Assembly (NCBI GenBank): GCA_021776135.1
Contig: JAJFGL010000055.1
Coordinates: 1 to 64,000 of the forward strand
DNA length: 64,000 nucleotides
Reading direction: 5' to 3'
From: Kiloniellaceae bacterium
Lineage (GTDB): Bacteria > Pseudomonadota > Alphaproteobacteria > Kiloniellales > J153
Shown: positions 1-64,000 of the stretch, one piece after another
Numbering within the stretch: the first letter of the stretch is position 1
How the letters are laid out: each line of letters begins with the position of its first letter
Made by a program: the position numbers and the translations under genes
The notes under the pieces: generated by a model
Databases searched by the model: none
Told to the model about the DNA's origin: nothing
What the model saw: the letters and a program-made list of their open reading frames with translations, nothing else

Positions 1-403
1 CGGTGTGAATTCTCGGCTCGATTGTTCGCTCGTAATCCCAGATCATGGACAGCGGATAGCCGCTCTTTGCGGATGGCGACAGCGTAGGATTTCAGCTTGT
101 CTGTGGTAATGCGCTTCGGCGCGAAACCCTGCTTCTTCAGCGACTTTCGCAGCAATCGCCTCGCCGGCTTAGCGCATCGTCGTGGCTGGACCAGGAAGTC
201 GAGTACCTCGCCTTTGCCGTCTACCGCCCGCCACAGCCAATGTCTCCGGCCGCGGATCCTGATGACCATCTCGTCGAGATGCCAGCGTGCACTGGCGCGC
301 GGACGGCCGCGGCGACGATTGCCCGCAGTCAGTCGGCCGAACTTAAGGTACCAGCGTCGAACCGTTTCGATGGCTTTGTCAGACAAACCTGAACCGGCCT
401 GCG
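1..403 (-). mobile_element. IS6-family transposase, partial (window edge, 5' truncated)
   Basis: Reading the minus strand gives about 134 uninterrupted codons of an IS6-family DDE transposase. Visible landmarks, in order, are ETVRRWYLKFG near the N-terminal helix-turn-helix end, WHLDEM with the first catalytic Asp, WRAVDGKGEVLDF, TTDKLKSY with the second Asp, and NNRAENSH with the catalytic Glu at the window edge. All three acidic residues are present. The C-terminal part lies outside the window. The first ~50 residues expected of the family are missing, because the frame runs straight into the 3' end of the next transposase gene at about 400-425 with no recognisable start. It is therefore a truncated copy. 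It differs clearly in sequence from the copy at 425-1123, so this is not a simple duplication. The exact junction is uncertain by about 20 bases. Confidence 0.8.
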
Positions 404-424
404 AAGGTTGCCGGTCTGAGGCGT

Positions 425-1123
425 TCAGGCCGCCAGCTGACGCCACTCGGCCAGGGCGGCGGAGCGGTTTTGCTTGAAGATGTCGCGGCGGTTGAGGTGG
501 CGGTCCTGATTGAAATGATTATAGATCGAGGCATGGATCGAGGCGAATTTCTGAAGCGACTTTGCACGCCTGATTTTCGCCATCGCTCGCTCTCGTCGCC
601 GGAACGGTTGATGTGAATTTTCGGCTCGATTGTTGAGCCAACGTCCCGTTACCTGACGGACTTCATTGCCAATTTCTCTCATCGCCGCACCATATGAGCG
701 AGGACGGTCTGTGATGATACCCCTCTGTCGGCCATAGCACTTCATCGTCCGCTTCAAAAATTTGAGTGTAGCTCTACGATCCCTGCGTTTCGTCGCAAAA
801 ACTTCCATCACCTCGCCTTCATGGTCCACCGCCCGCCACATATAATGCATCTCCCCATTGATCTTCACGAAGACCTCTTCGAGATGCCAGCGCCACCGCG
901 GAAAGGCCCGCAGAAAAGCTGATCGCTTCTTCCTGATATTCGCTGCAAACATTGGACCGAACCGGTTCCACCAGAACCGCACCGTCTCGTGGCAGATATC
1001 GTTCCCCTGTTCATTAAGCAAATCCTCAACTTGCCGCAACGATAGCGAAAATCGGACGTACATCATCACCGCTAGGCGGATCACCTCGGGCGAGCTATTG
1101 AAATAACGGAATGGATTTCTCAT
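425..1123 (-). CDS. IS6-family transposase, full length, altered DDE motif
   Basis: This 232-residue protein has the size and order of an IS6-family transposase: an N-terminal HTH region (LSLRQVEDLL), ETVRFWWNRFG, the core WHLEEVFVKINGE, WRAVDHEGEV, ITDRPRSYG and NNRAENSHQPFRRRE, and a C-terminal FASIHASIYNHFN. Such enzymes move IS elements by cointegrate formation through a DDE catalytic triad. Here the first triad position, normally WHLDE, reads WHLEE (codons ctc gaa gag), while the second Asp and the final Glu are intact. An Asp-to-Glu change at this position usually cripples DDE enzymes, so the copy may be inactive; that is inference. The stop codon abuts the neighbouring truncated transposase, leaving no room for the usual terminal inverted repeat on that side. 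No convincing inverted repeat was found on the other side. Confidence 0.88.
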   Translation of the reverse strand: MRNPFRYFNSSPEVIRLAVMMYVRFSLSLRQVEDLLNEQGNDICHETVRFWWNRFGPMFAANIRKKRSAFLRAFPRWRWHLEEVFVKINGEMHYMWRAVDHEGEVMEVFATKRRDRRATLKFLKRTMKCYGRQRGIITDRPRSYGAAMREIGNEVRQVTGRWLNNRAENSHQPFRRRERAMAKIRRAKSLQKFASIHASIYNHFNQDRHLNRRDIFKQNRSAALAEWRQLAA

Positions 1124-1377
1124 CCGAGGAAGCTACAAATAGCGCTCCCAGCGCTTAAGCAATTTTACTCTGACAAAGCCTGTTTGGCGGATACCACCCA
1201 GAAAAGCGCTATATGCGTGATAAGAATGCCAAAGGCACCCGCCAGAACTAAATGTAGGATCTGGATACCTCGCCGCCGGGCGCTTGTATTGCCCGGCAGC
1301 CGGCTACTGACAATCCCGTAATATTGCAGTAACGTATTGCCGTCTTTAGCCAATCGACGGTGGAATTGGTGATCATC

Positions 1378-2112
1378 ATGTCAGGGGCCAATCCAGAGGC
1401 CTCAGAGACAGAACATCGAACCGCGCTAAAACCGTTGCCCGGCCTTCAACTGGCTGCAAGCGAGCGGTTATTGGCTCGATGCCGCGGTATTATGATACCG
1501 GCTGGACAGAGACTGTTCGATCAGGGCTCACTTCACACCTGCACCTACATCGTCGAGGAAGGGTTGGTCCGAACTTATTATTGTGCGTTGTCGGGTCGTG
1601 AGATCACACTTGGTTATTGGTCGGAAGGCAATCTAGTAGGCGGGCCGAATTTCTTCGGTGGCGGTTATCACATCTGGTCGGGAAAAGCCGTGCGCAAGAC
1701 CCGGGTGCTCGCGATCGGAGATTCCGATCTGAAGCAGTTGGCGACGCACGACCCAGATATCCTTTTTTGGGTAGCGGAGGCCATGGCCTTCAAGCTGCGT
1801 TGGTTGTCAATTCTGTTTCAACTGCACGGCACAGAGCCAGTGCGCCAGCGCCTTGCTAAAATACTCGTCATGCTGAGTGATATCTATGGCGCACCCGAGG
1901 ACGACCGAAGCGGTGGCGCAATCACCATCAAGCATAAGATCAGTCAAAGCGATCTAGCAACGCTGGTTGGTGCCTCGCGGCAGTGGACCAACAAGACTCT
2001 GAACGAACTGCAAGAACTCGGTCTGATCACGTTGGCTAACCGGCAAATCCGGATCCTTAACTTGCAGGGCCTCAACGCCATGAGCAGCGAAGAGATGGAT
2101 TTCGTTGATTGA
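1378..2112 (+). CDS. CRP/FNR-family transcriptional regulator
   Basis: This protein of about 244 residues has the CRP/FNR layout: an N-terminal cyclic-nucleotide-binding-type beta-roll (roughly residues 25-140, with IMIPAGQRLFDQGS and YIVEEGLVRTYY), a long dimerisation helix, and a C-terminal winged HTH (SQSDLATLVGASRQWTNKTL). The phosphate-binding pocket lacks the Arg-Ser pair that holds cAMP in Escherichia coli CRP; the equivalent stretch reads GGGYHIWSGK, so cAMP is unlikely to be its effector. There is no N-terminal cysteine cluster of the FNR type. ATG 1378 is preceded by GGTGA at 1368-1372; GTG 1360 is an in-frame alternative. It is the first gene of the accessory cluster and is the obvious candidate to bind the two CRP-type dyads at 2560 and 6615. 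Its ligand is unknown. Confidence 0.9.
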   Translation: MSGANPEASETEHRTALKPLPGLQLAASERLLARCRGIMIPAGQRLFDQGSLHTCTYIVEEGLVRTYYCALSGREITLGYWSEGNLVGGPNFFGGGYHIWSGKAVRKTRVLAIGDSDLKQLATHDPDILFWVAEAMAFKLRWLSILFQLHGTEPVRQRLAKILVMLSDIYGAPEDDRSGGAITIKHKISQSDLATLVGASRQWTNKTLNELQELGLITLANRQIRILNLQGLNAMSSEEMDFVD

Positions 2113-2802
2113 AGAGCCATCAGTCGGCTAACGCCGCGCCTGAACACGCTATCTCCGCGTCCGGCCGGACTGGCCGACACTGGGCGATTATCAGCATGCT
2201 TCATACTTAAAACCGCCTCGTATCGAGCAAGGTTGCGTTCGTTTTACAACACGACCCGTCGAGCCTCGAGATCGCGCTCGCATGTTAGTCCGACGACGTT
2301 TTAGTTAGTAGCCTTTAGCTCTTCGGTACGGATGAGCGAGACACTGACAAAGCCACTGCACCTTGCGCTTTTCCCACTGAAGAACCGGCAACTCCCAGCA
2401 CTCAACATGAACCACAAATTGCCGAGTGGTAACAAAGCCGTCACCGACTGCCATTAGACCCGGAACCTCGAGATGGGCAATCTACCACCCTATGTTGCGG
2501 TGCAACCAACGAGCAGGGAAATCAGAACATTGTATTGAGGCCGGCACTGAAACTCCGCATTGTCAACTGATTGACAGCGCGCCAATCCAGTGTGGGCGAC
2601 AGTTGTGTCACCTAATAGTCCCAAGACGAGGACGTACGGATGGGGATGGATTAGTCGCCGGAACGGTTTGTTAGATAAAAATCGATGCGAACGGCCGGAG
2701 ACCGTACATCAATACATGCCCGTTCGTATCTCGTTCGGTATTGCCCTAACCGGGCCGGTAAAAAATAACCAAGAACTAATGCAAGTGTAGCGGAGGCGCA
2801 TT
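2113..2802 (+). other. Long intergenic leader before the TRAP permease gene
   Basis: No open frame in these 690 bases looks like a gene: the small frames have no ribosome-binding site and no recognisable motif. The stretch holds a CRP-type dyad (2560-2577) and ends with a good Shine-Dalgarno sequence, GGAGG at 2792-2796, before the TTG start of the permease gene. By eye it is less GC-rich than the core genome to the right. No clear sigma-70 -10 element could be assigned, although the right arm of the dyad forms a TTGACA hexamer. Confidence 0.6.
2560..2577. promoter_or_regulatory. CRP/FNR-type operator, copy 1
   Basis: The sequence TTGTCA-ACTGAT-TGACAG is a dyad with 6-nt spacing. Its core TGTCA-N6-TGACA has the geometry of CRP-family sites (CRP itself uses TGTGA-N6-TCACA). 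A second copy sits at 6615-6632, sharing TGTCA, the spacer half TGAT and TGACAG. This copy lies about 225 bp upstream of the TRAP permease start. The right arm contains TTGACA, a sigma-70 -35 hexamer, so the site may overlap a promoter. Confidence 0.6.
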
Positions 2803-4773
2803 TTGGAGCGAGTTGTCAGTCTGGCGTTGTACACGATTGTCGTCTTCGCGGCGGTCTACCAGATGGCCGCGATCCTTTACCCACTACAAGGTGCGCTGGA
2901 GTTCTATTACTTCCACCTTGGGTTGGTTCTGGTCATCGTCACCTTTGACATAGCGCGGACCAAAGCTGGCGAGTCGGATTCGTTTCACCGTGGCGTGTGG
3001 CTTGCGATTCTCTCAATCGTAGGCGGTCTCGCCATTGGCGCCAGCGCCTACCTCTATCTCAACATCGGCGAAATCGAATTCCGGCAACCCTTCATTACGG
3101 AAGTGGATTTCGCCGCGGGCGCCATTCTGATCGGCTGTGTCTTGGTGCTCACGTATCTGGTTTGGGGCGGGATTTTGACCGGAGTCATCGCCCTCGGAAT
3201 TCTCTATTTCATATTTGGGGATCTGTTGTCAGGGGCGATGCATTACAGGCCGCCCGAGAGCGAGATCATCATGAGCTACCTCGCCGGCATGGGCGGTGCA
3301 CGAGGTGTAATCTGGGGAATTCCCCTGTCCGCCAACACGTTGTTCTTAATCATTGTGTTTGGCGGCTTGCTCAAGGGGACTCGGATTCTTGAGTTGTTCA
3401 ACGAAGTTGGCAAACTGCTCCTTGCCGTCAGCCGCGGTGGGATCTGCTACTCCTCGATCCTGGCCAGCACGGCAATCGGCATGGTAACGGGCCAGGCGGT
3501 CGCCAACGTTGCCCTGTCAGGGTCCGTGACGATCCCCTCCATGAAGCAACGCGGCCTCTCCGGCGCACAGGCCGGCGCGGTCGAGGTTGTGTCCTCGCTC
3601 GGCAGTCAGATCATACCGCCGATCATGGGGCTCGGTGGATTTTTGATGGCCGTGAATCTCGGGGTGCCTTACGCGGATATTGCCACGGCGGCAATTATCC
3701 CTGCGGTGCTGTTTATTGCGATCCTATTCGTTGCCGCTTACTTCCTCGCCGAATCGATACCGTCACTCAAAATCCGGTCGGAGAGCGTAGACAAAGGAAG
3801 CATTCTTTGGATGCTCCCCTCATTCCTAACCTCCTTCGGTACCCTGCTCGCCCTGCTCTACCTGCGTTTTTCGCCGGGCTACGCGGCATTTTGGGCAATC
3901 CTGCTGTTGGTTAGCCTGTCGTTCGCACGCCCCGCCGCGTACCGGCCCACGTTTAACGATTTGTTCTCTGGACTGGTCTACGGCGTCGTCTCCGCCGCCA
4001 ACCTCGGTCTTATCCTCGCCGGAATCGGCATCTTGATCCAGGTTCTGGTGACCACCGGCGCGGGCTTCAATCTTGGCCGTATCATCATGCTTGCAGCGGG
4101 CGATAACGTCGGCCTGGCCTTGGTTCTGGGCATGGTGTTGTCGCTGATCATCGGTCTGGGTTTGCCAACACCCGCCGCCTACGCACTGAGCGCGATAATC
4201 ATGATCCCATTCCTCGTGGATATGGGCGTCACACCGATCGTGGCACATTTCTTCGGCTTCTATTTCGCGATCTTTTCGGCAGTTACGCCGCCGGTTGCCG
4301 TGGGAGTCATGGCAGCAACGCGCATATCGGGCGCCTCGTTCTACGAGACCGTCATCCAGTCCGGGAAAATGGCCTTGGTCCCGGTTTTGATACCCTTCAC
4401 CTTCGTCGCATATCCCAACGTGCTCGAGTTTCCGGCGATCACTGTCGAGACGACCGTCGTCTGTCTTGCGCTTCTGGCAACAACTGCAATGTGGGGAGCG
4501 TCAATCTACGGTGTGATAGGTCGTCATCTGAACTGGCTGGAGCGCTCAGGGTTCTTGCTTGGGCCGGCCCTCTACCTGGCATTGCTCATCACCAAAGACC
4601 TAATCTACGCAGCACCCATCCTGGTCGTAGCAACCGCAATGGTGGTTCTCCGAGTGTTGGTTGCGCAACGGCAACGCGGAGCAGTGATGTTTCGAGCGAT
4701 GACCGCGGAACAGCAGCACAGAGCAACAGAGACCGCAGTGACGCCCAAGGCCCGTGCGGCGCCGAGCGAGTAA
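2803..4773 (+). CDS. TRAP transporter fused permease (DctQM-type, TAXI class)
   Basis: This 656-residue, very hydrophobic protein has about 16 predicted membrane spans. It matches the fused form of TRAP transporter in which the small four-span subunit (residues ~1-110) is joined to the large twelve-span subunit. Family signatures visible are GTRILELFNEVGKLL, the stretch at 3477-3540 encoding TAIGMVTGQAVANV, GSQIIPPIMGLGGFLMA, and GLGLPTPAAYALSAII. Such permeases use an ion gradient to import organic acids delivered by a periplasmic binding protein; the matching TAXI-type protein is two genes downstream. The start is TTG, supported by GGAGG six bases upstream. The C-terminal ~60 residues are hydrophilic. 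The cognate substrate cannot be read from the sequence. It heads the first transcription unit of the cluster. Confidence 0.93.
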   Translation: MERVVSLALYTIVVFAAVYQMAAILYPLQGALEFYYFHLGLVLVIVTFDIARTKAGESDSFHRGVWLAILSIVGGLAIGASAYLYLNIGEIEFRQPFITEVDFAAGAILIGCVLVLTYLVWGGILTGVIALGILYFIFGDLLSGAMHYRPPESEIIMSYLAGMGGARGVIWGIPLSANTLFLIIVFGGLLKGTRILELFNEVGKLLLAVSRGGICYSSILASTAIGMVTGQAVANVALSGSVTIPSMKQRGLSGAQAGAVEVVSSLGSQIIPPIMGLGGFLMAVNLGVPYADIATAAIIPAVLFIAILFVAAYFLAESIPSLKIRSESVDKGSILWMLPSFLTSFGTLLALLYLRFSPGYAAFWAILLLVSLSFARPAAYRPTFNDLFSGLVYGVVSAANLGLILAGIGILIQVLVTTGAGFNLGRIIMLAAGDNVGLALVLGMVLSLIIGLGLPTPAAYALSAIIMIPFLVDMGVTPIVAHFFGFYFAIFSAVTPPVAVGVMAATRISGASFYETVIQSGKMALVPVLIPFTFVAYPNVLEFPAITVETTVVCLALLATTAMWGASIYGVIGRHLNWLERSGFLLGPALYLALLITKDLIYAAPILVVATAMVVLRVLVAQRQRGAVMFRAMTAEQQHRATETAVTPKARAAPSE

Positions 4774-4810
4774 TCGGCGCCAAACGTTCGACAAACATAA
4801 GGAGACCAAA

Positions 4811-5506
4811 ATGCCCAAGACTTTACTATTCGATACCTGGGGAACTCTCGTCGACAACTACTCTATCGCCGATGTAATCGAGCCTTATGTGTTCGAATCC
4901 CACACCGCCCAGAAGATCTCGGAGGATTGGCGGTTCCAACATAAATGGGCGATGTTCTATCTGACCTTGTGCGATTCCTTCGTTCCGCACCCCGGCCTCA
5001 ACGAAGCCTGCCTGCGCTGGGCGCTGGACCTGCATCACGTCGAGCTTTCGGATGAGGCGATCAAGGACATCAACGCCCAATATCACAAGCTGCGCGCCTA
5101 TCCCGACGTGGTCGGTGCCCTCAAGGCGCTCAAGGAGCAGGGCCTCACGATCAAGATCATCGCCAATCCGACGAAGAAGATGATCGAGGATCACAGTAAG
5201 TTTGCTGGCACGCGGCCCTATATCGATGAAATCATCAGCTCCGGAGAGGAAGCCAAGGCATTCAAGCCGTCACCCAAGGTCTATCAGCTGGGTATCGAAC
5301 GGGCCGGTTGTCCCAAGGAAGACATTCTGTGGGTCACGAGCCACTTCTGGGAGGCCGTCGGCGCCGTTCGCCAGGGCTTGAGAGTTGCTTGGACTAACCG
5401 TGCACGCCAACCTCCGTTGAAGATCGGCATCAAGCCGACATACACAACGAAGAACCTACAGGAGTTAGCCGACATCCTAACGGCAGAGCAGGAGCGTAAG
5501 CAGTAG
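4811..5506 (+). CDS. HAD-superfamily hydrolase, 2-haloacid dehalogenase-like
   Basis: This protein of about 231 residues starts at ATG 4811 behind AAGGAG and resembles the type II L-2-haloacid dehalogenases. Motif I is LLFDTWGTLVD with the nucleophilic Asp, followed by an Arg in EDWRFQHKW, motif III Lys in AFKPSPKVYQ and a motif IV region WVTSHFWEAVGA. Compared with the well-studied L-DEX enzyme, three catalytic-pocket residues differ: the motif II Ser is Ala (IIANPTKK), the Asn of motif IV is His, and the following Asp is Glu. The core nucleophile, Arg, Lys, Tyr and one Ser are kept. It should therefore be a hydrolase of a related but different substrate, perhaps a substituted organic acid brought in by the flanking TRAP system. 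It sits between the permease and its binding protein, presumably co-transcribed. Whether it really dehalogenates is uncertain. Confidence 0.85.
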   Translation: MPKTLLFDTWGTLVDNYSIADVIEPYVFESHTAQKISEDWRFQHKWAMFYLTLCDSFVPHPGLNEACLRWALDLHHVELSDEAIKDINAQYHKLRAYPDVVGALKALKEQGLTIKIIANPTKKMIEDHSKFAGTRPYIDEIISSGEEAKAFKPSPKVYQLGIERAGCPKEDILWVTSHFWEAVGAVRQGLRVAWTNRARQPPLKIGIKPTYTTKNLQELADILTAEQERKQ

Positions 5507-5559
5507 CCCGCGCTCAAACCACCAGAACATAAATCAGACAAGACAATAGGGAGGAAGCC

Positions 5560-6597
5560 ATGCAGATCAATATAAGGTCGACGGTCCAGAGAGCCAGCGC
5601 GATGGTGCTGGCTACGGTCTTGGCGATCCTGGTAGCCAGCGCGGCCAGCGCCGAACCCAAAACCGTGCGGATATTGATGTCGCCCAGCGGATCCGGGCCT
5701 TACAACGCTTTTGCTACGATTCAGACACATATGGAGGAGTTCTCCGACAAGCTTCGACTGAGCGTTGAGGAAACTCCTGGATTTAATTTCAACGTGAAGT
5801 ACATGGCAGCCCATCCGGATCGGTTTAACGATACTGTTTTCGGTTCCGGTACGGTGCTCGATTGGGCCGCGAAAACCGGCCAAGCGCCGTTCTACCCCGA
5901 GCCTTTGAAGGCCGCTGCCGACTTCCGCGTGATTGGGGTGCTTGGCCTTACTTATAACGTGTGGGTGACAACCGATACAGCGATCAAGGGGCCGGACGAT
6001 TTCGTCGGCAAGCGTGTCGGCATCGGGCTCTTGACTCAGAACGAATGGGGCATGCACCAGCGCATGCTGCTCGATGCTTGGGGCTTGACGCCAAAGCTTA
6101 GCAGCCTCGATACACTCGGCACGTCGGCGAATATCCAGGCGCTGCTCGATGGACGGACCCACGTTGGCACGCTATTCGGCCTGACCAGCGCCGACGGTGC
6201 GCATACGGTGGTGACGGGACCGCACCGCCAGCTCGAGGCCTCGAACCGCGATTGGCGTTATGTCGTCGTGCCTCCAGCGATGATCGAGGGCTACATTGCC
6301 AAGACCGGTGCGCCATTCCGTGTCGTAGACTACGCGCCGAGGACTCTGCCGAACCAGCCGGACCGGCTAACGACATTTGGCGATGTGCTTCTGCTCGAGG
6401 CGCACAAATCGTTCCCGGATGATGCCGCCTACGAACTGGTTCGTGTGCTCGTTGCGAACTACGAGAAGATTAGCAAGTACAGCGCGCTGACTCGTGTCTG
6501 GAGCGGAACTACCTTGGCTTATACCGCAGATACCAAGGCCGAGCTATTTCACCCGGGTGCACTCAAGGCATATCGGGACCTTGGCCTGATCAAGTGA
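5560..6597 (+). CDS. TAXI-family TRAP solute-binding protein
   Basis: This 345-residue exported protein has a Sec signal peptide (about residues 1-31, cleavage after ASAASA). The mature part resembles the TAXI family of TRAP binding proteins: VRILMSPSGSGPYNAFATI at the start, an N-lobe segment FRVIGVLGL.YNVWV, GPDDFVGKRVGIG and SANIQALLDGRTHVGTLFG. These proteins capture an organic anion in the periplasm and pass it to the fused TRAP permease, encoded here by the gene at 2803. ATG 5560 is preceded by GGGAGG. It is the last gene before the second operator, so the unit permease-HAD-TAXI appears to end here. The insert between permease and binding protein is unusual, because the two are normally adjacent. 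Confidence 0.9.
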   Translation: MQINIRSTVQRASAMVLATVLAILVASAASAEPKTVRILMSPSGSGPYNAFATIQTHMEEFSDKLRLSVEETPGFNFNVKYMAAHPDRFNDTVFGSGTVLDWAAKTGQAPFYPEPLKAAADFRVIGVLGLTYNVWVTTDTAIKGPDDFVGKRVGIGLLTQNEWGMHQRMLLDAWGLTPKLSSLDTLGTSANIQALLDGRTHVGTLFGLTSADGAHTVVTGPHRQLEASNRDWRYVVVPPAMIEGYIAKTGAPFRVVDYAPRTLPNQPDRLTTFGDVLLLEAHKSFPDDAAYELVRVLVANYEKISKYSALTRVWSGTTLAYTADTKAELFHPGALKAYRDLGLIK

Positions 6598-6614
6598 TCT
6601 GGCCGCCGGACGAT

Positions 6615-6632
6615 CTGTCAGGTGATTGACAG
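6615..6632. promoter_or_regulatory. CRP/FNR-type operator, copy 2
   Basis: CTGTCA-GGTGAT-TGACAG is a perfect 6+6 inverted repeat with a 6-nt spacer, and matches the dyad at 2560-2577 at 15 of 18 positions. It lies just after the TAXI gene stop and about 195 bp before the molybdoenzyme start, in the only long gap between the two halves of the cluster. The right arm again creates a TTGACA hexamer, with GGTCTA at a plausible -10 distance. The local CRP-family protein is the likely ligand (inference). Confidence 0.65.
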
Positions 6633-6826
6633 AATGCGCCCCACTTCGGGTCTAAGCTTCATCCATCTTCCGATGCGGTGCGGCAACCGAAGCGATAAAG
6701 CGTCTGGTGAGCCCGGCGAGACGTCGTTGATCCGGATCTGCCAGGCTAAACGATGCCGATTTTCTACCAGGGCATGGCCGGCCCCGGAGGTGTAAGCCAC
6801 GTTAGGCAATAGGGGAGGAAAGAAAA

Positions 6827-8275
6827 ATGACAACGAAAAGCCAGAGGCCGGAGGTGGTCCACGACTACCCGGATACCTCCGCATACGATCCCAAAACTCG
6901 ACGCATGATGGATACGATGATTGCGGCAGAGCGACGCTTTCTCGCTGAGCGCGAGCTTGAAGAATGCGAGTGCAAAGACGGAATGTTCCCCAATCCGGCG
7001 GCAAGCGTGACGAGCCGCAGGGGATTTATGGCAGGTACGGCCATCGCTATGGCGACGGCGGGCGCGTTACCTAGGCTGGCAAGCGCCGCCGCGCCGCCCG
7101 GTGCGGTCGAATACGCGGTGCCCGAGGATCCGACCAAAGTGCAGGGCCGGCCGATCGCGCAAGACGGTGGTTACGGTACCCGCTCGCAGTTCGAGACCGA
7201 GGTGCGTTGGCGCTTCCCGACAAAGACGCTCGAATCGTCATGGACCATGACACCTCTCGACAAAAGCCGGGGTATGGTTACGCCCTCCGGCCTGCATTTC
7301 GAACGTCACCACGGCGGCATCCCGACAATCGATCCGGCACGGCACACGCTAACCGTACACGGCATGGCGAAGCGGCCAAAGAAATACACGATGGCAGACT
7401 TGATGCGTTTTCCGTCGGTGACGCGTTTTCACTTCATCGAATGCTCCGGCAACACCTTCACCGAATGGAAGCAAGCGATGATGAAAACCGTGCAGGTGAC
7501 GCACGGATTGACCAGCACGTCGGAATGGACCGGCGTACCACTTTCTACGATCCTCAGCGAGGTCGGTATCAAGGATGGGGCCGCCTGGATACTTGCCGAG
7601 GGCGCAGACGCGGCTGTCATGACGCGCAGCATCCCGATCGACAAGTGCTGGAGCGACGCAATGCTGGTCTACGCGCAGAACGGCGAGGCGCTCAGGCCAG
7701 AGCAAGGTTATCCGCTCCGGCTCCTGCTTCCGGGCTGGGAGGGGAATACTCACATCAAGTGGCTCAGGCGACTCGAAATCAGCGACAAGCCGTTCATGAC
7801 GCGCGAGGAAACGTCGAAATACACCGACCAGGTCAAGATTGGGTTGGCGCGACAGTTCACCTTCACGATGGAAGCGAAGTCGGTGATTACCTTCCCATCG
7901 GGCGAGATGAAGCTACCCGGCCCGGGGTTTTATGAGGTGACCGGCATTGCATGGTCCGGACGCGGCAAGATACAGCGGGTCGAGATCTCAACCGATGGCG
8001 GCAAGATCTGGCACTTAGCGGCGTTGCAAGGCCCTGTCCTGCCGATCAGCCACACGCGATTCCGTTTCCCGTGGAAGTGGGATGGCACGCCCGCGATGCT
8101 GCAAAGCCGTTGCATCGACGAGACCGGCTATGTTCAGCCGACGATACAGGATCTCGTCGCAGCACGTGGCGTCGACGGACATCCTAAATTCGGCTCCATC
8201 TATCATAACAACGGGGTGCAGACTTGGCTGATCAACCCCGATGGATCGGTCGTAAACGGTAACCACCAGGCGTGA
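6827..8275 (+). CDS. SoxC-like molybdenum sulfite-oxidase-family oxidoreductase, Tat-exported
   Basis: This 482-residue protein belongs to the sulfite oxidase family and resembles the SoxC group. The catalytic domain carries HFIECSGN, whose Cys is the expected molybdenum ligand, then TSTSEWTGVPLSTIL, GYPLRLLLPGWEGNTHIKWLRRL and a C-terminal Mo-co dimerisation domain (GIAWSGRGKIQRVEISTDGG). A Tat signal, SRRGFMAGTAIAM, begins only at about residue 63. It is preceded by a charged leader containing EECECKDG, an unusually long n-region. ATG 6827 has GGGGAGG upstream. The enzyme should act in the periplasm, passing electrons to the cytochrome encoded next. The substrate could be sulfite released during organosulfonate breakdown, but the family includes other activities, so this is not proved. 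Confidence 0.9.
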   Translation: MTTKSQRPEVVHDYPDTSAYDPKTRRMMDTMIAAERRFLAERELEECECKDGMFPNPAASVTSRRGFMAGTAIAMATAGALPRLASAAAPPGAVEYAVPEDPTKVQGRPIAQDGGYGTRSQFETEVRWRFPTKTLESSWTMTPLDKSRGMVTPSGLHFERHHGGIPTIDPARHTLTVHGMAKRPKKYTMADLMRFPSVTRFHFIECSGNTFTEWKQAMMKTVQVTHGLTSTSEWTGVPLSTILSEVGIKDGAAWILAEGADAAVMTRSIPIDKCWSDAMLVYAQNGEALRPEQGYPLRLLLPGWEGNTHIKWLRRLEISDKPFMTREETSKYTDQVKIGLARQFTFTMEAKSVITFPSGEMKLPGPGFYEVTGIAWSGRGKIQRVEISTDGGKIWHLAALQGPVLPISHTRFRFPWKWDGTPAMLQSRCIDETGYVQPTIQDLVAARGVDGHPKFGSIYHNNGVQTWLINPDGSVVNGNHQA

Positions 8276-8331
8276 ATGCGCCACGGCATCCGTTTCAGAG
8301 CCAATCCCAATTGAATTGCGGGAGGATCACT

Positions 8332-8907
8332 ATGCTTATGCGGTTTTTTCCAACTAGTGCGATCGGGACGTGTGTTTGGTTAGCGATCTTCGCGGCCGTA
8401 GCATTGAGCGTTCCGGCAAGCGCCCAAACATTCGATTTCGGCACGGCACCGACGGCGGCCGAGATCGCGGCGATTAACATCGACGCCATGCCCGATGGCC
8501 GCGGCCTGCCGGCTGGCAAAGGCACGCCGTCCGAGGGCAAGGCAATCTATGTGGACAATTGCGCTGCTTGCCATGGAACCGATCTTCAAGGTGTGAAGGA
8601 TGCGGGTGGCGCACCGCTGGTCGGTGGGCGAGGCTCGCTCATGAGCGGCAGCCCGAAGAAAACCATCGAGAGTTACTGGCCGTATGCGACCACCGTCTTC
8701 GATTATGTGAAACGGGCGATGCCATTCAACGCGCCGGGCTCGCTGAATGACAATCAGGTCTATGCGGTTACCGCCTATATCTTGTACCGCGGCGACTTGA
8801 TTGGCGAAGGCGACATCATAAACGCCAAAACGCTGCCGCGTGTGGACATGCCCAACAAGAACGGTTTCATCGCCGACCCCCGGCCCGACGTCAACACCTA
8901 TCGCTAA
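8332..8907 (+). CDS. Mono-haem c-type cytochrome (SoxD/SorB-like electron acceptor)
   Basis: This protein of about 191 residues starts at ATG 8332 behind GGGAGG and has a Sec signal peptide ending near SVPASA. A single haem-binding motif CAACH occurs in YVDNCAACHGTDLQG. A distal Met for the sixth ligand is plausible in VKRAMPFNAPGSL, followed by VYAVTAYILYRG. This is the arrangement of the small cytochromes that partner SoxC-type molybdoenzymes. It is shorter than classical SoxD, so it is not a standard SoxCD subunit. It lies 56 bases after the molybdoenzyme and is surely co-transcribed. Expected role: periplasmic electron acceptor carrying electrons to the terminal oxidase chain. Confidence 0.9.
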   Translation: MLMRFFPTSAIGTCVWLAIFAAVALSVPASAQTFDFGTAPTAAEIAAINIDAMPDGRGLPAGKGTPSEGKAIYVDNCAACHGTDLQGVKDAGGAPLVGGRGSLMSGSPKKTIESYWPYATTVFDYVKRAMPFNAPGSLNDNQVYAVTAYILYRGDLIGEGDIINAKTLPRVDMPNKNGFIADPRPDVNTYR

Positions 8908-9011
8908 CGCTTGGCCAAGGCGGATCCACAGAGCTAAGTCGTGGGGCCGTACTTCCGGCAAAGCTGCTTGCTCGACCCGGATGGCGCGACAGGCCGAAAA
9001 GGGAGATAACC

Positions 9012-9890
9012 ATGACCGAGACCAAACCTCGGAAGAAGGTAACGATCCGCACCTTACAGAAGAAGATGCGCGATGGCGAAGCGATCACACAAATGGCAGT
9101 CTACGACTATCGCACGGCGGTGGTGTCGGACCGCTTGGGCATGGATATCCTGTGCGTCTCGGACACCGGCGGTATGATCTTGTTCGGGCATCAGAGTACA
9201 GTCACGGTAAGCTTCGACGAGGTAATGATGATGTCCAAGGCGATCGACCGGGGCAGCCAATATGGGCTGCGTATGGTCGACATGCCGTATTGGAGCTTCC
9301 ACGTCTCGCCTGAACAGGCGGTCGAAAACGCCGGTCGTTTCGTCCATGAAGCCAACGCGGAAGTCATGAAGTGCGAGGGCAATCAACATCATGCCCGGAA
9401 TATCGAGGCCATCGTCAAGGCCGGCATTCCGGTACAAGGTCATATCGGCATCACCCCCATGCGCATGCCGCAATTGGGCGGCTTCGTCGCCCAGGGCAAG
9501 ACCGCTGAGCGGGCCAAAGAACTAATTGAAGACGCCCAGGCCTTCGCGGACGCGGGCTGCTTTTCCATCCTGTGCGAGGTCACAACCGCGGAAGTCTGCG
9601 AATATCTGACCGAGACTCTGCCAATTCCGGTGATCAGTCTGGGCGCCGGCAATAAAGCACACGGCGTGCACATCATCAGCTCCGACTTATTCCATCTGTG
9701 GGAGGAGCACGTACCGCGCCACTCGAAGATCTACACCGATCTGATTCCCATCATGGAAGATGTGATCACGCGCTACATGGACGACGTGCGTGCCAGGGCC
9801 TATCCGGGTCCCGAGCATACCGTGTATATGGCGGAGCAGGAATTGCGGAAGTTCGCCGATATGGTGGGCTGGAAGACTAAGCTCACGTAA
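9012..9890 (+). CDS. PanB-like ketopantoate hydroxymethyltransferase homologue
   Basis: This 292-residue TIM-barrel protein is a divergent member of the PanB family (3-methyl-2-oxobutanoate hydroxymethyltransferase), within the PEP mutase/isocitrate lyase superfamily. The expected metal and catalytic residues can be aligned: Asp in LCVSDTGGM, Asp in MVDMPYWSF, Lys and Glu in VMKCEGNQ, His in VQGHIGITP, Glu in SILCEVTTAEV and the ISLGAG loop. LGGFVAQGKT also matches PanB. The protein is less similar to PanB than a pantothenate enzyme would normally be, and it sits in a catabolic cluster with no panC. A C1 transfer or retro-aldol step on a 2-oxo acid is therefore more likely than vitamin synthesis (inference). 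ATG 9012 follows GGGAGA. Confidence 0.83.
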   Translation: MTETKPRKKVTIRTLQKKMRDGEAITQMAVYDYRTAVVSDRLGMDILCVSDTGGMILFGHQSTVTVSFDEVMMMSKAIDRGSQYGLRMVDMPYWSFHVSPEQAVENAGRFVHEANAEVMKCEGNQHHARNIEAIVKAGIPVQGHIGITPMRMPQLGGFVAQGKTAERAKELIEDAQAFADAGCFSILCEVTTAEVCEYLTETLPIPVISLGAGNKAHGVHIISSDLFHLWEEHVPRHSKIYTDLIPIMEDVITRYMDDVRARAYPGPEHTVYMAEQELRKFADMVGWKTKLT

Positions 9891-9947
9891 CCGCCAACAG
9901 CAGTCGACGTAAGGGAGAGGGAATAACGAAACGCTTCGTCTATTCGT

Positions 9948-9987
9948 GGGCGGCAACATGGGATTGTACGTCCCGCTCCTGCCGCCC
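9948..9987. other. Hairpin between PanB-like and beta-helix genes
   Basis: GGGCGGCA at 9948-9955 pairs perfectly with TGCCGCCC at 9980-9987, and an inner GGGA/TCCC pair sits inside the loop. No T-run follows. It could be a processing or stabilising stem in the transcript, or part of a weak terminator; the 136-bp gap in which it lies carries no gene. Confidence 0.45.
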
Positions 9988-10026
9988 GCGTCAGAGCGCA
10001 AGCATATGTAACAAGGAAGATTCAGT

Positions 10027-11562
10027 ATGAAGGACCGAACGCCAGTAAACACATCGAGACGAGACATGTTTAAGCTGTCCCTGGGCGGCGTGGCCGTTGC
10101 CGCAACAGCCTCCGTTCTGCCGAGCGGTTCATCGTGGGCGGACGATGAAAAGCATGGCTCCGAGACTCGCTTTTCCGTCGGACCTGTAGGTTTTACGACG
10201 TTCATACACCCTTCCGTGGACTTGGGTGTCAGCAAGTTCTCGATTGGGGCTGCAAGCCTGATCGATGCTTTCGTTTCCTTGGAAGGAAAGCAGGCGGAGA
10301 TCGGCAACGCTGTGAATCTCCAAGACAACGACCGCCTGCTGGACTTCGATCATGGTGCGGGTCGAGGCGATCTCAAGCTTGGTGACGGCACCTTCACCGC
10401 ACACGGCGTGACCTTCGTCGGTAAGGTACGGATTGGCGAGGCATGCGGCTCCGGCATCAACGCGATTGTACAGAATACCCGCATCGGCGACGGATCCTTC
10501 GTCGGCCTCGTCGCCCAGATCCTCGGTCCGGACCCGGAAGACCTGATTGAGATCCCGGAAGCGAGTTTGGTTCTGTTCGGCGCTCGGATCAGAAATCAAA
10601 CTGAGGTCGAGGCTAACATTATTCCTGTGCCGGCGCCGTTTTCGCTGTTTTTCGCCGATGTGGACGAGGAAAATCTGGTTCTGGCGCGCGGTTTCAATTT
10701 GCTGTATCGGGCAGCCGCACGCATGACGCCGTTTTCGGATATCGTCGGGGATCCGCGGAATCCTGGTGACGATTTCCCGAGCGTGGCCGAGGCGTTTGGT
10801 CGCATCGGAATTGCCCCGCCTTCGATCTACCGGCGCGGCACAGGTGTCCTGCCGGCCCGTCAGGCAACACTCGGCGACCTTGGATTAGCTCGCTTCGAGG
10901 TATTGTCACCGGTGCCCACGCCGAGCACCGAGCCACCCGAATTTGATCCACTCGGCAACGCGCCAGCCGCTGACAGCCCCGAGGCGGGCGCCCGCTTCGT
11001 CGCGCCCCGCATCGCATCGCCAGAACTAATCCACCCGAATGCTTCGGTCCTCGGCGGCGTGGAATTGGCTCCAGGTGTTGTCGTAGGCGCGGGCAGCTAT
11101 GTGCTCGGTGACGTGGCGCCCACCGTGTCGGTTGGGGCGCGTACAAGGATCGGCCGCAACACCAGCCTGCATGAGCTTACTTTCACTTCCTGCCGTGTCG
11201 GCGAAGATTGCGTGATCGGAGACCGAGTCGTCATACATGGGCCCGTCGAGTTGGGTGATCGTGTTACCGTAGGCGATGGAGCCGTACTATTCGGCCCTAA
11301 AATCCTAGACGATGTCACGATCGGAGCCAGATCTCTGGTGTTCGGACCCGTCGAGATCGTGGAGGACGTGCCGCCCGATACGATTATCGTCCCGCCAGGG
11401 CAGGAATTCCTGATCGCCCCCTCAGCACCTCAGAACACAGCCAAGTTGGATGTTCCTGAGGAGTCACCAACGATGCTTGCGCAATGGCGCCGCGCTCAGC
11501 ATGGAGGCGGGGGATGCGGGTGCGGCGTCGGCAACCTGATCCATATGACGAAGGCCGGTTAA
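10027..11562 (+). CDS. Tat-exported double left-handed beta-helix protein, gamma-carbonic-anhydrase-like
   Basis: This 511-residue protein starts with a Tat signal (TSRRDMFKLSLGG, cleavage near SSWADD). It contains two blocks of hexapeptide repeats typical of a left-handed beta-helix, at about residues 55-190 and 335-455. The first block resembles gamma-carbonic anhydrases (VGKVRIG, RIGDGSFVGLVAQI). However, only one of the three zinc-binding His positions can be found (TAHGVTF); the others look replaced, so hydratase activity is doubtful. The linker between the helices is Pro-rich. The extreme C-terminus carries HGGGGCGCGVGN, a Gly-Cys tail that might bind metal or act as an anchor. ATG 10027 follows AAGGAAG. 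It is the last gene of the accessory cluster and has no assigned function. Confidence 0.75.
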   Translation: MKDRTPVNTSRRDMFKLSLGGVAVAATASVLPSGSSWADDEKHGSETRFSVGPVGFTTFIHPSVDLGVSKFSIGAASLIDAFVSLEGKQAEIGNAVNLQDNDRLLDFDHGAGRGDLKLGDGTFTAHGVTFVGKVRIGEACGSGINAIVQNTRIGDGSFVGLVAQILGPDPEDLIEIPEASLVLFGARIRNQTEVEANIIPVPAPFSLFFADVDEENLVLARGFNLLYRAAARMTPFSDIVGDPRNPGDDFPSVAEAFGRIGIAPPSIYRRGTGVLPARQATLGDLGLARFEVLSPVPTPSTEPPEFDPLGNAPAADSPEAGARFVAPRIASPELIHPNASVLGGVELAPGVVVGAGSYVLGDVAPTVSVGARTRIGRNTSLHELTFTSCRVGEDCVIGDRVVIHGPVELGDRVTVGDGAVLFGPKILDDVTIGARSLVFGPVEIVEDVPPDTIIVPPGQEFLIAPSAPQNTAKLDVPEESPTMLAQWRRAQHGGGGCGCGVGNLIHMTKAG

Positions 11563-11636
11563 TCGCCGTTTTTGGCTTGATGGTGCGGACGGCCGCCACT
11601 CCCGGCATCTGAGTGTCAAGCGAGGTCGGTCTCCCG

Positions 11637-11664
11637 GAGGCGGCGCAAGCTGTTGTGCCGCCTC
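11637..11664 (+). terminator. Hairpin after the beta-helix gene
   Basis: GAGGCGGCGCA (11637-11647) pairs with TGTGCCGCCTC (11654-11664) with one mismatch around a 6-nt loop, 75 bases after the stop codon of the last cluster gene. There is no downstream T-run, so it is a terminator-like or 3'-protecting stem rather than a textbook intrinsic terminator. Confidence 0.45.
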
Positions 11665-11886
11665 GAGCTCGATCAAGCGGTCGCTCTTAAGCCGTACAGG
11701 AAGCCACTAATGACCATGTCGAGGATGTTCAGCGGATGATCTTGAATCCGTTGGACATCCTTGCTTACCTTCGCTCAAAGAAGCCAACACAATCCTCGAG
11801 ACAAACGCTCCGCTCTGCGGCAAGTTCAACAGATTGTCGGCGGACGAGATCAAAGGGCGGTTACCGAAAATCCGGAAACAGGGCTT

Positions 11887-11950
11887 GTGGCTATCAGAAA
11901 TGTCATCCGGGAAGATTCGGCGCGACTCGGGTGACATTTCTGGTAGCCAC
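11887..11950. repeat. 22-bp near-perfect inverted repeat in non-coding DNA
   Basis: GTGGCTATCAGAAATGTCATCC (split here as arm 11887-11908) and its inverse at 11929-11950 differ at two positions, with a 20-nt spacer. No gene overlaps it. The arms look more like transposon ends than a regulatory stem, and could be the joined ends of a deleted insertion sequence. The rest of the 11.56-12.06 kb gap shows nothing recognisable. Confidence 0.6.
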
Positions 11951-12062
11951 AGGAGCTACGCGAGATAGCTTGGAATACAGCCGCTCGTCATTGTGCCCCT
12001 CGCCCGTGTCACACCAATATCAGATGTTGTGCTTGGGACAAGAGAGGCGCTAGACTTTTAGC

Positions 12063-12245
12063 AGCGTCGGTTCCCTTCGGGGAAGTAAGAGGGAACAGGG
12101 AACGATTGGGCTGCTGTCAAGCGGACTAATTGAAGCCCTGGCTGCCCCCGCAACTGTAAGCGGCGAACGCGCCCAACTATGGCCACTGGGAAACCGGGAA
12201 GGCCGGGCAAGCGTCGAGACCCGCGAGCCAGGAGACCTGCCGTCG
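12063..12245 (+). promoter_or_regulatory. Cobalamin (adenosylcobalamin-class) riboswitch
   Basis: The leader carries the conserved B12-riboswitch blocks in order: GGTTCCCTTCGGGGAA with AAGAGGGAACAGGGAA, then GCTGCCCCCGCAACTGTAAG, the GCCACTGGG helix, and the B12 box GCCAGGAGACCTGCC at 12227-12241. It lies about 260 nt upstream of the btuB start. Binding of cobalamin is expected to shut off the downstream uptake operon. The expression platform is within 12246-12506, where GC-rich pairing segments occur, but whether control is at transcription or translation cannot be decided by eye. Confidence 0.95.
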
Positions 12246-12506
12246 CCAGCGTCACCCAACCGCGGACCGGGGTGTGTCAGTGGGACGGAAACCCGTTTGC
12301 GGTGACGCGCGAAAGCGTGTCGTTGTTGGGGCTTCTGGTTTTGGGTGACCATGTTTCCGGATCTATCGCAAGCAAATGGCCCGTGGTTTTTGGGCTCATG
12401 AACTTGCGCGCGTGGGTGGCGAGCCTTTCCGGCCGCGTTTGGCTGGACATTGCTGCCCTGCATCCCCGATCGCGTCTTGAAACCTCAAGAACGAAAGGGG
12501 CCAGAA

Positions 12507-14465
12507 ATGTTCAGAATTTCCAGCCTGTTACCCTCCGGCCCGACCATCCGGAGCCTGTCCATACTCCCGGCAGTAGCGATGCTAGCCTGCACCCTTGTTG
12601 CGCCCGCCTCGGCTGAGGAAGCCGTTGAGCGGCTGCCCGACGTCGTCGTATCGGCCAGCCGCGTGCCGGTTCCGGCCCAGGAGGTCGGCAGCGCGGTTAC
12701 GGTCATTACCGCCGAAGATCTTGCGCGCAAACAAGTGCGCTTGGTGTCCGACGTACTGCGCGAAGTCCCCGGCGTTGCCGTCAGCCGCTCTGGCAATATC
12801 GGCTCCTTTACCCAAGTGCGGATTCGCGGCGCCGAGGGGAACCAGACGCTGGTCATCATCGACGGGGTAGAGGTCAACGACCCGAGCGGCGGGTCCGAGT
12901 TCGATTTCGGCAACTTGCTCGCCGCCGATATCGAGCGGATCGAGGTTCTGCGGGGACCGCAGTCCGCGCTCTACGGCAGCGACGCGATCGGCGGCGTCAT
13001 CAACATCGTGACAAAGAAGGGGCGCGGGCCGGTGACCGGGAGCCTTAGTTTGGAAGGCGGCTCCTTTCGCACCGGCCAGGCATCGGCCAGCGTCCGCGGC
13101 GGTGGCGATCGGTATCACTTCTCGATTGGCGCCGCCGGACTCGCAACGGACGGAGTATCGGTCGCCCCCGAATCCGAAGGAAATTCAGAGGCGGATGGGC
13201 ACCGAAACCAGGCCTATAACGCCAAGTTCGGTGTAACGCCGCTTGAAAACCTCGAAATCGAACTGTTCGGCCGCTTGGTCAAGTCGACGACGGAGATCGA
13301 TCCGCAGCCCGCCGTCGCGGGCATAATCCGGACGGTCGATGGCGACGACGAAACCGAGACGAGACAGCGGACCGGCCGGGCGCAAGCGAAATACAGCCTG
13401 TTCGATGGAGCCTGGGAGCATATTCTCGGTGTCGGAATCAACGAGGAAAATTCGGATTCCTTCACAAACGGCGCCCTGACCTTCGAGGCCGATGGCAAGA
13501 AGACGCGTTATGACTACCAGACCAACGTTTTCTTCGAGACCCCCTCGGTCGCTGAAGCAACGCACTCGCTCACCTTCCTGATCGAGCGCGAGGACGAATC
13601 GCAAGTCACGCGTAGTGCCTTCGGCGGCTCGGATCTCGACATCGCCAACTATGGCTATGTGGGCGAGTACCGGACCGGCCTATGGGACCGGCTATTCCTG
13701 TCGGGCAGCCTGCGCCGCGATGACAATGATATATTCGAGGACACGACGACTTTCCGGACCACGGCGGCCTACCTGCACAAGGAGACCGGCACGCGGCTGC
13801 ACGGCAGTTCTGGAACCGGCGTCAAGAACCCGACCTTATTCGAGCTCTTCGGCTTTGGCCCGAACTTCGTCCCCAATCCCAATCTCAGTCCGGAGGACAG
13901 CAAGGGATGGGACATCGGCGTTGAACAGAGCTTTCTAGGTAACCGCGTGTCAGTGGATGTCACCTACTTCAACAACCGGATCACGGACCTGATCCAGGGC
14001 GCCGGCAACACCGCCGTCAACCTTGATGGCACGACCAAGATCCAAGGCATTGAGGTCGCCGCCAGGGCTAAAATCACCGAAGATCTGACCTTCACCGGGC
14101 AATACACCTACACCGACGGTCAGGATGCCGCCGGTATGGAACTGACGCGCCGGGCGAAGCATCTGGCCAGCGCCAATCTCGCCTACGCGTTTCTCGGCGG
14201 CCGGGCCAAGCTCGACCTCGGGGCCGATTACAACGGTAAACAGAAGGACAGCCAGTTCTCCAATTTCTTCGCCACCCGCACCAATGTGACCTTGGACGAT
14301 TTCGTCCTGGTCAAGGTCGCGGCCTCCTATGAACTGACCGAGAACCTAGAACTTTTCGGCCGGGTCGAGAATCTTCTAGACGAGGATTACCAAGAGATCC
14401 TCGGTTTCAGTAACCCGGGCATCGGCGCCTATATCGGTATCCGCGCGACCTACGGATTGTTCTAG
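12507..14465 (+). CDS. btuB: TonB-dependent cobalamin receptor BtuB
   Basis: This outer-membrane receptor of about 652 residues starts at ATG 12507 behind AAAGGGG; upstream in-frame codons fall inside the riboswitch leader and are unlikely starts. A signal peptide ends near APASAEE. A TonB box-like DVVVSASR follows, then the plug domain with VRIRGAEGNQTL, IDGVEVNDP, IEVLRGPQSALYGSDAIGG and VINIVTKKG. The 22-strand barrel ends with the aromatic terminus typical of outer-membrane proteins (ATYGLF). The preceding cobalamin riboswitch and the following BtuFCD genes identify the substrate as vitamin B12. It moves B12 into the periplasm with energy from TonB, encoded at 17177. Confidence 0.95.
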   Translation: MFRISSLLPSGPTIRSLSILPAVAMLACTLVAPASAEEAVERLPDVVVSASRVPVPAQEVGSAVTVITAEDLARKQVRLVSDVLREVPGVAVSRSGNIGSFTQVRIRGAEGNQTLVIIDGVEVNDPSGGSEFDFGNLLAADIERIEVLRGPQSALYGSDAIGGVINIVTKKGRGPVTGSLSLEGGSFRTGQASASVRGGGDRYHFSIGAAGLATDGVSVAPESEGNSEADGHRNQAYNAKFGVTPLENLEIELFGRLVKSTTEIDPQPAVAGIIRTVDGDDETETRQRTGRAQAKYSLFDGAWEHILGVGINEENSDSFTNGALTFEADGKKTRYDYQTNVFFETPSVAEATHSLTFLIEREDESQVTRSAFGGSDLDIANYGYVGEYRTGLWDRLFLSGSLRRDDNDIFEDTTTFRTTAAYLHKETGTRLHGSSGTGVKNPTLFELFGFGPNFVPNPNLSPEDSKGWDIGVEQSFLGNRVSVDVTYFNNRITDLIQGAGNTAVNLDGTTKIQGIEVAARAKITEDLTFTGQYTYTDGQDAAGMELTRRAKHLASANLAYAFLGGRAKLDLGADYNGKQKDSQFSNFFATRTNVTLDDFVLVKVAASYELTENLELFGRVENLLDEDYQEILGFSNPGIGAYIGIRATYGLF

Positions 14466-15371
14466 ATGCGCACGTCCTTCCACACCGGACAGCAACGGCC
14501 CCGAGGCCATTGCTTCCAGGCCGCCCTCGCCGCCGTAGTATTGATCATGGGGGCGGGCAGCCCGACGCCCACTTCGGCGAAGCCCGAGCGGATCGTTTCC
14601 ATAAACCTGTGCACGGATCAGCTCGTCATGCTCCTGGCCGACCGCGACCGGATCGCATCGCTCAGCTTTCTGGCGGCCGATCCGCGCGCCTCGGCAGTGG
14701 CTAGCGAAGTGTCGGGGCTCATTGCCAATCACGGCCTTGTTGAAGAAATACTTCCGATGAATCCCGATCTCGTGCTGGCTGGGACCTATACCACGCAGCC
14801 GAGCGTGTTCCTGCTGCGCAACCTCGGCTACCCGGTCGTCGAGCTACCCTTGGCCGCCAACCTCGACGACATCCGCTCGAACATCCGTATCGTCGCCGGG
14901 GCCATCGGCGAAGCGGCGCGCGGCGAAGCCATGATCGCCGCTTTCGACAGCAAGCTGCCGCCACAGCGGGCGGCTCAGGCCAGGCCGCGGCCCTTGGCCG
15001 TCCTGTACTGGGCCAACGGCTATACTTCGGGGAAAGGCACCTTGGCAAACGCAGCGGTCGAGGCTGCGGGCTTCCGAACGCTTGGCCGTGAACTAGGACT
15101 TACCGGGACCAGCCAACTACCCTTGGAAACGCTGCTGGCCACGGAGCCCGATGTCCTGGTCGTAGGGCAGGAAAGAGACGGGCCCGCTTTGGCCAATGAG
15201 ATATTTCGCCATCCGGCGCTGAAACGCGCCTTTGCCACGCGTCCCAAGGTCAGCGTTCCCGACCACTTATGGGTCTGCGGCACGCCCTACGTCGCCGATG
15301 CGATCGCGCAACTCTCCACGGCGCGCGAAGACGCACAGCATGACGCTTATGACAGGATCGATAAACCATGA
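14466..15371 (+). CDS. btuF: Periplasmic cobalamin-binding protein BtuF-like
   Basis: This 301-residue protein has an N-terminal signal peptide ending about residue 38 and a helical-backbone type III binding-protein fold. Signatures include RIVSINLCTDQLVMLLADRDRI, ILPMNPDLVLAGTYTT, LGYPVVELPLA and the C-lobe LATEPDVLVVGQE. BtuF captures B12 in the periplasm and hands it to BtuCD. The start codon begins directly after the btuB stop, with essentially no gap, and the stop overlaps the btuC start (ATGA). Assignment to B12 rather than a ferric siderophore rests on the riboswitch-led operon. Confidence 0.9.
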   Translation: MRTSFHTGQQRPRGHCFQAALAAVVLIMGAGSPTPTSAKPERIVSINLCTDQLVMLLADRDRIASLSFLAADPRASAVASEVSGLIANHGLVEEILPMNPDLVLAGTYTTQPSVFLLRNLGYPVVELPLAANLDDIRSNIRIVAGAIGEAARGEAMIAAFDSKLPPQRAAQARPRPLAVLYWANGYTSGKGTLANAAVEAAGFRTLGRELGLTGTSQLPLETLLATEPDVLVVGQERDGPALANEIFRHPALKRAFATRPKVSVPDHLWVCGTPYVADAIAQLSTAREDAQHDAYDRIDKP

Positions 15372-16393
15372 CCGCCACTCCCCTAGGTAGAGAGCGGAAC
15401 CGGGAGGGCCAGCGCCTCGTCCTCCCCCTGCTCACGCTCGCGGTGGCTGTTACATTCTCCGCGTCTCTGATCGTCGGCCCCGCCGCGATCGGCCTGCCGG
15501 AGATACTCAATGCGATTTTCTCAGGCGAAGCCGATACCGCAGCGCTGATTATCCGAGAAGTGCGGCTGCCGCGTGCCATCCTGGGATTGACGATTGGTGC
15601 AACCCTTGGCCTCGCGGGCGCGGCGTTGCAGGGGCTTCTGCGCAATCCGCTTGCGGAACCCGGCCTCATCGGCGTTTCGGCGTCCGCGGCGCTGGGGGCG
15701 GTACTTACATTTTACACGGGGCTCGCCGGCTTGTTCGCCCTGGCCCTGCCGCTCGGCGGCATGGCCGGTGCCTGCGTCGGCGCCGCCGTCGTCCAGGGCC
15801 TCGCCGGGCGGGACGGGAGCCCCTTGACCCTGATCCTCGCGGGCATCGCCGTGACCAGCTTCGCCGCCGCCCTTACCTCGCTCGCCCTCAACCTGGCGCC
15901 CAATCCCTTCGCCGCCCTGGAGATCGTGTTCTGGCTGATGGGCTCCTTGGCCGACCGCAGTTTCGATCATGTCTGGCTAGCGGCCCCCTTCATGGCCGCC
16001 GGATGCCTGCTGCTCCTCACCCTCGGACGGCCGCTGGACGCGCTGACGCTGGGCGAGGACGCGGCGCAAACTCTAGGATTCGGCTTGCGCAGCCTGCGTC
16101 ATAGGCTCGTCCTCGGCACGGCGTTATCCGTCGGTGCCGCGACCTCCGTGGCCGGCGCGATCGGCTTCGTCGGTCTTGTCGTCCCGCACCTCCTACGGCC
16201 GCTGGTCGGACACCGGCCAGGTGCGCTTCTGCCCGCGAGCGCGCTCGGCGGTGCCGTGCTGGTCTTAACCGCGGACGTGGCGGTCCGCGTCCTCTCTCCG
16301 GGCCGCGAGCTCAAGCTCGGGGTTCTGACGGCCCTGGTCGGTGCGCCGTTCTTTCTTTTTCTCGTGCTGCGCCTGCGGAGGCAACTCCTATGA
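15368..16393 (+). CDS. btuC: FecCD-family B12 ABC transporter permease BtuC
   Basis: This 341-residue integral membrane protein of the FecCD/BtuC family has about ten spans. Family motifs seen are RLPRAILGLTIGATLGLAG, GAALQGLLRNPLAEPGLIGV, and VAGAIGFVGLVVPHLLRPLVG near the loop that contacts the ATPase. It forms the membrane channel for cobalamin with BtuD. Translation is coupled on both sides by ATGA overlaps with btuF and btuD. Confidence 0.95.
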   Translation: MTATPLGRERNREGQRLVLPLLTLAVAVTFSASLIVGPAAIGLPEILNAIFSGEADTAALIIREVRLPRAILGLTIGATLGLAGAALQGLLRNPLAEPGLIGVSASAALGAVLTFYTGLAGLFALALPLGGMAGACVGAAVVQGLAGRDGSPLTLILAGIAVTSFAAALTSLALNLAPNPFAALEIVFWLMGSLADRSFDHVWLAAPFMAAGCLLLLTLGRPLDALTLGEDAAQTLGFGLRSLRHRLVLGTALSVGAATSVAGAIGFVGLVVPHLLRPLVGHRPGALLPASALGGAVLVLTADVAVRVLSPGRELKLGVLTALVGAPFFLFLVLRLRRQLL

Positions 16394-17190
16394 CCCTGCT
16401 GCGCGCCCACTCGGTTTCCGTTTCGCTCGGCGATGCGCCGATTCTCGCCGGGCTCGATCTTGGAATCGCGGCCGGCGAGGTCGTTGGTTTGATCGGCCCC
16501 AACGGCGCCGGCAAAACGACGTTGCTCAGGGCCATGGCGGGCTTGCTGACATTGGATGGCGGCGAAATACGCGTCCAGGGCCGCCCCTTGCAAAAGATTG
16601 GGCGAAATACGCTCGCCCGGGCGCTGGCCTATCTGCCGCAAGGCAGCGATAGCCATTGGGCGGTGAGCGTGGAAACGCTGGTCATGTTGGGCCGGCTGCC
16701 GCACCGGGATCTTTGGCGGGCCCCGTCCCATGCCGACCGGGTGGCGGTTGGCCGGGCGATGGAGGCCTGCGATGTCGCGGAATTCAAGGACCGCCCGACA
16801 ACGCATCTCTCCGGCGGTGAGAGAACGCGGGTCCTTCTGGCGCGGGCCTTGGCCAGCGAACCCAGACTGCTGCTGGCCGACGAGCCAGTAGCCGGTCTCG
16901 ATCCGGGTCACCAACTCGACGTGATGGAGAAGCTGCGAGATCTCGCTCGCTCCGGTGCCGGCGTCGTCGTGGTGATGCACGATCTGACGCTCGCGGCGCG
17001 GTTCTGCGACCGCTTAGCCCTCCTCCACAACAAGCGGATCGCCGCGGAAGGCGGTCCGGCCGTTGTTCTGTCCCCGGAGACTCTGGCCCGGTGCTATGGC
17101 ATCCGCGCCTATCATGGCTCGGCCGAGGGGAACACTATCGTGGTGCCCCTGGAGCGAACGGGCGCGGGAGCCGGTCATGATCCGGCTTGA
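16390..17190 (+). CDS. btuD: B12 ABC transporter ATPase BtuD
   Basis: This 266-residue ABC ATPase has Walker A GPNGAGKTTLL, Q-loop LAYLPQGSD, signature THLSGGERTR, Walker B RLLLADEPVAGLD and the switch His in VVVVMHDLTLAARF. It powers cobalamin import through BtuC. Its start overlaps the btuC stop, and its 3' end overlaps the tonB start by 14 bases, so all five genes are translationally linked. Confidence 0.95.
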   Translation: MTLLRAHSVSVSLGDAPILAGLDLGIAAGEVVGLIGPNGAGKTTLLRAMAGLLTLDGGEIRVQGRPLQKIGRNTLARALAYLPQGSDSHWAVSVETLVMLGRLPHRDLWRAPSHADRVAVGRAMEACDVAEFKDRPTTHLSGGERTRVLLARALASEPRLLLADEPVAGLDPGHQLDVMEKLRDLARSGAGVVVVMHDLTLAARFCDRLALLHNKRIAAEGGPAVVLSPETLARCYGIRAYHGSAEGNTIVVPLERTGAGAGHDPA

Positions 17191-18172
17191 CGCCCGCTCC
17201 CCGCCCGCGCGCGCGGTTGGGTGGGATCGCGGGTCGAGCATGCTAGCTCTCGTCATCTCGCTCGGCTTGCACAGCGCGGCGCTTGCCGGTTTCGTCTTGT
17301 TCCGGGAGGTGAAGCCTCCGGAACCTTATACGGTCATAGCGGTCGAGTTGGTCGAAGCCGGCGACGTCGTGAGTAGTTCGGGCGCGGACGCCGGAAGTAT
17401 GCCCGGCATGGAGCAACTTGCCGATGATAGCGCTCAATACGAAATGCCGGATGCGTTCGAGGCACTACTCAAGAACGGCGGTTCTCCAGTTAAGAAAACG
17501 GCGAAGCCGATACGGAATTCCGCACATGCACCGATGCCAGAGACCTCTTCATATTTGCGCGGCACCGCGCCACCGGCACCGGCGGAACAGCCGGCCCCCA
17601 TCCTGATCGCCGTCGTGCCCGACGCAACGGCCGAAACCATGCTCCCGGTGCCGCCCGCGCCACGACGCAAGCCAACGGCACCCAAGCCTTCGGCCGGCCC
17701 AAAACCATCGAAGATCCGGATCGAAGAAAAACTGGCCGAAATAAAGCTAGGGTCCCTTCAATCGGCGAGCCAAAAGTCAACACGCGAAGTAACACAATCT
17801 GATCGCGACCAGGCGACAGTTCGAAGGCAACAAATCGCAACGCTCAACCAGGAGAAGCACCTCACCCGCAGTCTTGGCGATAGTCCCGGCGTCGTGCCAC
17901 GATATGCTGGCGGCGGCCTCTCGAACGCCGCGCCCCGCTATCCCTACCTCGCGCGGCGCCGGGGCCAGGAGGGCCGGGTCGTCGTCCGCGTCCAGGTAAG
18001 CGCCGCTGGCGATGCGGCGGCCGTCTCGATCCGCCGGTCGAGCGGATATCGCCTGCTCGACGAAGCTGCGGTAAAGGCGGTTAAGACGTGGCGTTTCGCC
18101 CCAGCCAAGCGGGGCGGGTTTTCGGTGGCCGGTTCAGTGGATGTGCCGGTCTCCTTCAAGCTTACTGACTGA
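17177..18172 (+). CDS. tonB: TonB-family energy transducer
   Basis: This protein of about 331 residues is assigned to ATG 17177 behind CGGGAG, inside the end of btuD. One N-terminal membrane anchor (MLALVISLGLHSAALAGFVL) is followed by a long Pro- and Ala-rich periplasmic spacer (PVPPAPRRKPTAPKP), then a C-terminal TonB domain with YPYLARRRGQEGRVVVRVQV, LLDEAAVKAVKTWRFAPA and VPVSFKL. TonB couples the inner-membrane proton gradient to BtuB. No exbB or exbD is in the window, so those subunits must be elsewhere. A TonB dedicated to the B12 operon is a sensible reading of the overlap with btuD. Confidence 0.92.
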   Translation: MIRLDARSPPARAVGWDRGSSMLALVISLGLHSAALAGFVLFREVKPPEPYTVIAVELVEAGDVVSSSGADAGSMPGMEQLADDSAQYEMPDAFEALLKNGGSPVKKTAKPIRNSAHAPMPETSSYLRGTAPPAPAEQPAPILIAVVPDATAETMLPVPPAPRRKPTAPKPSAGPKPSKIRIEEKLAEIKLGSLQSASQKSTREVTQSDRDQATVRRQQIATLNQEKHLTRSLGDSPGVVPRYAGGGLSNAAPRYPYLARRRGQEGRVVVRVQVSAAGDAAAVSIRRSSGYRLLDEAAVKAVKTWRFAPAKRGGFSVAGSVDVPVSFKLTD

Positions 18173-18184
18173 TAGGGACGGCCG

Positions 18185-19186
18185 ATGGCTCACGACCCCG
18201 ACATGCAACGCATCATTCGCGAACATCTTCATGACCCAAGCAGCAGCTTCAGCATCGGATCTTTCGGTGCGATTGCCGAGTTCCACCGCGACGCCGGCGA
18301 ACTCCTGGTCTTGGACGACCATGAGCAACTGATAATCGCCACGGACCGGGGCGCGCTCAAGATCGAGCTGACCGACGGCACGACTCCGCTCGCCTATGAG
18401 ACCTTGAGCGGCCGGCCCGGCCGTTGGCAACACGGTGTCGTGTTCTGCCTTCCGGAAACTCTGGCTAAGTCGCACTGCCGTTCAACGCTGACCGAACTGG
18501 GCCCCGACCAAGACGCCATTCGGGCCGAAGACCGCGATGCTATCCTGTTCGATGTGGGCCTCAGTGCGCGCAACATCGATTTCTGTATCCGAACCCAAGA
18601 CCCTGGGCTGCTTTCGCTCCTGCGCCAGGACGCCGGCCGGTCCATGTTCGAGCCAGGGAACCGCGCGATGAACGCGATCGTCGAGGCAAGTCCACATCGT
18701 ATCGTTATCTCAAAGCTCGGCCGCGCGGAAGTGTACCAGGCCATCGACAAGGCCAAGACACCGCAAGGCCCGCACACGCATGTGCTGCCGAAGTTCCTCA
18801 AGAGTGGACGAACCCATTCGGCGAACATTCCCGTGCCGAGCGGCTATCTGCCCTGTCTCAGCCTCTATCCGGCGAATCCGCTGACCGATGGCAACGGCCG
18901 AGAAAGAGCCTTCGACCGGGCGAGCCTCGCCACCTTCGAAGCGCTTATGGATCGATGGGGCGTGCCGGAATATCGTGCCGAAAAAGCCCGCGCCACGGCC
19001 GCCCTTCATGACCGCCGCGATCCAAACGCCTATGAACTCCCAAGAACGCGACTCGGCCGCACCGGACTTCGCGTGGCCCTGCGGCAAATGAATCAAGTCG
19101 ATGGCGGCAATCCGATCCTCCATCAGTGGCGCTCCCGTTTCGACGCCGCGAGGGCCGAGACCGGCGGAGACCGGAATGGTGCCTAG
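18185..19186 (+). CDS. Uncharacterised protein, last gene of the B12 uptake operon
   Basis: This 333-residue soluble protein has no signal peptide and no membrane span. It starts 12 bases after tonB, behind GGGACGG. I do not recognise a named domain. Visible features are an N-terminal beta-rich part (GELLVLDDHEQLIIATDRG), a conserved-looking GPHTHVLPKFLKSGRTHS with closely spaced His residues around residue 200, and several Cys (CLPETLAKSHC, CLSLYP). Tight linkage to btuBFCD-tonB suggests a role in B12 handling or B12-dependent metabolism, such as a chaperone or a metal/cobamide-binding protein, but nothing in the sequence proves this. Confidence 0.7.
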   Translation: MAHDPDMQRIIREHLHDPSSSFSIGSFGAIAEFHRDAGELLVLDDHEQLIIATDRGALKIELTDGTTPLAYETLSGRPGRWQHGVVFCLPETLAKSHCRSTLTELGPDQDAIRAEDRDAILFDVGLSARNIDFCIRTQDPGLLSLLRQDAGRSMFEPGNRAMNAIVEASPHRIVISKLGRAEVYQAIDKAKTPQGPHTHVLPKFLKSGRTHSANIPVPSGYLPCLSLYPANPLTDGNGRERAFDRASLATFEALMDRWGVPEYRAEKARATAALHDRRDPNAYELPRTRLGRTGLRVALRQMNQVDGGNPILHQWRSRFDAARAETGGDRNGA

Positions 19187-19665
<479 letters not shown>

Positions 19666-19887
19666 TTGTCGCGCGTGAATACGGAACTGAATGGGGATCT
19701 CTTACGCGGAGCAAAGGCCATCGCCGATGCGTTAGGCTGCAAGCCCCGTACGGTTTACCACCTTGCCGAACAAGGCAGAATGCCGATCTGGAATGAACCG
19801 GGCATTGGGCTTGTCGCCCGAAAATCTTCGCTGGAAGTGTACTTCGAGAACCGTGAACAACAGACTCTTGAACTTGGCCGAGATTAG
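19666..19887 (+). CDS. Small HTH (excisionase/AlpA-like) DNA-binding protein
   Basis: This 73-residue protein starts at TTG, seven bases after GGAGG. Its middle, GAKAIADALGCKPRTVYHL, is a helix-turn-helix of the MerR/excisionase type, followed by GRMPIWNEPGIGLVARKS, the wing expected in recombination directionality factors. Such proteins commonly lie beside integrase genes and control excision. Its position, 15 bases before the integrase gene, fits that role. The family is assigned from the HTH and context only. Confidence 0.7.
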   Translation: MSRVNTELNGDLLRGAKAIADALGCKPRTVYHLAEQGRMPIWNEPGIGLVARKSSLEVYFENREQQTLELGRD

Positions 19888-19902
19888 ATTCACACTTCGA
19901 TC

Positions 19903-20940
19903 ATGGCCAAGATTAGAAAGCGGACATGGACCACGAATTCAGGCGAAAAGCGAACCGCTTGGCAACTGAACTACGTGGACCGCGATGGCAATCTTCAGCA
20001 AAAGCAGTTTCGTACTAGACGCGAAACTGATGACGAGCGGATTCGAATTGAAGGTCAGATCGCCAGCGGTGTTCATGTCCCAGACAAGCGTAGCATTACT
20101 GTCGCCGATGCTGCTCGGGCTTTCCTAAGCGACTTCGAAGGATTGGTGAAAGCTGGCAAGCGCGGACGGATCACCCTTAAAGGTTACGACGCGCATATCC
20201 GATTGCACCTTTTGCCATTTGATACCGCGCGTCTGAAGATATCCCGGCTGAGCGGTCCTGATTGCGTTTCTTATGCGCGCGAACTTGAGACCAAGCGCAG
20301 TGATGATTTGGCACGGCGTGTATTCTCAACATTCCGTATGGTGATCGACTATGCCTGGAGTCAGGGCTGGATCGGCAGCAACCCTGCCCGTGCTGTCACC
20401 GTCCGCACTGCGCCTGATTGGGATGCGGATAAAGAGCGGTTGGAAATCCCACCGCTCGAAGATCGAAAGAAAATTCTGAAAACAGTTAGAATCTTCGACC
20501 GCACGGGACGAGCGGAAGCATTTGTCTGTGTCCTGCTATTTCAGGCTCTGCGGAGCAGCGAACTGAGAGCGCTCGGAAAACAGCATGCTGTCTTGAAAGG
20601 CCTTTCGCCGGAGCTTCGAATTCGGCGCAAGGCGGACCGCTGGAACAAGCTCGAACGGGTTAAGACTAAAAGCAGCATTCGGAACGTGCCACATGGACCG
20701 CACACCGTGCAGGCGCTTCGCAAATGGATGCTCGCCTGTCCGCCAAGCCAGGATGACCTCCTCTTCGCGAACGGTGTGGGCAAGATCGAGAGTTACGCCA
20801 ACTACTACAATCGACTTTGGATCCCGATCCTAGTCGCCGCCGGCATCCAGACGACCTGGGACATCTACGGTCACCTCTGGCGCGAATTCCAGGACGAGCA
20901 GACCGCCGCGAAAGCCGCTGAACAAGTTCTCCTCGCCTAG
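19903..20940 (+). pseudogene. Tyrosine-recombinase integrase with an internal deletion
   Basis: The 345-residue product has an N-terminal arm-binding region (RKRTWTTNSGEKRTAW), a core-binding domain (ITVADAARAFLSDFEGL to NPARAVTV) and a catalytic domain with the first Arg in LLFQALRSSELRAL. The nucleophilic Tyr is in TTWDIYGHLW. Between LVAAGIQ and TTWDIYGHLW the segment that should hold the HxxR box and the following conserved His/Trp is absent; about 40-50 residues appear to be missing without a frameshift. Without that Arg the protein should not recombine DNA. The gene is therefore open but very likely dead, a relic of the element that used the tRNA-Met fragment at 19439. Confidence 0.82.
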
Positions 20941-21123
20941 GAAACCTTCACCTTCGGAACTCGACGTGGGAAACCGTTCATAGTGGCAGAACGAAACACG
21001 TACATCCTGCGGTTCGCATGTCAAATGCATGTCAAACGGAGAATCTGGAAATTATCGGAAACGTTGAAAAATAAGGGTTTTTCGTTGCGAGGCTTGGAGA
21101 GGGAATTTCAATTGTTTGACATA

Positions 21124-21157
21124 AGAAAACCTCCGGTCATTCAACCGAAGGTTTTCT
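21124..21157. terminator. Bidirectional terminator-like hairpin
   Basis: AGAAAACCTCCGGT (21124-21137) pairs with ACCGAAGGTTTTCT (21144-21157) with one mismatch around a 6-nt loop. A- and T-rich outer ends on both sides make it usable in either direction. It lies between the integrase relic (plus strand) and the tRNA-Met gene (minus strand), so it can end both transcripts. Confidence 0.7.
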
Positions 21158-21164
21158 GAATATC

Positions 21165-21187
21165 GACTTAGTGTCGCCCACTAAGTC
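21165..21187 (+). terminator. Perfect hairpin next to tRNA-Met
   Basis: GACTTAGTG and CACTAAGTC form a perfect 9-bp stem with loop TCGCC, followed on the plus strand by CTTGTTTTT. This is a good intrinsic terminator for plus-strand transcripts. On the minus strand it lies directly behind the tRNA 3' end and could also act in tRNA 3' processing. Confidence 0.65.
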
Positions 21188-21195
21188 CTTGTTTT

Positions 21196-21272
21196 TGGTA
21201 GCGGGAGAGGGACTCGAACCCCCGACACGCGGATTATGATTCCGCTGCTCTAACCAGCTGAGCTACCCCGCC
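21196..21272 (-). tRNA. tRNA-Met (CAT anticodon, elongator type)
   Basis: The minus strand folds as a complete 77-nt tRNA: acceptor GGCGGGG pairing with the 3' TCCCGCT, D-arm AGCTCAGCTGGTTAGAGC, anticodon stem GCGGA/TCCGC with loop ATCATAA (anticodon CAT), T-arm GGGGGTTCGAGTCCCTC region, and encoded CCA. It lacks the three G-C pairs of initiator tRNAs, so it is the elongator type. A tRNA-Ile with lysidine-modified CAT anticodon is the only alternative; overall sequence favours Met. Confidence 0.93.
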
Positions 21273-21384
21273 CCGATCTCTTGCACCCGCTTTGGCGTGC
21301 GCCTTGGAGCATGAAGTCTGCGATATAGGGTTCGCCCCCTGTGCCTGTCAAGCGCTGGGCCGCCGCGATGGCACCGGTTTGGCT

Positions 21385-22506
21385 TCAGGCGGCGGCGCGC
21401 ATCTCCGCCGCCGCGATCCAGCCGCCGCCCAGAACCCGCGCATGGTCGTAAAAAACCGCCGCCTGGCCGGTAGAAACGCCATACTGCGGGGCATCGAATA
21501 CGGCCACGGCCCTCCCCTGCCCGGCCGGGTAAAGGGTTGCCGCAGCCGGCGCCTGTACTGAGCGCAGCTTGACCGCGACCCGCCGCCCTTCGCCGCTCAG
21601 GGGTTCCGCCAGCCAGGAGATTTCACCGACGCTAACCCGGTCGCGGGCCAGGGCAGCGCGCGGGCCGACCACGACCAGGCGCGCCGCCGGTTCCAGGCGG
21701 ACCACGAACAAGGGCTCGGCGTTGCCGCCCAGCCCCAAGCCCCGGCGCTGACCGATGGTGTAGTTAACGATGCCTTCGTGGCGCCCAAGCACGCGCCCGT
21801 CCAGATGGACGATTTCGCCCGGGTCCAGGGCGCCGGGGCGCAGGGCGGCCACGGCCTTCGCATAGGAGCCATTAGGCACGAAGCAGATATCCTGGCTGTC
21901 CGGCTTGGCCGCGACTGGCAAGCTAAAGCGCGCGGCCAAATCCCTGGTCTCGCTCTTGGTGAGATCGCCCAGGGGGAAGCGCAAAAAATCGAGCTGCTCG
22001 GACGTGGTTGCGAAGAGGAAATAACTTTGGTCCTTGGACTCGTCGCGCGCGCGGTGCATTTCGGCCCCATGCGGGGTCTCGACCCGCCTGACATAGTGGC
22101 CGGTGGCCAGAAACCCGGCGCCCAGGCCGCGCGCGGTTTCCAAGAGGTCGCGGAACTTTACCCGCTGATTGCAGCGCACGCAGGGGATCGGGGTCTCGCC
22201 GCGCATATAGCTGTCGGCGAAATCTTCCATGACCTCGGCCCGGAAGCGGCTTTCATAATCGAGCACATAGTGCGGGATGCCGAGGCGCTCCGCGACCCGG
22301 CGGGCGTCGTGAATATCCTGACCCGCGCAGCAGGCACCCTGGCGCTGGACCGCCGCGCCATGATCGTAAAGCTGCAGCGTGATGCCGACAACGTCGTGGC
22401 CCTGCTCCTTCAGTAGGGCGGCGGTCACGGAGCTGTCCACACCGCCCGACATGGCGACGACCACACGGCCCGGCTGCGTATAGGTTTTTCGCGGCATTTC
22501 GGTCAT
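21385..22506 (-). CDS. mnmA: tRNA-specific 2-thiouridylase MnmA
   Basis: MnmA places sulfur on U34 of tRNAs for Lys, Glu and Gln, using ATP and sulfur relayed from a cysteine desulfurase. The product of about 373 residues has the PP-loop [18 protein letters not shown], the first catalytic Cys in [17 protein letters not shown], the target-binding DQSYFLF, the second catalytic Cys in DSQDICFVP, and a C-terminal beta-barrel. The start at 22506 (MTEMPRK) was chosen; an upstream TTG frame extension looks untranslated. The cysteine desulfurase that could feed it is encoded 2 kb away at 24624. Confidence 0.95.
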
Positions 22507-22649
22507 GGCGCGAATATAGGCCCCGCACCCGCCCGCGCAAGCATCCGCTTCCTCCAACGATCACGGGGTTTTTAAGTGGGCCGGGGCGTGTTTGCGGTTA
22601 AACTCCGCCCGACAACCGCTTAGTTTGTATCTTTGAGAGGGAAAACCCT

Positions 22650-23150
22650 ATGAGCCGCTCCAGCGCGCACCCATACCTTGGCCTAAGCTTTACGGTGCTG
22701 GCCATGCTTGCCGTCTTCGCCTTGGCCATCCCGGCCGCCAGCGCCGAGATGGCCGGATGGTCGGTCGTCAAGACCCCGCACAGCTATAAGGCCCTGATCG
22801 GCAAGGTCGACGCGGCGGTCAAGGCCAATAAGATGGGCCTGGTCACACGCGCCAGCGCCACCCTGGGCGCCAAGGCCAAACTCAAGAAGACCATCCCCGG
22901 CAATATGGTGATCGGCGTGTACCGGCCGGACTTCGCGGTCCGTATGCTGGCGGCCAGCATCCCCGCCGGCATAGAGGCGCCAATCCGGCTATACCTGACG
23001 GAAAACGACGATGGCACCGCGACTCTCAGCTACAAAACCCCCTCGACGGTTTTCGCGCCTTATACCGATGGCGGCGATGCTCTGCGGACCATGGCCGGGG
23101 AGTTGGACGCCATATTCGAGAAAATAGCCGCCCAGGCTTCCGCCCCCTAG
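22650..23150 (+). CDS. Exported DUF302-domain protein
   Basis: This 166-residue protein has a Sec signal peptide (about residues 1-33, ending AASAE) followed by a DUF302-like domain: VVKTPHSYKALIGKVDAAVKA, a middle VTRASATLGAK, MVIGVYRPDFAVRMLAASIPAGIEAPIRL and LSYKTPSTVFAPY. DUF302 proteins are small periplasmic or cytoplasmic proteins of unknown role. GAGAGGG precedes the ATG. It stands alone, divergent from mnmA. Confidence 0.8.
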   Translation: MSRSSAHPYLGLSFTVLAMLAVFALAIPAASAEMAGWSVVKTPHSYKALIGKVDAAVKANKMGLVTRASATLGAKAKLKKTIPGNMVIGVYRPDFAVRMLAASIPAGIEAPIRLYLTENDDGTATLSYKTPSTVFAPYTDGGDALRTMAGELDAIFEKIAAQASAP

Positions 23151-23301
23151 ACCCTATAGCGCAAGTCAGGAGGCGTTTTCGCAAGTATCTAAAATTGTTT
23201 ATATAAATCGAATCTGAACCTTTTCCTGCTTTCCTTAACCGTTGCGAATCCGGCCCATCTTGGCCCGATTCCGTGACCATCGGTCAATTAAGGAGAGTGA
23301 A

Positions 23302-23484
23302 ATGCGGGAAAACATGGGTCGGCAGTTGTTAGATGCGGTCAAGGCAGCCCGCTTGCGTCATTTGCTGGAGATTAACGTGGCCAGCGGCGATTTAAGCGAA
23401 GCCGCCGCCAGCCGTTTGCTGGACGATATCGATGCCGCCGAAGGCCACGGCGTCCAGGCGCCGGGTAAACACGCGGCGGCCTGA
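23302..23484 (+). CDS. Small helical hypothetical protein (60 aa)
   Basis: ATG 23302 has an excellent ribosome-binding site (AAGGAG, 6-nt spacing), which argues for a real gene. The 60-residue product is predicted helical, with an amphipathic RQLLDAVKAARLRHLLEI and SEAAASRLLDDIDAAEG, and a short His/Gly/Ala tail. No family is recognised. It could be a small regulatory or protein-binding peptide. The AT-rich 150 bp upstream looks like a promoter region. Confidence 0.6.
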   Translation: MRENMGRQLLDAVKAARLRHLLEINVASGDLSEAAASRLLDDIDAAEGHGVQAPGKHAAA

Positions 23485-23498
23485 TCGCTTCGGGCGCC

Positions 23499-24197
23499 TC
23501 AGGTTGCAGGGGGCGTCAATCCCATATCCCAAAACCCGATCTCAAGTCGGGCCGCGGTCTGGAAAATCCGGCTGAGCGCGGCCCAGCGCGGCGACTGTAT
23601 TGGCGTTTCTCCCAGCCGCCGGCGGGCAACCCGTTCAATCTGCGCGGTGGCGGCCTTGGCCACGTCTTGGTACTCGGCCCCACCATAAGCCTCGATCCAT
23701 TCGCGGTAGGGGTTCGCTCCCAGCGGGACCGAGGGTTTGGCCAAGAGGCGCGCACCGATTTCGCCGTAACCCAAGACGCAGGGGGCGAGAGCCACCAGCA
23801 AATCCAGCAGATCCCCGGCCATCCCTGTCTCAAGGACAAAACGGGTATAAGCCAGATTGGCATCCGCCTCGGGGGTCGCGGCCATGTCTTTTTCGCTCAG
23901 GCCCCAGCGGGCGCAACAGCGCAGGTGCAGGCTCATCTCGGCGTTAAGCAAGGCGTCCAGGGTCGCCGCCGCCTGGCGCATGTCGTCCAGGTCGCCGGCC
24001 TTATAGACCGCGAGGCCATAGGCGCGGCTGAAGTGAATCAGGAACAAGTAATCCTGGACCAGATAATGCCGGAAACAGGCCTCCGGGAGACTGCCGTCGG
24101 CCAGAGCGCGCACGAAGGCGTGGTCCAGATAGGCCGCCCAGAGCGGCGCGCATTCCGCCTTCAGCCGGTCGAGAACGTTTCCGGTATCGGATTTCAT
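23499..24197 (-). CDS. tenA: TenA/thiaminase II family protein
   Basis: TenA enzymes hydrolyse degraded thiamine pyrimidines (aminopyrimidine aminohydrolase) for thiamine salvage. This 232-residue protein has the expected all-helical pattern with an Asp in YLVQDYLFLIHF, the nucleophilic Cys and Tyr in LAPCVLGYGEIG, Tyr in NPYREWIEAYGG and the C-terminal Glu in ARLEIGFWDMGL. It follows the ferredoxin gene by 15 bases on the same strand, so it is probably the last gene of the cysE-iscR-iscS-fdx unit. No TPP riboswitch is visible. Confidence 0.92.
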   Translation of the reverse strand: MKSDTGNVLDRLKAECAPLWAAYLDHAFVRALADGSLPEACFRHYLVQDYLFLIHFSRAYGLAVYKAGDLDDMRQAAATLDALLNAEMSLHLRCCARWGLSEKDMAATPEADANLAYTRFVLETGMAGDLLDLLVALAPCVLGYGEIGARLLAKPSVPLGANPYREWIEAYGGAEYQDVAKAATAQIERVARRRLGETPIQSPRWAALSRIFQTAARLEIGFWDMGLTPPAT

Positions 24198-24212
24198 GCC
24201 AGGCGCGGTGGG

Positions 24213-24545
24213 TCAGCCGAGCAGCATGTTATGGACTTCTTCAGGTAACTTCACGGTCAGGCCATCCAAGTCCTCGGTCATGACGATCTGGCACCCGAGG
24301 CGCGACATGGCGGTTAAACCGAAAGCCAGGTCGAGCATGTCCTCCTCATCCTCTGAGGCCTCTTTCAGCCGGTCGAACCAAGAGTCGTCCACGATCACAT
24401 GACAGGTCGAGCAGGCCAGGGAACCATCGCAGGCGCCCTCGATATCGATATCGTTGCGATGCGCGATCTCAAGAACGGATAATCCGAGGGGGGCCTCCAC
24501 TTCCTTGCGGTTCCCGTTCCCTTCGATGAAGACCATTTTCGGCAT
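24213..24545 (-). CDS. fdx: ISC-type [2Fe-2S] ferredoxin
   Basis: This 110-residue protein (start MPKMVFIEG) has the four cysteines of an adrenodoxin/ISC ferredoxin: GACDGSLACSTCHV provides three with the C-x5-C-x2-C spacing, and RLGCQIV the fourth. An acidic patch (EASEDEEDMLDL) and the conserved R/L-rich terminus fit the family. It donates electrons for Fe-S cluster assembly and lies directly downstream of a cysteine desulfurase gene, consistent with that job. Confidence 0.93.
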   Translation of the reverse strand: MPKMVFIEGNGNRKEVEAPLGLSVLEIAHRNDIDIEGACDGSLACSTCHVIVDDSWFDRLKEASEDEEDMLDLAFGLTAMSRLGCQIVMTEDLDGLTVKLPEEVHNMLLG

Positions 24546-24623
24546 AGAGTCCACTTCCCGCAAAACTGTTCCAATTTCGAAGCCGCGTTATTTAATGGAA
24601 TTGACGCGCCAGTGCCAGACTTC

Positions 24624-25736
24624 TCAAACAGCGGCGCGTTTTGGCTTGCCGCAACGTGACAAGCAGGCCCGCCAGGCTGCGATAAAACATGCGATATCCT
24701 CGCCCGTACTGGCCCAACCCAGGGAAACCCGTATCGCCTCCGCCGCCCGCGCTTCGCCGGTGCCCATGGCGCGCAGCACATGGGAGGGGGCGAGTTTGCC
24801 GGACGAACAGGCAGAACCGGCGCCGACCGCGACCCCGCTGAGATCGAGCGCCATGACCAAGGTCTCGGCCGCCAGGCCCGCCACGCCGAAGCACGAGGTG
24901 TTCGGTAGGCGCGGCGCGGCCGACCCGTGAAACCGGGCCTCCGGCGCCAAGTCCAGAACTTGCCGCTCCAGACCGTCGCGCAGGGCGCCGATTTCCAGCA
25001 TCCTATCCAGATCGCGCAAGGCGGCGCGTGCGGCGGCGCCAAAGCCGGCAATGGCGGCCAGGTTCTCGGTCCCGGCACGGCGGTTTCGTTCTTGCCCGCC
25101 ACCGCGTAATAGCGGTTCGACCTCGTGTCCCTCGGCGAGGATCAAGGCCCCAGCGCCTTGGGGGCCGCCCAGCTTGTGGGCGGAAAGGCTCATGGAATCG
25201 GCGCCCAGGGCGGTGAAATCCACTGGTATTTTCCCGGCCGCCTGAACCGCGTCGCAATGCAGGATCGCGTCATGGGCGTGGGCGATCCGCGCCGCCTCCG
25301 CGACCGGCTGTATGGCGCCGGTTTCGTTGTTCGCCAACATGACCGCCACCACGTCCGGACCTCCTTCCCCGTCCAGGAGGCTTTCCAGCCGTGCCAAGTC
25401 GACGATGCCCTTGGGAGTCAAGGGCGCGAGCGCCGGTTCGCAGGCCCGCAAAACCGAATCGTGTTCTCCGGCCGAGGCCAGGACACCACGCCGCGCCGCA
25501 CGCAAGGCCAAGTTGTTGGCTTCGGTGCCCCCGGCGGTAAAAATCACCCGTTCGGGCCGCGCGCCGGCGAGGGCCGCGACCGCTTCGCGCGCGGCTTCCA
25601 CCTCTTGGCGGGCCGCGCGGCCAAAACTATGGATCGAGGAAGCGTTGCCCGGATGCTCCAAGGCCGCGATCAGGGCGTTCCGGGCTTCGGGCCGCAGGGG
25701 CGCCGTCGCGTTATAATCGAGATAACTCGCGGTCAT
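24624..25736 (-). CDS. iscS: Cysteine desulfurase (IscS/NifS type)
   Basis: This PLP enzyme of about 370 residues releases sulfur from cysteine as an enzyme-bound persulfide. Landmarks: YLDYNATAPLRPEA at the N-terminus, FTAGGTEANNLAL, VMLANNETGAIQP, HCDAVQAAGKIPVD, the PLP lysine in SLSAHKLGGPQGAG, RRAGTENLAAIAGF and the catalytic Cys in GAGSACSSGK. The start overlaps the iscR stop (ATGA). It can feed Fe-S assembly and MnmA-dependent tRNA thiolation. The usual scaffold gene iscU or sufB is not next to it, unlike in most isc/suf operons. Confidence 0.94.
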   Translation of the reverse strand: MTASYLDYNATAPLRPEARNALIAALEHPGNASSIHSFGRAARQEVEAAREAVAALAGARPERVIFTAGGTEANNLALRAARRGVLASAGEHDSVLRACEPALAPLTPKGIVDLARLESLLDGEGGPDVVAVMLANNETGAIQPVAEAARIAHAHDAILHCDAVQAAGKIPVDFTALGADSMSLSAHKLGGPQGAGALILAEGHEVEPLLRGGGQERNRRAGTENLAAIAGFGAAARAALRDLDRMLEIGALRDGLERQVLDLAPEARFHGSAAPRLPNTSCFGVAGLAAETLVMALDLSGVAVGAGSACSSGKLAPSHVLRAMGTGEARAAEAIRVSLGWASTGEDIACFIAAWRACLSRCGKPKRAAV

Positions 25737-26203
25737 TGCGCCGCTTGAACGGGTCCGCCGCCTTGGGAATGAATGAGTCCACTGGTGCCCAGAACCCGTT
25801 GCGCCACCACGTCGCCGACACTGACTGAACTGAGATACAAGTATATTTGATTGCCTAGCTCTTCCCACAGCTCGTGGGTCTGGCAGCGGCTGCGATTAGC
25901 GCGGCACCCAAAAGGTTGGCCCGGCATGCAGCGGGTCGCGCGTATCGGTTCGTCAACCGCCAAGACAATGTCGGCAATGCAGATCTCGCCAGCATCGCGC
26001 GCCAGCAGATAACCCCCGCCGGGGCCGCGGACGCTATCGACCAAACTGCCGCGGCGTAACTTGGCGAACAATTGCTCCAGGTACGACAAGGATATTTCCT
26101 GGCGCACGGCGATATCGGAAAGGGGCACGGGCTTGCCGCCGCTGTTCTGCGCGATATCGACCATCGCCATAACCGCATAGCGTCCCTTGGTGCTCAGTTT
26201 CAC
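25733..26203 (-). CDS. iscR: IscR-like Rrf2-family regulator
   Basis: This 156-residue protein starts at GTG 26203 behind GGAGGAG. It has the Rrf2 winged HTH (LSTKGRYAVMAMVDIA, ISLSYLEQLFAKLRR, VRGPGGGYLLAR) and three cysteines with a following His, RCMPGQPFGCRANRSRCQTH, the ligand set for a [2Fe-2S] cluster in IscR. It should sense Fe-S status and repress its own operon. A matching dyad sits in the promoter upstream of cysE (27127-27155), 47 bp of gap separating cysE from iscR. Confidence 0.92.
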   Translation of the reverse strand: MKLSTKGRYAVMAMVDIAQNSGGKPVPLSDIAVRQEISLSYLEQLFAKLRRGSLVDSVRGPGGGYLLARDAGEICIADIVLAVDEPIRATRCMPGQPFGCRANRSRCQTHELWEELGNQIYLYLSSVSVGDVVAQRVLGTSGLIHSQGGGPVQAAQ

Positions 26204-26249
26204 TCTTCGGCTCCTCCTTCGGCAACTCGTGTCTTTCGCGCCTTGCCGC

Positions 26250-27026
26250 CTAGCAGCATTTGCTCGCCGGGTCTTCGGGGCCCGGCGGGTTGGCGGCTGG
26301 CTGGGTCTCGGTCTCGCCGGCGTTTTCGCCACCGGCATCGGGGTGGCCCGATTCCATGTGATTAACCCTGGCGCGCAAGGACTGCACCTCGTCGAGCAAG
26401 CCTTCGATCGCCCGCGCCACGGGATCGGGGATATCGCCGGTCGGGGTGCCGTAGGCCACGAAGCGCGGCTTATCCTCGCTCCTGGCCGCCGTGCGTCCGT
26501 TTACAATTCGTCCGGGGATGCCAACCACGGTGGCGCATCTAGGCACATCCTTGGTCACCACCGCATTGGCGCCGATACGGGCGCAATCGCCGACCGTGAT
26601 CGGCCCGAGTATTTGGGCGCCGGAGCCGACGATAACGCCATCTTCCAAGGTCGGATGGCGCTTGGTATCGCGTTGCTTGGCGCTATCGACGCTCGGCGCG
26701 ACACCGCCCAGGGTGACGCCATGATAAAGGGTCACGCCATCGCCGATGCGGCTGGTCTCGCCGATCACCACGCCCATGCCGTGATCGATGAACAGCCCCC
26801 GGCCGATGACCGCGCCAGGGTGGATTTCGATACCGGTCAGGGTCCGGCTCACTTGCGATATCCAGCGTCCCAGCAAGCGCCAGTCGCGGCGCCAAAGGGC
26901 GCTGGACAAGCGGTACAACATCAGGGCCTGGAATCCGGGGTAACAAATCACCACTTCTAAACGGGAGCGGGCAGCCGGATCGCGCGCCATCATGGAGTCG
27001 ATTTCATCCCGGATTATATTGAACAT
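26250..27026 (-). CDS. cysE: Serine O-acetyltransferase CysE
   Basis: This 258-residue protein makes O-acetylserine, the precursor of cysteine. It has the helical N-terminal domain ([15 protein letters not shown]) and a left-handed beta-helix with [54 protein letters not shown] and the loop [15 protein letters not shown]. The catalytic His is in DHGMG. The C-terminus is longer than usual and ends in a Lys-Cys-Cys. As first gene of the iscR-iscS unit it links cysteine supply to sulfur mobilisation. Confidence 0.94.
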
Positions 27027-27126
27027 CGCTTCACCCCTCGTGCTAACACTGGGAAGTCGCCTGGATTTGGACTATAGTGCCGCCGGTTTTCGCCCCGGCG
27101 CGCTTATAAGCCCCGCCTAGATCTAG

Positions 27127-27155
27127 GATATAGGTTTTCCGACCAAATTGGTCAA
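27127..27155 (-). promoter_or_regulatory. cysE-iscR promoter with embedded IscR-like dyad
   Basis: On the minus strand TTGACC (27150-27155), a 17-bp spacer and TATATC (27127-27132) form a good sigma-70 promoter about 100 bp upstream of cysE. The dyad GACCAAATTGGTC (27141-27153), 6+6 bases around one central base, overlaps the -35 and spacer, the position of a repressor site. Sequences of this GACY/RGTC form are bound by IscR-type Rrf2 proteins in alphaproteobacteria, so autoregulation is likely. A second palindrome, CCTAGATCTAGG, lies at 27116-27127. Confidence 0.7.
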
Positions 27156-27262
27156 GTATATGGTTCGCCGCGCTGCCAGCCGCCGGAGAGCGGCCTTGTT
27201 AAAGCCATATTTTTGAGCAATATAATAACGATTAATGCCAGTTACAGGAATTTTCTAAAGTT

Positions 27263-27925
27263 ATGCCTGAAATAATAATAAATGGCCCGGATGGACGGCT
27301 GGAAGGCCGGTATCAGCATAGCCGCGACCGCAATGCCCCGATCGCGCTGATCCTGCACCCGCATCCCCAACATGGCGGAACCATGAATAACAAGGTGGTT
27401 TACACCATGTACCAATCGTTCGCGCGCCAAGGATTCTCGGTCCTGAGATTTAATTTTCGGGGTGTCGGCCGCTCCCAAGGGGCCTACGATCGTGGCGAAG
27501 GCGAGCTGTCGGACGCCGCTTCGTCCCTCGATTGGCTGCAATCCTTCAATCCGAACGCGGGCGCGTGCTGGATTGCCGGGTTCTCGTTCGGGGCCTGGAT
27601 CGGTATGCAGTTGCTCATGCGCAGGCCCGAAATCAGCGGCTTCGTGTCCGTGGCGCCGCCCGCCAACATGTTCGATTTCTCGTTCCTGGCGCCTTGCCCC
27701 TCCTCCGGCTTGATCGTTCAGGGCGACAAGGACGAGATCGTGCCGCCGATCTCAGTCACCAAGCTGGTCGATAAACTGCAAAGCCAGCGCAACTTGAAGA
27801 TTCAGCACACCATGATTCCAGGGGCCAGCCACTTCTTTCGCGATCACCTGGAAGAATTGGGCCGGGAAGTGCATGACTATCTAACCAAGTCCGTGATCCT
27901 GGACGAGGCAGCCGTCGCGCGTTAA
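27263..27925 (+). CDS. Alpha/beta hydrolase, dienelactone-hydrolase-like
   Basis: This 220-residue alpha/beta hydrolase shows HPHPQHGGTMNNKVV near the oxyanion region, FRGVGRSQG, the nucleophile elbow GFSFGAW (G-x-S-x-G with Ser), an acid in QGDKDEIVPP and the catalytic His in IPGASHFF. It is the compact form found widely in alphaproteobacteria as an uncharacterised conserved hydrolase. No signal peptide. Substrate unknown. It converges on anmK with a 23-bp gap. Confidence 0.88.
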   Translation: MPEIIINGPDGRLEGRYQHSRDRNAPIALILHPHPQHGGTMNNKVVYTMYQSFARQGFSVLRFNFRGVGRSQGAYDRGEGELSDAASSLDWLQSFNPNAGACWIAGFSFGAWIGMQLLMRRPEISGFVSVAPPANMFDFSFLAPCPSSGLIVQGDKDEIVPPISVTKLVDKLQSQRNLKIQHTMIPGASHFFRDHLEELGREVHDYLTKSVILDEAAVAR

Positions 27926-27948
27926 CCGCGCGGGGCCGCAGTCGCGCG

Positions 27949-29040
27949 TTAACCGCCTTTCTCTGCCCGATGCAGCACACCGCCTGTCATGGGCTCCGCA
28001 ACCCCCGTGGTGCCCGGCACGGTCAAAGGCAAGCCTTCCAGGGAGCGCAGGGCGAGGTAGGCGAAGGCCTGAGCCTCGAGGGCATCGCCATCCCATGAAA
28101 CCGCCTCCACCGGATCGACCGGCACACGTAGGCGCGCGCCCAAGGCGGCCATGATCGCCGCGTTGTGCCGGCCGCCGCCGCAGACCAGCCAGCGCCCCGG
28201 CGCTTCCGGCAAGTACGGCACCGCCGCCGCCACGGCCGCCGCGGTAAAGGCGGTTAGAGTGGCCGCGCCATCGGCCAAATCCAGACCCGCGAGCGAAGCG
28301 ACGTCGAAGGCATCGCGATCCAGGGACTTGGGTGGGCTTTGGGCGAAGTAAGCGTTTTCGAGCAAGCCCGCCAAAGCCGCCTCATCGACCTTGCCGGCCT
28401 GCGCCAGAGCCCCGCCCTCATCCCTGGCCTGGCCCGTGCGGTTCGAAACCCAGTCGTCGATCAAGGCGTTGCCCGGTCCGGTGTCGAAGGCCAGGATTTC
28501 CCCCCCGCCTTTTCCAATCCAGGTTAGATTGCCGACCCCGCCCAGATTCAGCACCGCCAAAGGCTTGTCCAAGCCGATCGCCAGAGCCGCGTGGTACAAC
28601 GGCGCCAGGGGCGCGCCTTGCCCGCCCTCGGCGACATCGCGCCCGCGCATGTTGGACACGACATCGATCCCGGTCTCGGCCGCGAGCAAGGCCCCGTCGC
28701 CGATCTGCCAGGTACGGCGCCGATCCGGCTGGTGCAGAATGGTGTGGCCGTGGAACCCAATGACCGCGACGTCTTCCGCCCGCCGGCCCGCCTGGGCCAG
28801 GAGATCCTTCACCAGGCGCGCATGGCGCAGGGTCAAGTCGCGTTCGGCCGCCGCGACTTCGCCCTCGCCGCCCGGGACAGCCCGCAGGCGGGCGCGGAAA
28901 TCCTTGTCGTAGGACACAGACATGGACGGCCCCGTTTCCACCGCCGCGCGTCCATTGCTGACAATGAGGGCGGCATCCATGCCATCGAGCGAGGTCCCGC
29001 TCATGAGGCCGAGGGCGAGGCGAGGAGGCGATTGAGTCAT
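27949..29040 (-). CDS. anmK: Anhydro-N-acetylmuramic acid kinase AnmK
   Basis: AnmK phosphorylates and opens 1,6-anhydro-MurNAc recovered during peptidoglycan recycling. The 363-residue protein has LGLMSGTSLDGMDAAL at the N-terminus, VIGFHGHTILHQP, NLGGVGNLTWIG, FDTGPGNALIDDW and VCGGGRHN, all typical of the family. In many relatives it lies directly divergent from tyrS; here a LysR regulator and an EamA exporter lie between the two. Confidence 0.95.
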   Translation of the reverse strand: MTQSPPRLALGLMSGTSLDGMDAALIVSNGRAAVETGPSMSVSYDKDFRARLRAVPGGEGEVAAAERDLTLRHARLVKDLLAQAGRRAEDVAVIGFHGHTILHQPDRRRTWQIGDGALLAAETGIDVVSNMRGRDVAEGGQGAPLAPLYHAALAIGLDKPLAVLNLGGVGNLTWIGKGGGEILAFDTGPGNALIDDWVSNRTGQARDEGGALAQAGKVDEAALAGLLENAYFAQSPPKSLDRDAFDVASLAGLDLADGAATLTAFTAAAVAAAVPYLPEAPGRWLVCGGGRHNAAIMAALGARLRVPVDPVEAVSWDGDALEAQAFAYLALRSLEGLPLTVPGTTGVAEPMTGGVLHRAEKGG

Positions 29041-29096
29041 GGCATCCTAAACGCGGAGTATCTGGCTAGTGGAATTGAAGTACATGGCCGGAAACT

Positions 29097-29954
29097 TCAT
29101 CCGGACTCAAGCGCCGCGATGGCGCGTAAGCCATCGAGCGCCAAGGCCTGAGTCTCCGGATCCGCCGGATCGCTGCGATAGACCGCATAGACCGGCCTCG
29201 GCACCATGGGCGCATCGGCCAGGCGATAAAGCCGGCCCTCATCGATCAAGGGCTGCACGGTGCGGAGCGGAAAGTAACCGGAACCGCCATACTTCAGTAT
29301 GTATTGAAGTCCGAGCGACCCGAGGCCGACGGTAACCGCGGCGGTTTCCATTTCAGGAAAGGCTTCCGCATGCTCGCTCAGGTAAACATCGCCCCAGTCG
29401 ACAAAGACATAGTCCTCGACCCAGCCGGGAGAGACCTCGCGATCCTGGGTCGCCACCAGGACAAGGTGCTCTTCGAGCAGTTTCTCGATCGTCAGTCCGA
29501 GCATATGCCGGGGCTGGTACATCACACCGATATCGAGCAGCCCGTCGGCAAGTTGGCGCATCTGGCTTGGCGAATAGTCGGCCTCGATACGAAGCGCCAC
29601 ATCGGGCGCCTTCTTCCGCATCCAGAAAATCCAGTCGAGCACCAGGCGTTCCCACAAACTCACCTGGGCGCCGAGCGCCAGGACGCCGCGAAAACCGGGT
29701 TTCAGGGCCACCGTCTGATGGGATTTTTGCCACAACCTCTGCATGCCAAGCGCGTAGCGGTGGAAGCGATGTCCGGCGGCTGTCAAGACGCATCCGGCAT
29801 GACCGCGGGTCAACAGTGGGCGGCCGAAATTCTCTTCCAGGGATTTTATGCGGCTGCTCACGGTCGATTGCGTGACGTTCAAATTCTGGGCGGCGCGGTT
29901 GAAGTTCCCGGTATCGGCGATTTCCAGGAAGGTCCAAACATGATCGAGGTTCAC
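29097..29954 (-). CDS. LysR-family transcriptional regulator
   Basis: This 285-residue protein starts at GTG 29954 behind GGAGA. The N-terminal winged HTH reads FLEIADTGNFNRAAQNLNVTQ and SRIKSLEENFGRPLL, followed by a periplasmic-binding-like effector domain (VALRIEADYSPSQMRQLADG). It is divergent from the EamA transporter gene at 30106 with a 151-bp shared promoter region, the usual arrangement for a LysR regulator and its target. Confidence 0.92.
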   Translation of the reverse strand: MNLDHVWTFLEIADTGNFNRAAQNLNVTQSTVSSRIKSLEENFGRPLLTRGHAGCVLTAAGHRFHRYALGMQRLWQKSHQTVALKPGFRGVLALGAQVSLWERLVLDWIFWMRKKAPDVALRIEADYSPSQMRQLADGLLDIGVMYQPRHMLGLTIEKLLEEHLVLVATQDREVSPGWVEDYVFVDWGDVYLSEHAEAFPEMETAAVTVGLGSLGLQYILKYGGSGYFPLRTVQPLIDEGRLYRLADAPMVPRPVYAVYRSDPADPETQALALDGLRAIAALESG

Positions 29955-30019
29955 GGGCTTTCTCCGTGTCTAATCGCAATACAATCCCATCGGATATATC
30001 GATTGATACTACAGAAAAT

Positions 30020-30039
30020 ATTCGTTTTTCAAATCGAAT
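30020..30039. promoter_or_regulatory. Possible LysR box between lysR and eamA genes
   Basis: ATTCG-N10-CGAAT in the divergent promoter region contains the T-N11-A core expected of LysR sites. The region around it is AT-rich, with another partial palindrome (ATATCGATTGATA) 25 bases to the left. Only position and symmetry support this. Confidence 0.4.
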
Positions 30040-30105
30040 AAACAAGCCCAACTTGATGCCCCAAACAAAACGCGTGGGAACGAGCTGGATCAGCCGGGGG
30101 TATTC

Positions 30106-31104
30106 ATGGACGTCAGAGTACTTGCCACCGACACGACCGCCTCGCCGGGTTTCGCCGACTCCCCGGTCCAGGGCATAGTCATGATTACCGTCGGCATCGC
30201 CGTCTTCAGTATTCAAGACATCATTATCCGGACCCTGAGCGGCACCTATCCGGCACTGGAGATCATGTTCATTCGCGGTATGGCGGCGCTGATACCGATC
30301 GCGTTTTTGGTCTATTTGGGGGGCGGCTGGTCGAGCCTTCGGGTGCCGCACCCCTACATCAATCTGCTACGCGGCCTGTTGCAGGTCACGTCCTACACCG
30401 CATACTACATGGCAATGACGGCCATGCCGCTGGCCGAGGTAACGGCGATCCTGTTCGTTTCGCCCTTGATTGTCACCTTGTTCTCGGCGCTGTTTTTGGG
30501 CGAAAGCGTCGGACCCCGGCGTTGGACGGCGGTGTTCGTGGGTCTGGGGGGTATTCTGACGATAGTCCGCCCCAGTTCCGCCATGCTCGAACCGGAAGCT
30601 TTTCTGGTGCTGCTCGCCTCGGTCACTTATGCCAGCAGCGTCGTCATTACCCGGCGTATCGGCCGAACCCAGTCCGGCGCCAGCCTGGCATTTATCGCCA
30701 TGGCGATCTTCGTCGCGGTTAGCGGCGTGGCCGGCGGCCTCATGGGCGATGGCGGTTATGCCAATGAAAGCCACCCAAGCCTGAGTTTCCTGCTGCGCGC
30801 CTGGGTCGCGCCGGGGAGTGACGATATGTTGCTTCTCGGTGCCTGCGGGTTGATCGCGGCCATGGGGTTCTATTGCCTGGCCCAGGGCTACAGAGTTGCA
30901 CCCGCCAGCGTCGTCGCGCCTTTCGAGTTCATTGCCATGCCCCTCGCGGTGCTTTGGGGCATCCTGATCTGGGACGAATATCCGTCCCCAGAGACTCTGC
31001 TCGGTATCCTGCTGATCGTTGGCAGCGGTATCTACGTTCTAAACCGCGAGGCCGTGCATAACCGCCCCCTGAGCACCGGGCGCGGGGTGAGACTGCGGCT
31101 CTAG
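30106..31104 (+). CDS. EamA/DMT-family transporter
   Basis: This 332-residue membrane protein has ten predicted spans in two EamA repeats: GIVMITVGIAVFSIQDIIIR opens the first repeat, with LPLAEVTAILFVSPLIVTL-type helices, and YRVAPASVVAPFEFIAMPL lies in the second. DMT transporters export metabolites, amino acids or nucleotides; the substrate is not evident. It is presumably controlled by the divergent LysR gene. Confidence 0.9.
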   Translation: MDVRVLATDTTASPGFADSPVQGIVMITVGIAVFSIQDIIIRTLSGTYPALEIMFIRGMAALIPIAFLVYLGGGWSSLRVPHPYINLLRGLLQVTSYTAYYMAMTAMPLAEVTAILFVSPLIVTLFSALFLGESVGPRRWTAVFVGLGGILTIVRPSSAMLEPEAFLVLLASVTYASSVVITRRIGRTQSGASLAFIAMAIFVAVSGVAGGLMGDGGYANESHPSLSFLLRAWVAPGSDDMLLLGACGLIAAMGFYCLAQGYRVAPASVVAPFEFIAMPLAVLWGILIWDEYPSPETLLGILLIVGSGIYVLNREAVHNRPLSTGRGVRLRL

Positions 31105-31173
31105 GCCTTGTTATTGCGCCCGTGGTTTGTGATAAATCCGCTTCCCGGTCCCAACCTCGAACGACGGAAACCC

Positions 31174-32436
31174 ATGACCATGGAGCCTCGCTCCGACTTT
31201 CTGCGCGAGATGACGTGGCGCGGCTTTATCCACCAGTGTACCGATGAGGCGGCCTTGGACGGCAAGATGGCGGCGCGGCCCATCGCCGCTTACATCGGCT
31301 TCGACTGCACGGCGGATTCCCTGCATGTCGGCAGCCTGGTGCCGATCATGATGCTGCGCTGGCTGCAAAAGTGCGGGCACAAACCGATCGTCCTCATGGG
31401 CGGCGGCACCACCAAGGTTGGCGACCCCTCCGGCCGCGACGAATCCCGGGGATTTCTAGACGACGCGCAAATCGCCAACAACATGGCGGGAATTAAACGG
31501 GTCTTCGCCCAATTCCTGACCTTCGGCGAGGGATCCAGCGATGCCGTCATGGTCGATAACGCCGGCTGGCTGGACAAGCTGAACTACGTTGAATTCTTGC
31601 GCGACTACGGCCGGCATTTTTCGGTCAACCGCATGTTGAGCTTTGATTCGGTCAAGCTTCGCCTTGAGCGCGAGCAATCGCTGACCTTCATCGAGTTCAA
31701 CTACATGGTGCTTCAGGCCTACGATTTTCTGGAACTGAACCGACGCCACGATTGCCTCCTGCAGATGGGCGGATCTGACCAGTGGGGCAACATCGTCAAC
31801 GGCGTGGAGCTGGCGCGCCGGACCGAGCGGACAACGCTTTTTGGCCTGACCGCGCCGCTTATCACCACCGCGAGCGGCGCCAAGATGGGCAAGACCGCGG
31901 CCGGCGCGGTGTGGCTAAACGAGGACCGCGTATCGCCCTATGAGTATTGGCAATACTGGCGCAACACGGAGGACGGCGATGTCGGACGCTTCCTGCGCCT
32001 GTTCACGGATTTGCCGCAAGACGAAATCGCGCGCCTGGAGAACCTAAAGGACGCCGGCATCAACGATGCCAAGAAGATACTAGCCGACGAAGCAACCAAG
32101 ATGTGCCACGGCGAGGCGGCGGCTAAGGCGGCGGCTGAAACCGCCCGCGAAACTTTCGAGCAAGGCCGTCTGGGTGCCGACTTACCGAGTATCGAGGTCG
32201 AGCGGGCGCGCCTCGCCGAAGGGATCTCCGCCTACGAACTATTCCGCATGGCGGGCCTAACCGCCAGCAACGGCGAGGCCCGGCGGCTCATCAAGGGCGG
32301 TGGCGCGCGCATCAACGATGTGGCTATTCGCGACGACTCCCAAAAGGTGGGACTTGCGGATATTTCGGACGTGGGCGCGATCAAGCTTTCCGCCGGCAAA
32401 AAACGCCATGCCTTGATCCGGGTGCAGAACCTCTAA
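31174..32436 (+). CDS. tyrS: Tyrosyl-tRNA synthetase
   Basis: The product of about 420 residues is a class I synthetase. The HIGH-like motif is in [20 protein letters not shown] follows, the Tyr-binding region is [14 protein letters not shown] and [11 protein letters not shown], and the KMSKS loop reads [12 protein letters not shown]-terminal S4 RNA-binding domain covers the last ~60 residues ([12 protein letters not shown]). ATG 31174 was chosen; the frame is open further upstream to TTG 31108, but that segment looks non-coding. Its stop overlaps the stop of the convergent AsmA-like gene. Confidence 0.95.
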
Positions 32437-35400
32437 GGATCCTCACGCTCTGGCACAGCCCTCAGTTCGTCTTCGGAAACGTTGCTGCCGCTGAACAGAT
32501 TGCGCAGAAAACCCGGCGCCAGTGCCGCCAGAGAATTGACGCTGACCTCGGGTTCGCTGACCGGGCCGGTGGCCTTGTAGGTGGCGGCGAAAACGCCCTC
32601 GCCTTCGCCGCCGGTCAGCAAGGGACCGAGCAAGGGTATCTCGCCAATAATCCGGTTGACCGTATAGGCCGGCACGATCGTTCCTTGAAGAGCCGTTTCA
32701 TTGAGTTTGAAATCGATCGAACCCTTGGCGGTCAAGCCGAGTGCCGGGCCGTAGGCACGGATTAAGTCCGTGCGCATGACCGAGTCTTCCAGGGTAAACT
32801 CGCCGACCAAGCGTTGAAATCCGATCCCTTCGTTTTGCAAGGCATCGCCGATACCGGTCAAGGAGGCGAGACTAAGCAAACGGGCCATGTTCGGCGCATC
32901 TACCAAAACATAGTCGTGGCCTTCTATGCGCCCGGACAACTTGGCGCCGGGTAAGGGACCGGCGCTGGTTCCTGCAATCTGCAGACGACCGCCGTCGATG
33001 CCATCGGCGATGTCGAGGGCGCGTAGCACCGCACCCATGTCCTGGGCGGTAATGAGCAAGCGCTTCCCCCCCTCGCTCGCCGGTCCGTAATCGACCGTGA
33101 TCGTCTTAGTCGTAGCGCCGGCCTCAACCTCGCCCCTTTCCTTGCCCCACAGGGATCTGGGCACGATACCGCTCATCGCGGCCCTCTCCCAGCCCGCCGC
33201 GCTGCGTTCGACGTCGATCTTGACCTGCTCCAGATAACGATCGGAACCGAAGATCACGGCATCGAGATTCGGCGCCGAAAAGCGCAAGGGCGTAACGCGT
33301 GGTTCGGCCGGCACGTTCGGGCCGGGAGTGGCCTGATCTTCCGGCGCCGTTTCGCCGGCAAGCCACGGTGTAGCGTCCAGCACACCGCCTTGGATACGCA
33401 AACCAAGTATCTTTTGCGTCAGATCAAGCTCGACCCCCTTTAACGAAGTCGCGTCGAAGGCCAACTCGCTAAACGATATCTTGTCGAGGTTCGTTCCGGA
33501 CCGGTCGAAATCCGCGCCTCCCCGGGCGCGCATGGCGCCGGCTTCGATATCGAACTTGGAGATACGCTGAAGCCGGTCGTCCGATAATTCCAATGTCAAG
33601 ACAGCGGAGCCTTCAGCCCCAGCCGGCTTTTCCCAAGGTACGGGATTCACCTCTAAGCGTGTGCCGCGAAGGTCGAGTTCCGCTTCGATAACAGTGTTCT
33701 TCATGGTGTCGCGGCGCGCGATAACATGCGCGGACATGGGACCCGTCAAATAGGAATCGAGGTCGATCCCCAAGGCGGCGCGGCCCTTCGCATCGACGCG
33801 TTCCGCCTTGACTTCGACCCGGGTTTGCTCCGCCGGGTTATCGGTGAAGGCCTCGGACCAGGTAATGTCCATACCGATACCGGCGAAGGTAAGTGGACCG
33901 CTTAGAACCATGCCGGTCTTGTCCAGAGTCACGTTCAAACGTCCATCGGTCACGTCCTGATCCAGAAGCAGGCCCTTGGCCGTTACCTGGGCCAGGTTCG
34001 CCGCGGCCGATATTTCAATGTCGTCGAAGCCTAGATTCTTGAGCAGTGGAAATTTAAACCCTACCCGCGCGGCCAGCGAACCCTCGATGGAACCGGCGGT
34101 CATGTCGAGCGCCCGAATCAGCTTCAGACGATCGTGATCGAGCAACTCCAAGGTCTTCCGCAGCGGCCCCACCGCCGCGATTTCGATAGCTATGACTTCA
34201 TTCTCAGGCTTAAAGCCCGTGATCTCGATCGAGGCTTCCTTGATTTCAATTTGTCCCAGACTACCGCCCAAGGGGTGGAAGCTAAGGCGGTCGTCATCGA
34301 AGTCGGCGGTTCCTGAAATTCCGGTCACCGGCGGCAGAGGGCGCAGGAAATGGACGGAAATATCGGCATAATCCAGGGTGCCGCCGAATTCATGCACGTC
34401 GGCGGCCGAAAAATCGCCATCGGGCGCGGTCAAGGCGGTCTTGAGTATCGCCTTGCGCGCTAGTCCCCGATCGACGTTTTCCAGTACCCACGCGCGGGTA
34501 TCGGGCGCGAGAGTGAGGGGCCAGTAACGCCCAAGCTTTGCCATGTCGACATTCTCGGCCTGGACCGTAGCGTCTATGTCCAAATCGCCGCTAAAGCCTT
34601 CGGCGGCGCTGGTTACGCCACCCGACATAATCAAACGCGGCCCAGGTTCGTTTTCGCCACCAAGCTCGATAACAGCGCTTTCCAATGTCACCCGCCGATC
34701 CGAAGCCGCCAAGGATCCCGCCGCTCGAAGCGACTTGACCGCTAGAGGCGCGGTAAAGAGGTCACGGTGACCGAAGTGACCAGCACCGCCGCTGATAATG
34801 AAATCGAGCCCAATCATGTTGCCGTTAGCGCCAAGCGACGCTGAAACCGAGCCGGCCAAGGGCATGGTCAAGCCGCCAACGGCGGCAAGGCCGGGCAACA
34901 AGGAAACGACCGATTTTGGAATGACATCGGAAAACCTAGCGGTCAGATCGATTCTTTCGGCCGCCGTGGAATAGTTAAGTAGAACCAAAATATCCGCTTG
35001 CCGTTCGCCAAGGTCGAGTTTCAGGGCAAGCTCGCCCGATAGGCCGCCCTGGTCCCGGCGCAACTCGATTTCGGCGTGGGGCGCGGACCAGACGGAGCCG
35101 GTAATAAGGTCATTCACGGCCACACTGCCGCCAATAATGCGCACCACCCGCAGAAAGCTCCATGGGTCGTCTGGATCCGGCCGGTCCAACAATCGCGCGA
35201 TCGCCCTGGGCACCAAGCGCGAGAAGTCGCCTTCAAGCACACTTTGGCCGTCCTCCCCCGCAGCGGTATCGTCCCAGGGGCCGAAGTGAAAACTGCCGTC
35301 TTGGCGCCGTAAGAGGCTGACCCGCGCACCGGTCATTTCAACCAGGGTCGGCGCGATGGTTCCCTGAGCCAGCGCCCGCAGGCTGAGGCGAAGCACAACG

Positions 35401-35687
35401 TCGGGCAGGGCCGCCAGAACCGCGCCATCATCGCCGATCACACGAACTTGGCGCGCATGTAAATCGACGGTCCGTTTCGCGCCACCCCATGTAAGTTGGG
35501 TTTTGCCGATGCGAACCTCGAATCCCTTACTCGGATCGGATAACGACGATTCGATCTCCGGTGTCAAAAAATCCAAGTCGACGGGACCGGCGGCCAGGCG
35601 CCAAAACGCGAGGCCCAGCAAGAGGGCCGTAACCGCCAGCAGGCCAACGGCAACCTCGGTCGCGATTATGGCGCTTCTGCGGATCAT
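32433..35687 (-). CDS. AsmA/YhdP-like large envelope protein (DUF3971 type)
   Basis: This 1084-residue protein begins with a single membrane anchor ([17 protein letters not shown]) and continues as a very long beta-rich repeat region. Segments such as [23 protein letters not shown] and a C-terminal AsmA-like part ([37 protein letters not shown]) match the YhdP/DUF3971 group, which bridge inner and outer membranes and move phospholipids. The start at 35687 avoids an in-frame extension that overlaps glnE. It is divergent from glnE with an 88-bp gap. Confidence 0.85.
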
Positions 35688-35775
35688 GACGGGCGGCCGA
35701 ATCCAGTCTGAAAACGCAGCGCCCTTGACCCCGGTGCGGCCCTCTCGCAGTGTGCCGAAAAATGAGCGAGCCGGA

Positions 35776-38766
35776 ATGACGGATCTGTATTTTCGTGGGT
35801 CAAAAGAAAACCAGCCGGCGGCGGGCGATACCGAGCGCGCCGAACACTGCCTGAGCGAATGGGACGAAAAAGCGCGCCGAAGCGCAAATGCCGGCCTGGC
35901 CGCCACCGCGCAATCCCTGGCGAGCGACCCGGACGGACGGCGTCTCCTCGCGGCGATTTTCGGCCACAGCCCCTTCCTGACTCACTGCGTTCTGAACGAT
36001 CTCGACTATAGCGTGCGCCTCCTCAGCCTGGGCCCGTGCGTGGTCCTAGGCGAAGTCGCTAAACAGCTCAAGGAGGAACTGGCGAAAGAAGGCGATCAGC
36101 GTCAAGTCATGGCCGGATTGCGCCGGGCGCGCAATAGGGCTGCCCTGGCCATCGCGGTCGCGGACCTTTCGGGACACTGGCCCCTGTCCCGGCAATTGGC
36201 GGCCTTATCGGCCTTCGCGGAACAAGCGGTTTCCGCCGCCTTGGCCCATTTGTTGAGCCAGGCCGGGGCCCGGGGCGAGTTGGAGCTGGCCCATGCCGGC
36301 GATCCCGAACGCGATTGCGGTTTCGTTATCCTGGGCATGGGCAAGCTAGGCGCCAAGGAGCTCAACTATTCCTCCGATATCGATCTCATCGTTCTCTACG
36401 ATCCCGGCAAGGCGCGCTATCTGGGGCCGCGCGGGGCGCCCGAAGGCTTCGTCCGGCTGACCCGGGACCTGGTCCGTATACTGGAGGATCGAACCGCCGA
36501 GGGCTATGTCTTCCGCACCGATTTGCGCCTGCGCCCTGATCCGGGGGCCATGCCCATCGCCATGACCTTCAATTCCGCCATGACCTACTACGAAAGCCTG
36601 GGTCAGAACTGGGAACGCGCGGCCATGATCAAGGCCCGCCCGATCGCCGGCGATCTGGTCTTGGGTCAGGAATTCCTGGCCGAGCTGCGACCCTTCGTGT
36701 GGCGCAAGAACTTGGATTTCTGGGCAATCCAGGATATCCATTCGATCAAGCGCCAAATCCATGCCCACAGGGGCGGCGCCAAGATCGCGGTCCTTGGCCA
36801 TAATATCAAGCTGGGACGCGGCGGCATCCGGGAAATCGAGCTCTACGCCCAAACCCAGCAATTGATCTGGGGCGGGCGGACCCCCACCCTGCGCCAAGCC
36901 CGCACCGAAGATGCCCTGGACGCCCTGGCCACCGCCGGCCATGCGACGCCTGAAACAGCCGAGGAACTAAAATCCGCCTACCGGTATCTGCGTAAGCTGG
37001 AGCATCGCTTGCAGATGGTCGAGGATCAACAGACCCAAACCCTGCCCAAAGACGAACCGGGCCTGGCGCGCTTGGCCGCTTTCATGGGCGACGAAAGCGT
37101 TCAAGATTTCCGCAAAGAGCTCTTGGCCGTCCTGGGCACGGTCGAAAATCACTACGCCGATTTGTTCGAGGAAGCCCCCGGCCTATCCACAAGCGGCAAT
37201 CTGGTTTTCACCGGCGGCGAAGCGGAGCCTGGCACGCTGGAAACCCTGGCCACCATGGGTTTTCCCGATGGGGGCAAGGTCTTCGAGCTGGTGCGCGCCT
37301 GGCATCATGGACGGCACCGGGCGACGCGTTCGACCCGCGCCCGGCAACTGCTGACCGAATTGATGCCGACCTTGCTGCAAGCGCTGGGCAATACCACCCA
37401 GCCCGACCATGCCCTAATCAAGTTCGATGAGTTCCTGGCCGGCTTGCCCGCCGGGGTGCAACTGTTTTCCCTGCTTCATGCCAATCCCGGTTTGCTCGAT
37501 ATGCTGGCCGAGATCATGGGCGGCGCACCGGGTTTGGCCGAGCGCCTGAGCCGCAATCCGGCGCTGCTCGAAGCGGTTCTCTCGTCAGACTTCTTCGATC
37601 CGATCCCACAACGTCCGGTCTTGGCGCAGGAAATTGCGGCGGCGCTCGAGCAAGCTCGTGATTTCCAGGATGTCCTCGATCTGGCCCGCCGCTGGGCCAA
37701 CGACCGGCGCTTTCAAGCCGGCGTTCATATCCTGCGCCATATCGGCGACATCGATGATTCCGGGCGCGCGCTGAGCGACATCGCGGACACGCTGCTTCAC
37801 GGTCTGGCCGCCCCCGTATTGAGCGAGTTCGCCCGCCTGCACGGCAAGATCGAAGGCCCGGGCTTGGCCGTGGTCGCCATGGGCAAGCTGGGGGCGCGGG
37901 AAATGACCGTGGCCTCCGACCTCGACCTGGTATTCATTTACCGGGCGGTGGAGACTTGCGAGCAATCGGACGGTGCGAAACCGCTCGACTCAACCCAGTA
38001 TTTCGGCCGCCTGTCGCAACGCACCATTGGGGCGCTGAGCGCCCTGACACCAGAAGGCCGGCTCTATGAGATCGACATGCGGCTGCGGCCTTCCGGCAGC
38101 AAGGGGCCGGTCGCCTCGACCCTGCCCAGTTGGCGCCGCTACTACGACCGGGATGCCTGGACCTGGGAACACATGGCGCTGACCCGGGCCCGGGTCGTGA
38201 CCGGCGAGCCTGAATTCAAGGCCCTTATCGAAGCTGAAATACAGGATATTTTACGGGCACCGCGCGACGGCGACGCCTTGTTGCGCGACATCGCGGCCAT
38301 GCGCGCGCGCATCGCCAAGGAACATCCCGCGGCCAGCCTATGGTCGGTGAAATACCTGCGCGGCGGCCTGATGGACCTGGAATTCCTGGCTGAATACCTG
38401 ATCTTGCGCCACGCCCAGGCTCACCCGGAAATCATAGACGGATCGACGCAAGGCGCCTTCGCCAAGCTGGTCGAGGCCGGCCTGCTCGACCGGGCGCGCG
38501 GCAAAACCTTGATCGAGGCAACCCGGCTCATGCGCCAGGTCCAGGGCATGTTGCGCCTGGTCGCCACGCCCGCCTTCGACGCCGATAGCGGAACCCCGGC
38601 CTTGAAAACCTCCCTGGCGCGCGCCGCCGGTCTCGCCGATTTCGCCACCCTGCGCGAAACCTTGGAAACGACCGCAGCGGCGGTCGCGGCGATTTTCACC
38701 GAGATGATCGTGGAACCGGCGGGCGCCCTGCCGCCACCCGGCCCCGAGGCACCCCATGCACGCTGA
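35776..38766 (+). CDS. glnE: Glutamine synthetase adenylyltransferase GlnE
   Basis: This 996-residue bifunctional enzyme adenylylates and deadenylylates glutamine synthetase in response to PII. Two nucleotidyltransferase domains are visible: the N-terminal one with LGMGKLGAKELNYSSDIDL and the C-terminal one with VAMGKLGAREMTVASDLDL, each with the G-K-L-G and D-x-D pattern. RRIEGYVFRTDLRLRPDP-like and YEIDMRLRPSGSKGP segments follow each. The length is normal. The ATG at 35776 follows GCCGGA. The 3' end overlaps the cyclase gene by 11 bases. Confidence 0.96.
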   Translation: MTDLYFRGSKENQPAAGDTERAEHCLSEWDEKARRSANAGLAATAQSLASDPDGRRLLAAIFGHSPFLTHCVLNDLDYSVRLLSLGPCVVLGEVAKQLKEELAKEGDQRQVMAGLRRARNRAALAIAVADLSGHWPLSRQLAALSAFAEQAVSAALAHLLSQAGARGELELAHAGDPERDCGFVILGMGKLGAKELNYSSDIDLIVLYDPGKARYLGPRGAPEGFVRLTRDLVRILEDRTAEGYVFRTDLRLRPDPGAMPIAMTFNSAMTYYESLGQNWERAAMIKARPIAGDLVLGQEFLAELRPFVWRKNLDFWAIQDIHSIKRQIHAHRGGAKIAVLGHNIKLGRGGIREIELYAQTQQLIWGGRTPTLRQARTEDALDALATAGHATPETAEELKSAYRYLRKLEHRLQMVEDQQTQTLPKDEPGLARLAAFMGDESVQDFRKELLAVLGTVENHYADLFEEAPGLSTSGNLVFTGGEAEPGTLETLATMGFPDGGKVFELVRAWHHGRHRATRSTRARQLLTELMPTLLQALGNTTQPDHALIKFDEFLAGLPAGVQLFSLLHANPGLLDMLAEIMGGAPGLAERLSRNPALLEAVLSSDFFDPIPQRPVLAQEIAAALEQARDFQDVLDLARRWANDRRFQAGVHILRHIGDIDDSGRALSDIADTLLHGLAAPVLSEFARLHGKIEGPGLAVVAMGKLGAREMTVASDLDLVFIYRAVETCEQSDGAKPLDSTQYFGRLSQRTIGALSALTPEGRLYEIDMRLRPSGSKGPVASTLPSWRRYYDRDAWTWEHMALTRARVVTGEPEFKALIEAEIQDILRAPRDGDALLRDIAAMRARIAKEHPAASLWSVKYLRGGLMDLEFLAEYLILRHAQAHPEIIDGSTQGAFAKLVEAGLLDRARGKTLIEATRLMRQVQGMLRLVATPAFDADSGTPALKTSLARAAGLADFATLRETLETTAAAVAAIFTEMIVEPAGALPPPGPEAPHAR

Positions 38767-40060
38767 AACCGCCCGCCTGGTCGGGGCCGCCGAGGCCAAG
38801 GCGGAACGCCTGGTCGCCGCGATCCGGGTCATCGTCGCCATGGCCCTGGGCGTCATCTTCGCGCTGCAGGTCGCGCCCTTGATGTCGGCGATGGGCGAGA
38901 TGATGCGCGGGCGCGTGGTCTTCGCCGGCATCTCAATCGTCGCCTATTTCATCTTCGGCATCGTTTCGTACAGAATCGCCGGGAGTCAACGATACCGGGC
39001 TTGGATGTCATGGGTCTTCGCGGCACTGGACGTGGCTTTCATTCTATTCAATCTGTACCACAACATAACGCACACGGGCCTGCCACCGGCATACATAACC
39101 AGTTTCGTGGCGATCTGGTTGGCGCCGCTGATCCTGGCTTTCGGCGCCTTGCGATACAGTCCCTTCCTGCAAGGTTTCGTGACATTCGGCCTGCTAGGCG
39201 GTGTCGTGTATCTGGCGATCCGCACAGGGACAGATCCGCAAGCATCGGCCGAGCCAATGCCCGAGGTGTTTTCCCGCCTGTTCGAAACCACACCCAACGC
39301 AATCCGCCTGACGATCCTGGCGCTGGCCGGCTTGGTGCTCATCGTCGCGGCGGCACGCACCCGCGCCCTGTTGCGCGACGCGGTGGAGGACAGCCGGCGG
39401 CGGTCCAACTTGACCCGTTATCTGCCACCGCAAATCGCAACCTGGCTGTCCGATGCCAGTCTCGAGGAAATCCAGGGCGGACAGCATCAAACGGTCGCCA
39501 TCCTCTTCACCGATATCCGGGGTTTCACGGGCCGCACGCAAACCATGGCCGCCACCGAACTGACCCGCTTCATTAGCGAGTTCCGGGCTTGCGTGACGGC
39601 GGCGGCCGAGGCGCATGGCGGGGTCATCGACAAGTTCGTCGGCGATTCCGCCATGGTGGTCTTCGGCATTCCCGAACCCGGCCCACACGATGCCCGCCAA
39701 GCCCTGGATTGCGCCCAGGCGATCGTCGTGAACCTCGCGGCCTGGAACCAGCGTTTGACGGAACGCGGCCAAGCGCCGATGGAGATCGGAATCGGCGTGC
39801 ATTGCGGCGAGGTATTTTGCGGCGCTGTCGGCGATGCGGCGCGGCTGGAATTCACGGTCTTGGGCGACGCGGTCAATGTCGCCGCGCGGATCGAGCAGCA
39901 CACCAAGACCGCCGGTTATTCCCTACTCGCCTCCCGTGCCTTGATCGAGGCGGCCGGCACCAACCCGGAACAAGAACCCTGGCGCGCCTTACCCCAAGTC
40001 TCTCTACGCGGGCACTCCGGCACAATCGACTTATTCAGCTTCGGCTCCTTAAAATCCTGA
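38756..40060 (+). CDS. Membrane-anchored class III adenylate/guanylate cyclase
   Basis: This 434-residue protein has a hydrophobic N-terminal half with about six spans (residues 20-210), then a short linker (RSNLTRYLPPQIATWL) and a class III cyclase catalytic domain. The latter shows VAILFTDIRGFTGRTQ with the metal-binding Asp, HGGVIDKFVGDSAMVVFG with the second Asp, and FTVLGDAVNVAARIEQ with the transition-state Asn/Arg. It makes a cyclic nucleotide in response to a membrane signal. It is translationally linked to glnE. Confidence 0.93.
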   Translation: MHAETARLVGAAEAKAERLVAAIRVIVAMALGVIFALQVAPLMSAMGEMMRGRVVFAGISIVAYFIFGIVSYRIAGSQRYRAWMSWVFAALDVAFILFNLYHNITHTGLPPAYITSFVAIWLAPLILAFGALRYSPFLQGFVTFGLLGGVVYLAIRTGTDPQASAEPMPEVFSRLFETTPNAIRLTILALAGLVLIVAAARTRALLRDAVEDSRRRSNLTRYLPPQIATWLSDASLEEIQGGQHQTVAILFTDIRGFTGRTQTMAATELTRFISEFRACVTAAAEAHGGVIDKFVGDSAMVVFGIPEPGPHDARQALDCAQAIVVNLAAWNQRLTERGQAPMEIGIGVHCGEVFCGAVGDAARLEFTVLGDAVNVAARIEQHTKTAGYSLLASRALIEAAGTNPEQEPWRALPQVSLRGHSGTIDLFSFGSLKS

Positions 40061-40151
40061 TCCTCAGGATACGCTCGCCTTTACATGGCTGCCCGTATGT
40101 CCAGGACCGCTATAATATTCCTGTAAAAGGGTTTGAATAATTTCTTTCTAT

Positions 40152-40175
40152 ATCGTACATACTGGTATGTACGAT
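40152..40175. promoter_or_regulatory. TetR-type operator, perfect 24-bp palindrome
   Basis: ATCGTACATAC-TG-GTATGTACGAT is a perfect inverted repeat with 11-base arms around two central bases. It ends 25 bases upstream of the MAPEG gene start, in the promoter of the MAPEG-TetR-GST operon. The size and symmetry are those of a TetR-family operator, and the TetR gene of the operon is the natural ligand, giving autoregulation. Confidence 0.8.
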
Positions 40176-40200
40176 TTTGAACTACGGAGAATATGATCAA

Positions 40201-40611
40201 ATGACCGCCTCACTGCCGCCGGAGATATTCTGGCTTGTCGCCGCAAGCTTGATGTCGGCCTTGATCTGGGTGCCATATATTGTCAACCGCATAAGCGAGA
40301 ACGGGCTTTGGACCGCCATAAGTAATCCGAGGCCCGATACACGGCCGCGCGCGGACTGGGCACACCGGATGGAATGCGCCCATAGGAACGCGGTGGAAAA
40401 TCTCGTGATTTTCGCCCCCCTGGCGCTGGCGGTTCAGGTCACCGGCACCGCGACGGCACTTACGGCCGGCGCGGCCATGGTTTACTTCTACGCCCGCGCC
40501 GCGCACTTGGTTATTTTTGTGTTTGGCATTCCGCTCCTGCGCACGCTTGCCTTCACTGCCGGATTCGCGGCTCAGATAACCCTAGCGCTCTCCCTGCTCG
40601 GCGTCGTGTAA
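40201..40611 (+). CDS. MAPEG-family membrane protein
   Basis: This 136-residue protein has about four spans and resembles the MAPEG family (membrane glutathione transferases and relatives): RADWAHRMECAHRNAVENLVIF contains the conserved R-x-x-R/H-x-N-x-x-E pattern, followed by YFYARAAHLVIFVFGIPLLR. ATG 40201 with GGAG ten bases upstream was chosen over TTG 40177, which would begin next to the operator. First gene of an operon with a TetR regulator and a soluble glutathione transferase, suggesting detoxification of electrophiles. Confidence 0.85.
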   Translation: MTASLPPEIFWLVAASLMSALIWVPYIVNRISENGLWTAISNPRPDTRPRADWAHRMECAHRNAVENLVIFAPLALAVQVTGTATALTAGAAMVYFYARAAHLVIFVFGIPLLRTLAFTAGFAAQITLALSLLGVV

Positions 40612-40615
40612 AGAA

Positions 40616-41185
40616 ATGGAATCGAAACGCGAAGAGCTGATCGCGGCCACGAAGACGCTGCTTTGGGAGCTCGGCTACGAGGCCATGAGTCCCAAGAAAA
40701 TCATGCGCGAAAGCGGCGCCGGTCAAGGTAGCCTTTATCACCACTTCAGCGGCAAGATGGATCTGGCGGTAACGGCGCTAAGCGAAGTCGAGGCGGAAAT
40801 GCACGGCCGTTTCGACCGCATTTTCAATTCCGGAAAACCGCCTTTGGCGCGCTTGTTCGACTACCTCGGCGTAAAAAGATACGGCCTCAAGGGGTGCCGC
40901 CTCGGGCGGCTCGCCAATGAATCTTCTATCGCCGAGGCGGCCTTGCGCGAACCCCTGGGCCGGTATTTCCGCCATGTCGAGAAAGTCATAACCAAGACCC
41001 TGGCGGAAGCCGTGGCGCGGGGGGAACTCGACCCGGCGGTCAAACCGAAACCCCTGGCGGTGGCCATGGTGGCCGCGATTCAGGGCGGCTTCATCCTAAG
41101 CCGCCTCCACAATAACCCAAGATACATCCGTCTTGCGGCCGAAGGCGCCGCCGCCATGCTTCAAGCTCATGCAAGAAAACATTAG
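40616..41185 (+). CDS. TetR-family regulator
   Basis: This 189-residue protein has a TetR N-terminal HTH (ATKTLLWELGYEAMSPKKI and SGAGQGSLYHHFSGKMDLA) and a helical ligand-binding domain containing GCRLGRLANE, typical of the group that senses small electrophiles. It starts four bases after the MAPEG stop. It most likely binds the palindrome at 40152-40175 and releases it on ligand binding. Confidence 0.93.
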   Translation: MESKREELIAATKTLLWELGYEAMSPKKIMRESGAGQGSLYHHFSGKMDLAVTALSEVEAEMHGRFDRIFNSGKPPLARLFDYLGVKRYGLKGCRLGRLANESSIAEAALREPLGRYFRHVEKVITKTLAEAVARGELDPAVKPKPLAVAMVAAIQGGFILSRLHNNPRYIRLAAEGAAAMLQAHARKH

Positions 41186-41210
41186 CCCAGAAAAAGAAAG
41201 AGACATTCCC

Positions 41211-41813
41211 ATGCTCCTACTCTCCGCCGGCACCTCCCCCTACGCCCGTAAGGTCCGCATCGTTGTCGCCGAAAAAGGACTCGAGTCTCGAATCGACGAG
41301 CAAGCTTGCAGCCCCTTCGACAGCACGCCGGAACTTCTGGCGGTGAATCCGCTCAGCAAGATCCCATGCCTGGTGCTGGACGATGGGACCGCGCTCTACG
41401 ACTCCCCGGTTATCGTTGAATACCTCGACAGTCTGGACCCGGCCAAACCCTTGATCCCGCGCGATGGCGCGGCCCGCTGGCAGGTTTTGCGGCAGCAGGC
41501 CCTGGGCGATGGCATCATGGACGCGGCCTTCAACACGGTTATCGAAAGCCGCCGCCCCGAGGCGCAGCAATCGTCTGACTGGAACAAGCGCTGGAGAGCG
41601 GCCATCGACCGCGGCATCGCCGCCATGGATGGAGAAATCGAATCGCTGGCTGAGCAACCTAGTCTGGCGCACATCGCCTATGGCTGCGCGCTTGGATATC
41701 TGGAACTCCGCCTATCCGATATACCCTGGCGCGCGCGGCATCCGAAAACAGCGGCCTGGTACGATAGCTTCGCCAAGCGCCCCTCCATGGCCGCGACCCA
41801 CCCCGAAGGCTAG
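41211..41813 (+). CDS. Glutathione S-transferase
   Basis: This 200-residue protein has the thioredoxin-fold N-terminal domain (LLLSAGTSPYARKVRIVVAE, with Ser in the active-site position, VNPLSKIPCLVLDDG, LYDSPVIVEYLDSL) and the helical C-terminal GST domain (LAHIAYGCALGYLELR). It should conjugate glutathione to electrophiles. Start MLLLSAG at 41211 was preferred to an upstream frame. Third gene of the MAPEG-TetR-GST operon. Confidence 0.92.
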   Translation: MLLLSAGTSPYARKVRIVVAEKGLESRIDEQACSPFDSTPELLAVNPLSKIPCLVLDDGTALYDSPVIVEYLDSLDPAKPLIPRDGAARWQVLRQQALGDGIMDAAFNTVIESRRPEAQQSSDWNKRWRAAIDRGIAAMDGEIESLAEQPSLAHIAYGCALGYLELRLSDIPWRARHPKTAAWYDSFAKRPSMAATHPEG

Positions 41814-41830
41814 AACTTGACAAGCCGCGC

Positions 41831-42346
41831 TTAGTAGGCCCCGGCAAACGCGGCCTTGGACAACAGGCCGCGCATCCTGTCCACCACGGTTTCCGGCGCC
41901 AGGTCGAACTTGAGCCCGAGGTCCGCCCCATCGCGCCAAACGACACGGGCGGGGAAAAAACCGAAATGACGCAGGCCAAGCGTGATTTTGGATATTTCGG
42001 CCATGGGATCGACCAGCCGGATACGCGCGCCGCCGGCGGAAAAATCAATCACATCGCAGAGGTTATCGACCTTAGTGACAACCTCGGTATGGAGCGACCC
42101 AAAGAGGCAGGTACGCAAGCGCTTGTGGGTGCGCCGCTTTTGAGGCTCAGCGCTGGATTTGGCCGGCCGGGATTTCTCTTGGAACCAGGAACCGGGCGGC
42201 AGGTAGCGAAACGGCCCTTGGCGGCGTCTTAAGCCTTCACCCGCGGCTTGCACCGCCAAGACGGAAATCGGAATTGCCACACTCGCCGTCATGAGGATAA
42301 CAATTGCGGCAGTCAGGAACCTCGACACCAGCTCTTGATATTCCAT
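41831..42346 (-). CDS. Membrane-anchored PilZ-domain protein
   Basis: This 171-residue protein begins with one membrane span (FLTAAIVILMTASVAIPISVL) and ends in a PilZ-like domain: QKRRTHKRLRT provides the RxxxR-type arginines and VIDFSAGGARIRL the D-x-S-x-x-G motif that together bind cyclic-di-GMP. ARVVWRDGADLGLKF matches the end of the fold. It may couple c-di-GMP to an envelope function. It converges on the GST gene. Confidence 0.82.
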   Translation of the reverse strand: MEYQELVSRFLTAAIVILMTASVAIPISVLAVQAAGEGLRRRQGPFRYLPPGSWFQEKSRPAKSSAEPQKRRTHKRLRTCLFGSLHTEVVTKVDNLCDVIDFSAGGARIRLVDPMAEISKITLGLRHFGFFPARVVWRDGADLGLKFDLAPETVVDRMRGLLSKAAFAGAY

Positions 42347-42369
42347 GCGCCACCTCCTGAGGATTTTTC

Positions 42370-42495
42370 GTTAGATGATTACCAACATATAATATATCTA
42401 TATTTATAAATTACTAAAATATAAATTCTATTCAAATATACATTATAAATTGTTATAGTTATCGCATATTCATTATTTACTGTTCATTTAACATG
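42370..42495. other. Strongly AT-rich intergenic island
   Basis: This stretch is mostly A and T (runs of ATAT, TATAAATTA), in sharp contrast to the GC-rich neighbours on both sides. No open frame, tRNA or clear hairpin terminator was found. It may be a promoter-rich, bent or easily melted region ahead of the DUF455 gene and behind the PilZ gene, or a remnant of foreign DNA. Confidence 0.6.
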
Positions 42496-42596
42496 AGACT
42501 GGCGCCTCCAATGCGGGAACCCAATGTCTTGACGCCGGGTTCGGCTGGTCTCAGAACAAGCAAGGCCGCGATATCAAGGAGCGTGCGAAGATCGTT

Positions 42597-43445
42597 ATGA
42601 GGACCGGTGAAATGGAAATGCCCGGCTTGGCCGAGGCCGCCGCCGGGATCTTGGCTAACCCGGACCCTTGGGAGAAAGCGGCGCTCAGCGCCCGCACGGC
42701 CCAGGCCTGGGCCAAAGGTGAGCTCCATGAACAGGCGCTTTCCCAGCCCCTTCCGGGGCGCCCTGGGCGGCCCGAGGCGCCGGTATTGAAGCCCCCGCGC
42801 GAGGTACCCCGGCGCCGGATCGGGCCGGGCGAAAGAGGCCGCATCGCCCTGCTGCACGCCCTGACCCATATTGAGCTGAACGCCATCGATCTGGCTTGGG
42901 ATCTGCTGGCCCGTTTTTCCAGCCCCGCCCTGCCGCGCGCCTTTCGCGACGATTGGGTGCGGGTGGCGGCGGAAGAAGCCCAGCACTTCTTGCTGCTGAG
43001 CGAACGCCTGGGAGAGCTAGGCGCGGCCTATGGCGACCTCCCAGCCCACGATGGCCTCTGGGAGGCCGCTGAGGCGACCGCCAGCGACCTGCTGGCCCGC
43101 CTGGCCGTGGTCCCTCTGGTCCTGGAGGCCCGGGGCCTGGATGTCACGCCGGGCATGATCGAGCGGCTGAAGGCCGTGGACGACACCGGAAGCGCGGACA
43201 TCCTGGGCCGTATCTATAGCGACGAAATCGGCCATGTGGCGATCGGCAAACGCTGGTTCGACTTTATCTGCGCTCAAAGAGGTCTGGTCCCGGAAGAAAC
43301 CTGGCGCGCCCTGGTCGCCACCCACTTCAAGGGCGCCATCAAGCCGCCCTTCAACGAAGCTGCTCGCCGCCAAGCGGGCATGGAGGCCGGGTTCTACGCC
43401 CCCAAAACGTGGACATGCACACATGACCCGGGACCAGTTCGATAG
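42597..43445 (+). CDS. DUF455 ferritin-like protein
   Basis: This 282-residue protein has the ferritin-like metal motifs of the DUF455 family: LTHIELNAIDLAWD, VAAEEAQHFLLL, VVPLVLEARGLDVTPGM, and SDEIGHVAIGKRWF. The Glu and His pairs suggest a di-iron or dimanganese centre. Its function is unknown. ATG 42597 is used; ATG 42612 is also possible. The end overlaps the MmcQ gene by 23 bases. Confidence 0.87.
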   Translation: MRTGEMEMPGLAEAAAGILANPDPWEKAALSARTAQAWAKGELHEQALSQPLPGRPGRPEAPVLKPPREVPRRRIGPGERGRIALLHALTHIELNAIDLAWDLLARFSSPALPRAFRDDWVRVAAEEAQHFLLLSERLGELGAAYGDLPAHDGLWEAAEATASDLLARLAVVPLVLEARGLDVTPGMIERLKAVDDTGSADILGRIYSDEIGHVAIGKRWFDFICAQRGLVPEETWRALVATHFKGAIKPPFNEAARRQAGMEAGFYAPKTWTCTHDPGPVR

Positions 43446-43776
43446 CTTCTGCGGCGGCTTAACCGCCACCGCAAATGTGATTCAATGGGGCAATGCCTCG
43501 GTCTGGAAAGTCGGCGGCAAGATATTCGCCATCTGCTCGACATGGGGCGCGGGCAAGGGCCGGAAAATTTCCTTCAAGTGCAGCGACATGTCCTACACGC
43601 TTTTGCGCGAACAGGCGGGCATTATCCCGGCGCCTTATTTGGCGCGCGCGAAATGGGTGCAATTGGAAACGGCCAAAGCCATGAGCGCCAAGGATATAAA
43701 ACTCTATATCCAAGAGGCGCATAACATCGTTGCCGGCAAGCTCACCAAGGCCAAGCGCGCCGAACTCGGACTCTAG
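43423..43776 (+). CDS. MmcQ/YjbR-family protein
   Basis: This 117-residue protein belongs to the MmcQ/YjbR group: [49 protein letters not shown] and a C-terminal helix with [12 protein letters not shown]. The group has a double-wing DNA-binding-like fold and unknown function. It starts inside the end of the DUF455 gene, and its stop shares bases with the stop of the convergent prfB. Confidence 0.88.
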
Positions 43777-44898
43777 GACGCCTCCCCCTCCTCCTCCTCG
43801 CCGCCCAGACGGGCCGCGAGGGAAGCTTCGAGAAATTGATCGATATCGCCGTCGAGCACGGCCTGAACGTTGCCGGTCTCGACCCCGGTGCGCAGATCCT
43901 TGATCATCTGATAGGGCTGCAGAACGTAAGAGCGTATCTGGTGGCCCCAGCCGATATCGGTCTTGGCGGCGGCCTCGGCCTCGGCCGCCTCCTCGCGCTT
44001 GCGCAACTCGAACTCGTACAGGCGGGCGCGCAGCATCTTCATGGCCGCGGCCCGGTTCTTGTGTTGCGAGCGGTCGTTCTGACACTGGACCACGATACCG
44101 GTCGGCAGGTGGGTCATGCGCACCGCGCTATCGGTTTTATTGACATGCTGTCCGCCGGCGCCCGAGGCGCGGTAGGTATCGATACGCAGATCCTTATCCA
44201 GCACCTCGACCTCAATGGTGTCGTCGACGACCGGATAAACCCAGGCCGAGGCAAAGCTGGTGTGGCGCCGCGATTGGGAATCGAAAGGCGAGATGCGGAC
44301 CAGGCGGTGCACGCCGGATTCGGTTTTCATCCAGCCGTAGGCGTTGTGGCCCTTGAAGCAAAGGGTCGCCGACTTCATGCCCGCCTCCTCACCCGCGCTC
44401 TCCTCCATCCATTCGACCTTATAGCCATGGGCCTCGGCCCAGCGGGTGTACATGCGCAGCAGGATTTCGGCCCAGTCCTGAGCCTCGGTGCCGCCGGCGC
44501 CGGCGTGGATTTCCAGATAGCAATCGTTGGCGTCAGCCTCGCCGGACAGCAGGCTCTCAAGCTGGCGCTTGGCGATAGTTTCGCCCAGGGCGCGCAGGTC
44601 TTTCTCGGCCTCGGCGACACTGGCGGCGTCGTCCTCCATCTCGCCCAACTCGATCAGGGTCAGGGCGTCGTCCAGGCGTTGCTCATAGCCGCGGTAATCG
44701 GTGATGGAGGTATCCAGTTGGGTGCGCTCGCGCATGAGCGACTGGGCCGCCTCCTGGTCGTTCCAGAGGTCAGGGTCTTCGGCCCGGACGTTCAATTCCT
44801 CCAGGCGCCGCAGGGCCCGGTCCCAGTCAAAGATGCCTCCTCAGCAGTGCCAAGGACTGCTTGATTTCATCAACCGCCGCTTCGGTCTCGGCCCGCAC
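43773..44898 (-). CDS. prfB: Peptide chain release factor 2, with programmed +1 frameshift
   Basis: RF2 reads UGA and UAA. Translation starts at GTG 44898 behind GGAGG, runs 23 codons to CTT and meets an in-frame TGA at 44829-44827. A +1 shift continues as [12 protein letters not shown] in the long frame, giving about 374 residues. The SPF specificity motif is in [13 protein letters not shown] and the catalytic GGQ in [17 protein letters not shown]. The frameshift signal is a separate entry. This gene must be annotated as a join; read without the shift it would be missing its N-terminus. Confidence 0.96.
44826..44841 (-). promoter_or_regulatory. prfB programmed +1 frameshift site
   Basis: On the minus strand the sequence is AGGAGG-CAT-CTT-TGA-C. 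The internal Shine-Dalgarno hexamer (44841-44836), 3-nt spacer, slippery CTT and stop TGA followed by C match the known RF2 autoregulatory site. Low RF2 lets ribosomes slip on CTT and make more RF2. Confidence 0.95.
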
Positions 44899-44984
44899 GT
44901 AAATTCCTCCGGAAAACGGGAAAACGCGGGCCCATTCCGGCCCGCGCTTATAGATATACGCCGTCCCGGCGCCTTGTCCATGTG

Positions 44985-46346
44985 CTAGGGCCTGTTGATA
45001 TCAGTCAAGCAAAGATCTAAAAGTTCGGTGAAGTCACCGCTATCCAGGCTGTCGAAACGCCCCGCCAGGTCCGCAGTCCGCGCCGCGCGCTCATGGCCCA
45101 GAACCGGGTCCGCGAAGGCGTGGAACTTGACCGCCATCTCGGCGTCCGAAAGCGGCGCATCGGGATCGCCGCGCGGGGTCCGGGGCGCATCGGCGAACTC
45201 GCGGCCATCGGTCGCGACCAGGGTTACCTGAGCCCAGCGTTTGCCGACGCTGATACGGGTCATTTCGGGGTCGTCGATGAGTTCGGTCGCGCGGCTGATA
45301 CGCAGGATATCGGGATCATCCAGGGTTTCGGGCGTCAGTTCTCCGGCGCCCATATGCCCGCGAACGATCATGGCCGCGACCGGAAAGGCGATGGCATAGG
45401 TCAGATCGTCAAGGGTGCGCGGTTCGTGCCCGGCCAACCGGGTGGCATTGTGAAAGGTGCGAATCGTGACCGAGGCGATTTGCTCGTGGGTCAGATCGTG
45501 GCGCCGCATCAAGTCAGCCACCGCATCGATGGAAGGATGCGCCCAGCGGCAACAGGGATAGGCCTTGTAGTGGGTGTCCTCAACCGTCCGCCAGACCGCG
45601 CCAAGGTCGGCCCAGAAGGGGGCCGCCTCCGCCCCCTCGCAAGTCAGCGCCGGGGCGCCGGTGAAACCCTCGCGCGCCAGATAGGCGGCCGTAACCCCCG
45701 AAGGCGCGCCCCAGCCGACCCCGTCGCGGACCATGGTCGGGAAGTCGATGCAGCGCATCATCTGACTGCGTGGACCGTGATACTCGCCGATACCCGCCGC
45801 GTGGCGGATTTCCGCCGCGTTACAGCCCAGCATGCGGGCGCAGGCCGCGGCGACGCCGACGGCGGTCCAGGCGCCCGAGGTGTGATAGTCGGCGCAGGTC
45901 GCATGTTGCACCTGCCCGGCGCGGTAGCTGACCTCATAAGCAAGTGCGAGCCAGGCAGCGAAGTCACGGCCGGTTATCTCAGCCCCGTCGGCACGAAGGG
46001 CATCGGCGACCGCGAGAAGCGCGGGGAAAATGGCCGAGCCGGCGTGACCTTTGTTGTGCGAGTTGCCGTCGTGGGCATCGATGCTATCGACCGTGAAGGC
46101 CCCGGCCATGGCGGCGCCCGCCGGGCTGACCGAACGCCCATCCATCAGCATCCGCGCCGGCCCCGCCCCGCCGGCGCCGAAGACCGCCAGGGCACCTTTT
46201 CGCGCCAGGCGCGACATCTCCGTGGTTGAACCGATTGCGGCGACGCCCAGGGTATCGGCGAAGCTACGCCTCAAAACCGCCAATAGTGGCTCGGGCAAGT
46301 CCTCGTAGGCCAGGGCCGCGGCGAAATCTGACATGCTCGGCGTCAT
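44985..46346 (-). CDS. MmgE/PrpD-family protein
   Basis: This 453-residue protein matches the MmgE/PrpD family: RRSFADTLGVAAIGSTTE near the N-terminus, FTVDSIDAHDGNSHNKGHAGSAIFPALLA, CADYHTSGAWTAVGVAAAC and KAYPCCRWAHPSIDA. Members dehydrate 2-methylcitrate or related hydroxy acids. No prp or other catabolic gene lies near, so the substrate here is open. ATG 46346 follows AAGGAAG. It lies between the conserved prfB and mrcA genes. Confidence 0.9.
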   Translation of the reverse strand: MTPSMSDFAAALAYEDLPEPLLAVLRRSFADTLGVAAIGSTTEMSRLARKGALAVFGAGGAGPARMLMDGRSVSPAGAAMAGAFTVDSIDAHDGNSHNKGHAGSAIFPALLAVADALRADGAEITGRDFAAWLALAYEVSYRAGQVQHATCADYHTSGAWTAVGVAAACARMLGCNAAEIRHAAGIGEYHGPRSQMMRCIDFPTMVRDGVGWGAPSGVTAAYLAREGFTGAPALTCEGAEAAPFWADLGAVWRTVEDTHYKAYPCCRWAHPSIDAVADLMRRHDLTHEQIASVTIRTFHNATRLAGHEPRTLDDLTYAIAFPVAAMIVRGHMGAGELTPETLDDPDILRISRATELIDDPEMTRISVGKRWAQVTLVATDGREFADAPRTPRGDPDAPLSDAEMAVKFHAFADPVLGHERAARTADLAGRFDSLDSGDFTELLDLCLTDINRP

Positions 46347-46469
46347 GGCTGCTTCCTTCGTTATGACAAGCCCCTTGGACGTGAGCCAGCCGCATAGGCC
46401 CGTCAGACCTTAAGGCAATGCGCGGCCAAGGTGATATAGGGAAAGGTCGCCTCTTTCCAGCTGGCAAGT

Positions 46470-46706
46470 CTAGACGTATTCGCGATCAAATCGCGAATCT
46501 CTTTCGCCACCCGCTAAGCGTGACGTGAACTTTCCCGTCCCCGCGCCAAGATCGAGCACCGATCTTGCGGCGCCAAGTTCGAGTGTATCGCGCAACCAAG
46601 TACCGATCTCTTGAGGATAGTCGGGACGACCCTCGACGTAGGAACACGAAGCGCGCGAAAAACCCTTTGCGGCAGCTTCGTGAATGCCACTCGATAGGTC
46701 AGTCAT
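46470..46706 (-). pseudogene. Truncated class I SAM methyltransferase
   Basis: The 78-codon frame begins like a methyltransferase of the Methyltransf_11 type (AAAKGFSRASCSYVEGRPDYP, then motif I SVLDLGAGTGKFTSRL) but ends after GGERDSRFDREYV. The remaining ~180 residues of the fold are absent. The 120 bases downstream to the MmgE/PrpD gene hold no continuation. It is a gene fragment left after a deletion, unlikely to be functional. Confidence 0.75.
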
Positions 46707-46759
46707 ATCACGGGCATGCTATCACATTCATAGAAGCCGGAATAACGCACCTTGGCAGG

Positions 46760-47362
46760 TCATATCAGACCGGCGGCCGTGAGATAGTTTCGCAGATGCG
46801 GCGGCGAGGTGAAGAGATGACTCTCCAGGCCCAGGGATTGGGCCGCTTCGATGTTGGGCCGGTTGTCGTCTATGAACACCGCATCGCCGGGTTCCAGCCC
46901 AAAGCGTTGGAACAGGTAATGGTAGATTTCCGGCGATGGTTTTGTCATGCCGACTTCGCCTGAGACGACGACACCGTCGAACCACGAAACGAAATCGAAG
47001 CGCTCCCGGGCAAAGGGAAACGTCTCCGCCGACCAGTTCGTGAGGCCGTATAGCTTTACGTCTTGGCCTCTTAATTCATTGAGAAGGTCGACCGTCCCTT
47101 GAATGGCGCCACCCATGGTTTCCGGCCAGCGGGTCCAATAAGCCTCAATCAAAGACCGGTTTCCAGGGTGCCGCGCCACCAAGTCGGCGATGGCGTCGGT
47201 CCAGGGCCGCCCGGTGTTTTGCTGCTCCTGCCATGCGTGGGTCGTAACCTCCGACAGAAACCGTTCCATGGTCTCCTCGTCGCCGATCAGCTGGCGATAG
47301 AGATGGCGCGGATTCCAATCGATGAGCACGCCACCGAAATCGAAGATGACCGCTTTTTTCAT
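46760..47362 (-). CDS. HAD-family hydrolase (IA variant 3 type)
   Basis: This 200-residue hydrolase has motif I AVIFDFGGVLIDWNPRHLY, motif II LYGLTNWSAETFP, motif III Lys in VGMTKPSPEIYHYL and motif IV AVFIDDNRPNIEAA with the two metal-binding Asp. It resembles YihX/phosphoserine-phosphatase-like sugar or acid phosphatases. It follows mrcA by 22 bases on the same strand, hence may be co-transcribed with it. Substrate unknown. Confidence 0.9.
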   Translation of the reverse strand: MKKAVIFDFGGVLIDWNPRHLYRQLIGDEETMERFLSEVTTHAWQEQQNTGRPWTDAIADLVARHPGNRSLIEAYWTRWPETMGGAIQGTVDLLNELRGQDVKLYGLTNWSAETFPFARERFDFVSWFDGVVVSGEVGMTKPSPEIYHYLFQRFGLEPGDAVFIDDNRPNIEAAQSLGLESHLFTSPPHLRNYLTAAGLI

Positions 47363-47384
47363 GATGCCCTAAGGCCGCGCCCGC

Positions 47385-49784
47385 TCAGTACAAGCCGCTT
47401 GTGCCGCTGGGCACTTCGCCGGTCAGGGGGTTGTAGCCGCCGTCTATGACCAGTTGCTCGCCGCTGGGCACGGTGCCGGGCTTGAAAGCCTCCAGGATCA
47501 CCCGCTTGTCTCCTGGGCGCGCCAGGCGCCCGGTTTCAACGTTGAGACGCACCAGACGCAAGCCCTCGGGAATACGGAAAGGAATGGCGGGTTTATTCGC
47601 CAGGGCGCCGGCCATGAAGTCGCGGAACACCGGCGCGGCGATCGAGGATCCGGTTTCCTTGCGGCCCAGGCTGATGGGTTCGTCGAAGCCGGCGAAGACG
47701 CCGACCGCCAAGTCGGGCGAGAAGCCCATGAACCAGGTATCGGTGTTTTGGTTGGTGGTCCCGGTCTTGCCGGCCAAGGGCTTGCCGACGGAGCGGATGC
47801 GGCGTCCGGTCCCCCGCTGCACCACACCCTCCAACATGGACACAACTTGATAGGCGCTGCCCTGATCGGCGACCCGCTCCCGCGAGTCGGGCAAATCCGG
47901 CGCCTCCTGACCGGCCCAGACGCTGGGCAGACAATCGAGACAGGCCCGTTTGTCGTGCCGGTACACGGTTTCGCCGAGCCGGTCTTGAATCCTATCGATT
48001 AGGGTCGGGTCGATCCGCATGCCGCCGTTGACCAGCATGGCATAGGCGGTGGTCAGCCGCAGCAAGGTCGTCTCGCCCGCCCCCAGGGCCATGGAAAGCA
48101 GCGGCGGCATGTCCTCGACCACGCCGAAGCGCACGGCATAGTCGACGATTTTCTCCATCCCGATGGTCTGCGCCATGCGCACGGTCATGAGGTTGCGCGA
48201 GCGCTCGATCCCGATCCTCATGGGGGTGGGACCGTAGAATTTGTTGGAGTAGTTGGCCGGCTTCCACTTGCCTTGCCCGGCGCCCTGGTCGATCACGAAG
48301 GGGGCGTCGAGAATGATGGTGGCCGGGGTAAAACCGCTATCGAGGCCGGCCAGGTACACGAAGGGCTTGAAGGCTGAACCGGGTTGCCGCCAAGCCTGGG
48401 TCGCCCGGTTGAATTGGCTTTGCTCGTAAGAGAAGCCGCCGCTCATGGCCAGAATCCGCCCGGTGTGCGGATCGAGCGCGACTAAGGCGCCGTTAATGTC
48501 AGGGATTTGCCGAAGTCCGTAAGCGTTTGGCTCGTAGGGTTTCTTTTCATCGGCGCTGGTGGCGGGCTCGACCATGACCACGTCGCCCGGCGCCAGGACA
48601 TCGCCCGGCTGCTTGGGTTTCTTGCCGACTTTTTGACCTTTCAGCCAGGGCCGCGCCCAGGTCAATTCAGCCATGGGTATATGGGCTTCCCGGCCATCGG
48701 CGAGGGCGATTCTAGCCTGGGACTTATCGAGCGAAAGCACGAGCGCCAGGGACCACGGCGACATCCCGCCCGGCGGCTCGACCGCGGCCAAGGCTTCGCG
48801 CCAAACTTCCGGCGCTCCCTCCAGCGCGGCCAGGTCCAGACTGGCCACGGGACCGCGCCAACCATGTCGGCGGTCATAGGCGACCAGGCCGTCTCGCAGA
48901 ACCTGTTCCGCTATCTTTTGCAGGCGCGGGTCCAGGGTCGTGCGCACGGACAAACCGCCTTGATACAAGGCGGCATCGCCATAAACCCGCGCCAATTCGC
49001 GACGCACTTCCTCGACGAAATAGTCGGCCTGCACGATCTCGGTCGGGTCGCTCCAGCGGACCGCGAGGGGATCGCCCCAGGCGACCTCGGCGTCTTCCAT
49101 CGAAATCCGGCCATCGTTCAGCATCCGGCCTATGACCCAGTTACGCCGCGCCAGCGCCGCTTCAGGACGCCGGATCGGGTGATAGTTGTTCGGCGCCTTG
49201 GGCAAGGCGGCCAGGTAAGCAGCCTCGGCCACACTCAGCTCGTCGAGCGATTTGTTGAAATAATTCAGCGCCGCCGCCGCCACGCCGTATGACCCGAAGC
49301 CAAGATAGATTTCGTTCAGATAAAGATCGAGAATCCGGTCCTTGGAGAAGGCGCGCTCAATGCGCAGGGATAGAATCGCTTCCTTGATCTTGCGCTCGAT
49401 CGAGACCTCGTTGGTCAGCAGAAAGTTCTTCGCCACTTGTTGGGTGATGGTCGAGGCGCCGACCGGCCGCCGCGATCTACCCAGATTGGCCATATTGGTC
49501 ACCACGGCGCGCGCGATGGACAGCGGATCGATACCAGGATGGTGATAGAAATTCTTGTCCTCGGCGGCGAGAAAGGCGTTGACGACCCGTAGCGGGATCG
49601 CCCGGATCGGCACATAGACGCGCTTTTCGGTCGCGTATTCGATCAGCAGGCGCCCATCGCCCGCATGCACACGGGTGACCGTCGGCGGATTGTAGTCAGC
49701 CAACTGAGTATAATCGGGAAGGTCACGGCCGTAATAATAGAAGACGTACAGAACACCGGCGCCACCCAGGATGGCGAGGATCAC
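47385..49784 (-). CDS. mrcA: Penicillin-binding protein 1A (bifunctional)
   Basis: This protein of about 800 residues polymerises and crosslinks peptidoglycan. A membrane anchor (ILAILGGAGVLYVFYYYG) is followed by a glycosyltransferase domain (FLAAEDKNFYHHPGIDPLSI with catalytic Glu, STITQQVAKNFLL) and a transpeptidase domain with SxxK in QPGSAFKPF, SRN in IERSRNLMTV and GKTGTTNQNTDTWF. GTG 49784 is the first standard start. However, relatives carry about ten more residues, and CTG 49817 with GGAGGG four bases upstream would supply them (RILASLFGLA). It lies in the usual order amiC-mrcA-prfB, with insertions. Confidence 0.95.
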   Translation of the reverse strand: MILAILGGAGVLYVFYYYGRDLPDYTQLADYNPPTVTRVHAGDGRLLIEYATEKRVYVPIRAIPLRVVNAFLAAEDKNFYHHPGIDPLSIARAVVTNMANLGRSRRPVGASTITQQVAKNFLLTNEVSIERKIKEAILSLRIERAFSKDRILDLYLNEIYLGFGSYGVAAAALNYFNKSLDELSVAEAAYLAALPKAPNNYHPIRRPEAALARRNWVIGRMLNDGRISMEDAEVAWGDPLAVRWSDPTEIVQADYFVEEVRRELARVYGDAALYQGGLSVRTTLDPRLQKIAEQVLRDGLVAYDRRHGWRGPVASLDLAALEGAPEVWREALAAVEPPGGMSPWSLALVLSLDKSQARIALADGREAHIPMAELTWARPWLKGQKVGKKPKQPGDVLAPGDVVMVEPATSADEKKPYEPNAYGLRQIPDINGALVALDPHTGRILAMSGGFSYEQSQFNRATQAWRQPGSAFKPFVYLAGLDSGFTPATIILDAPFVIDQGAGQGKWKPANYSNKFYGPTPMRIGIERSRNLMTVRMAQTIGMEKIVDYAVRFGVVEDMPPLLSMALGAGETTLLRLTTAYAMLVNGGMRIDPTLIDRIQDRLGETVYRHDKRACLDCLPSVWAGQEAPDLPDSRERVADQGSAYQVVSMLEGVVQRGTGRRIRSVGKPLAGKTGTTNQNTDTWFMGFSPDLAVGVFAGFDEPISLGRKETGSSIAAPVFRDFMAGALANKPAIPFRIPEGLRLVRLNVETGRLARPGDKRVILEAFKPGTVPSGEQLVIDGGYNPLTGEVPSGTSGLY

Positions 49785-49873
49785 GGCAAGGCCGAATAGG
49801 GAAGCTAGTATTCTCAGAGCACCCTCCGTTTGGGCCAGGGCCCGTTATGGTGCCGGCAGACTACCTGGGCATA

Positions 49874-49891
49874 GGTTACCTTTCGGTAACC
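49874..49891 (-). other. GAAA-tetraloop hairpin between amiC and mrcA
   Basis: GGTTACC-GAAA-GGTAACC on the minus strand, the transcribed strand for both neighbours, is a perfect 7-bp stem capped by a stable GNRA tetraloop. No T-run follows, so it is more likely an RNA processing or stability element in a shared transcript than a terminator. The rest of the 190-bp gap shows nothing else. Confidence 0.5.
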
Positions 49892-49976
49892 ATGTTCCAG
49901 GCCTATCCGCCCAAATACGGCTGCGCGGCAAGCGATTCCACACATGTCCTGTATATGGCGGCTCAATGTGGCGAGG

Positions 49977-51308
49977 TCATGTCTTATTCAGGGCCTTCTG
50001 CCAAGCAAAATACCCGTCGATCGCCCGCAAAGTGGCCCCGACGAAGCTTTGCCGGTGCTTGGACGACATAAGTAAACGCTCCTCGGCCCGATTGGACAGA
50101 TAGCCGACCTCGACCAGGACCGAGGGCACGACCGGCGACTTCAGAACCGCGAAACCGGCGAATCGATGGGTATTGCGCAGCAGGCGCGTCACCTTGCCCA
50201 AGTCCGTGACCAGCATGTTGGCGAAGCGTTTGGATAGGTTCATGGTTTCGCGCTGGACCAGATCCCGCAGGATTTCACCGACCTCTTCGGGCTGTTCGCT
50301 CAGATCGATTCCGGCCACGATGTCGGCCTTGTTTTCCTTGGCGGCGAGGGAGCGCGCCTCCGCATCCGAGGCTTTTTCCGACAGGGTGTAAACCGAGGCG
50401 CCGCGTATCCTATTGGATTTGTGGTTGTTGGCGTGGACCGAAACGAATAAGGCGGCCCCGTGACGCTGGGCGATTTCCCGGCGGTCCCCCAGACTGATGA
50501 AAATGTCCTTGTCGCGGGTCATGACCACGCGGTAACGCCCGGTCGCGGTCAAGCGCCGGCGCAGCTCCAGCGCGTATTTCAGGGCGATATGCTTCTCGTC
50601 GGTGCCGGTGATGCTCCGCGCGCCAGGATCAACGCCGCCATGGCCGGGATCGATCACGATGACCGGCCGGTCGTCGGTGCTGGGTTTCGGGGCCGGAACC
50701 GCGGCGGTGCGCGGCGGCGCCAGCGCCGGCGACGACACCAGGGGCGCCTGGCGCCCGCCGGTGAAATAGGCCTTGCGGCCTACCGGCTCGATATCGATCA
50801 CGAAGCGGTAGGGATACTTGCCCTTCGGCGGCAAAACGAAGAGCTTTTTGATACGCACCGGCCCCGCCATATCCAGGACCACGCGGCTGGTGCCCGGCGC
50901 GAAAAGTCCGAATCTCATCGCCGTGATCGCACCGCCCCTGGGCAGATCCGCGCCAGGCCGCCAGTCCAACTCCGGCAGGTCGATAACCACGCGGAACGGG
51001 TCGGGCAAGGTGAAGACCCGGTAGCGGGGCGCCTCCGTAAGCTCCATGACAAAGCGGATCTTGTCCGTGTGCTCGCCCACCCGGACGCCGGTCACGCTCG
51101 ACTGCGCCCAAGCGGTGGACAGCATGAAAAACCAAAGGCAACAGGCAAAAGTGGCGCGAAACAATGGGAAATGGTTCCTATATCTTGTTTGGCCGGACAG
51201 GGCTCCCACATAAATACGCAGCCGTAACAAGGCAAGCCGGTTATTCTTTTCGCGGATTCTTGAGAAAATATAAAGGGCCCAGCCAAAGACCCGGTCACGC
51301 ATTGTCAT
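49977..51308 (-). CDS. amiC: N-acetylmuramoyl-L-alanine amidase (AmiC type)
   Basis: This protein cleaves the amide bond between MurNAc and the stem peptide, splitting daughter cells. It has a hydrophobic export segment (ATFACCLWFFMLSTAWA), an N-terminal AMIN domain (TGVRVGEHTDKIRFVMELTE, FRVVIDLPELDW) and a C-terminal Amidase_3 domain. The zinc ligands are in VIDPGHGGVDPGA, TDEKHIALKYALEL and FVSVHANNH, and the catalytic Glu is in VLVEVGYLSNRAEE. The start is uncertain: ATG 51308 or 51302, or a later codon nearer the export segment. It is divergent from rne. Confidence 0.93.
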   Translation of the reverse strand: MTMRDRVFGWALYIFSRIREKNNRLALLRLRIYVGALSGQTRYRNHFPLFRATFACCLWFFMLSTAWAQSSVTGVRVGEHTDKIRFVMELTEAPRYRVFTLPDPFRVVIDLPELDWRPGADLPRGGAITAMRFGLFAPGTSRVVLDMAGPVRIKKLFVLPPKGKYPYRFVIDIEPVGRKAYFTGGRQAPLVSSPALAPPRTAAVPAPKPSTDDRPVIVIDPGHGGVDPGARSITGTDEKHIALKYALELRRRLTATGRYRVVMTRDKDIFISLGDRREIAQRHGAALFVSVHANNHKSNRIRGASVYTLSEKASDAEARSLAAKENKADIVAGIDLSEQPEEVGEILRDLVQRETMNLSKRFANMLVTDLGKVTRLLRNTHRFAGFAVLKSPVVPSVLVEVGYLSNRAEERLLMSSKHRQSFVGATLRAIDGYFAWQKALNKT

Positions 51309-51770
51309 AACCGCCAATCGAGTGTAGAACCGGCGCTGCCGAACTGATATTATTTTAAGGCGAATCGTACAGCGACCGGACCTAGGCACCGACAGTCTTG
51401 GATATCGGGGGGTATTTATTACGGGCTGTGCGGTCTTGCCAGTTTCTTCCCAAAGAGACAGGCAACAATTTCCAGGCGCCGGCTGGACCTAATTATTGGC
51501 CGTCGTCGCGTCGTTTGACCGTGCCCGGACGTTTCGGCGCGGTTCGGACACGCAAGTCACCGCCGGTCAGTGCCCTGGGCACGGATCGGCCCCGCGATGC
51601 GCGCGGCGCCACTGAGTTTTGGCGGTGCTGGCGGCGCATGATGGACGAATGAAACACGGACGTATGAAACATGGACGCTCGACGTAAAATCGAACGTTTT
51701 TTTGAGAACTTCGCGCCGCGCGCCGCCCTTTTGGCCGGTGTCGCCGGGCGCGTTCCGGAGTCTAGTTTTT
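51309..51770. other. Divergent amiC-rne promoter region and rne leader
   Basis: No gene was found in these 460 bases. They hold the promoters of amiC (left) and rne (right) and presumably a long rne 5' untranslated region, which in enterobacteria mediates autoregulation by RNase E; whether this leader does so is unknown. The only clear translation signal is CCGGAG 10 bases before the rne start. Confidence 0.5.
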
Positions 51771-54281
51771 ATGACAAAAAGAATGTTGATCGATACCTCG
51801 CACCCGGAAGAGACACGGGTGGTGGTGATCTCTGGCAATCGTCTCGAAGACTTTGATTACGAAAGCACTTCGAGAAAACAGCTTAAAGGCAACATATACC
51901 TTGCTAAAGTCACGAGGGTAGAGCCGTCTCTCCAGGCCGCCTTCGTTGAATACGGCGGCAACCGGCACGGTTTCCTGCCGTTCAGCGAGATCCATCCCGA
52001 CTACTACCGTATCCCGATCGCCGACCGTGAGGCGCTGCTTGCGGCAGAAGCGGAAATCGCTTCCCAGACCGAGTCGGCCGAAGACACCGAGGAGCCGAAC
52101 GCCGAGGAGCCGGACGCCGAGGAGCCGGACACCGAGGAGCCGGATGCCGAAGAAGCGGACTCCGCCCCGGATAGCGGCGAAGATGGGTCCACTACGACCG
52201 GTGGGGACGCCCCGGACGAGGATGACCCCGAGACCCTGGATAGCGAGGAAGCGGCCGAGGCGCTGAATGGCGCCGTCGAGGAGCTTGCCGCCGAACCCAA
52301 GGTCGACACCCTGGGTGGGGACGACGCGGAAGACGCCGCCCGCAGGCGCGCCAATTTGATGCGCCGTTACAAGATCCAAGAAGTCATCAAGCGCCGCCAA
52401 GTCATCATGGTTCAAGTGACCAAGGAAGAACGCGGCAACAAAGGCGCCGCCCTCACGACCTATCTATCCCTGGCCGGCCGCTATTGCGTGCTCATGCCCA
52501 ACACGGCCAAGGGCGGCGGCATCAGCCGCAAGATCGCCAACGCCAAGGACCGGCGGCGCCTGAAAGGCATTCTGGAAGACCTGAGCATCCCGGGAGGAAT
52601 CGCGGTCATCGTGCGAACCGCGGGCAGCGAGCGTACCAAAGCGGAGATCCGCCGGGACTACGAATTTCTATTGCGTCTTTGGGATGAAATCCGTTCGTCC
52701 ACACTGGCCTCTACCGCGCCGGCGCTGATCTACGAAGAAGCGAATCTTATCAAGCGCGCGATCCGCGACGTCTATCAAAGCGATACCGACGAAATCCTGG
52801 TCGAGGGCGACGAAGGTTATAAAGCGGCGAAGGCCTTTATGAAGTCCTTGACCCCCAGCCACGCGCGCAAGGTCAAGCAATACAAGGACCCGGCGATCCC
52901 GCTGTTCTATCGTCACCAGGTCGAAAGCCAGATCGACGCCATGCACAATCCGGTGGTGCAACTGCCCTCGGGCGGATACATCGTCATGCACATGACCGAG
53001 GCGCTGGTCGCGGTTGACGTGAATTCGGGCAAGGCCACCCGGGAACGCCATATCGAGGAAACCGCTTACAAAACCAACCTGGAAGCGGCGGAGGAAGTCG
53101 CGCGCCAGTTGCGTCTGCGCGATCTGGCGGGCCTGGTCGTGATCGATTTTATCGACATGGACGAATCCCGCCACAACCGCACCGTGGAACACAAGCTCAA
53201 GGATGCCATGCGCCGGGACCGGGCCCGTATCCAGCTCGGCCGCATCAGCCCCTTCGGGCTTCTGGAATTGTCGCGCCAGCGGCTTCGGCCCAGCCTTCTC
53301 GAGAGCTCTACCGAGGCGTGTCACTACTGCGCCGCCAGCGGTTACGTCAGAACGATCCAGTCGGTCGCCCTGCATATCCTGCGGGCACTGGAGGAAGAAG
53401 GCATCCGGCGCGGCGGCGGTGAAATCATCGCGACGGCGCCGCGCGACGCCGCCCTCCATCTGTTAAACCAAATGCGCGACCGCATTGTCGGAATCGAGCA
53501 GCGCTATGCCTTGAGTATCCAAATTCTTTCGGACGACGCTTTGATCCCACCAAACTACACCTTGCAGCGCAGCGGCGTAGCGGTATCGCAAGCCTCGGCG
53601 GCGCCGGAATACGTCAGCCCTGAAGCGGCTGGCGAAGAGGGAGATCGTAGCGCCCGAAAGCGCGGCCGGGGCCGGCGCGGCAGAAGGCGTAGCACCGAAA
53701 CATCGCCGGAAGAAACCGTTCAGACCGGGACCCAGAGCGAGCCCGAGCCAAGCACCGAAACAGCCCAGGCCAGCAGCGGCGATGGCGCAGAGGATCCGGG
53801 TGAAGACAAGCCCCGCCGCCCACGCCGCCGCGGCAAGCGGGGCGGACGCCGCCGCACCCGGCAAAGCGCGACTGAGGATACGGCTGTCCGGAGCGAGGAC
53901 GTTCCGCAAGACGACCGCGACGGGGGAGAAGGTGGCGGCGAAGCTAGCGCGGCCGAGGCGCAAGCCACCGCGAGCGACGAGCCGTCTTCGGAACAGCCGG
54001 ATAGCGAGGACAACGCGCAGGCAAGCAACGGCGGCGCCAAGCGCCCGCGCACCCGGCGCCGGCGCAGCACCCGCCGCGGACGCTCGCAAGCGGCGACGGA
54101 TGGCGAAGCTGGCGCGAAGGCGGACGAAACTGGCGCCGAAGGCGGCACGCCGGCGTCAAGCGAGCCGGAAACGGATACGGCGTCAGCGGAATCCGTTGCG
54201 GCCGTCCCGGACGAAACCCAGGGCGGCGTGATCGCCGAGGCGGAACCGAAGCGCCGTGGGTGGTGGAACCGCTGGACCTAA
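51771..54281 (+). CDS. rne: Ribonuclease E
   Basis: This 836-residue endoribonuclease starts the RNA degradosome. Order: S1 domain split by an insert (KGNIYLAKVTRVEPSLQAAF, RHGFLPFSEIHPDYY, then the second part KGAALTTYLSLAGRYCVLMP), RNase H-like and DNase I-like catalytic parts with VAVDVNSGKATRER and VVIDFIDMDE (metal-binding Asp), and the zinc link in TEACHYCAASG. The S1 insert contains an acidic tandem repeat (residues ~106-130). The C-terminal ~200 residues are disordered, Arg-rich (RRGRRGKRGG-type) and acidic, the degradosome scaffold. It ends 4 bases before the convergent aminotransferase. Confidence 0.96.
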   Translation: MTKRMLIDTSHPEETRVVVISGNRLEDFDYESTSRKQLKGNIYLAKVTRVEPSLQAAFVEYGGNRHGFLPFSEIHPDYYRIPIADREALLAAEAEIASQTESAEDTEEPNAEEPDAEEPDTEEPDAEEADSAPDSGEDGSTTTGGDAPDEDDPETLDSEEAAEALNGAVEELAAEPKVDTLGGDDAEDAARRRANLMRRYKIQEVIKRRQVIMVQVTKEERGNKGAALTTYLSLAGRYCVLMPNTAKGGGISRKIANAKDRRRLKGILEDLSIPGGIAVIVRTAGSERTKAEIRRDYEFLLRLWDEIRSSTLASTAPALIYEEANLIKRAIRDVYQSDTDEILVEGDEGYKAAKAFMKSLTPSHARKVKQYKDPAIPLFYRHQVESQIDAMHNPVVQLPSGGYIVMHMTEALVAVDVNSGKATRERHIEETAYKTNLEAAEEVARQLRLRDLAGLVVIDFIDMDESRHNRTVEHKLKDAMRRDRARIQLGRISPFGLLELSRQRLRPSLLESSTEACHYCAASGYVRTIQSVALHILRALEEEGIRRGGGEIIATAPRDAALHLLNQMRDRIVGIEQRYALSIQILSDDALIPPNYTLQRSGVAVSQASAAPEYVSPEAAGEEGDRSARKRGRGRRGRRRSTETSPEETVQTGTQSEPEPSTETAQASSGDGAEDPGEDKPRRPRRRGKRGGRRRTRQSATEDTAVRSEDVPQDDRDGGEGGGEASAAEAQATASDEPSSEQPDSEDNAQASNGGAKRPRTRRRRSTRRGRSQAATDGEAGAKADETGAEGGTPASSEPETDTASAESVAAVPDETQGGVIAEAEPKRRGWWNRWT
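52086..52160 (+). repeat. Five 15-bp tandem repeats in rne
   Basis: Five in-frame copies of a 15-base unit (consensus gccgaggagccggac) encode a pentapeptide repeat of the type A/T-E-E-P-D/N inside the S1 insert of RNase E. The copies differ at a few positions, so array length may vary between strains by slippage without breaking the frame. Confidence 0.9.
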
Positions 54282-54285
54282 CGCT

Positions 54286-55431
54286 CTAGGTCCAGCCGCG
54301 AAGGCGGTCGATGGCCTGAACGATATCGGTCTCGGGGCCGGCGAAGGAAAACCTAATGAAGTGGCTGCCGCGTCCGGGGTCGAAGTCGGTGCCCGGCGTC
54401 GCGGCTATCCCGGTTTCCGCCAACATTCGCTGGCAAAACGCCTCGCTGTCGTTGGTGCGCTGAGAGATGTCCGCATAGATGTAAAAGGCCCCGTCCGCTG
54501 GCGCCAAGCGATCGAAACCTACTTGGGGCAAGGCCGCCAAGAGAAGCGCCCGATTGCGCCCATAGGCGGTCACGTAAGAGTCCAGTTCTTCCCGGCAATC
54601 GAAGGCCGCCTCGCCCGCGACTTGGGACAGAGTGGGCGCGGAAATAAAGAGGTTCTGCGCCAGGCATTCGAGTGGGCGGGTAAGATCCTCGGGCACGACC
54701 ATCCATCCCAGGCGCCATCCGGTCATGGAAAAATATTTCGAGAAGCTGTTGATGACGACCGCGTCGCCGGTTAGTTCCAAGGCGGAAACCGCGCGTTCGC
54801 CGTAAGTAATTCCATGATAGATCTCGTCCGAGATCAGGCGGATGCCCCGCTCCCGGCACGCGGCCACGAGATCGGAAAACGCGCGCCGGTCCAGCATGGT
54901 TCCGGCCGGATTGGAAGGGCTGGCGACGATCAAACCGTCGAGCGGCCCGGCGGCCGCATCTAACAACGCGGCGCTCGGCTGAAACCGCTGCGCCATGCCG
55001 GTTTCGAGCAGGACCGGCTCGACCCCCAAGGCGGTGAGGATATTGCGGTAAGCGGGATAGCCGGGGGCGGCAAGCGCGACCCGGTCTCCGGGATCGAAGC
55101 AGGCCAGAAAACTTAACAGGAAACCGCCGGACGATCCGGTCGTGACCGCGATCCGGGCGGGATCGATGTCCAATCCCAGGGTGTCGCCATAGTGACGCGC
55201 GATCCTGGCGCGCAGGGACGGCAGGCCGGCCGCGTCGGTATAGCCGATCCGGTCGCCCTCAAGGGCCGCCCGCGCGGCATCGAGAACCGCCCGCGGCGCC
55301 GAGGTTCCGGGTTGTCCGACTTCCAGGTGAAGTACGTTTTCGCCGCGCGCGGCGCGTTGGTTCGCGGCCCGTAGAACGTCCATGACGATAAAGGGCGGCA
55401 GAGCCCCCCTGGACGAGACCTTCAATGCCAT
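54286..55431 (-). CDS. Class I PLP-dependent aminotransferase
   Basis: This 381-residue enzyme has HLEVGQPGTSAPRAV, YTDAAGLPSLRARIARHYG, VTTGSSGGFLLSFLA, SPSNPAGTMLDRR, LISDEIYHGITYG and the PLP lysine in INSFSKYFSMTGWRLGW, with RFSFA holding the substrate-binding Arg at the end. It is an aspartate-aminotransferase-type enzyme; exact substrate unknown. It converges on rne with a 4-base gap. Confidence 0.92.
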   Translation of the reverse strand: MALKVSSRGALPPFIVMDVLRAANQRAARGENVLHLEVGQPGTSAPRAVLDAARAALEGDRIGYTDAAGLPSLRARIARHYGDTLGLDIDPARIAVTTGSSGGFLLSFLACFDPGDRVALAAPGYPAYRNILTALGVEPVLLETGMAQRFQPSAALLDAAAGPLDGLIVASPSNPAGTMLDRRAFSDLVAACRERGIRLISDEIYHGITYGERAVSALELTGDAVVINSFSKYFSMTGWRLGWMVVPEDLTRPLECLAQNLFISAPTLSQVAGEAAFDCREELDSYVTAYGRNRALLLAALPQVGFDRLAPADGAFYIYADISQRTNDSEAFCQRMLAETGIAATPGTDFDPGRGSHFIRFSFAGPETDIVQAIDRLRGWT

Positions 55432-55443
55432 TTAACGGGCCAC

Positions 55444-57066
55444 CTATTGCACCATCTGCGCCAAGCCATAGCCCCGTGGATCGCTCGCCGCCTCGCAGGT
55501 TTCGCCGTGATCTTTCAAGCCCAGGGCGCAATAAATCGCGTTGACGTGCCCCAGGGCCGAGATCACGCGCAAGCTCTGCCCCCTGCGGACCAGGGCATCG
55601 CGGGCCGATTTTGACAGGGTGACCTCGTGGAGCACCGCGTCCGGCGCGCCATTGGTATGCACGCGCGGTTTCAACATGGCCTGGCCCAGGGTTTCCCCGT
55701 TCGCGACGGTATCCAGCATGATCCGGGCCAGAGCCGTCGTTCCGACCGGGCCGCCGCCGCCGATTCCGATGAAGCGCACGTCGCCCGTGGCGGTATTGCC
55801 GACGATCACGGCCGCCAAGGACGTCGAGCCGTCGTTTTGCGACTGCGGCGGCGCGGCCAGTATGATCCCGGTTCCAACCGCGACCCGGCCGGCGCCGAAC
55901 AGCCGGTTCATGGTGAAATTGCAAGCGACGGCGTTGCTGTACTGGTCGCCGACCACGAAACCCGCAGAATAGGCCTGGGTCGATATCTCCTCAAGCGGCG
56001 GCGAGAAACCGGCGGCCGGCGTGTGCCGCTCGGCGTCGTAATCCGCCATCATCCGGTCCAAACGGCCGGGATCGGCCAGGGCCTCGAGCGATTCCGAACT
56101 CGATCCATCGGGCTGCATCCACTTGGCACGCTCCGCGTAGGCTCTCAGCGCCGCTTCGGCGAAGAGGTGATCTCTCTCGTCCTCCTCCGCCCCGGCGTAA
56201 TCGCGCGCGCCCGTCAGCAGGCCCCAGATTTGGGCGCCCACCACGCCGGCGGCGGCGCGCGGCGGGTTGAAATACACAACGTCGCGCTTGTTCGCGGCCA
56301 CGGCCATGGCCTCGGCCACACGGGGCACGGCGCGCCTCACGTCCTCGGCGGTCAGCGGCAGGCCGGCGGCGCTCGAGGCCTCGGCCAAGCGGGCCGCGAA
56401 AGGGCCGCCGTGAAGATAGGGCGACCCTTGGCGCCGAATACCGCCGAGAACCCCTGAGAGTTCCGGCTGCACGATCTTGTCGCCGGTCTTCGCCAGGCGC
56501 CCATCGCGTGCGGCGAAAATGCGGCTTAGATCCGGGCTGGCGGCGATAAAATCGGCGGCGGCGGCCAAATCACGCGCAAAAGCCCGGCTGACCGGATGCC
56601 CGAAACGGGCCATGCTTTCGGCCGGTGCGAGCAGGAATTCCCAGCGCAGGGTGCCGCTACGGGCGTGCATGGCCGCCATGGCGCGCATATTCGAAGGGAC
56701 CATGCCGCCGGAGGGCGCGGAACGGGGCAGGAACTCGATTGCCTCGCCGCGCTTTTCCTTGCTGTCGTAGAGGACGCAAACCCCGCCGCCGCCCAGGCCC
56801 ACACGCGAAGGCAGGGTGACCGCCATGGTGAAATACATGGCCACGGCCGCGTCGATGGCGGTGCCGCCATTGCCCAGGATATCCCGGCCGACAACCGTGG
56901 CGCGCGGTTCGTCGGCCGCCACCGCCCCAGCAAAGCCCTCGACCAGTTTAACCTTCCCTTGAGCGCCCTCTTTAGTGCAGGCGCCAAGAAGAAGGGATAA
57001 GATCAGGCCCAAGGCCGGCAAGGCGCGCGGCAAGGCCAATTCAGTCCAAATGCGTTGAAACGTCAC
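55444..57066 (-). CDS. Gamma-glutamyltransferase-like lipoprotein
   Basis: The protein of about 540 residues starts at GTG 57066 (TTG 57090 is also open) with a lipoprotein signal whose lipobox is LLGAC. The GGT fold is seen in GNGGTAIDAAVAMYFTMAVT and LPSRVGLGGGG. The region that should hold the catalytic Thr reads EISTQAYSAGFVVGDQYSNAV, aligning with the usual TTH-x-SVVD; the Thr is kept but its His neighbour is Gln. It is probably a divergent Ntn-hydrolase of the envelope, of unverified activity. It is divergent from the M48 peptidase. Confidence 0.82.
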   Translation of the reverse strand: MTFQRIWTELALPRALPALGLILSLLLGACTKEGAQGKVKLVEGFAGAVAADEPRATVVGRDILGNGGTAIDAAVAMYFTMAVTLPSRVGLGGGGVCVLYDSKEKRGEAIEFLPRSAPSGGMVPSNMRAMAAMHARSGTLRWEFLLAPAESMARFGHPVSRAFARDLAAAADFIAASPDLSRIFAARDGRLAKTGDKIVQPELSGVLGGIRRQGSPYLHGGPFAARLAEASSAAGLPLTAEDVRRAVPRVAEAMAVAANKRDVVYFNPPRAAAGVVGAQIWGLLTGARDYAGAEEDERDHLFAEAALRAYAERAKWMQPDGSSSESLEALADPGRLDRMMADYDAERHTPAAGFSPPLEEISTQAYSAGFVVGDQYSNAVACNFTMNRLFGAGRVAVGTGIILAAPPQSQNDGSTSLAAVIVGNTATGDVRFIGIGGGGPVGTTALARIMLDTVANGETLGQAMLKPRVHTNGAPDAVLHEVTLSKSARDALVRRGQSLRVISALGHVNAIYCALGLKDHGETCEAASDPRGYGLAQMVQ

Positions 57067-57106
57067 GATACGATTGTTACCTATATTCAAACTGGGAAAG
57101 AGAATC

Positions 57107-58489
57107 TTGCGGCGCTATCGTCTAGCTTCCTTCTTTGGCCCCTTGGCCGTGCTTCTGCTAGCGCTTGTTATAGCGGTTGTGCCCCTGCGCGCCCAAGCCC
57201 AGAATTTACGGCTCATCCGCGACGCGGAAATCGAAAATATCATCCGAATCTATGCGACGCCACTGTTCCAGGCATCGGGATTCAGTCCCCAGGCGATAGA
57301 AGTCTTCCTGGTTCAAGATTCGTCCCTGAATGCCTTCGCGACCACGGGCCTGAGGATGTTCCTTCATACGGGCTTGCTCATGAAGGCCGAGGATCCGCTG
57401 GAAGTTATTGGCGTGATCGCCCATGAAACCGGGCATATAGCCGCCGGGCACACGGTCACCCGGCCCGATGCGGCGCGCTCCGCCTCCACCGCTGTCATCG
57501 CTTCCTATGTCCTCGGCCTTGCGGCCGCCATAGCTTCCGGGCGTGGCGATGTGGGCACCGCCATCATCGCCGGCGGACAGGACATAGCGATCAAAAACCT
57601 GCTGAGTTATAGCCGCGGCCAGGAATCCGCCGCCGATCAATTCGCGGTCAATGTTCTGAATGGCACCGGGCAATCCCCGCGCGGTTTGCTTGAGTTCCTG
57701 CGCCTCGTGGGCGGGCAGGAAGCCTTGCTTAGAAGCCAGCAGAATCCCTACCTGCGTACCCATCCGGTAACGGCGGAACGGATTTCGTTCTTGAAGGATC
57801 AGGTCGGGCGCTCAGCTTACGGGCAAAAACCGGCGCCGCCTGACTTGATCGCCTTGCACGCCCGTATGCGCGCCAAGTTGTTTGGGTTTTTGCAAACGCC
57901 GGCGCAGGTCTTGCTCCGTTACCCGGAGAGCGATACCAGCCTGGCCGCGCGCTATGCCCGCGCGACAACTTATTACCGGGCGGGGCAGATAGATAAATCC
58001 CTGACCCTCATAACCGGTCTGATCGCCGACTATCCGGACGATCCTTATTTCCGGGAACTTAAGGGCCAAATCCTGTTCGATGACGGCCGCATACCGGAAG
58101 CCGTGCCCGAGTACGAGGCGGCATCCCGCCTCTTGCCCGATTCATCGCAACTGCACCTCTTGGCGGCCCAAGCCCTTCTGGAGCTCGTCGGTACTGACCA
58201 GAATGAGGTGGCCCTGGATCACCTGAATAAAACCCTGTTGGAAGAACCTAATAATTCCTTTGCCTGGCGTTTGACCGCCATCGCTCATGGCCGCCAGGGC
58301 AACGTCGGCATGACCGCCTTGTCGCTGGCCGAAAGCGAAAACCTACGAGGCCGCGCCGGCGAGGCGTTGCAACAGTCGAAACGGGCCCAACGAATACTTG
58401 CCGAGGGCAGCCCGGCCTGGCTGCGCGCGCACGATCTGGAGCTCTTGTCGCAAAGAAAGATCGAAAAGGCGGGTAAGAGGTCCAACTGA
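57107..58489 (+). CDS. M48 metallopeptidase with C-terminal TPR-like repeats (BepA-like)
   Basis: This protein of about 460 residues has a signal peptide (AVLLLALVIAVVPLRAQAQ), an M48 peptidase domain with zinc motif GVIAHETGHIAAGH and the third ligand Glu in RGQESAADQFAVNVL, and a C-terminal region of helical repeats (YFRELKGQILFDDGRIPEAV, LHLLAAQALLEL). The arrangement is that of BepA/YfgC, which checks outer-membrane protein assembly. Start TTG 57107 behind GGGAAAGAG was preferred; TTG 57074 is open too. Confidence 0.92.
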   Translation: MRRYRLASFFGPLAVLLLALVIAVVPLRAQAQNLRLIRDAEIENIIRIYATPLFQASGFSPQAIEVFLVQDSSLNAFATTGLRMFLHTGLLMKAEDPLEVIGVIAHETGHIAAGHTVTRPDAARSASTAVIASYVLGLAAAIASGRGDVGTAIIAGGQDIAIKNLLSYSRGQESAADQFAVNVLNGTGQSPRGLLEFLRLVGGQEALLRSQQNPYLRTHPVTAERISFLKDQVGRSAYGQKPAPPDLIALHARMRAKLFGFLQTPAQVLLRYPESDTSLAARYARATTYYRAGQIDKSLTLITGLIADYPDDPYFRELKGQILFDDGRIPEAVPEYEAASRLLPDSSQLHLLAAQALLELVGTDQNEVALDHLNKTLLEEPNNSFAWRLTAIAHGRQGNVGMTALSLAESENLRGRAGEALQQSKRAQRILAEGSPAWLRAHDLELLSQRKIEKAGKRSN

Positions 58490-58582
58490 TTGGAATTTCC
58501 CGGATTGGTGTCCTCAAGTTAAGACAATCCATGCTTTAATTACCGCCGCTATATTCAGACGCAATTGGAGATATAAGTTGCG

Positions 58583-59365
58583 ATGCCCGGATTAATCAAA
58601 AGAACCCTTCGCCTAGGGCCGCGCGCGGTGGCCATCATCGTCTTGCTTTTAGCGGCCGCCATGCCGCTGCGGGCGCAGCAAAGTCTGCCGGGCGGTTTCA
58701 CGCCGGAACAGGTACAGGGCATGGAGCATATTATCCGGCAATACCTGCGGGAAAATCCCGATGTGGTGATCGAGGCGATCCGAAGCTATCAACGCGGCCA
58801 GCAAATGGCGGAGGAGGAGCGTTCCCAGCAAGCGGTCAAAGCGCACCTCGCGGCCCTGAAAGACGACACCGATAGCCCAACAATCGGCAACCCGGATGGC
58901 GATGTCGTCATTGTCGAGTTCATGGATTACCGCTGCGGTTATTGCCGGCGGGTGGTCGAGGATTTGAAAAAAACGGTCGAGGAAGACGGCAACATACGCC
59001 TGGTCATGAAGGAGTTTCCGATCCTGGGACCGGCGTCCGTACAGGCCGCCAAGGCGGCGCTGGCGGCGCACAAGCAGGGTAAATACGAGGCCTACCACTT
59101 CGCCCTCATGACCCTGCCGGGCGACATGAGCGACCCCCATCTGATGAAAGTGGCCCGCGATCTAGGCCTGGATACCGCGCTCTTGAAGCGCGACATGGAA
59201 TCCGAGGAAATCGAAGCGCTCATCCAGCGCAACCACGGCTTGGCCCAGAGACTGGGCATAAACGGAACCCCCGCCTTCGTGTTCGGCGAGACCTTGGTGC
59301 GCGGCGCTGTCGATGCCGAGACCATGCGGCTGCTCATCGCCGAGGCCCGCGAGAAGGCCGGTTGA
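58583..59365 (+). CDS. DsbA/DsbG-like thioredoxin-fold oxidoreductase
   Basis: This 260-residue exported protein has a signal peptide (AIIVLLLAAAMPLRA), a helical N-terminal extension (QVQGMEHIIRQYLRENPDVV) and a thioredoxin-like domain with active site DYRCGYCRRVVEDL (C-G-Y-C) and cis-Pro in GINGTPAFVFG. It belongs to the group of DsbA-like proteins with an N-terminal dimerisation-type helix region (ScsC/DsbG-related) and forms or rearranges disulfides in the periplasm. It follows the BepA-like gene on the same strand, suiting an envelope quality-control pair. Confidence 0.93.
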   Translation: MPGLIKRTLRLGPRAVAIIVLLLAAAMPLRAQQSLPGGFTPEQVQGMEHIIRQYLRENPDVVIEAIRSYQRGQQMAEEERSQQAVKAHLAALKDDTDSPTIGNPDGDVVIVEFMDYRCGYCRRVVEDLKKTVEEDGNIRLVMKEFPILGPASVQAAKAALAAHKQGKYEAYHFALMTLPGDMSDPHLMKVARDLGLDTALLKRDMESEEIEALIQRNHGLAQRLGINGTPAFVFGETLVRGAVDAETMRLLIAEAREKAG

Positions 59366-59468
59366 GCGCGCTCGCACGGCTACACGTCCGGCGCCTGGCT
59401 TGACGTTGCCCCCTTGCCAAGCGGCGTGTTAACGCTAGCCTAGCCCGTGAAACTAGCGGAGTCGCGAC

Positions 59469-59942
59469 TTGGCGAAAGCGCCGAAAATTCTGATATTGAA
59501 CGGCCCAAACCTCAATATGCTAGGGTCCAGGCAGCCCGAAGTGTATAGGTCCACGACCCTGGCCGATATCGAGGCCATGTGCCGGGCGCGGGCGCGCGAC
59601 CTGGGGCTGGCGGTGGATTTCCGGCAATCGAACAGCGAAGGCGAAATCGTCGGCTGGATCCAAACCGCGAAGGACGCCTGCGCCGGCATCGCGATCAATC
59701 CCGGCGCCTATTCCCACACCTCGGTCGCTATCCTCGATGCCTTGCTCGCGGTCGAAATACCGGTCGTCGAAGTCCATCTTTCTAATATTCACCGGCGCGA
59801 GGCGTTTCGCCATCACTCCTATGTATCGCAGGCGGCGCACGGGGTTATTTGCGGTCTCGGCGCCAAGGGTTATCTTATGGCGCTCGATGGGCTCGCCCAG
59901 CTGATCGACGAGTTCAAAGGGGGCGAAATGAAAGCGCGATGA
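59469..59942 (+). CDS. aroQ: Type II 3-dehydroquinate dehydratase
   Basis: This 157-residue enzyme catalyses the third shikimate step. [18 protein letters not shown] carries the catalytic Arg and Tyr; [36 protein letters not shown] (here AIN) and [16 protein letters not shown] (catalytic His) complete the site. A Gly after the active Tyr common in the family is Arg here. The start is TTG, 7 bases after GCGGAG. It overlaps accB by the ATGA start-stop pair, the usual alphaproteobacterial order. Confidence 0.95.
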
Positions 59943-60379
59943 CCAAACTGGAACCCGATGACAAGCTGATACGCAAGCTTGCCACCTTGCTCGACGAAAC
60001 CGGTTTGACCGAGATTGAGTACGAGGCGGACGGCAAGCGTATCCGCGTTGGCCGCGCCCCCGCCGGCCTTGCCGCCGCCCTGGCCCCCACGGCCGCGCCT
60101 GCGGCGCCGTCACCGGCCGGCCCCGCAGCCGTCGATGCGATCCCACCAGGCGCCATTGTTTCGCCCATGGTCGGCACCGCCTATGTCGCGACGGATCCGG
60201 GCCAAGCCCCCTTCGTCAAGGTTGGCGACGCGGTCAAGGAGGGGCAGACGGTGCTGATCATCGAGGCCATGAAAGTCATGAACCCGCTGACCAGTCCGCG
60301 CGACGGCAAGGTTACGCGGATTTTCGTCAGCGATGGACAGCCCGTGGAGTTCGGCGAACCTCTGATCGTTATCGAATAA
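59939..60379 (+). CDS. accB: Biotin carboxyl carrier protein of acetyl-CoA carboxylase
   Basis: This 146-residue protein has an N-terminal helical part ([19 protein letters not shown]), a Pro/Ala-rich hinge ([16 protein letters not shown]) and the biotinyl domain with [21 protein letters not shown] and the biotinylated Lys in [11 protein letters not shown]. It carries CO2 on biotin for malonyl-CoA synthesis. Its start overlaps the aroQ stop and accC follows 15 bases later. Confidence 0.96.
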
Positions 60380-60394
60380 GGGCCGCCGAAACCC

Positions 60395-61750
60395 ATGTTC
60401 GAGAAAATCCTTATCGCGAACCGGGGCGAGATCGCGCTCCGCATTCACCGCGCTTGCCGGGAAATGGGCATCAAGACGGTGGCGGTCCACTCGACCGCCG
60501 ACGCCGACGCCATGCACGTACGCCTGGCCGACGAAAGCGTGTGCATCGGGCCGCCGGCCAGTAAAGACAGCTATCTGAACATGAGCGCGATTTTGTCTGC
60601 CGCCACCATCACCGGCGCGGACGCCATTCACCCAGGGGTTGGATTTCTTTCCGAAAACGCCGACTTCGCCGCCATGGTCGAGGAGCACGGTTTCGTCTTT
60701 ATCGGGCCCGCGCCCGAGCATATCAGACTGATGGGCGATAAGGTCGCCGCGAAACAGGCGGCGGGCGGCTTGGGTATTCCCCTGGTTCCCGGTTCGGACG
60801 GTGCCGTCACCACCGGCGAGGAAGCCATCGAGGTCGCCAAGAAGGTCGGCTATCCCATTCTCATCAAGGCCACGGCCGGCGGCGGTGGGCGCGGCATGAA
60901 GGTCGCCACCAACCAAGACGAACTCTTGCCGGCCCTGCACATCGCCAAGACCGAGGCCAAGGCCGCCTTTGGAAACGATGAAGTCTATATGGAGCGGTAT
61001 CTGAGCCAGCCGCGCCATATCGAGGTTCAGTTGCTGGCCGACGGTCATGGCCGCGTCATCCACTTGGGCGAACGCGATTGCTCGCTTCAGCGCCGGCATC
61101 AGAAGCTGCTGGAAGAGGCCCCCTCCCCGGCCCTCAACGAAAACGCCCGCGCGGCCATCGGCGAGCGGGTCACCGCGGCAATGAAGAAGCTGGGCTACCG
61201 CAGCGCCGGGACGATCGAATTCCTGTACGAGAACGGCGAGTTCTTTTTTATCGAAATGAACACGCGCCTACAGGTCGAACATCCCATCTCCGAAGCCATT
61301 ACCGGCATCGACCTGGTGCGCGAGCAAATCAGGATCGCGGCGGGGATACCGCTCAGTATTCAACAATCCGACATCGTCTTTTCCGGTCATGCCATAGAAT
61401 GCCGCATTAACGCGGAGCATCCCGACACCTTCATGCCGTCACCCGGCCTGATCAGCGATTACCACGCGCCCGGCGGCTTGGGCGTGCGGGTCGATTCCGG
61501 ACTCTACAGCGGCTACCGCGTCCCCTCGCACTACGACAGCCTGATCGCGAAGTTGATCGTGCATGGCCAGACCCGCAACGAATGCCTCATGCGCCTGCGC
61601 CGGGCCTTGGAGGAATTCGTGGTCGAAGGCGTCGCGACAACCATTCCTCTCCATCAAAGACTAATCCAGGCGAGCGATTTCATTAACGGCGACTATGATA
61701 TTCATTGGCTGGAACGCTTCGTCGATACGACGGGCGGGGAGACTAAGTAA
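60395..61750 (+). CDS. accC: Biotin carboxylase subunit of acetyl-CoA carboxylase
   Basis: This 451-residue ATP-grasp enzyme has KILIANRGEIALRIHRACRE at the N-terminus, the Gly-rich loop ATAGGGGRGMKVA, QRRHQKLLEEAP and the catalytic ATP-grasp region FIEMNTRLQVEHPISEAITG, then CRINAEHPDTFMPSPG. It carboxylates the biotin on AccB. Length and order are standard; it is the next gene of the aroQ-accB-accC-aat unit. Confidence 0.97.
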   Translation: MFEKILIANRGEIALRIHRACREMGIKTVAVHSTADADAMHVRLADESVCIGPPASKDSYLNMSAILSAATITGADAIHPGVGFLSENADFAAMVEEHGFVFIGPAPEHIRLMGDKVAAKQAAGGLGIPLVPGSDGAVTTGEEAIEVAKKVGYPILIKATAGGGGRGMKVATNQDELLPALHIAKTEAKAAFGNDEVYMERYLSQPRHIEVQLLADGHGRVIHLGERDCSLQRRHQKLLEEAPSPALNENARAAIGERVTAAMKKLGYRSAGTIEFLYENGEFFFIEMNTRLQVEHPISEAITGIDLVREQIRIAAGIPLSIQQSDIVFSGHAIECRINAEHPDTFMPSPGLISDYHAPGGLGVRVDSGLYSGYRVPSHYDSLIAKLIVHGQTRNECLMRLRRALEEFVVEGVATTIPLHQRLIQASDFINGDYDIHWLERFVDTTGGETK

Positions 61751-61772
61751 CTCAAGCCTAGAGCGCGATGTC

Positions 61773-62429
61773 ATGCATCTGACCCCCGATGTCTTGCTAA
61801 GAGCCTACGCCATAGGAATCTTTCCCATGGCCGAGGGCCGCTCCCATAGCGATTTGCATTGGATCGATCCCGAGCAGCGCGGGGTTCTGCCGCTCGACAA
61901 TTTTCATATCTCGCGAAAGCTGCGCCGGAAGCTGCGCCGCGGCGACCTTGAGGTCCGTTGCGACAGCGCCTTCGGCCAGGTCATCCAAGCCTGCGCCGAG
62001 CCTAGCGAAAGCCGGCGCGATACTTGGATCAACCCGGCGATCGAATCTCTTTATGGCGATCTCTTCCGCGCCGGATTCGCCCACAGTGTGGAGTGTTGGC
62101 GCGACGGCGCCCTGGTCGGCGGTTTGTACGGGGTTTCCCTAGGCGCCGCGTTCTTCGGCGAGAGCATGTTCAGCCGGGCTAGCGATGCCTCTAAGGTGGC
62201 GCTCGCGCATCTCGCGCTGCGGCTTCGCCTGGGCGGCTACCGGCTTCTCGATACGCAATTCGTCACCGAGCATCTTCGCGGCTTTGGTGCCAGGGAGATT
62301 TCCAGAGATACCTACCGCGGCCTTCTGGCCAAGGCGATCACCACGGCGGCGGTTTTCCCGCTCGAGGTAAGCCAAGAGGATATCGAGAAATTTATAGAGC
62401 CTAGAGCGCCGGCGCCAGAAGACGCCTGA
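61773..62429 (+). CDS. aat: Leucyl/phenylalanyl-tRNA-protein transferase Aat
   Basis: This 218-residue enzyme adds Leu or Phe to N-terminal Arg/Lys of proteins to mark them for ClpAP. Signatures: LLRAYAIGIFPMAEGR, WIDPEQRGVLPLDNFHISR, DTWINPAIESLY, GGLYGVSLGAAFFGESMFS and LLDTQFVTEHLRGFGA. The start ATG 61773 is 22 bases after accC. Its 3' end overlaps the convergent crcB by 29 bases. Confidence 0.95.
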   Translation: MHLTPDVLLRAYAIGIFPMAEGRSHSDLHWIDPEQRGVLPLDNFHISRKLRRKLRRGDLEVRCDSAFGQVIQACAEPSESRRDTWINPAIESLYGDLFRAGFAHSVECWRDGALVGGLYGVSLGAAFFGESMFSRASDASKVALAHLALRLRLGGYRLLDTQFVTEHLRGFGAREISRDTYRGLLAKAITTAAVFPLEVSQEDIEKFIEPRAPAPEDA

Positions 62430-62790
62430 AAACCCACATACCGAAGAACAAAGCCCCAACCGAACACACGACCGAAGCGCCGACGTAAAGCGCGCACAGA
62501 AGCAACCGCCCGCGTTCGTATAAAACCACGAAATCCAATGAAAAGGTGGAGAAGGTGGTGAAGGCGCCCAGGAAACCGACCACCAGGAACAGGCGGGTCT
62601 GAGACGAGGCCGACCAGACCAGCGCCAAGATCTCAGTCAGCGCCCCCATGGCGAAAGACCCGGCAACGTTGACGATCAGGGTTCCGAAGGGAAAGGCAGC
62701 GCCCAGGATATGACCGGCGGCGATGAAAACAAGATAACGCGCGACCGCGCCCAGGGCTCCACCGCCGGCCACGGCAAGCAGCGCCTTCAT
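62401..62790 (-). CDS. crcB: Fluoride channel CrcB/Fluc
   Basis: This 129-residue four-span protein is a Fluc-type fluoride channel: GGALGAVARYLVF, FGTLIVNVAGSFAMGAL and LGAFTTFSTFSLDFV contain the conserved Arg, Asn, and the Phe/Thr/Ser pore residues. It exports fluoride as an antiparallel dimer. No fluoride riboswitch could be recognised upstream. Its stop lies inside the 3' end of aat. Confidence 0.95.
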   Translation of the reverse strand: MKALLAVAGGGALGAVARYLVFIAAGHILGAAFPFGTLIVNVAGSFAMGALTEILALVWSASSQTRLFLVVGFLGAFTTFSTFSLDFVVLYERGRLLLCALYVGASVVCSVGALFFGMWVFRRLLAPAL

Positions 62791-62915
62791 GACCGCGCCG
62801 GGGAAGATTTCGGGGTGAGGAGACTCATGGGCCTATGCGAAAACAACGAATGTCCCGGCACTGTAATGGAGTCGGCCCGCGTTTACACCCGCCCAAGGGC
62901 AGCCTGGATAACGAT

Positions 62916-63452
62916 TTAGCCGTTTAGAATATCGTCGATCTCGGATTGATCCACGGTCACCTCGTCGCCGTGGATGATCGCACTGGCGACATCGACGAAT
63001 TTACGCAGGTTCCGGGTCGCGGTCGCGGCGGTGTCGGCGATCAAGTCCTCGTTTTGCGTCTCCAAGGCCGCTTGGATCTTCTCCAGGCCCCGGGCGACCA
63101 GGGCATCCATGGTCGCGACGGCGCTATCGAAGGGCTCGCGGAAACGGGGCGGCGAATTCTCATAGGCCAGGACCGCCAAATCCCGATCCGAGAAGGCGCT
63201 ATCCTGGAAATGATTCGCGTAACTCTTGGGGCGCCAATCCTTGGCGTCTTCCAGGCATTCCGGCATGCTGGGGATCATTTCGATGACCATAATGATCTCA
63301 TTGAAATGATTGAGGTAATCTGTAGCCAGCAAGCTGGTTTCGTTGATGTTCTTGCCCCTGACGAGACGCGCCAGGGTACGCGAGTGACTGGGCGCCACCG
63401 GCTGCGCGGCCTTCTCTTCCGTTTGTTTCCGTGTTCCCGTTTGATCGCTCAA
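62916..63452 (-). CDS. Conserved-looking hypothetical protein ending in DQSEIDDIL
   Basis: This 178-residue soluble protein starts at TTG 63452. I do not recognise a family. The middle is helical (ATDYLNHFNEIIMVIEMIPS, DALVARGLEKIQAALE). The last residues DQSEIDDILNG resemble the short S/DQ-x-EID-x-LL peptide by which FliM, FliN and related proteins dock on a partner, so it may bind a chemotaxis- or flagellum-type protein (speculative). Clean coding character and a good length support a real gene. Confidence 0.65.
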   Translation of the reverse strand: MSDQTGTRKQTEEKAAQPVAPSHSRTLARLVRGKNINETSLLATDYLNHFNEIIMVIEMIPSMPECLEDAKDWRPKSYANHFQDSAFSDRDLAVLAYENSPPRFREPFDSAVATMDALVARGLEKIQAALETQNEDLIADTAATATRNLRKFVDVASAIIHGDEVTVDQSEIDDILNG

Positions 63453-63671
63453 AATCGACCGTCCCAGAGCTTCTGCAAATCGCGGCTAGTTATCGCCGCC
63501 CGTACAGCCGTGAGGAAACCCCGATCCGGCCACTGCCAATAAGGCGATATAATTCCTAATTTTCGGTGATAACGATGCCGGAATTACACGTACCATAACA
63601 AAAATAAATGAATTCTTCCCGCAATGGTTGTGCCCTTGGATGCTTAAACGGCACTTTCGCGCGGCTTGGCC

Positions 63672-64000
63672 CTAGTTCGGGGGCGGTTCCGGCGCGCCGC
63701 CGACCGCGACAGACGCGCAATCGATGACCCAGATGTCGTAAACCGGGTGCTCCAGGGCTGAGATGGCTGGCGAGGAGGCAAACATCCAGCCTGTGAAGAC
63801 CGCCACCGAGGGCGAGTCCGGCCGGACATCGACGATCTCGAGAAAGGCCGCGCTTTCCGGCGTTTCGGTCGGCGGCTTCTTTTCGCAGGCGCGCGCCGTG
63901 ATCTCCAAGGTGCCGAACCTGGCCACGGCGCCGATCGGGGCCTCGACGGTGGAGACCCGGGCCGTGGTCTTGTTGAGGCCCTGAAGAATAGCGGCCTGGA
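63672..64000 (-). CDS. DUF2155-domain protein, partial (window edge)
   Basis: The minus-strand frame is open to the window end, so the N-terminus is missing. The visible ~109 residues contain the DUF2155 signature: GTLEITARACEKKPPTETPE, AFLEIVDVRPDS, FTGWMFASSPAISALEHPVYDIWVIDC. DUF2155 proteins are exported alphaproteobacterial proteins of unknown role that commonly neighbour the accC-aat genes, as here. The 220 bp between this gene and 63452 hold no gene. Confidence 0.9.
   Translation of the reverse strand, partial: QAAILQGLNKTTARVSTVEAPIGAVARFGTLEITARACEKKPPTETPESAAFLEIVDVRPDSPSVAVFTGWMFASSPAISALEHPVYDIWVIDCASVAVGGAPEPPPN

Follow-up and report, generated by a model that had tools for sequence, protein, structure and literature searches.

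The 64,000-nucleotide stretch of DNA analysed here (the window) contains a gene for a CRP/FNR-family regulator followed by two groups of genes, each preceded by a near-identical palindrome, and the question that this locus raises is whether the two palindromes are operators of the adjacent regulator and how they would act. The original prediction had placed a pair of such sites at 2560 and 6615, and a sequence check found them there as TTGTCAACTGATTGACAG (palindrome 2561-2576) and CTGTCAGGTGATTGACAG (6616-6631). We consider it very probable that both sites are operators of the adjacent regulator, which would be a dedicated regulator, independent of cAMP, that activates both units from a class II position. 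The features of the cluster are listed in Table 1.

Table 1. Coordinates of the regulator gene, the operators, the predicted promoter elements and the genes of the two units in the window
Feature	Position	Strand	Remarks
CRP/FNR-family regulator, 250 aa from GTG 1360 (ATG 1378 possible)	1360-2112	+	Pfam HTH_Crp_2, cNMP_binding
Operator 1, TGTCAACTGATTGACA	2561-2576	+	Before TRAP-HAD-TAXI; exact palindrome, orthologue conservation, promoter spacing
Predicted -10 GACAGT, promoter 1 (weak)	2598-2603	+	xAxxxT 21 nt after operator
Fused TRAP transporter permease (TIGR02123), first of unit 1	2803-4773	+	65% identical homologue in L058
Type II HAD-like hydrolase	4811-5506	+	79-83% identical in all five orthologous loci
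TAXI-type TRAP substrate-binding protein	5560-6597	+	Pfam NMT1_3 above cut-off, TIGR02122 below
Operator 2, TGTCAGGTGATTGACA	6616-6631	+	Before SoxC-like/cytochrome c genes; exact palindrome, promoter spacing
Predicted -10 TAAGCT, promoter 2	6653-6658	+	xAxxxT 21 nt after operator
SoxC-like molybdopterin sulfite dehydrogenase (TIGR04555), first of unit 2	6827-8275	+	
Cytochrome c, after SoxC-like gene	8332-8907	+	
PanB-like (ketopantoate hydroxymethyltransferase family) protein, probably unit 2	9012-9890	+	

The exact form of the site, TGTCA-N6-TGACA, was found twice in the window against 0.01 expected, a count reached in 0 of 100 shuffles, and its restriction to the two promoter gaps of the region, as originally proposed, held throughout the 64 kb, where there is no other exact copy. 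With up to two mismatches allowed, 15 matches were obtained against 11.5 expected; this count is near chance, and thus only the exact form is informative. The whole 3.96-Mb genome contains three exact sites, two of them here, and no match to the reversed-pattern control, with about 0.6 exact sites expected by chance (scaled from the window shuffles). The many random matches across the genome that had been named beforehand as an argument against a regulon were not seen. The window's regulator gene itself has no exact site upstream.

No recognisable relative of the regulator was found in 60 other genomes of the order, and 384 other genomes of the class sample yielded only four, with 37-41% identity over the aligned part. 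The first four class relatives, at 34-39% identity, have no exact site. A scan of 84,980 species genomes with an alignment-based profile returned 80 relatives; a contig scan with the single protein returned none. The results showed that the regulators of five orthologous loci (L055-L059, labelled Hyphomicrobiales, Rhodospirillales, Rhodospirillaceae and Gammaproteobacteria) group with the window regulator in a single clade (support 100/100) and have the helix SRQWTN(K/R) in common with it, identity to the window proteins being 45-60% for the regulator and 79-83% for the neighbouring HAD-like hydrolase. An exact palindrome lies beside the regulator or the HAD/TRAP genes in four of the five (L056, L057, L058 and L059), and L055 carries a degenerate site, TGTCAACTGGTTGATT, between regulator and HAD. 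In L058, where the order is regulator-TRAP-HAD-TAXI, the site precedes the regulator; L056 and L059 each carry a pair, of which the second member precedes the transporter part. A SoxC half beside the regulator was seen in none of the other loci, so that operator 2 has no orthologous counterpart at this gene. A search of 388 genomes of the phylum gave no new HAD orthologue.

Three more distant relatives (L060, L095 and L132), with the helix RQWVT, stand in a different gene set and likewise carry a pair of sites per locus. One site precedes the gene for a 446-aa protein, which is followed by a GcvT-like gene and then the regulator; the other lies in the interval that separates the regulator from a sulfonate-type ABC transporter. 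The two-site layout is seen again in L056, L059, L060, L095 and L132. The 446-aa protein (L060:4529-5860, L095:1964-3298, L132:6298-7638) is 79-83% identical among the three loci and gave no match in Pfam, NCBIfam or the PDB. In a word test, TGTCA-N6 was present near the regulator in eight of nine loci, and in 200 shuffles over seven spacings no word reached more than three loci; three of the nine (L060, L095 and L132) had been picked for carrying sites, and the unbiased set is the window with the five orthologous loci, four exact and the fifth degenerate. The claim that the sites define a regulon thus appears to be borne out by their rarity and by conservation at orthologous clusters, the point on which it could have failed: the site is kept in other genera and classes.

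The 15 sites were oriented by their downstream genes and aligned blind to any -10. The result showed a consensus of TGTCAA-N4-TTGACAG, the G after the right arm being present in 14 of the 15 sites, operator 1 included. The pattern xAxxxT was located exactly 21 nt downstream of the operator in 12 sites (binomial p ~5e-13, corrected for 48 offsets) and at 22 nt in four, while other offsets mostly gave 0 or 1 site, on average less than one in 15; the +21 rule was missed by L058, L060:7822 and L056:1749. Among decoy sites the +21 pattern was found in 7 of 94, three of these chosen for it (Fisher p 6e-9). The TTGACA string noted earlier in each right arm is real, and its role as a -35 box was rejected, with -10-like hexamers lying 21 nt, not ~17 nt, after the arm; since xAxxxT was found 15-19 nt after the arm in none of the 15 sites, TTGACA is read as operator sequence. 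Because the hexamer occupies +22 to +27 past the site, the operator centre falls at -41.5 relative to the predicted starts, which is the class II position of CRP (PMC5957442). Transcription is predicted to start near 2610 (promoter 1) and 6665 (promoter 2), with long predicted leaders of ~160-190 nt. The CRP-family geometry of the original prediction is backed by this spacing and by the recognition helix described below.

The third genomic site (G000:C1:21744) lies close to the end of a contig, next to an IS transposase, and lacks xAxxxT at +21 in both orientations; it was ruled out as a regulon member for want of this hexamer and, given also its location, is probably a chance occurrence. When 385 genomes of the class were searched for the complete operator together with its -10, only window site 1 and two others were returned; these two have no related regulator or cluster gene nearby and were taken as chance. 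In L153, a site with one mismatch precedes a MucR-like ORF and has xAxxxT at +21; it was also judged to be chance. Among wider relatives with the RQW motif, we also observed related boxes such as GGCAATTAATTGAC, as well as variant boxes of about CAA-N4-TTG (e.g. CAATTAATTG) with xAxxxT at +21 at L061:95, L118:88, L108:6198 and L011:6734. The variant boxes possibly reflect a common code in which the outer half-site is less strict.

The regulator scored above the Pfam cut-offs for PF00027 and PF13545, as a member of the CRP/FNR superfamily does, and its predicted structure showed a CRP fold (mean pLDDT 88), the nearest solved structures being MtbCRP and GlxR (Z ~23, rmsd ~3 over ~219 residues). 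Its recognition helix is VGASRQWTNKTL, and the site is found with those orthologues that share this helix. The specific base contacts of CRP are made by Arg180, Glu181 and Arg185 (PMC12531629). The regulator has Arg, Gln and Lys at these positions, its helix being R180-Q181-W compared with R180-E181-T in CRP. We take Glu181 to govern the half-site position that is G in CRP and C here. The genome encodes six HTH_Crp_2 proteins above the cut-off, of which only the adjacent regulator has an RQW-type recognition helix, the other five having Glu at position 181. As RQW had been built into the search pattern, the invariance of this motif among 81 proteins partly reflects how they were selected.

The cAMP contacts E72, R82 and S83 are replaced in the regulator by G, I and W; Trp is present at position 83 in 81 of 81 family members, and Y74, Y86, W87 and H104 vary little or not at all among the 81 relatives. 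The NCBIfam CRP score was 48 compared with a cut-off of 266, and the features of a cAMP-responsive CRP were lacking, both the cAMP contacts and the combination of E181/R185 with TGTGA half-sites. As the cAMP contacts are lost, the regulator should answer to a ligand other than cAMP. The family alignments contain no invariant or nearly invariant Cys, the residue on which the Fe-S assignment of FNR depends, and an FNR-type cluster is therefore unlikely. No paper on this regulator or box was found in the open-access literature.

The system resembles E. coli CRP at class II promoters in family, fold, the 16-bp palindrome (5-bp arms, 6-bp centre) and the centre at -41.5, but differs from it in having TGTCA instead of the TGTGA half-site, Q181/K185 instead of E181/R185, and replacements at the cAMP contacts E72/R82/S83. 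The CO-sensing activator CooA has Gln in place of CRP Glu181 and heme ligands of the Cys75/His77 type. The regulator family has no conserved Cys, in the sensor domain or elsewhere, and one conserved His (H104), and the cluster contains no coo genes and no CO dehydrogenase. The outer half-site TGTC is common to both systems, whereas the inner bases are GG in CooA, for which the published consensus is TGTCGGCnnGCCGACA (PMC545781), and AA here. The FNR/FixK/DNR family has the same fold and spaced palindromic operators, but its TTGAT half-site is not used here and its conserved Fe-S Cys are missing from the present regulator. CprK, the halorespiration activator, is likewise of the CRP/FNR type; it responds to a small organic substrate and turns on catabolic genes via a palindrome (PMC2610375). 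The present system, as proposed, is similar, but the CprK box is TTAAT-N4-ATTAA, and there is no reductive dehalogenase in the present cluster.

The same data bear on other readings of the two sites. Were the regulator a repressor that blocks polymerase at both sites, the TTGACA of the right arm would be the -35 of the blocked promoter; repression is possible for CRP-family proteins and TTGACA is a perfect -35 hexamer, but xAxxxT at 15-19 nt in 0 of 15 sites and at 21 nt in 12 of 15 corresponds to the class II activator position and is unfit for a TTGACA -35, which makes repression improbable. It is harder still to believe that a different CRP/FNR-type regulator of the genome reads the sites. 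The genome does encode six HTH_Crp_2 proteins above the cut-off, but the helices of the five others are FNR/FixK-like (TxExxSR) or CRP-like (TRETVAR), for which the known members of the family lead one to expect TTGAT or TGTGA as the half-site; in addition, the site tracks the orthologues of the adjacent regulator across classes.

That the palindromes arose by chance, or are repeats carried by mobile elements, is scarcely credible. An IS6 transposase gene (425-1123) does flank the cluster and the third genomic copy is near another transposase-like ORF, but the sites are rare, conserved across genomes and fixed in their distance from the -10, and the 15-site alignment shares little past the operator and the -10. 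This explanation is in the main refuted by the conservation.

Activation by the adjacent regulator would proceed as follows. Bound to its ligand, the dimer would sit on TGTCAA-N4-TTGACAG, with the operator centre at -41.5, and would bring RNA polymerase to a class II promoter that has its -10 at 21 nt past the operator; uptake and the HAD hydrolase (2803-6597) would thus be co-induced with SoxC-like/cytochrome c/PanB-like oxidation (from 6827). The inducer may be the compound taken up or a product derived from it. We infer the binding, the activation and the co-induction of both units from the DNA. The type of control is ordinary; the binding code is undescribed.

The HAD-like hydrolase scored above the cut-off of TIGR01428 (NCBIfam). 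Compared with L-DEX, whose catalytic set we take to be D10, S118, S175, N177 and D180 with their respective roles, it keeps the nucleophilic Asp, D10, and S118A, S175T, N177H and D180E are present in all six orthologues. Because of these substitutions, its reaction is probably other than standard dehalogenation. A hexapeptide-repeat protein is perhaps also part of unit 2. The PanB-like protein has 82-85% identical copies in two other genomes (G271 and G360), in a neighbourhood whose genes look by eye like those for formate-THF ligase, FolD and formate dehydrogenase; this suggests that the protein may act in one-carbon transfer and not in pantothenate synthesis. It is speculative to name a one-carbon or organosulfur compound as the substrate. 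Loose pointers in this direction are the SoxC-like protein with cytochrome c, the sulfonate-type transporter and GcvT-like protein of the second group, the neighbourhood of the PanB-like copies, and a methanethiol-oxidase-like SBP56 gene near L057 that is below the NCBIfam cut-off.

In a wider reading, to which we give slightly less than an even chance, an undescribed CRP/FNR branch, with the R-Q-W motif and the aromatics Y74, Y86, W87, H104 and W106 at the cAMP site of CRP, would read TGTCAA-N4-TTGACAG and class-II-activate uptake and catabolism of a one-carbon or organosulfur compound, one clade using a HAD protein whose catalytic residues are changed, another the 446-aa protein without family match. 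The locus itself provides, from sequence alone, a predicted regulon whose operator, promoter spacing and regulator are defined, and a prediction on recognition, namely that Gln at CRP position 181 goes with C for G in the half-site. The operator could be used to find more genes of the HAD/TRAP/SoxC and GcvT-like/446-aa/ABC pathways.

No plasmid records with the cluster were found. The IS6-family transposase gene is on the minus strand at the cluster edge. Since no other sampled genome of the order has the regulator, its horizontal gain is suggested. Further downstream in the window, a cobalamin riboswitch (12051-12258; Rfam RF00174, 109 bits) was observed upstream of an ORF resembling a TonB-dependent (BtuB-like) receptor.

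Follow-up and report, generated by a model that had tools for sequence, protein, structure and literature searches.

Gamma-class carbonic anhydrases (gamma-CAs; e.g., Cam/CamH, YrdA) are built on a left-handed beta-helix, and their zinc ligands are His81, His117 and His122 in Cam numbering (as used in the part of PMC5746736 that deals with the ligands). According to the passage of PMC9873573 on the metal sites, the metal sits between two subunits, and spacing assigns 81 and 122 to one subunit and 117 to its neighbour. In Arabidopsis complex I, the same passage has zinc held by H130 of gammaCA1 together with H107 and H135 of gammaCA2, the other two interfaces missing one or two His; the histidines are thus unequally spread over gammaCA1, gammaCA2 and CAL, with one complete interface (PMC9873573). 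The protein described here shows an uneven spread of histidines as well, but the plant units are separate mitochondrial polypeptides, whereas here they would form one exported chain. To our knowledge, the plant gamma-CA heterotrimer possesses no Cys-Gly-Cys (CGC) tail.

We analysed a stretch of 64,000 nucleotides from a Kiloniellaceae bacterium (the window), which contains a gene for a 511-aa protein. Judged from its sequence, the product belongs to a rare kind of exported bacterial protein: it has two carbonic-anhydrase-like beta-helices (h1 and h2), and what is missing from the zinc site differs between them. Probably, a metal or a ligand is bound in an unusual way, and the protein does not work as an ordinary carbonic anhydrase. 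The left-handed beta-helix, the NxQD motif (in h1) and the zinc His positions are shared with Cam/CamH and YrdA; two helices per chain, an export leader, split histidines, the loss of R59 and a CGC tail set it apart from them. The observation made in the sequence-only reading is thus borne out, with corrections given below, and its interpretation holds in part. The features are listed in Table 1.

Table 1. Features of the 511-aa protein and its gene, with positions in the window.
Feature	Position	Strand	Basis
Gene for tandem gamma-CA-fold protein, 511 aa	10027..11562 (stop codon included)	+	ATG start; orthologues L001:7974-9497 and L019:1480-3033 aligned
Probable ribosome-binding site AAGGAA	10013..10018	+	sequence
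Putative twin-arginine leader, aa 1-38	10027..10140	+	SRR invariant in 3/3; cleavage point guessed; Pfam TAT_signal sub-threshold
h1, first predicted left-handed beta-helix, aa 55-195	10189..10611	+	hhalign to gamma-CA 96.9%, E 2e-10
NLQD motif of h1: N97, Q99, D100 (Cam N73, Q75, D76)	10315..10326	+	profile alignment
H126 (h1), equivalent of zinc ligand His117	10402..10404	+	profile alignment
Connector, aa 196-320, with predicted helix at ~aa 214-232	10612..10986	+	69/100 invariant over aa 196-295; alignment A2; helix also in low-confidence model
h2, second predicted left-handed beta-helix, aa 326-455	11002..11391	+	Hexapep 5.4e-20; hhalign to gamma-CA 99.3%, E 2e-20
H382 (h2), equivalent of zinc ligand His81	11170..11172	+	profile and PDB alignments
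D399 (h2), vacated His117 position; D/R/N across three orthologues	11221..11223	+	profile alignment
H404 (h2), equivalent of zinc ligand His122	11236..11238	+	profile and PDB alignments
Conserved tail, aa 491-502, QHGGGGCGCGVG; C497 and C499 invariant	11497..11532	+	orthologue alignment

At the N-terminus, SRRDMF precedes a hydrophobic stretch, and Tat export is likely because S10-R11-R12 is invariant in the alignment of all three orthologues. The sequence-only reading had called the protein Tat-exported; the Tat-type leader stands, proof of export does not, as Pfam TAT_signal stays below its cut-off (13.8 versus 22.7 bits). Folding or cofactor loading may take place ahead of Tat export, which would be reasonable for a Tat substrate.

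The only Pfam matches above cut-off are hexapeptide repeats, the strongest at residues 389-422. The double helix proposed earlier is borne out by profile-profile comparison with 52 gamma-CA rows, which places both h1 (96.9%) and h2 (99.3%; E 2e-20), the gamma-CA profile being collinear with each of them throughout; PDB gamma-CAs are matched by the protein as well. Neither curated gamma-CA model is passed (NF050158, 39.3 bits with a cut-off of 250; NF040597, 34.6 with a cut-off of 380). As h1 and h2 are barely alike (hhalign probability 11.6%), the pair is, on this comparison, not a recent duplication. Among the three orthologues, invariant residues make up 63% of h1 (60-195), 69% of the connector (196-295) and 64% of h2 (326-468), and the predicted connector helix may correspond to the gamma-CA C-terminal helix. 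MAFFT put all 52 gamma-CA rows on h2, so a deeper alignment covering both helices was not obtainable that way. AlphaFold models were of low confidence, both for the full protein with three sequences (pLDDT 36.0) and for h1 plus the helix with two (pLDDT 39.8).

The Hexapep matches, together with weak similarity to NeuD, LpxA and CysE models, could also indicate that the protein is a hexapeptide-superfamily acyl- or acetyltransferase. This is very improbable: the listed models score far below their cut-offs (NeuD 61.5 versus 160.8 bits), gamma-CA can be aligned with both helices along their full length, and the periplasm is not a compartment where acyl-CoA or acyl-ACP would be expected.

In the gamma-CA set (52 rows, 51 distinct genes), the zinc-site residues are nearly universal (His81 in 52, His117 in 51, His122 in 52, R59 in 52, Q75 in 51, N73 in 49). 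Against this background, the predicted His losses of h1 and h2 are unusual and complementary. The earlier claim that the first helix keeps a single zinc His of three is confirmed by the profile alignment, with L105 at the position of His81, H126 at that of His117 and V131 at that of His122. In h2, two of the three remain (H382 and H404), with D399 in place of His117. The second shell is distributed differently: h1 retains N73, Q75 and D76 (as N97, Q99 and D100), h2 none of them (R374, G376 and R377). R59, which is important for catalysis, is absent from both helices (S84 in h1, L360 in h2). A complete His3 set (81, 117, 122) is found within neither h1 (117 only) nor h2 (81 and 122 only), and the whole chain carries exactly one set, H126 in h1 and H382 plus H404 in h2. 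The phrase "lost zinc ligands" of the sequence-only reading, which was silent on h2, is thus correct within each helix but not established for the whole chain, because the h1/h2 interface could provide one complete His3 set. H126, H382, H404, L105 and V131 are invariant and position 399 is variable, invariance over three sequences being a weak statement.

Note that the register of h1 is shifted by one coil in some single-sequence PDB matches (9gva, 9qev, 9qez). The register used here is backed by the profile comparison and by 9rmq; it also pairs NLQDN with NVQDG. With the shifted register, H126 would fall on His81 and the other two ligands would be lost; h1 would still keep one His of three, and the split site would be incomplete.

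We tentatively read the protein as two diverged gamma-CA-type helices, exported, with a single metal-binding site between h2 and h1 and the CGC arm beside it. The protein would fold in the cytoplasm and leave by Tat. h1 and h2, of one chain or of neighbouring chains, would pack side by side like gamma-CA subunits, so that H126 and the pair H382/H404 come together in a single metal site where h2 meets h1, the other interfaces being metal-free; the plant complex I heterotrimer shows a comparable economy. The glycine-linked CGC tail, just past the C-terminal helix of h2, would be a thiolate arm for binding, loading or guarding the metal; alternatively, it might perform thiol chemistry beside it. 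The strict single-chain version, a split-site gamma-CA with divided His, metal only at the h2/h1 interface and a mobile CGC arm for loading, guarding or altering that metal, which might be other than zinc, is rather unlikely.

The division of the histidines fits gamma-CA logic, with the 81/122 pair in h2 and 117 in h1, and D, R or N at position 399 is expected if that face has no metal. However, given one and two surviving His, the chance of a matching split is ~1/9, and the complementary split is therefore suggestive only. Against a split site, N73/Q75 are in h1 and not beside the 81/122 pair, whereas the passage on complex I in PMC9873573 puts Q101 (the Q75 equivalent) on the subunit giving 81/122. 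Furthermore, two helices per chain are not simply accommodated in a three-helix trimer. Two marks of the gamma-CA enzymes, R59 and N73/Q75 on the same unit as 81/122, are missing here, R59 being gone and N73/Q75 being confined to h1; efficient carbonic anhydrase catalysis at this site, or ordinary CA activity, is therefore unlikely.

A simple three-fold assembly is conceivable if three chains associate homotypically, an h1 trimer being joined to an h2 trimer, with H382/H404 and the CGC tail forming a His2Cys or His2Cys2 site. C497/C499 would then replace the lost His117, consistent with the invariance of H382, H404, C497 and C499 and the variation at 399, and the tail, which directly follows the stretch globally aligned to the gamma-CA C-terminal helix, would be accounted for. 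We consider this assembly unlikely, as it gives neither the invariant H126 nor the NLQD motif of h1 a part in metal binding, and the C-terminal part of the alignment is weak and forced by the global mode.

The loss of R59 from both helices, compared with its presence in 52/52 gamma-CAs, would also suit a protein without metal, i.e., a periplasmic scaffold or small-ligand binder similar to CAL subunits or other catalytically dead proteins of gamma-CA fold, with the tail as a disulfide or redox arm. Incomplete gamma-CA sites can hold other ligands, e.g., crotonyl/butyryl-CoA at the gammaCA2-CAL2 interface (in the passage of PMC9873573 on that interface), and the connector, with 69/100 residues invariant, equals the helices in conservation, as for a binding surface. 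A metal-free protein is possible, though doubtful: it leaves unexplained why exactly the complementary His are invariant.

The conservation of the tail stands out from its surroundings. In the three orthologues, 7/12 residues (58%) of 491-502 are invariant versus 1/12 (8%) in the linker 469-480, 3/10 in 481-490 and 0/9 in 503-511; the three versions are QHGGGGCGCGVGNL, QDSGSCCGCGLGGM and QDAGGGCGCGVGNM. As its Cys and Gly codons differ synonymously among the orthologues, selection seems to act on the tail at the protein level. The CGC tripeptide itself is not rare (11 occurrences in the six frames of the window) and is common in G+C-rich frames, so the weight of the tail comes from its conservation. 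The sequence-only reading had placed the tail at the C-terminus; it is present, but GGGGCGCG is not the very end, since eleven residues (VGNLIHMTKAG) come after it. That relatives should keep the tail was a point set beforehand, and both orthologues found (2/2) do so, with different codons. A search of the PDB with the tail alone gave no match.

A CGC motif behind a glycine linker could serve metal binding, a redox disulfide or sulfur carrying. Erv2 uses a C-terminal CGC as a shuttle. The N-terminus of E. coli HypB (MCTTCGCGEGNL) contains the string CGCGxGN, as does the tail, and three Cys of the HypB N-terminal CxxCGC bind nickel together with the amino terminus (according to a passage of PMC7055735). 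However, the HypB motif is N-terminal and belongs to a GTPase, and the likeness is one of analogy, not homology.

SoxY (TIGR04488, "SoxY_true_GGCGG") also carries a Cys in a glycine-rich arm of an exported protein, with the arm at its C-terminus. The 511-aa protein could be a sulfur carrier of this kind, its CGC tail moving as the GGCGG arm does in SoxY and acting for the SoxCD encoded just upstream. Indeed, the plus-strand order in the window is SoxC (equivalog, 558.9 bits, cut-off 420), a SoxD-like cytochrome c (both within 6827-8907), a PanB-like gene and the 511-aa gene, and the genome lacks a SoxY match: TIGR04488 finds none in G000 (97.9% complete), the same search matching G001, G003, G005 and Thiogranum (4/7 genomes). 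Nevertheless, such a role is most improbable and was mostly rejected. In the genomes of the other two hosts, G282 and Thiogranum, no SoxC scores above the cut-off, and the protein thus does not co-occur with SoxCD over the set of three; soxCD is not adjacent to the gene in either of them, and the Thiogranum genome has its own SoxY. The fold differs too, and the tail, which stops short of the chain end, has two Cys instead of the single Cys of the SoxY motif. The protein matches 32 NCBIfam families; the SoxY model is not among the best 25, and the remaining 7 rank lower.

As for the sulfur genes themselves, SoxY and SoxC are both present in 2/3 same-genus genomes searched, and the SoxC of the window shares only 49-55% identity with those SoxC of relatives that pass the cut-off; it is possibly an orphan or acquired sulfite/sulfane dehydrogenase, as far as these comparisons go. 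The PanB-like product (9012-9890) scores above the TIGR00222 cut-off and below that of NF001452, and neither of the two sox regions compared from the same genus contains a match to it. Upstream on the same strand (425-6597) are genes for a TRAP-type DctM permease, a HAD hydrolase and a TAXI-type binding protein (NMT1_3); ahead of these are genes for a Crp-type regulator and an IS240-type transposase. Downstream come a TonB receptor gene, a gene for a periplasmic binding protein and ABC genes.

In both other hosts, the orthologue adjoins a gene for an exported-looking protein of ~300 aa (L001:9556-10434 and L019:486-1436; 57% identical). It has no match in G000 (a search run without a positive control) and none in Pfam, NCBIfam or PHROG, nor does the G282 copy match the PDB. 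A 32% identical relative is encoded on the Agarilytica plasmid pSU2, beside genes for a GNAT protein and an iron-containing redox enzyme. Directly 3' of the G282 orthologue lies a gene for an exported-looking 203-aa protein of no known family (L019:3027-3638). The genome of the window also encodes an exported-looking 515-aa protein with a very long regular hexapeptide beta-helix (L017:1093-2640, minus strand) and what we take to be a calcium-repeat-like stretch. Across the three gene contexts (window, L001, L019), no shared pathway was seen.

The two orthologues, 66 and 67% identical, come from a Thiogranum MAG (L001) and the complete genome G282 (L019). An exact-peptide-word scan of genome contigs, which detects close relatives only, gave 13 loci, one of them (L001) a full-length orthologue. 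L005, L009 and L010 were rejected as orthologues, their ORFs being generic beta-helix proteins, presumably LpxA/LpxD-type neighbours; for L002-L004, L006-L008 and L011-L013, which were not read one by one, the match covers only 46 to 119 residues within h2 or close to it. Whole-genome searches found the protein or relatives of it in 1/190 genomes of related bacteria (the own genome), in 4/398 genomes of the phylum (the own genome, G282 with an orthologue matching over residues 8-507, G522 and G072) and in 1/369 of the class of G282 (G282 itself). The proteins of G522 and G072 (L020, L021) are ordinary gamma-CAs and were discarded. A profile of the connector (A2) matched in 2/398, 1/200 and 2/61 genomes; the match in G009 (E 8e-5) is part of an otherwise dissimilar 834-aa protein and was judged unrelated. 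The 511-aa protein is missing from the other three genomes of its genus, plasmids contain no relative of it, and viral contigs gave none with either the 511-aa protein or gamma-CAs as query. With only three members across the genome, plasmid and viral scans, the family is rare and patchy by these counts, its three members belonging to at least two classes of the phylum. A literature search, judged from listings and with most subscription journals outside its coverage, found no paper on a Tat-exported or periplasmic, fused or tailed gamma-CA of this kind.

By the features tested, the protein has the gamma-CA fold and lies outside the enzyme class, and a split or thiolate metal site is plausible. 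If this is true, it would show how the old gamma-CA fold is adapted to form a new metal site or to bind a ligand, and would offer a one-chain, easily mutated counterpart of the complex I gamma-CA heterotrimer.
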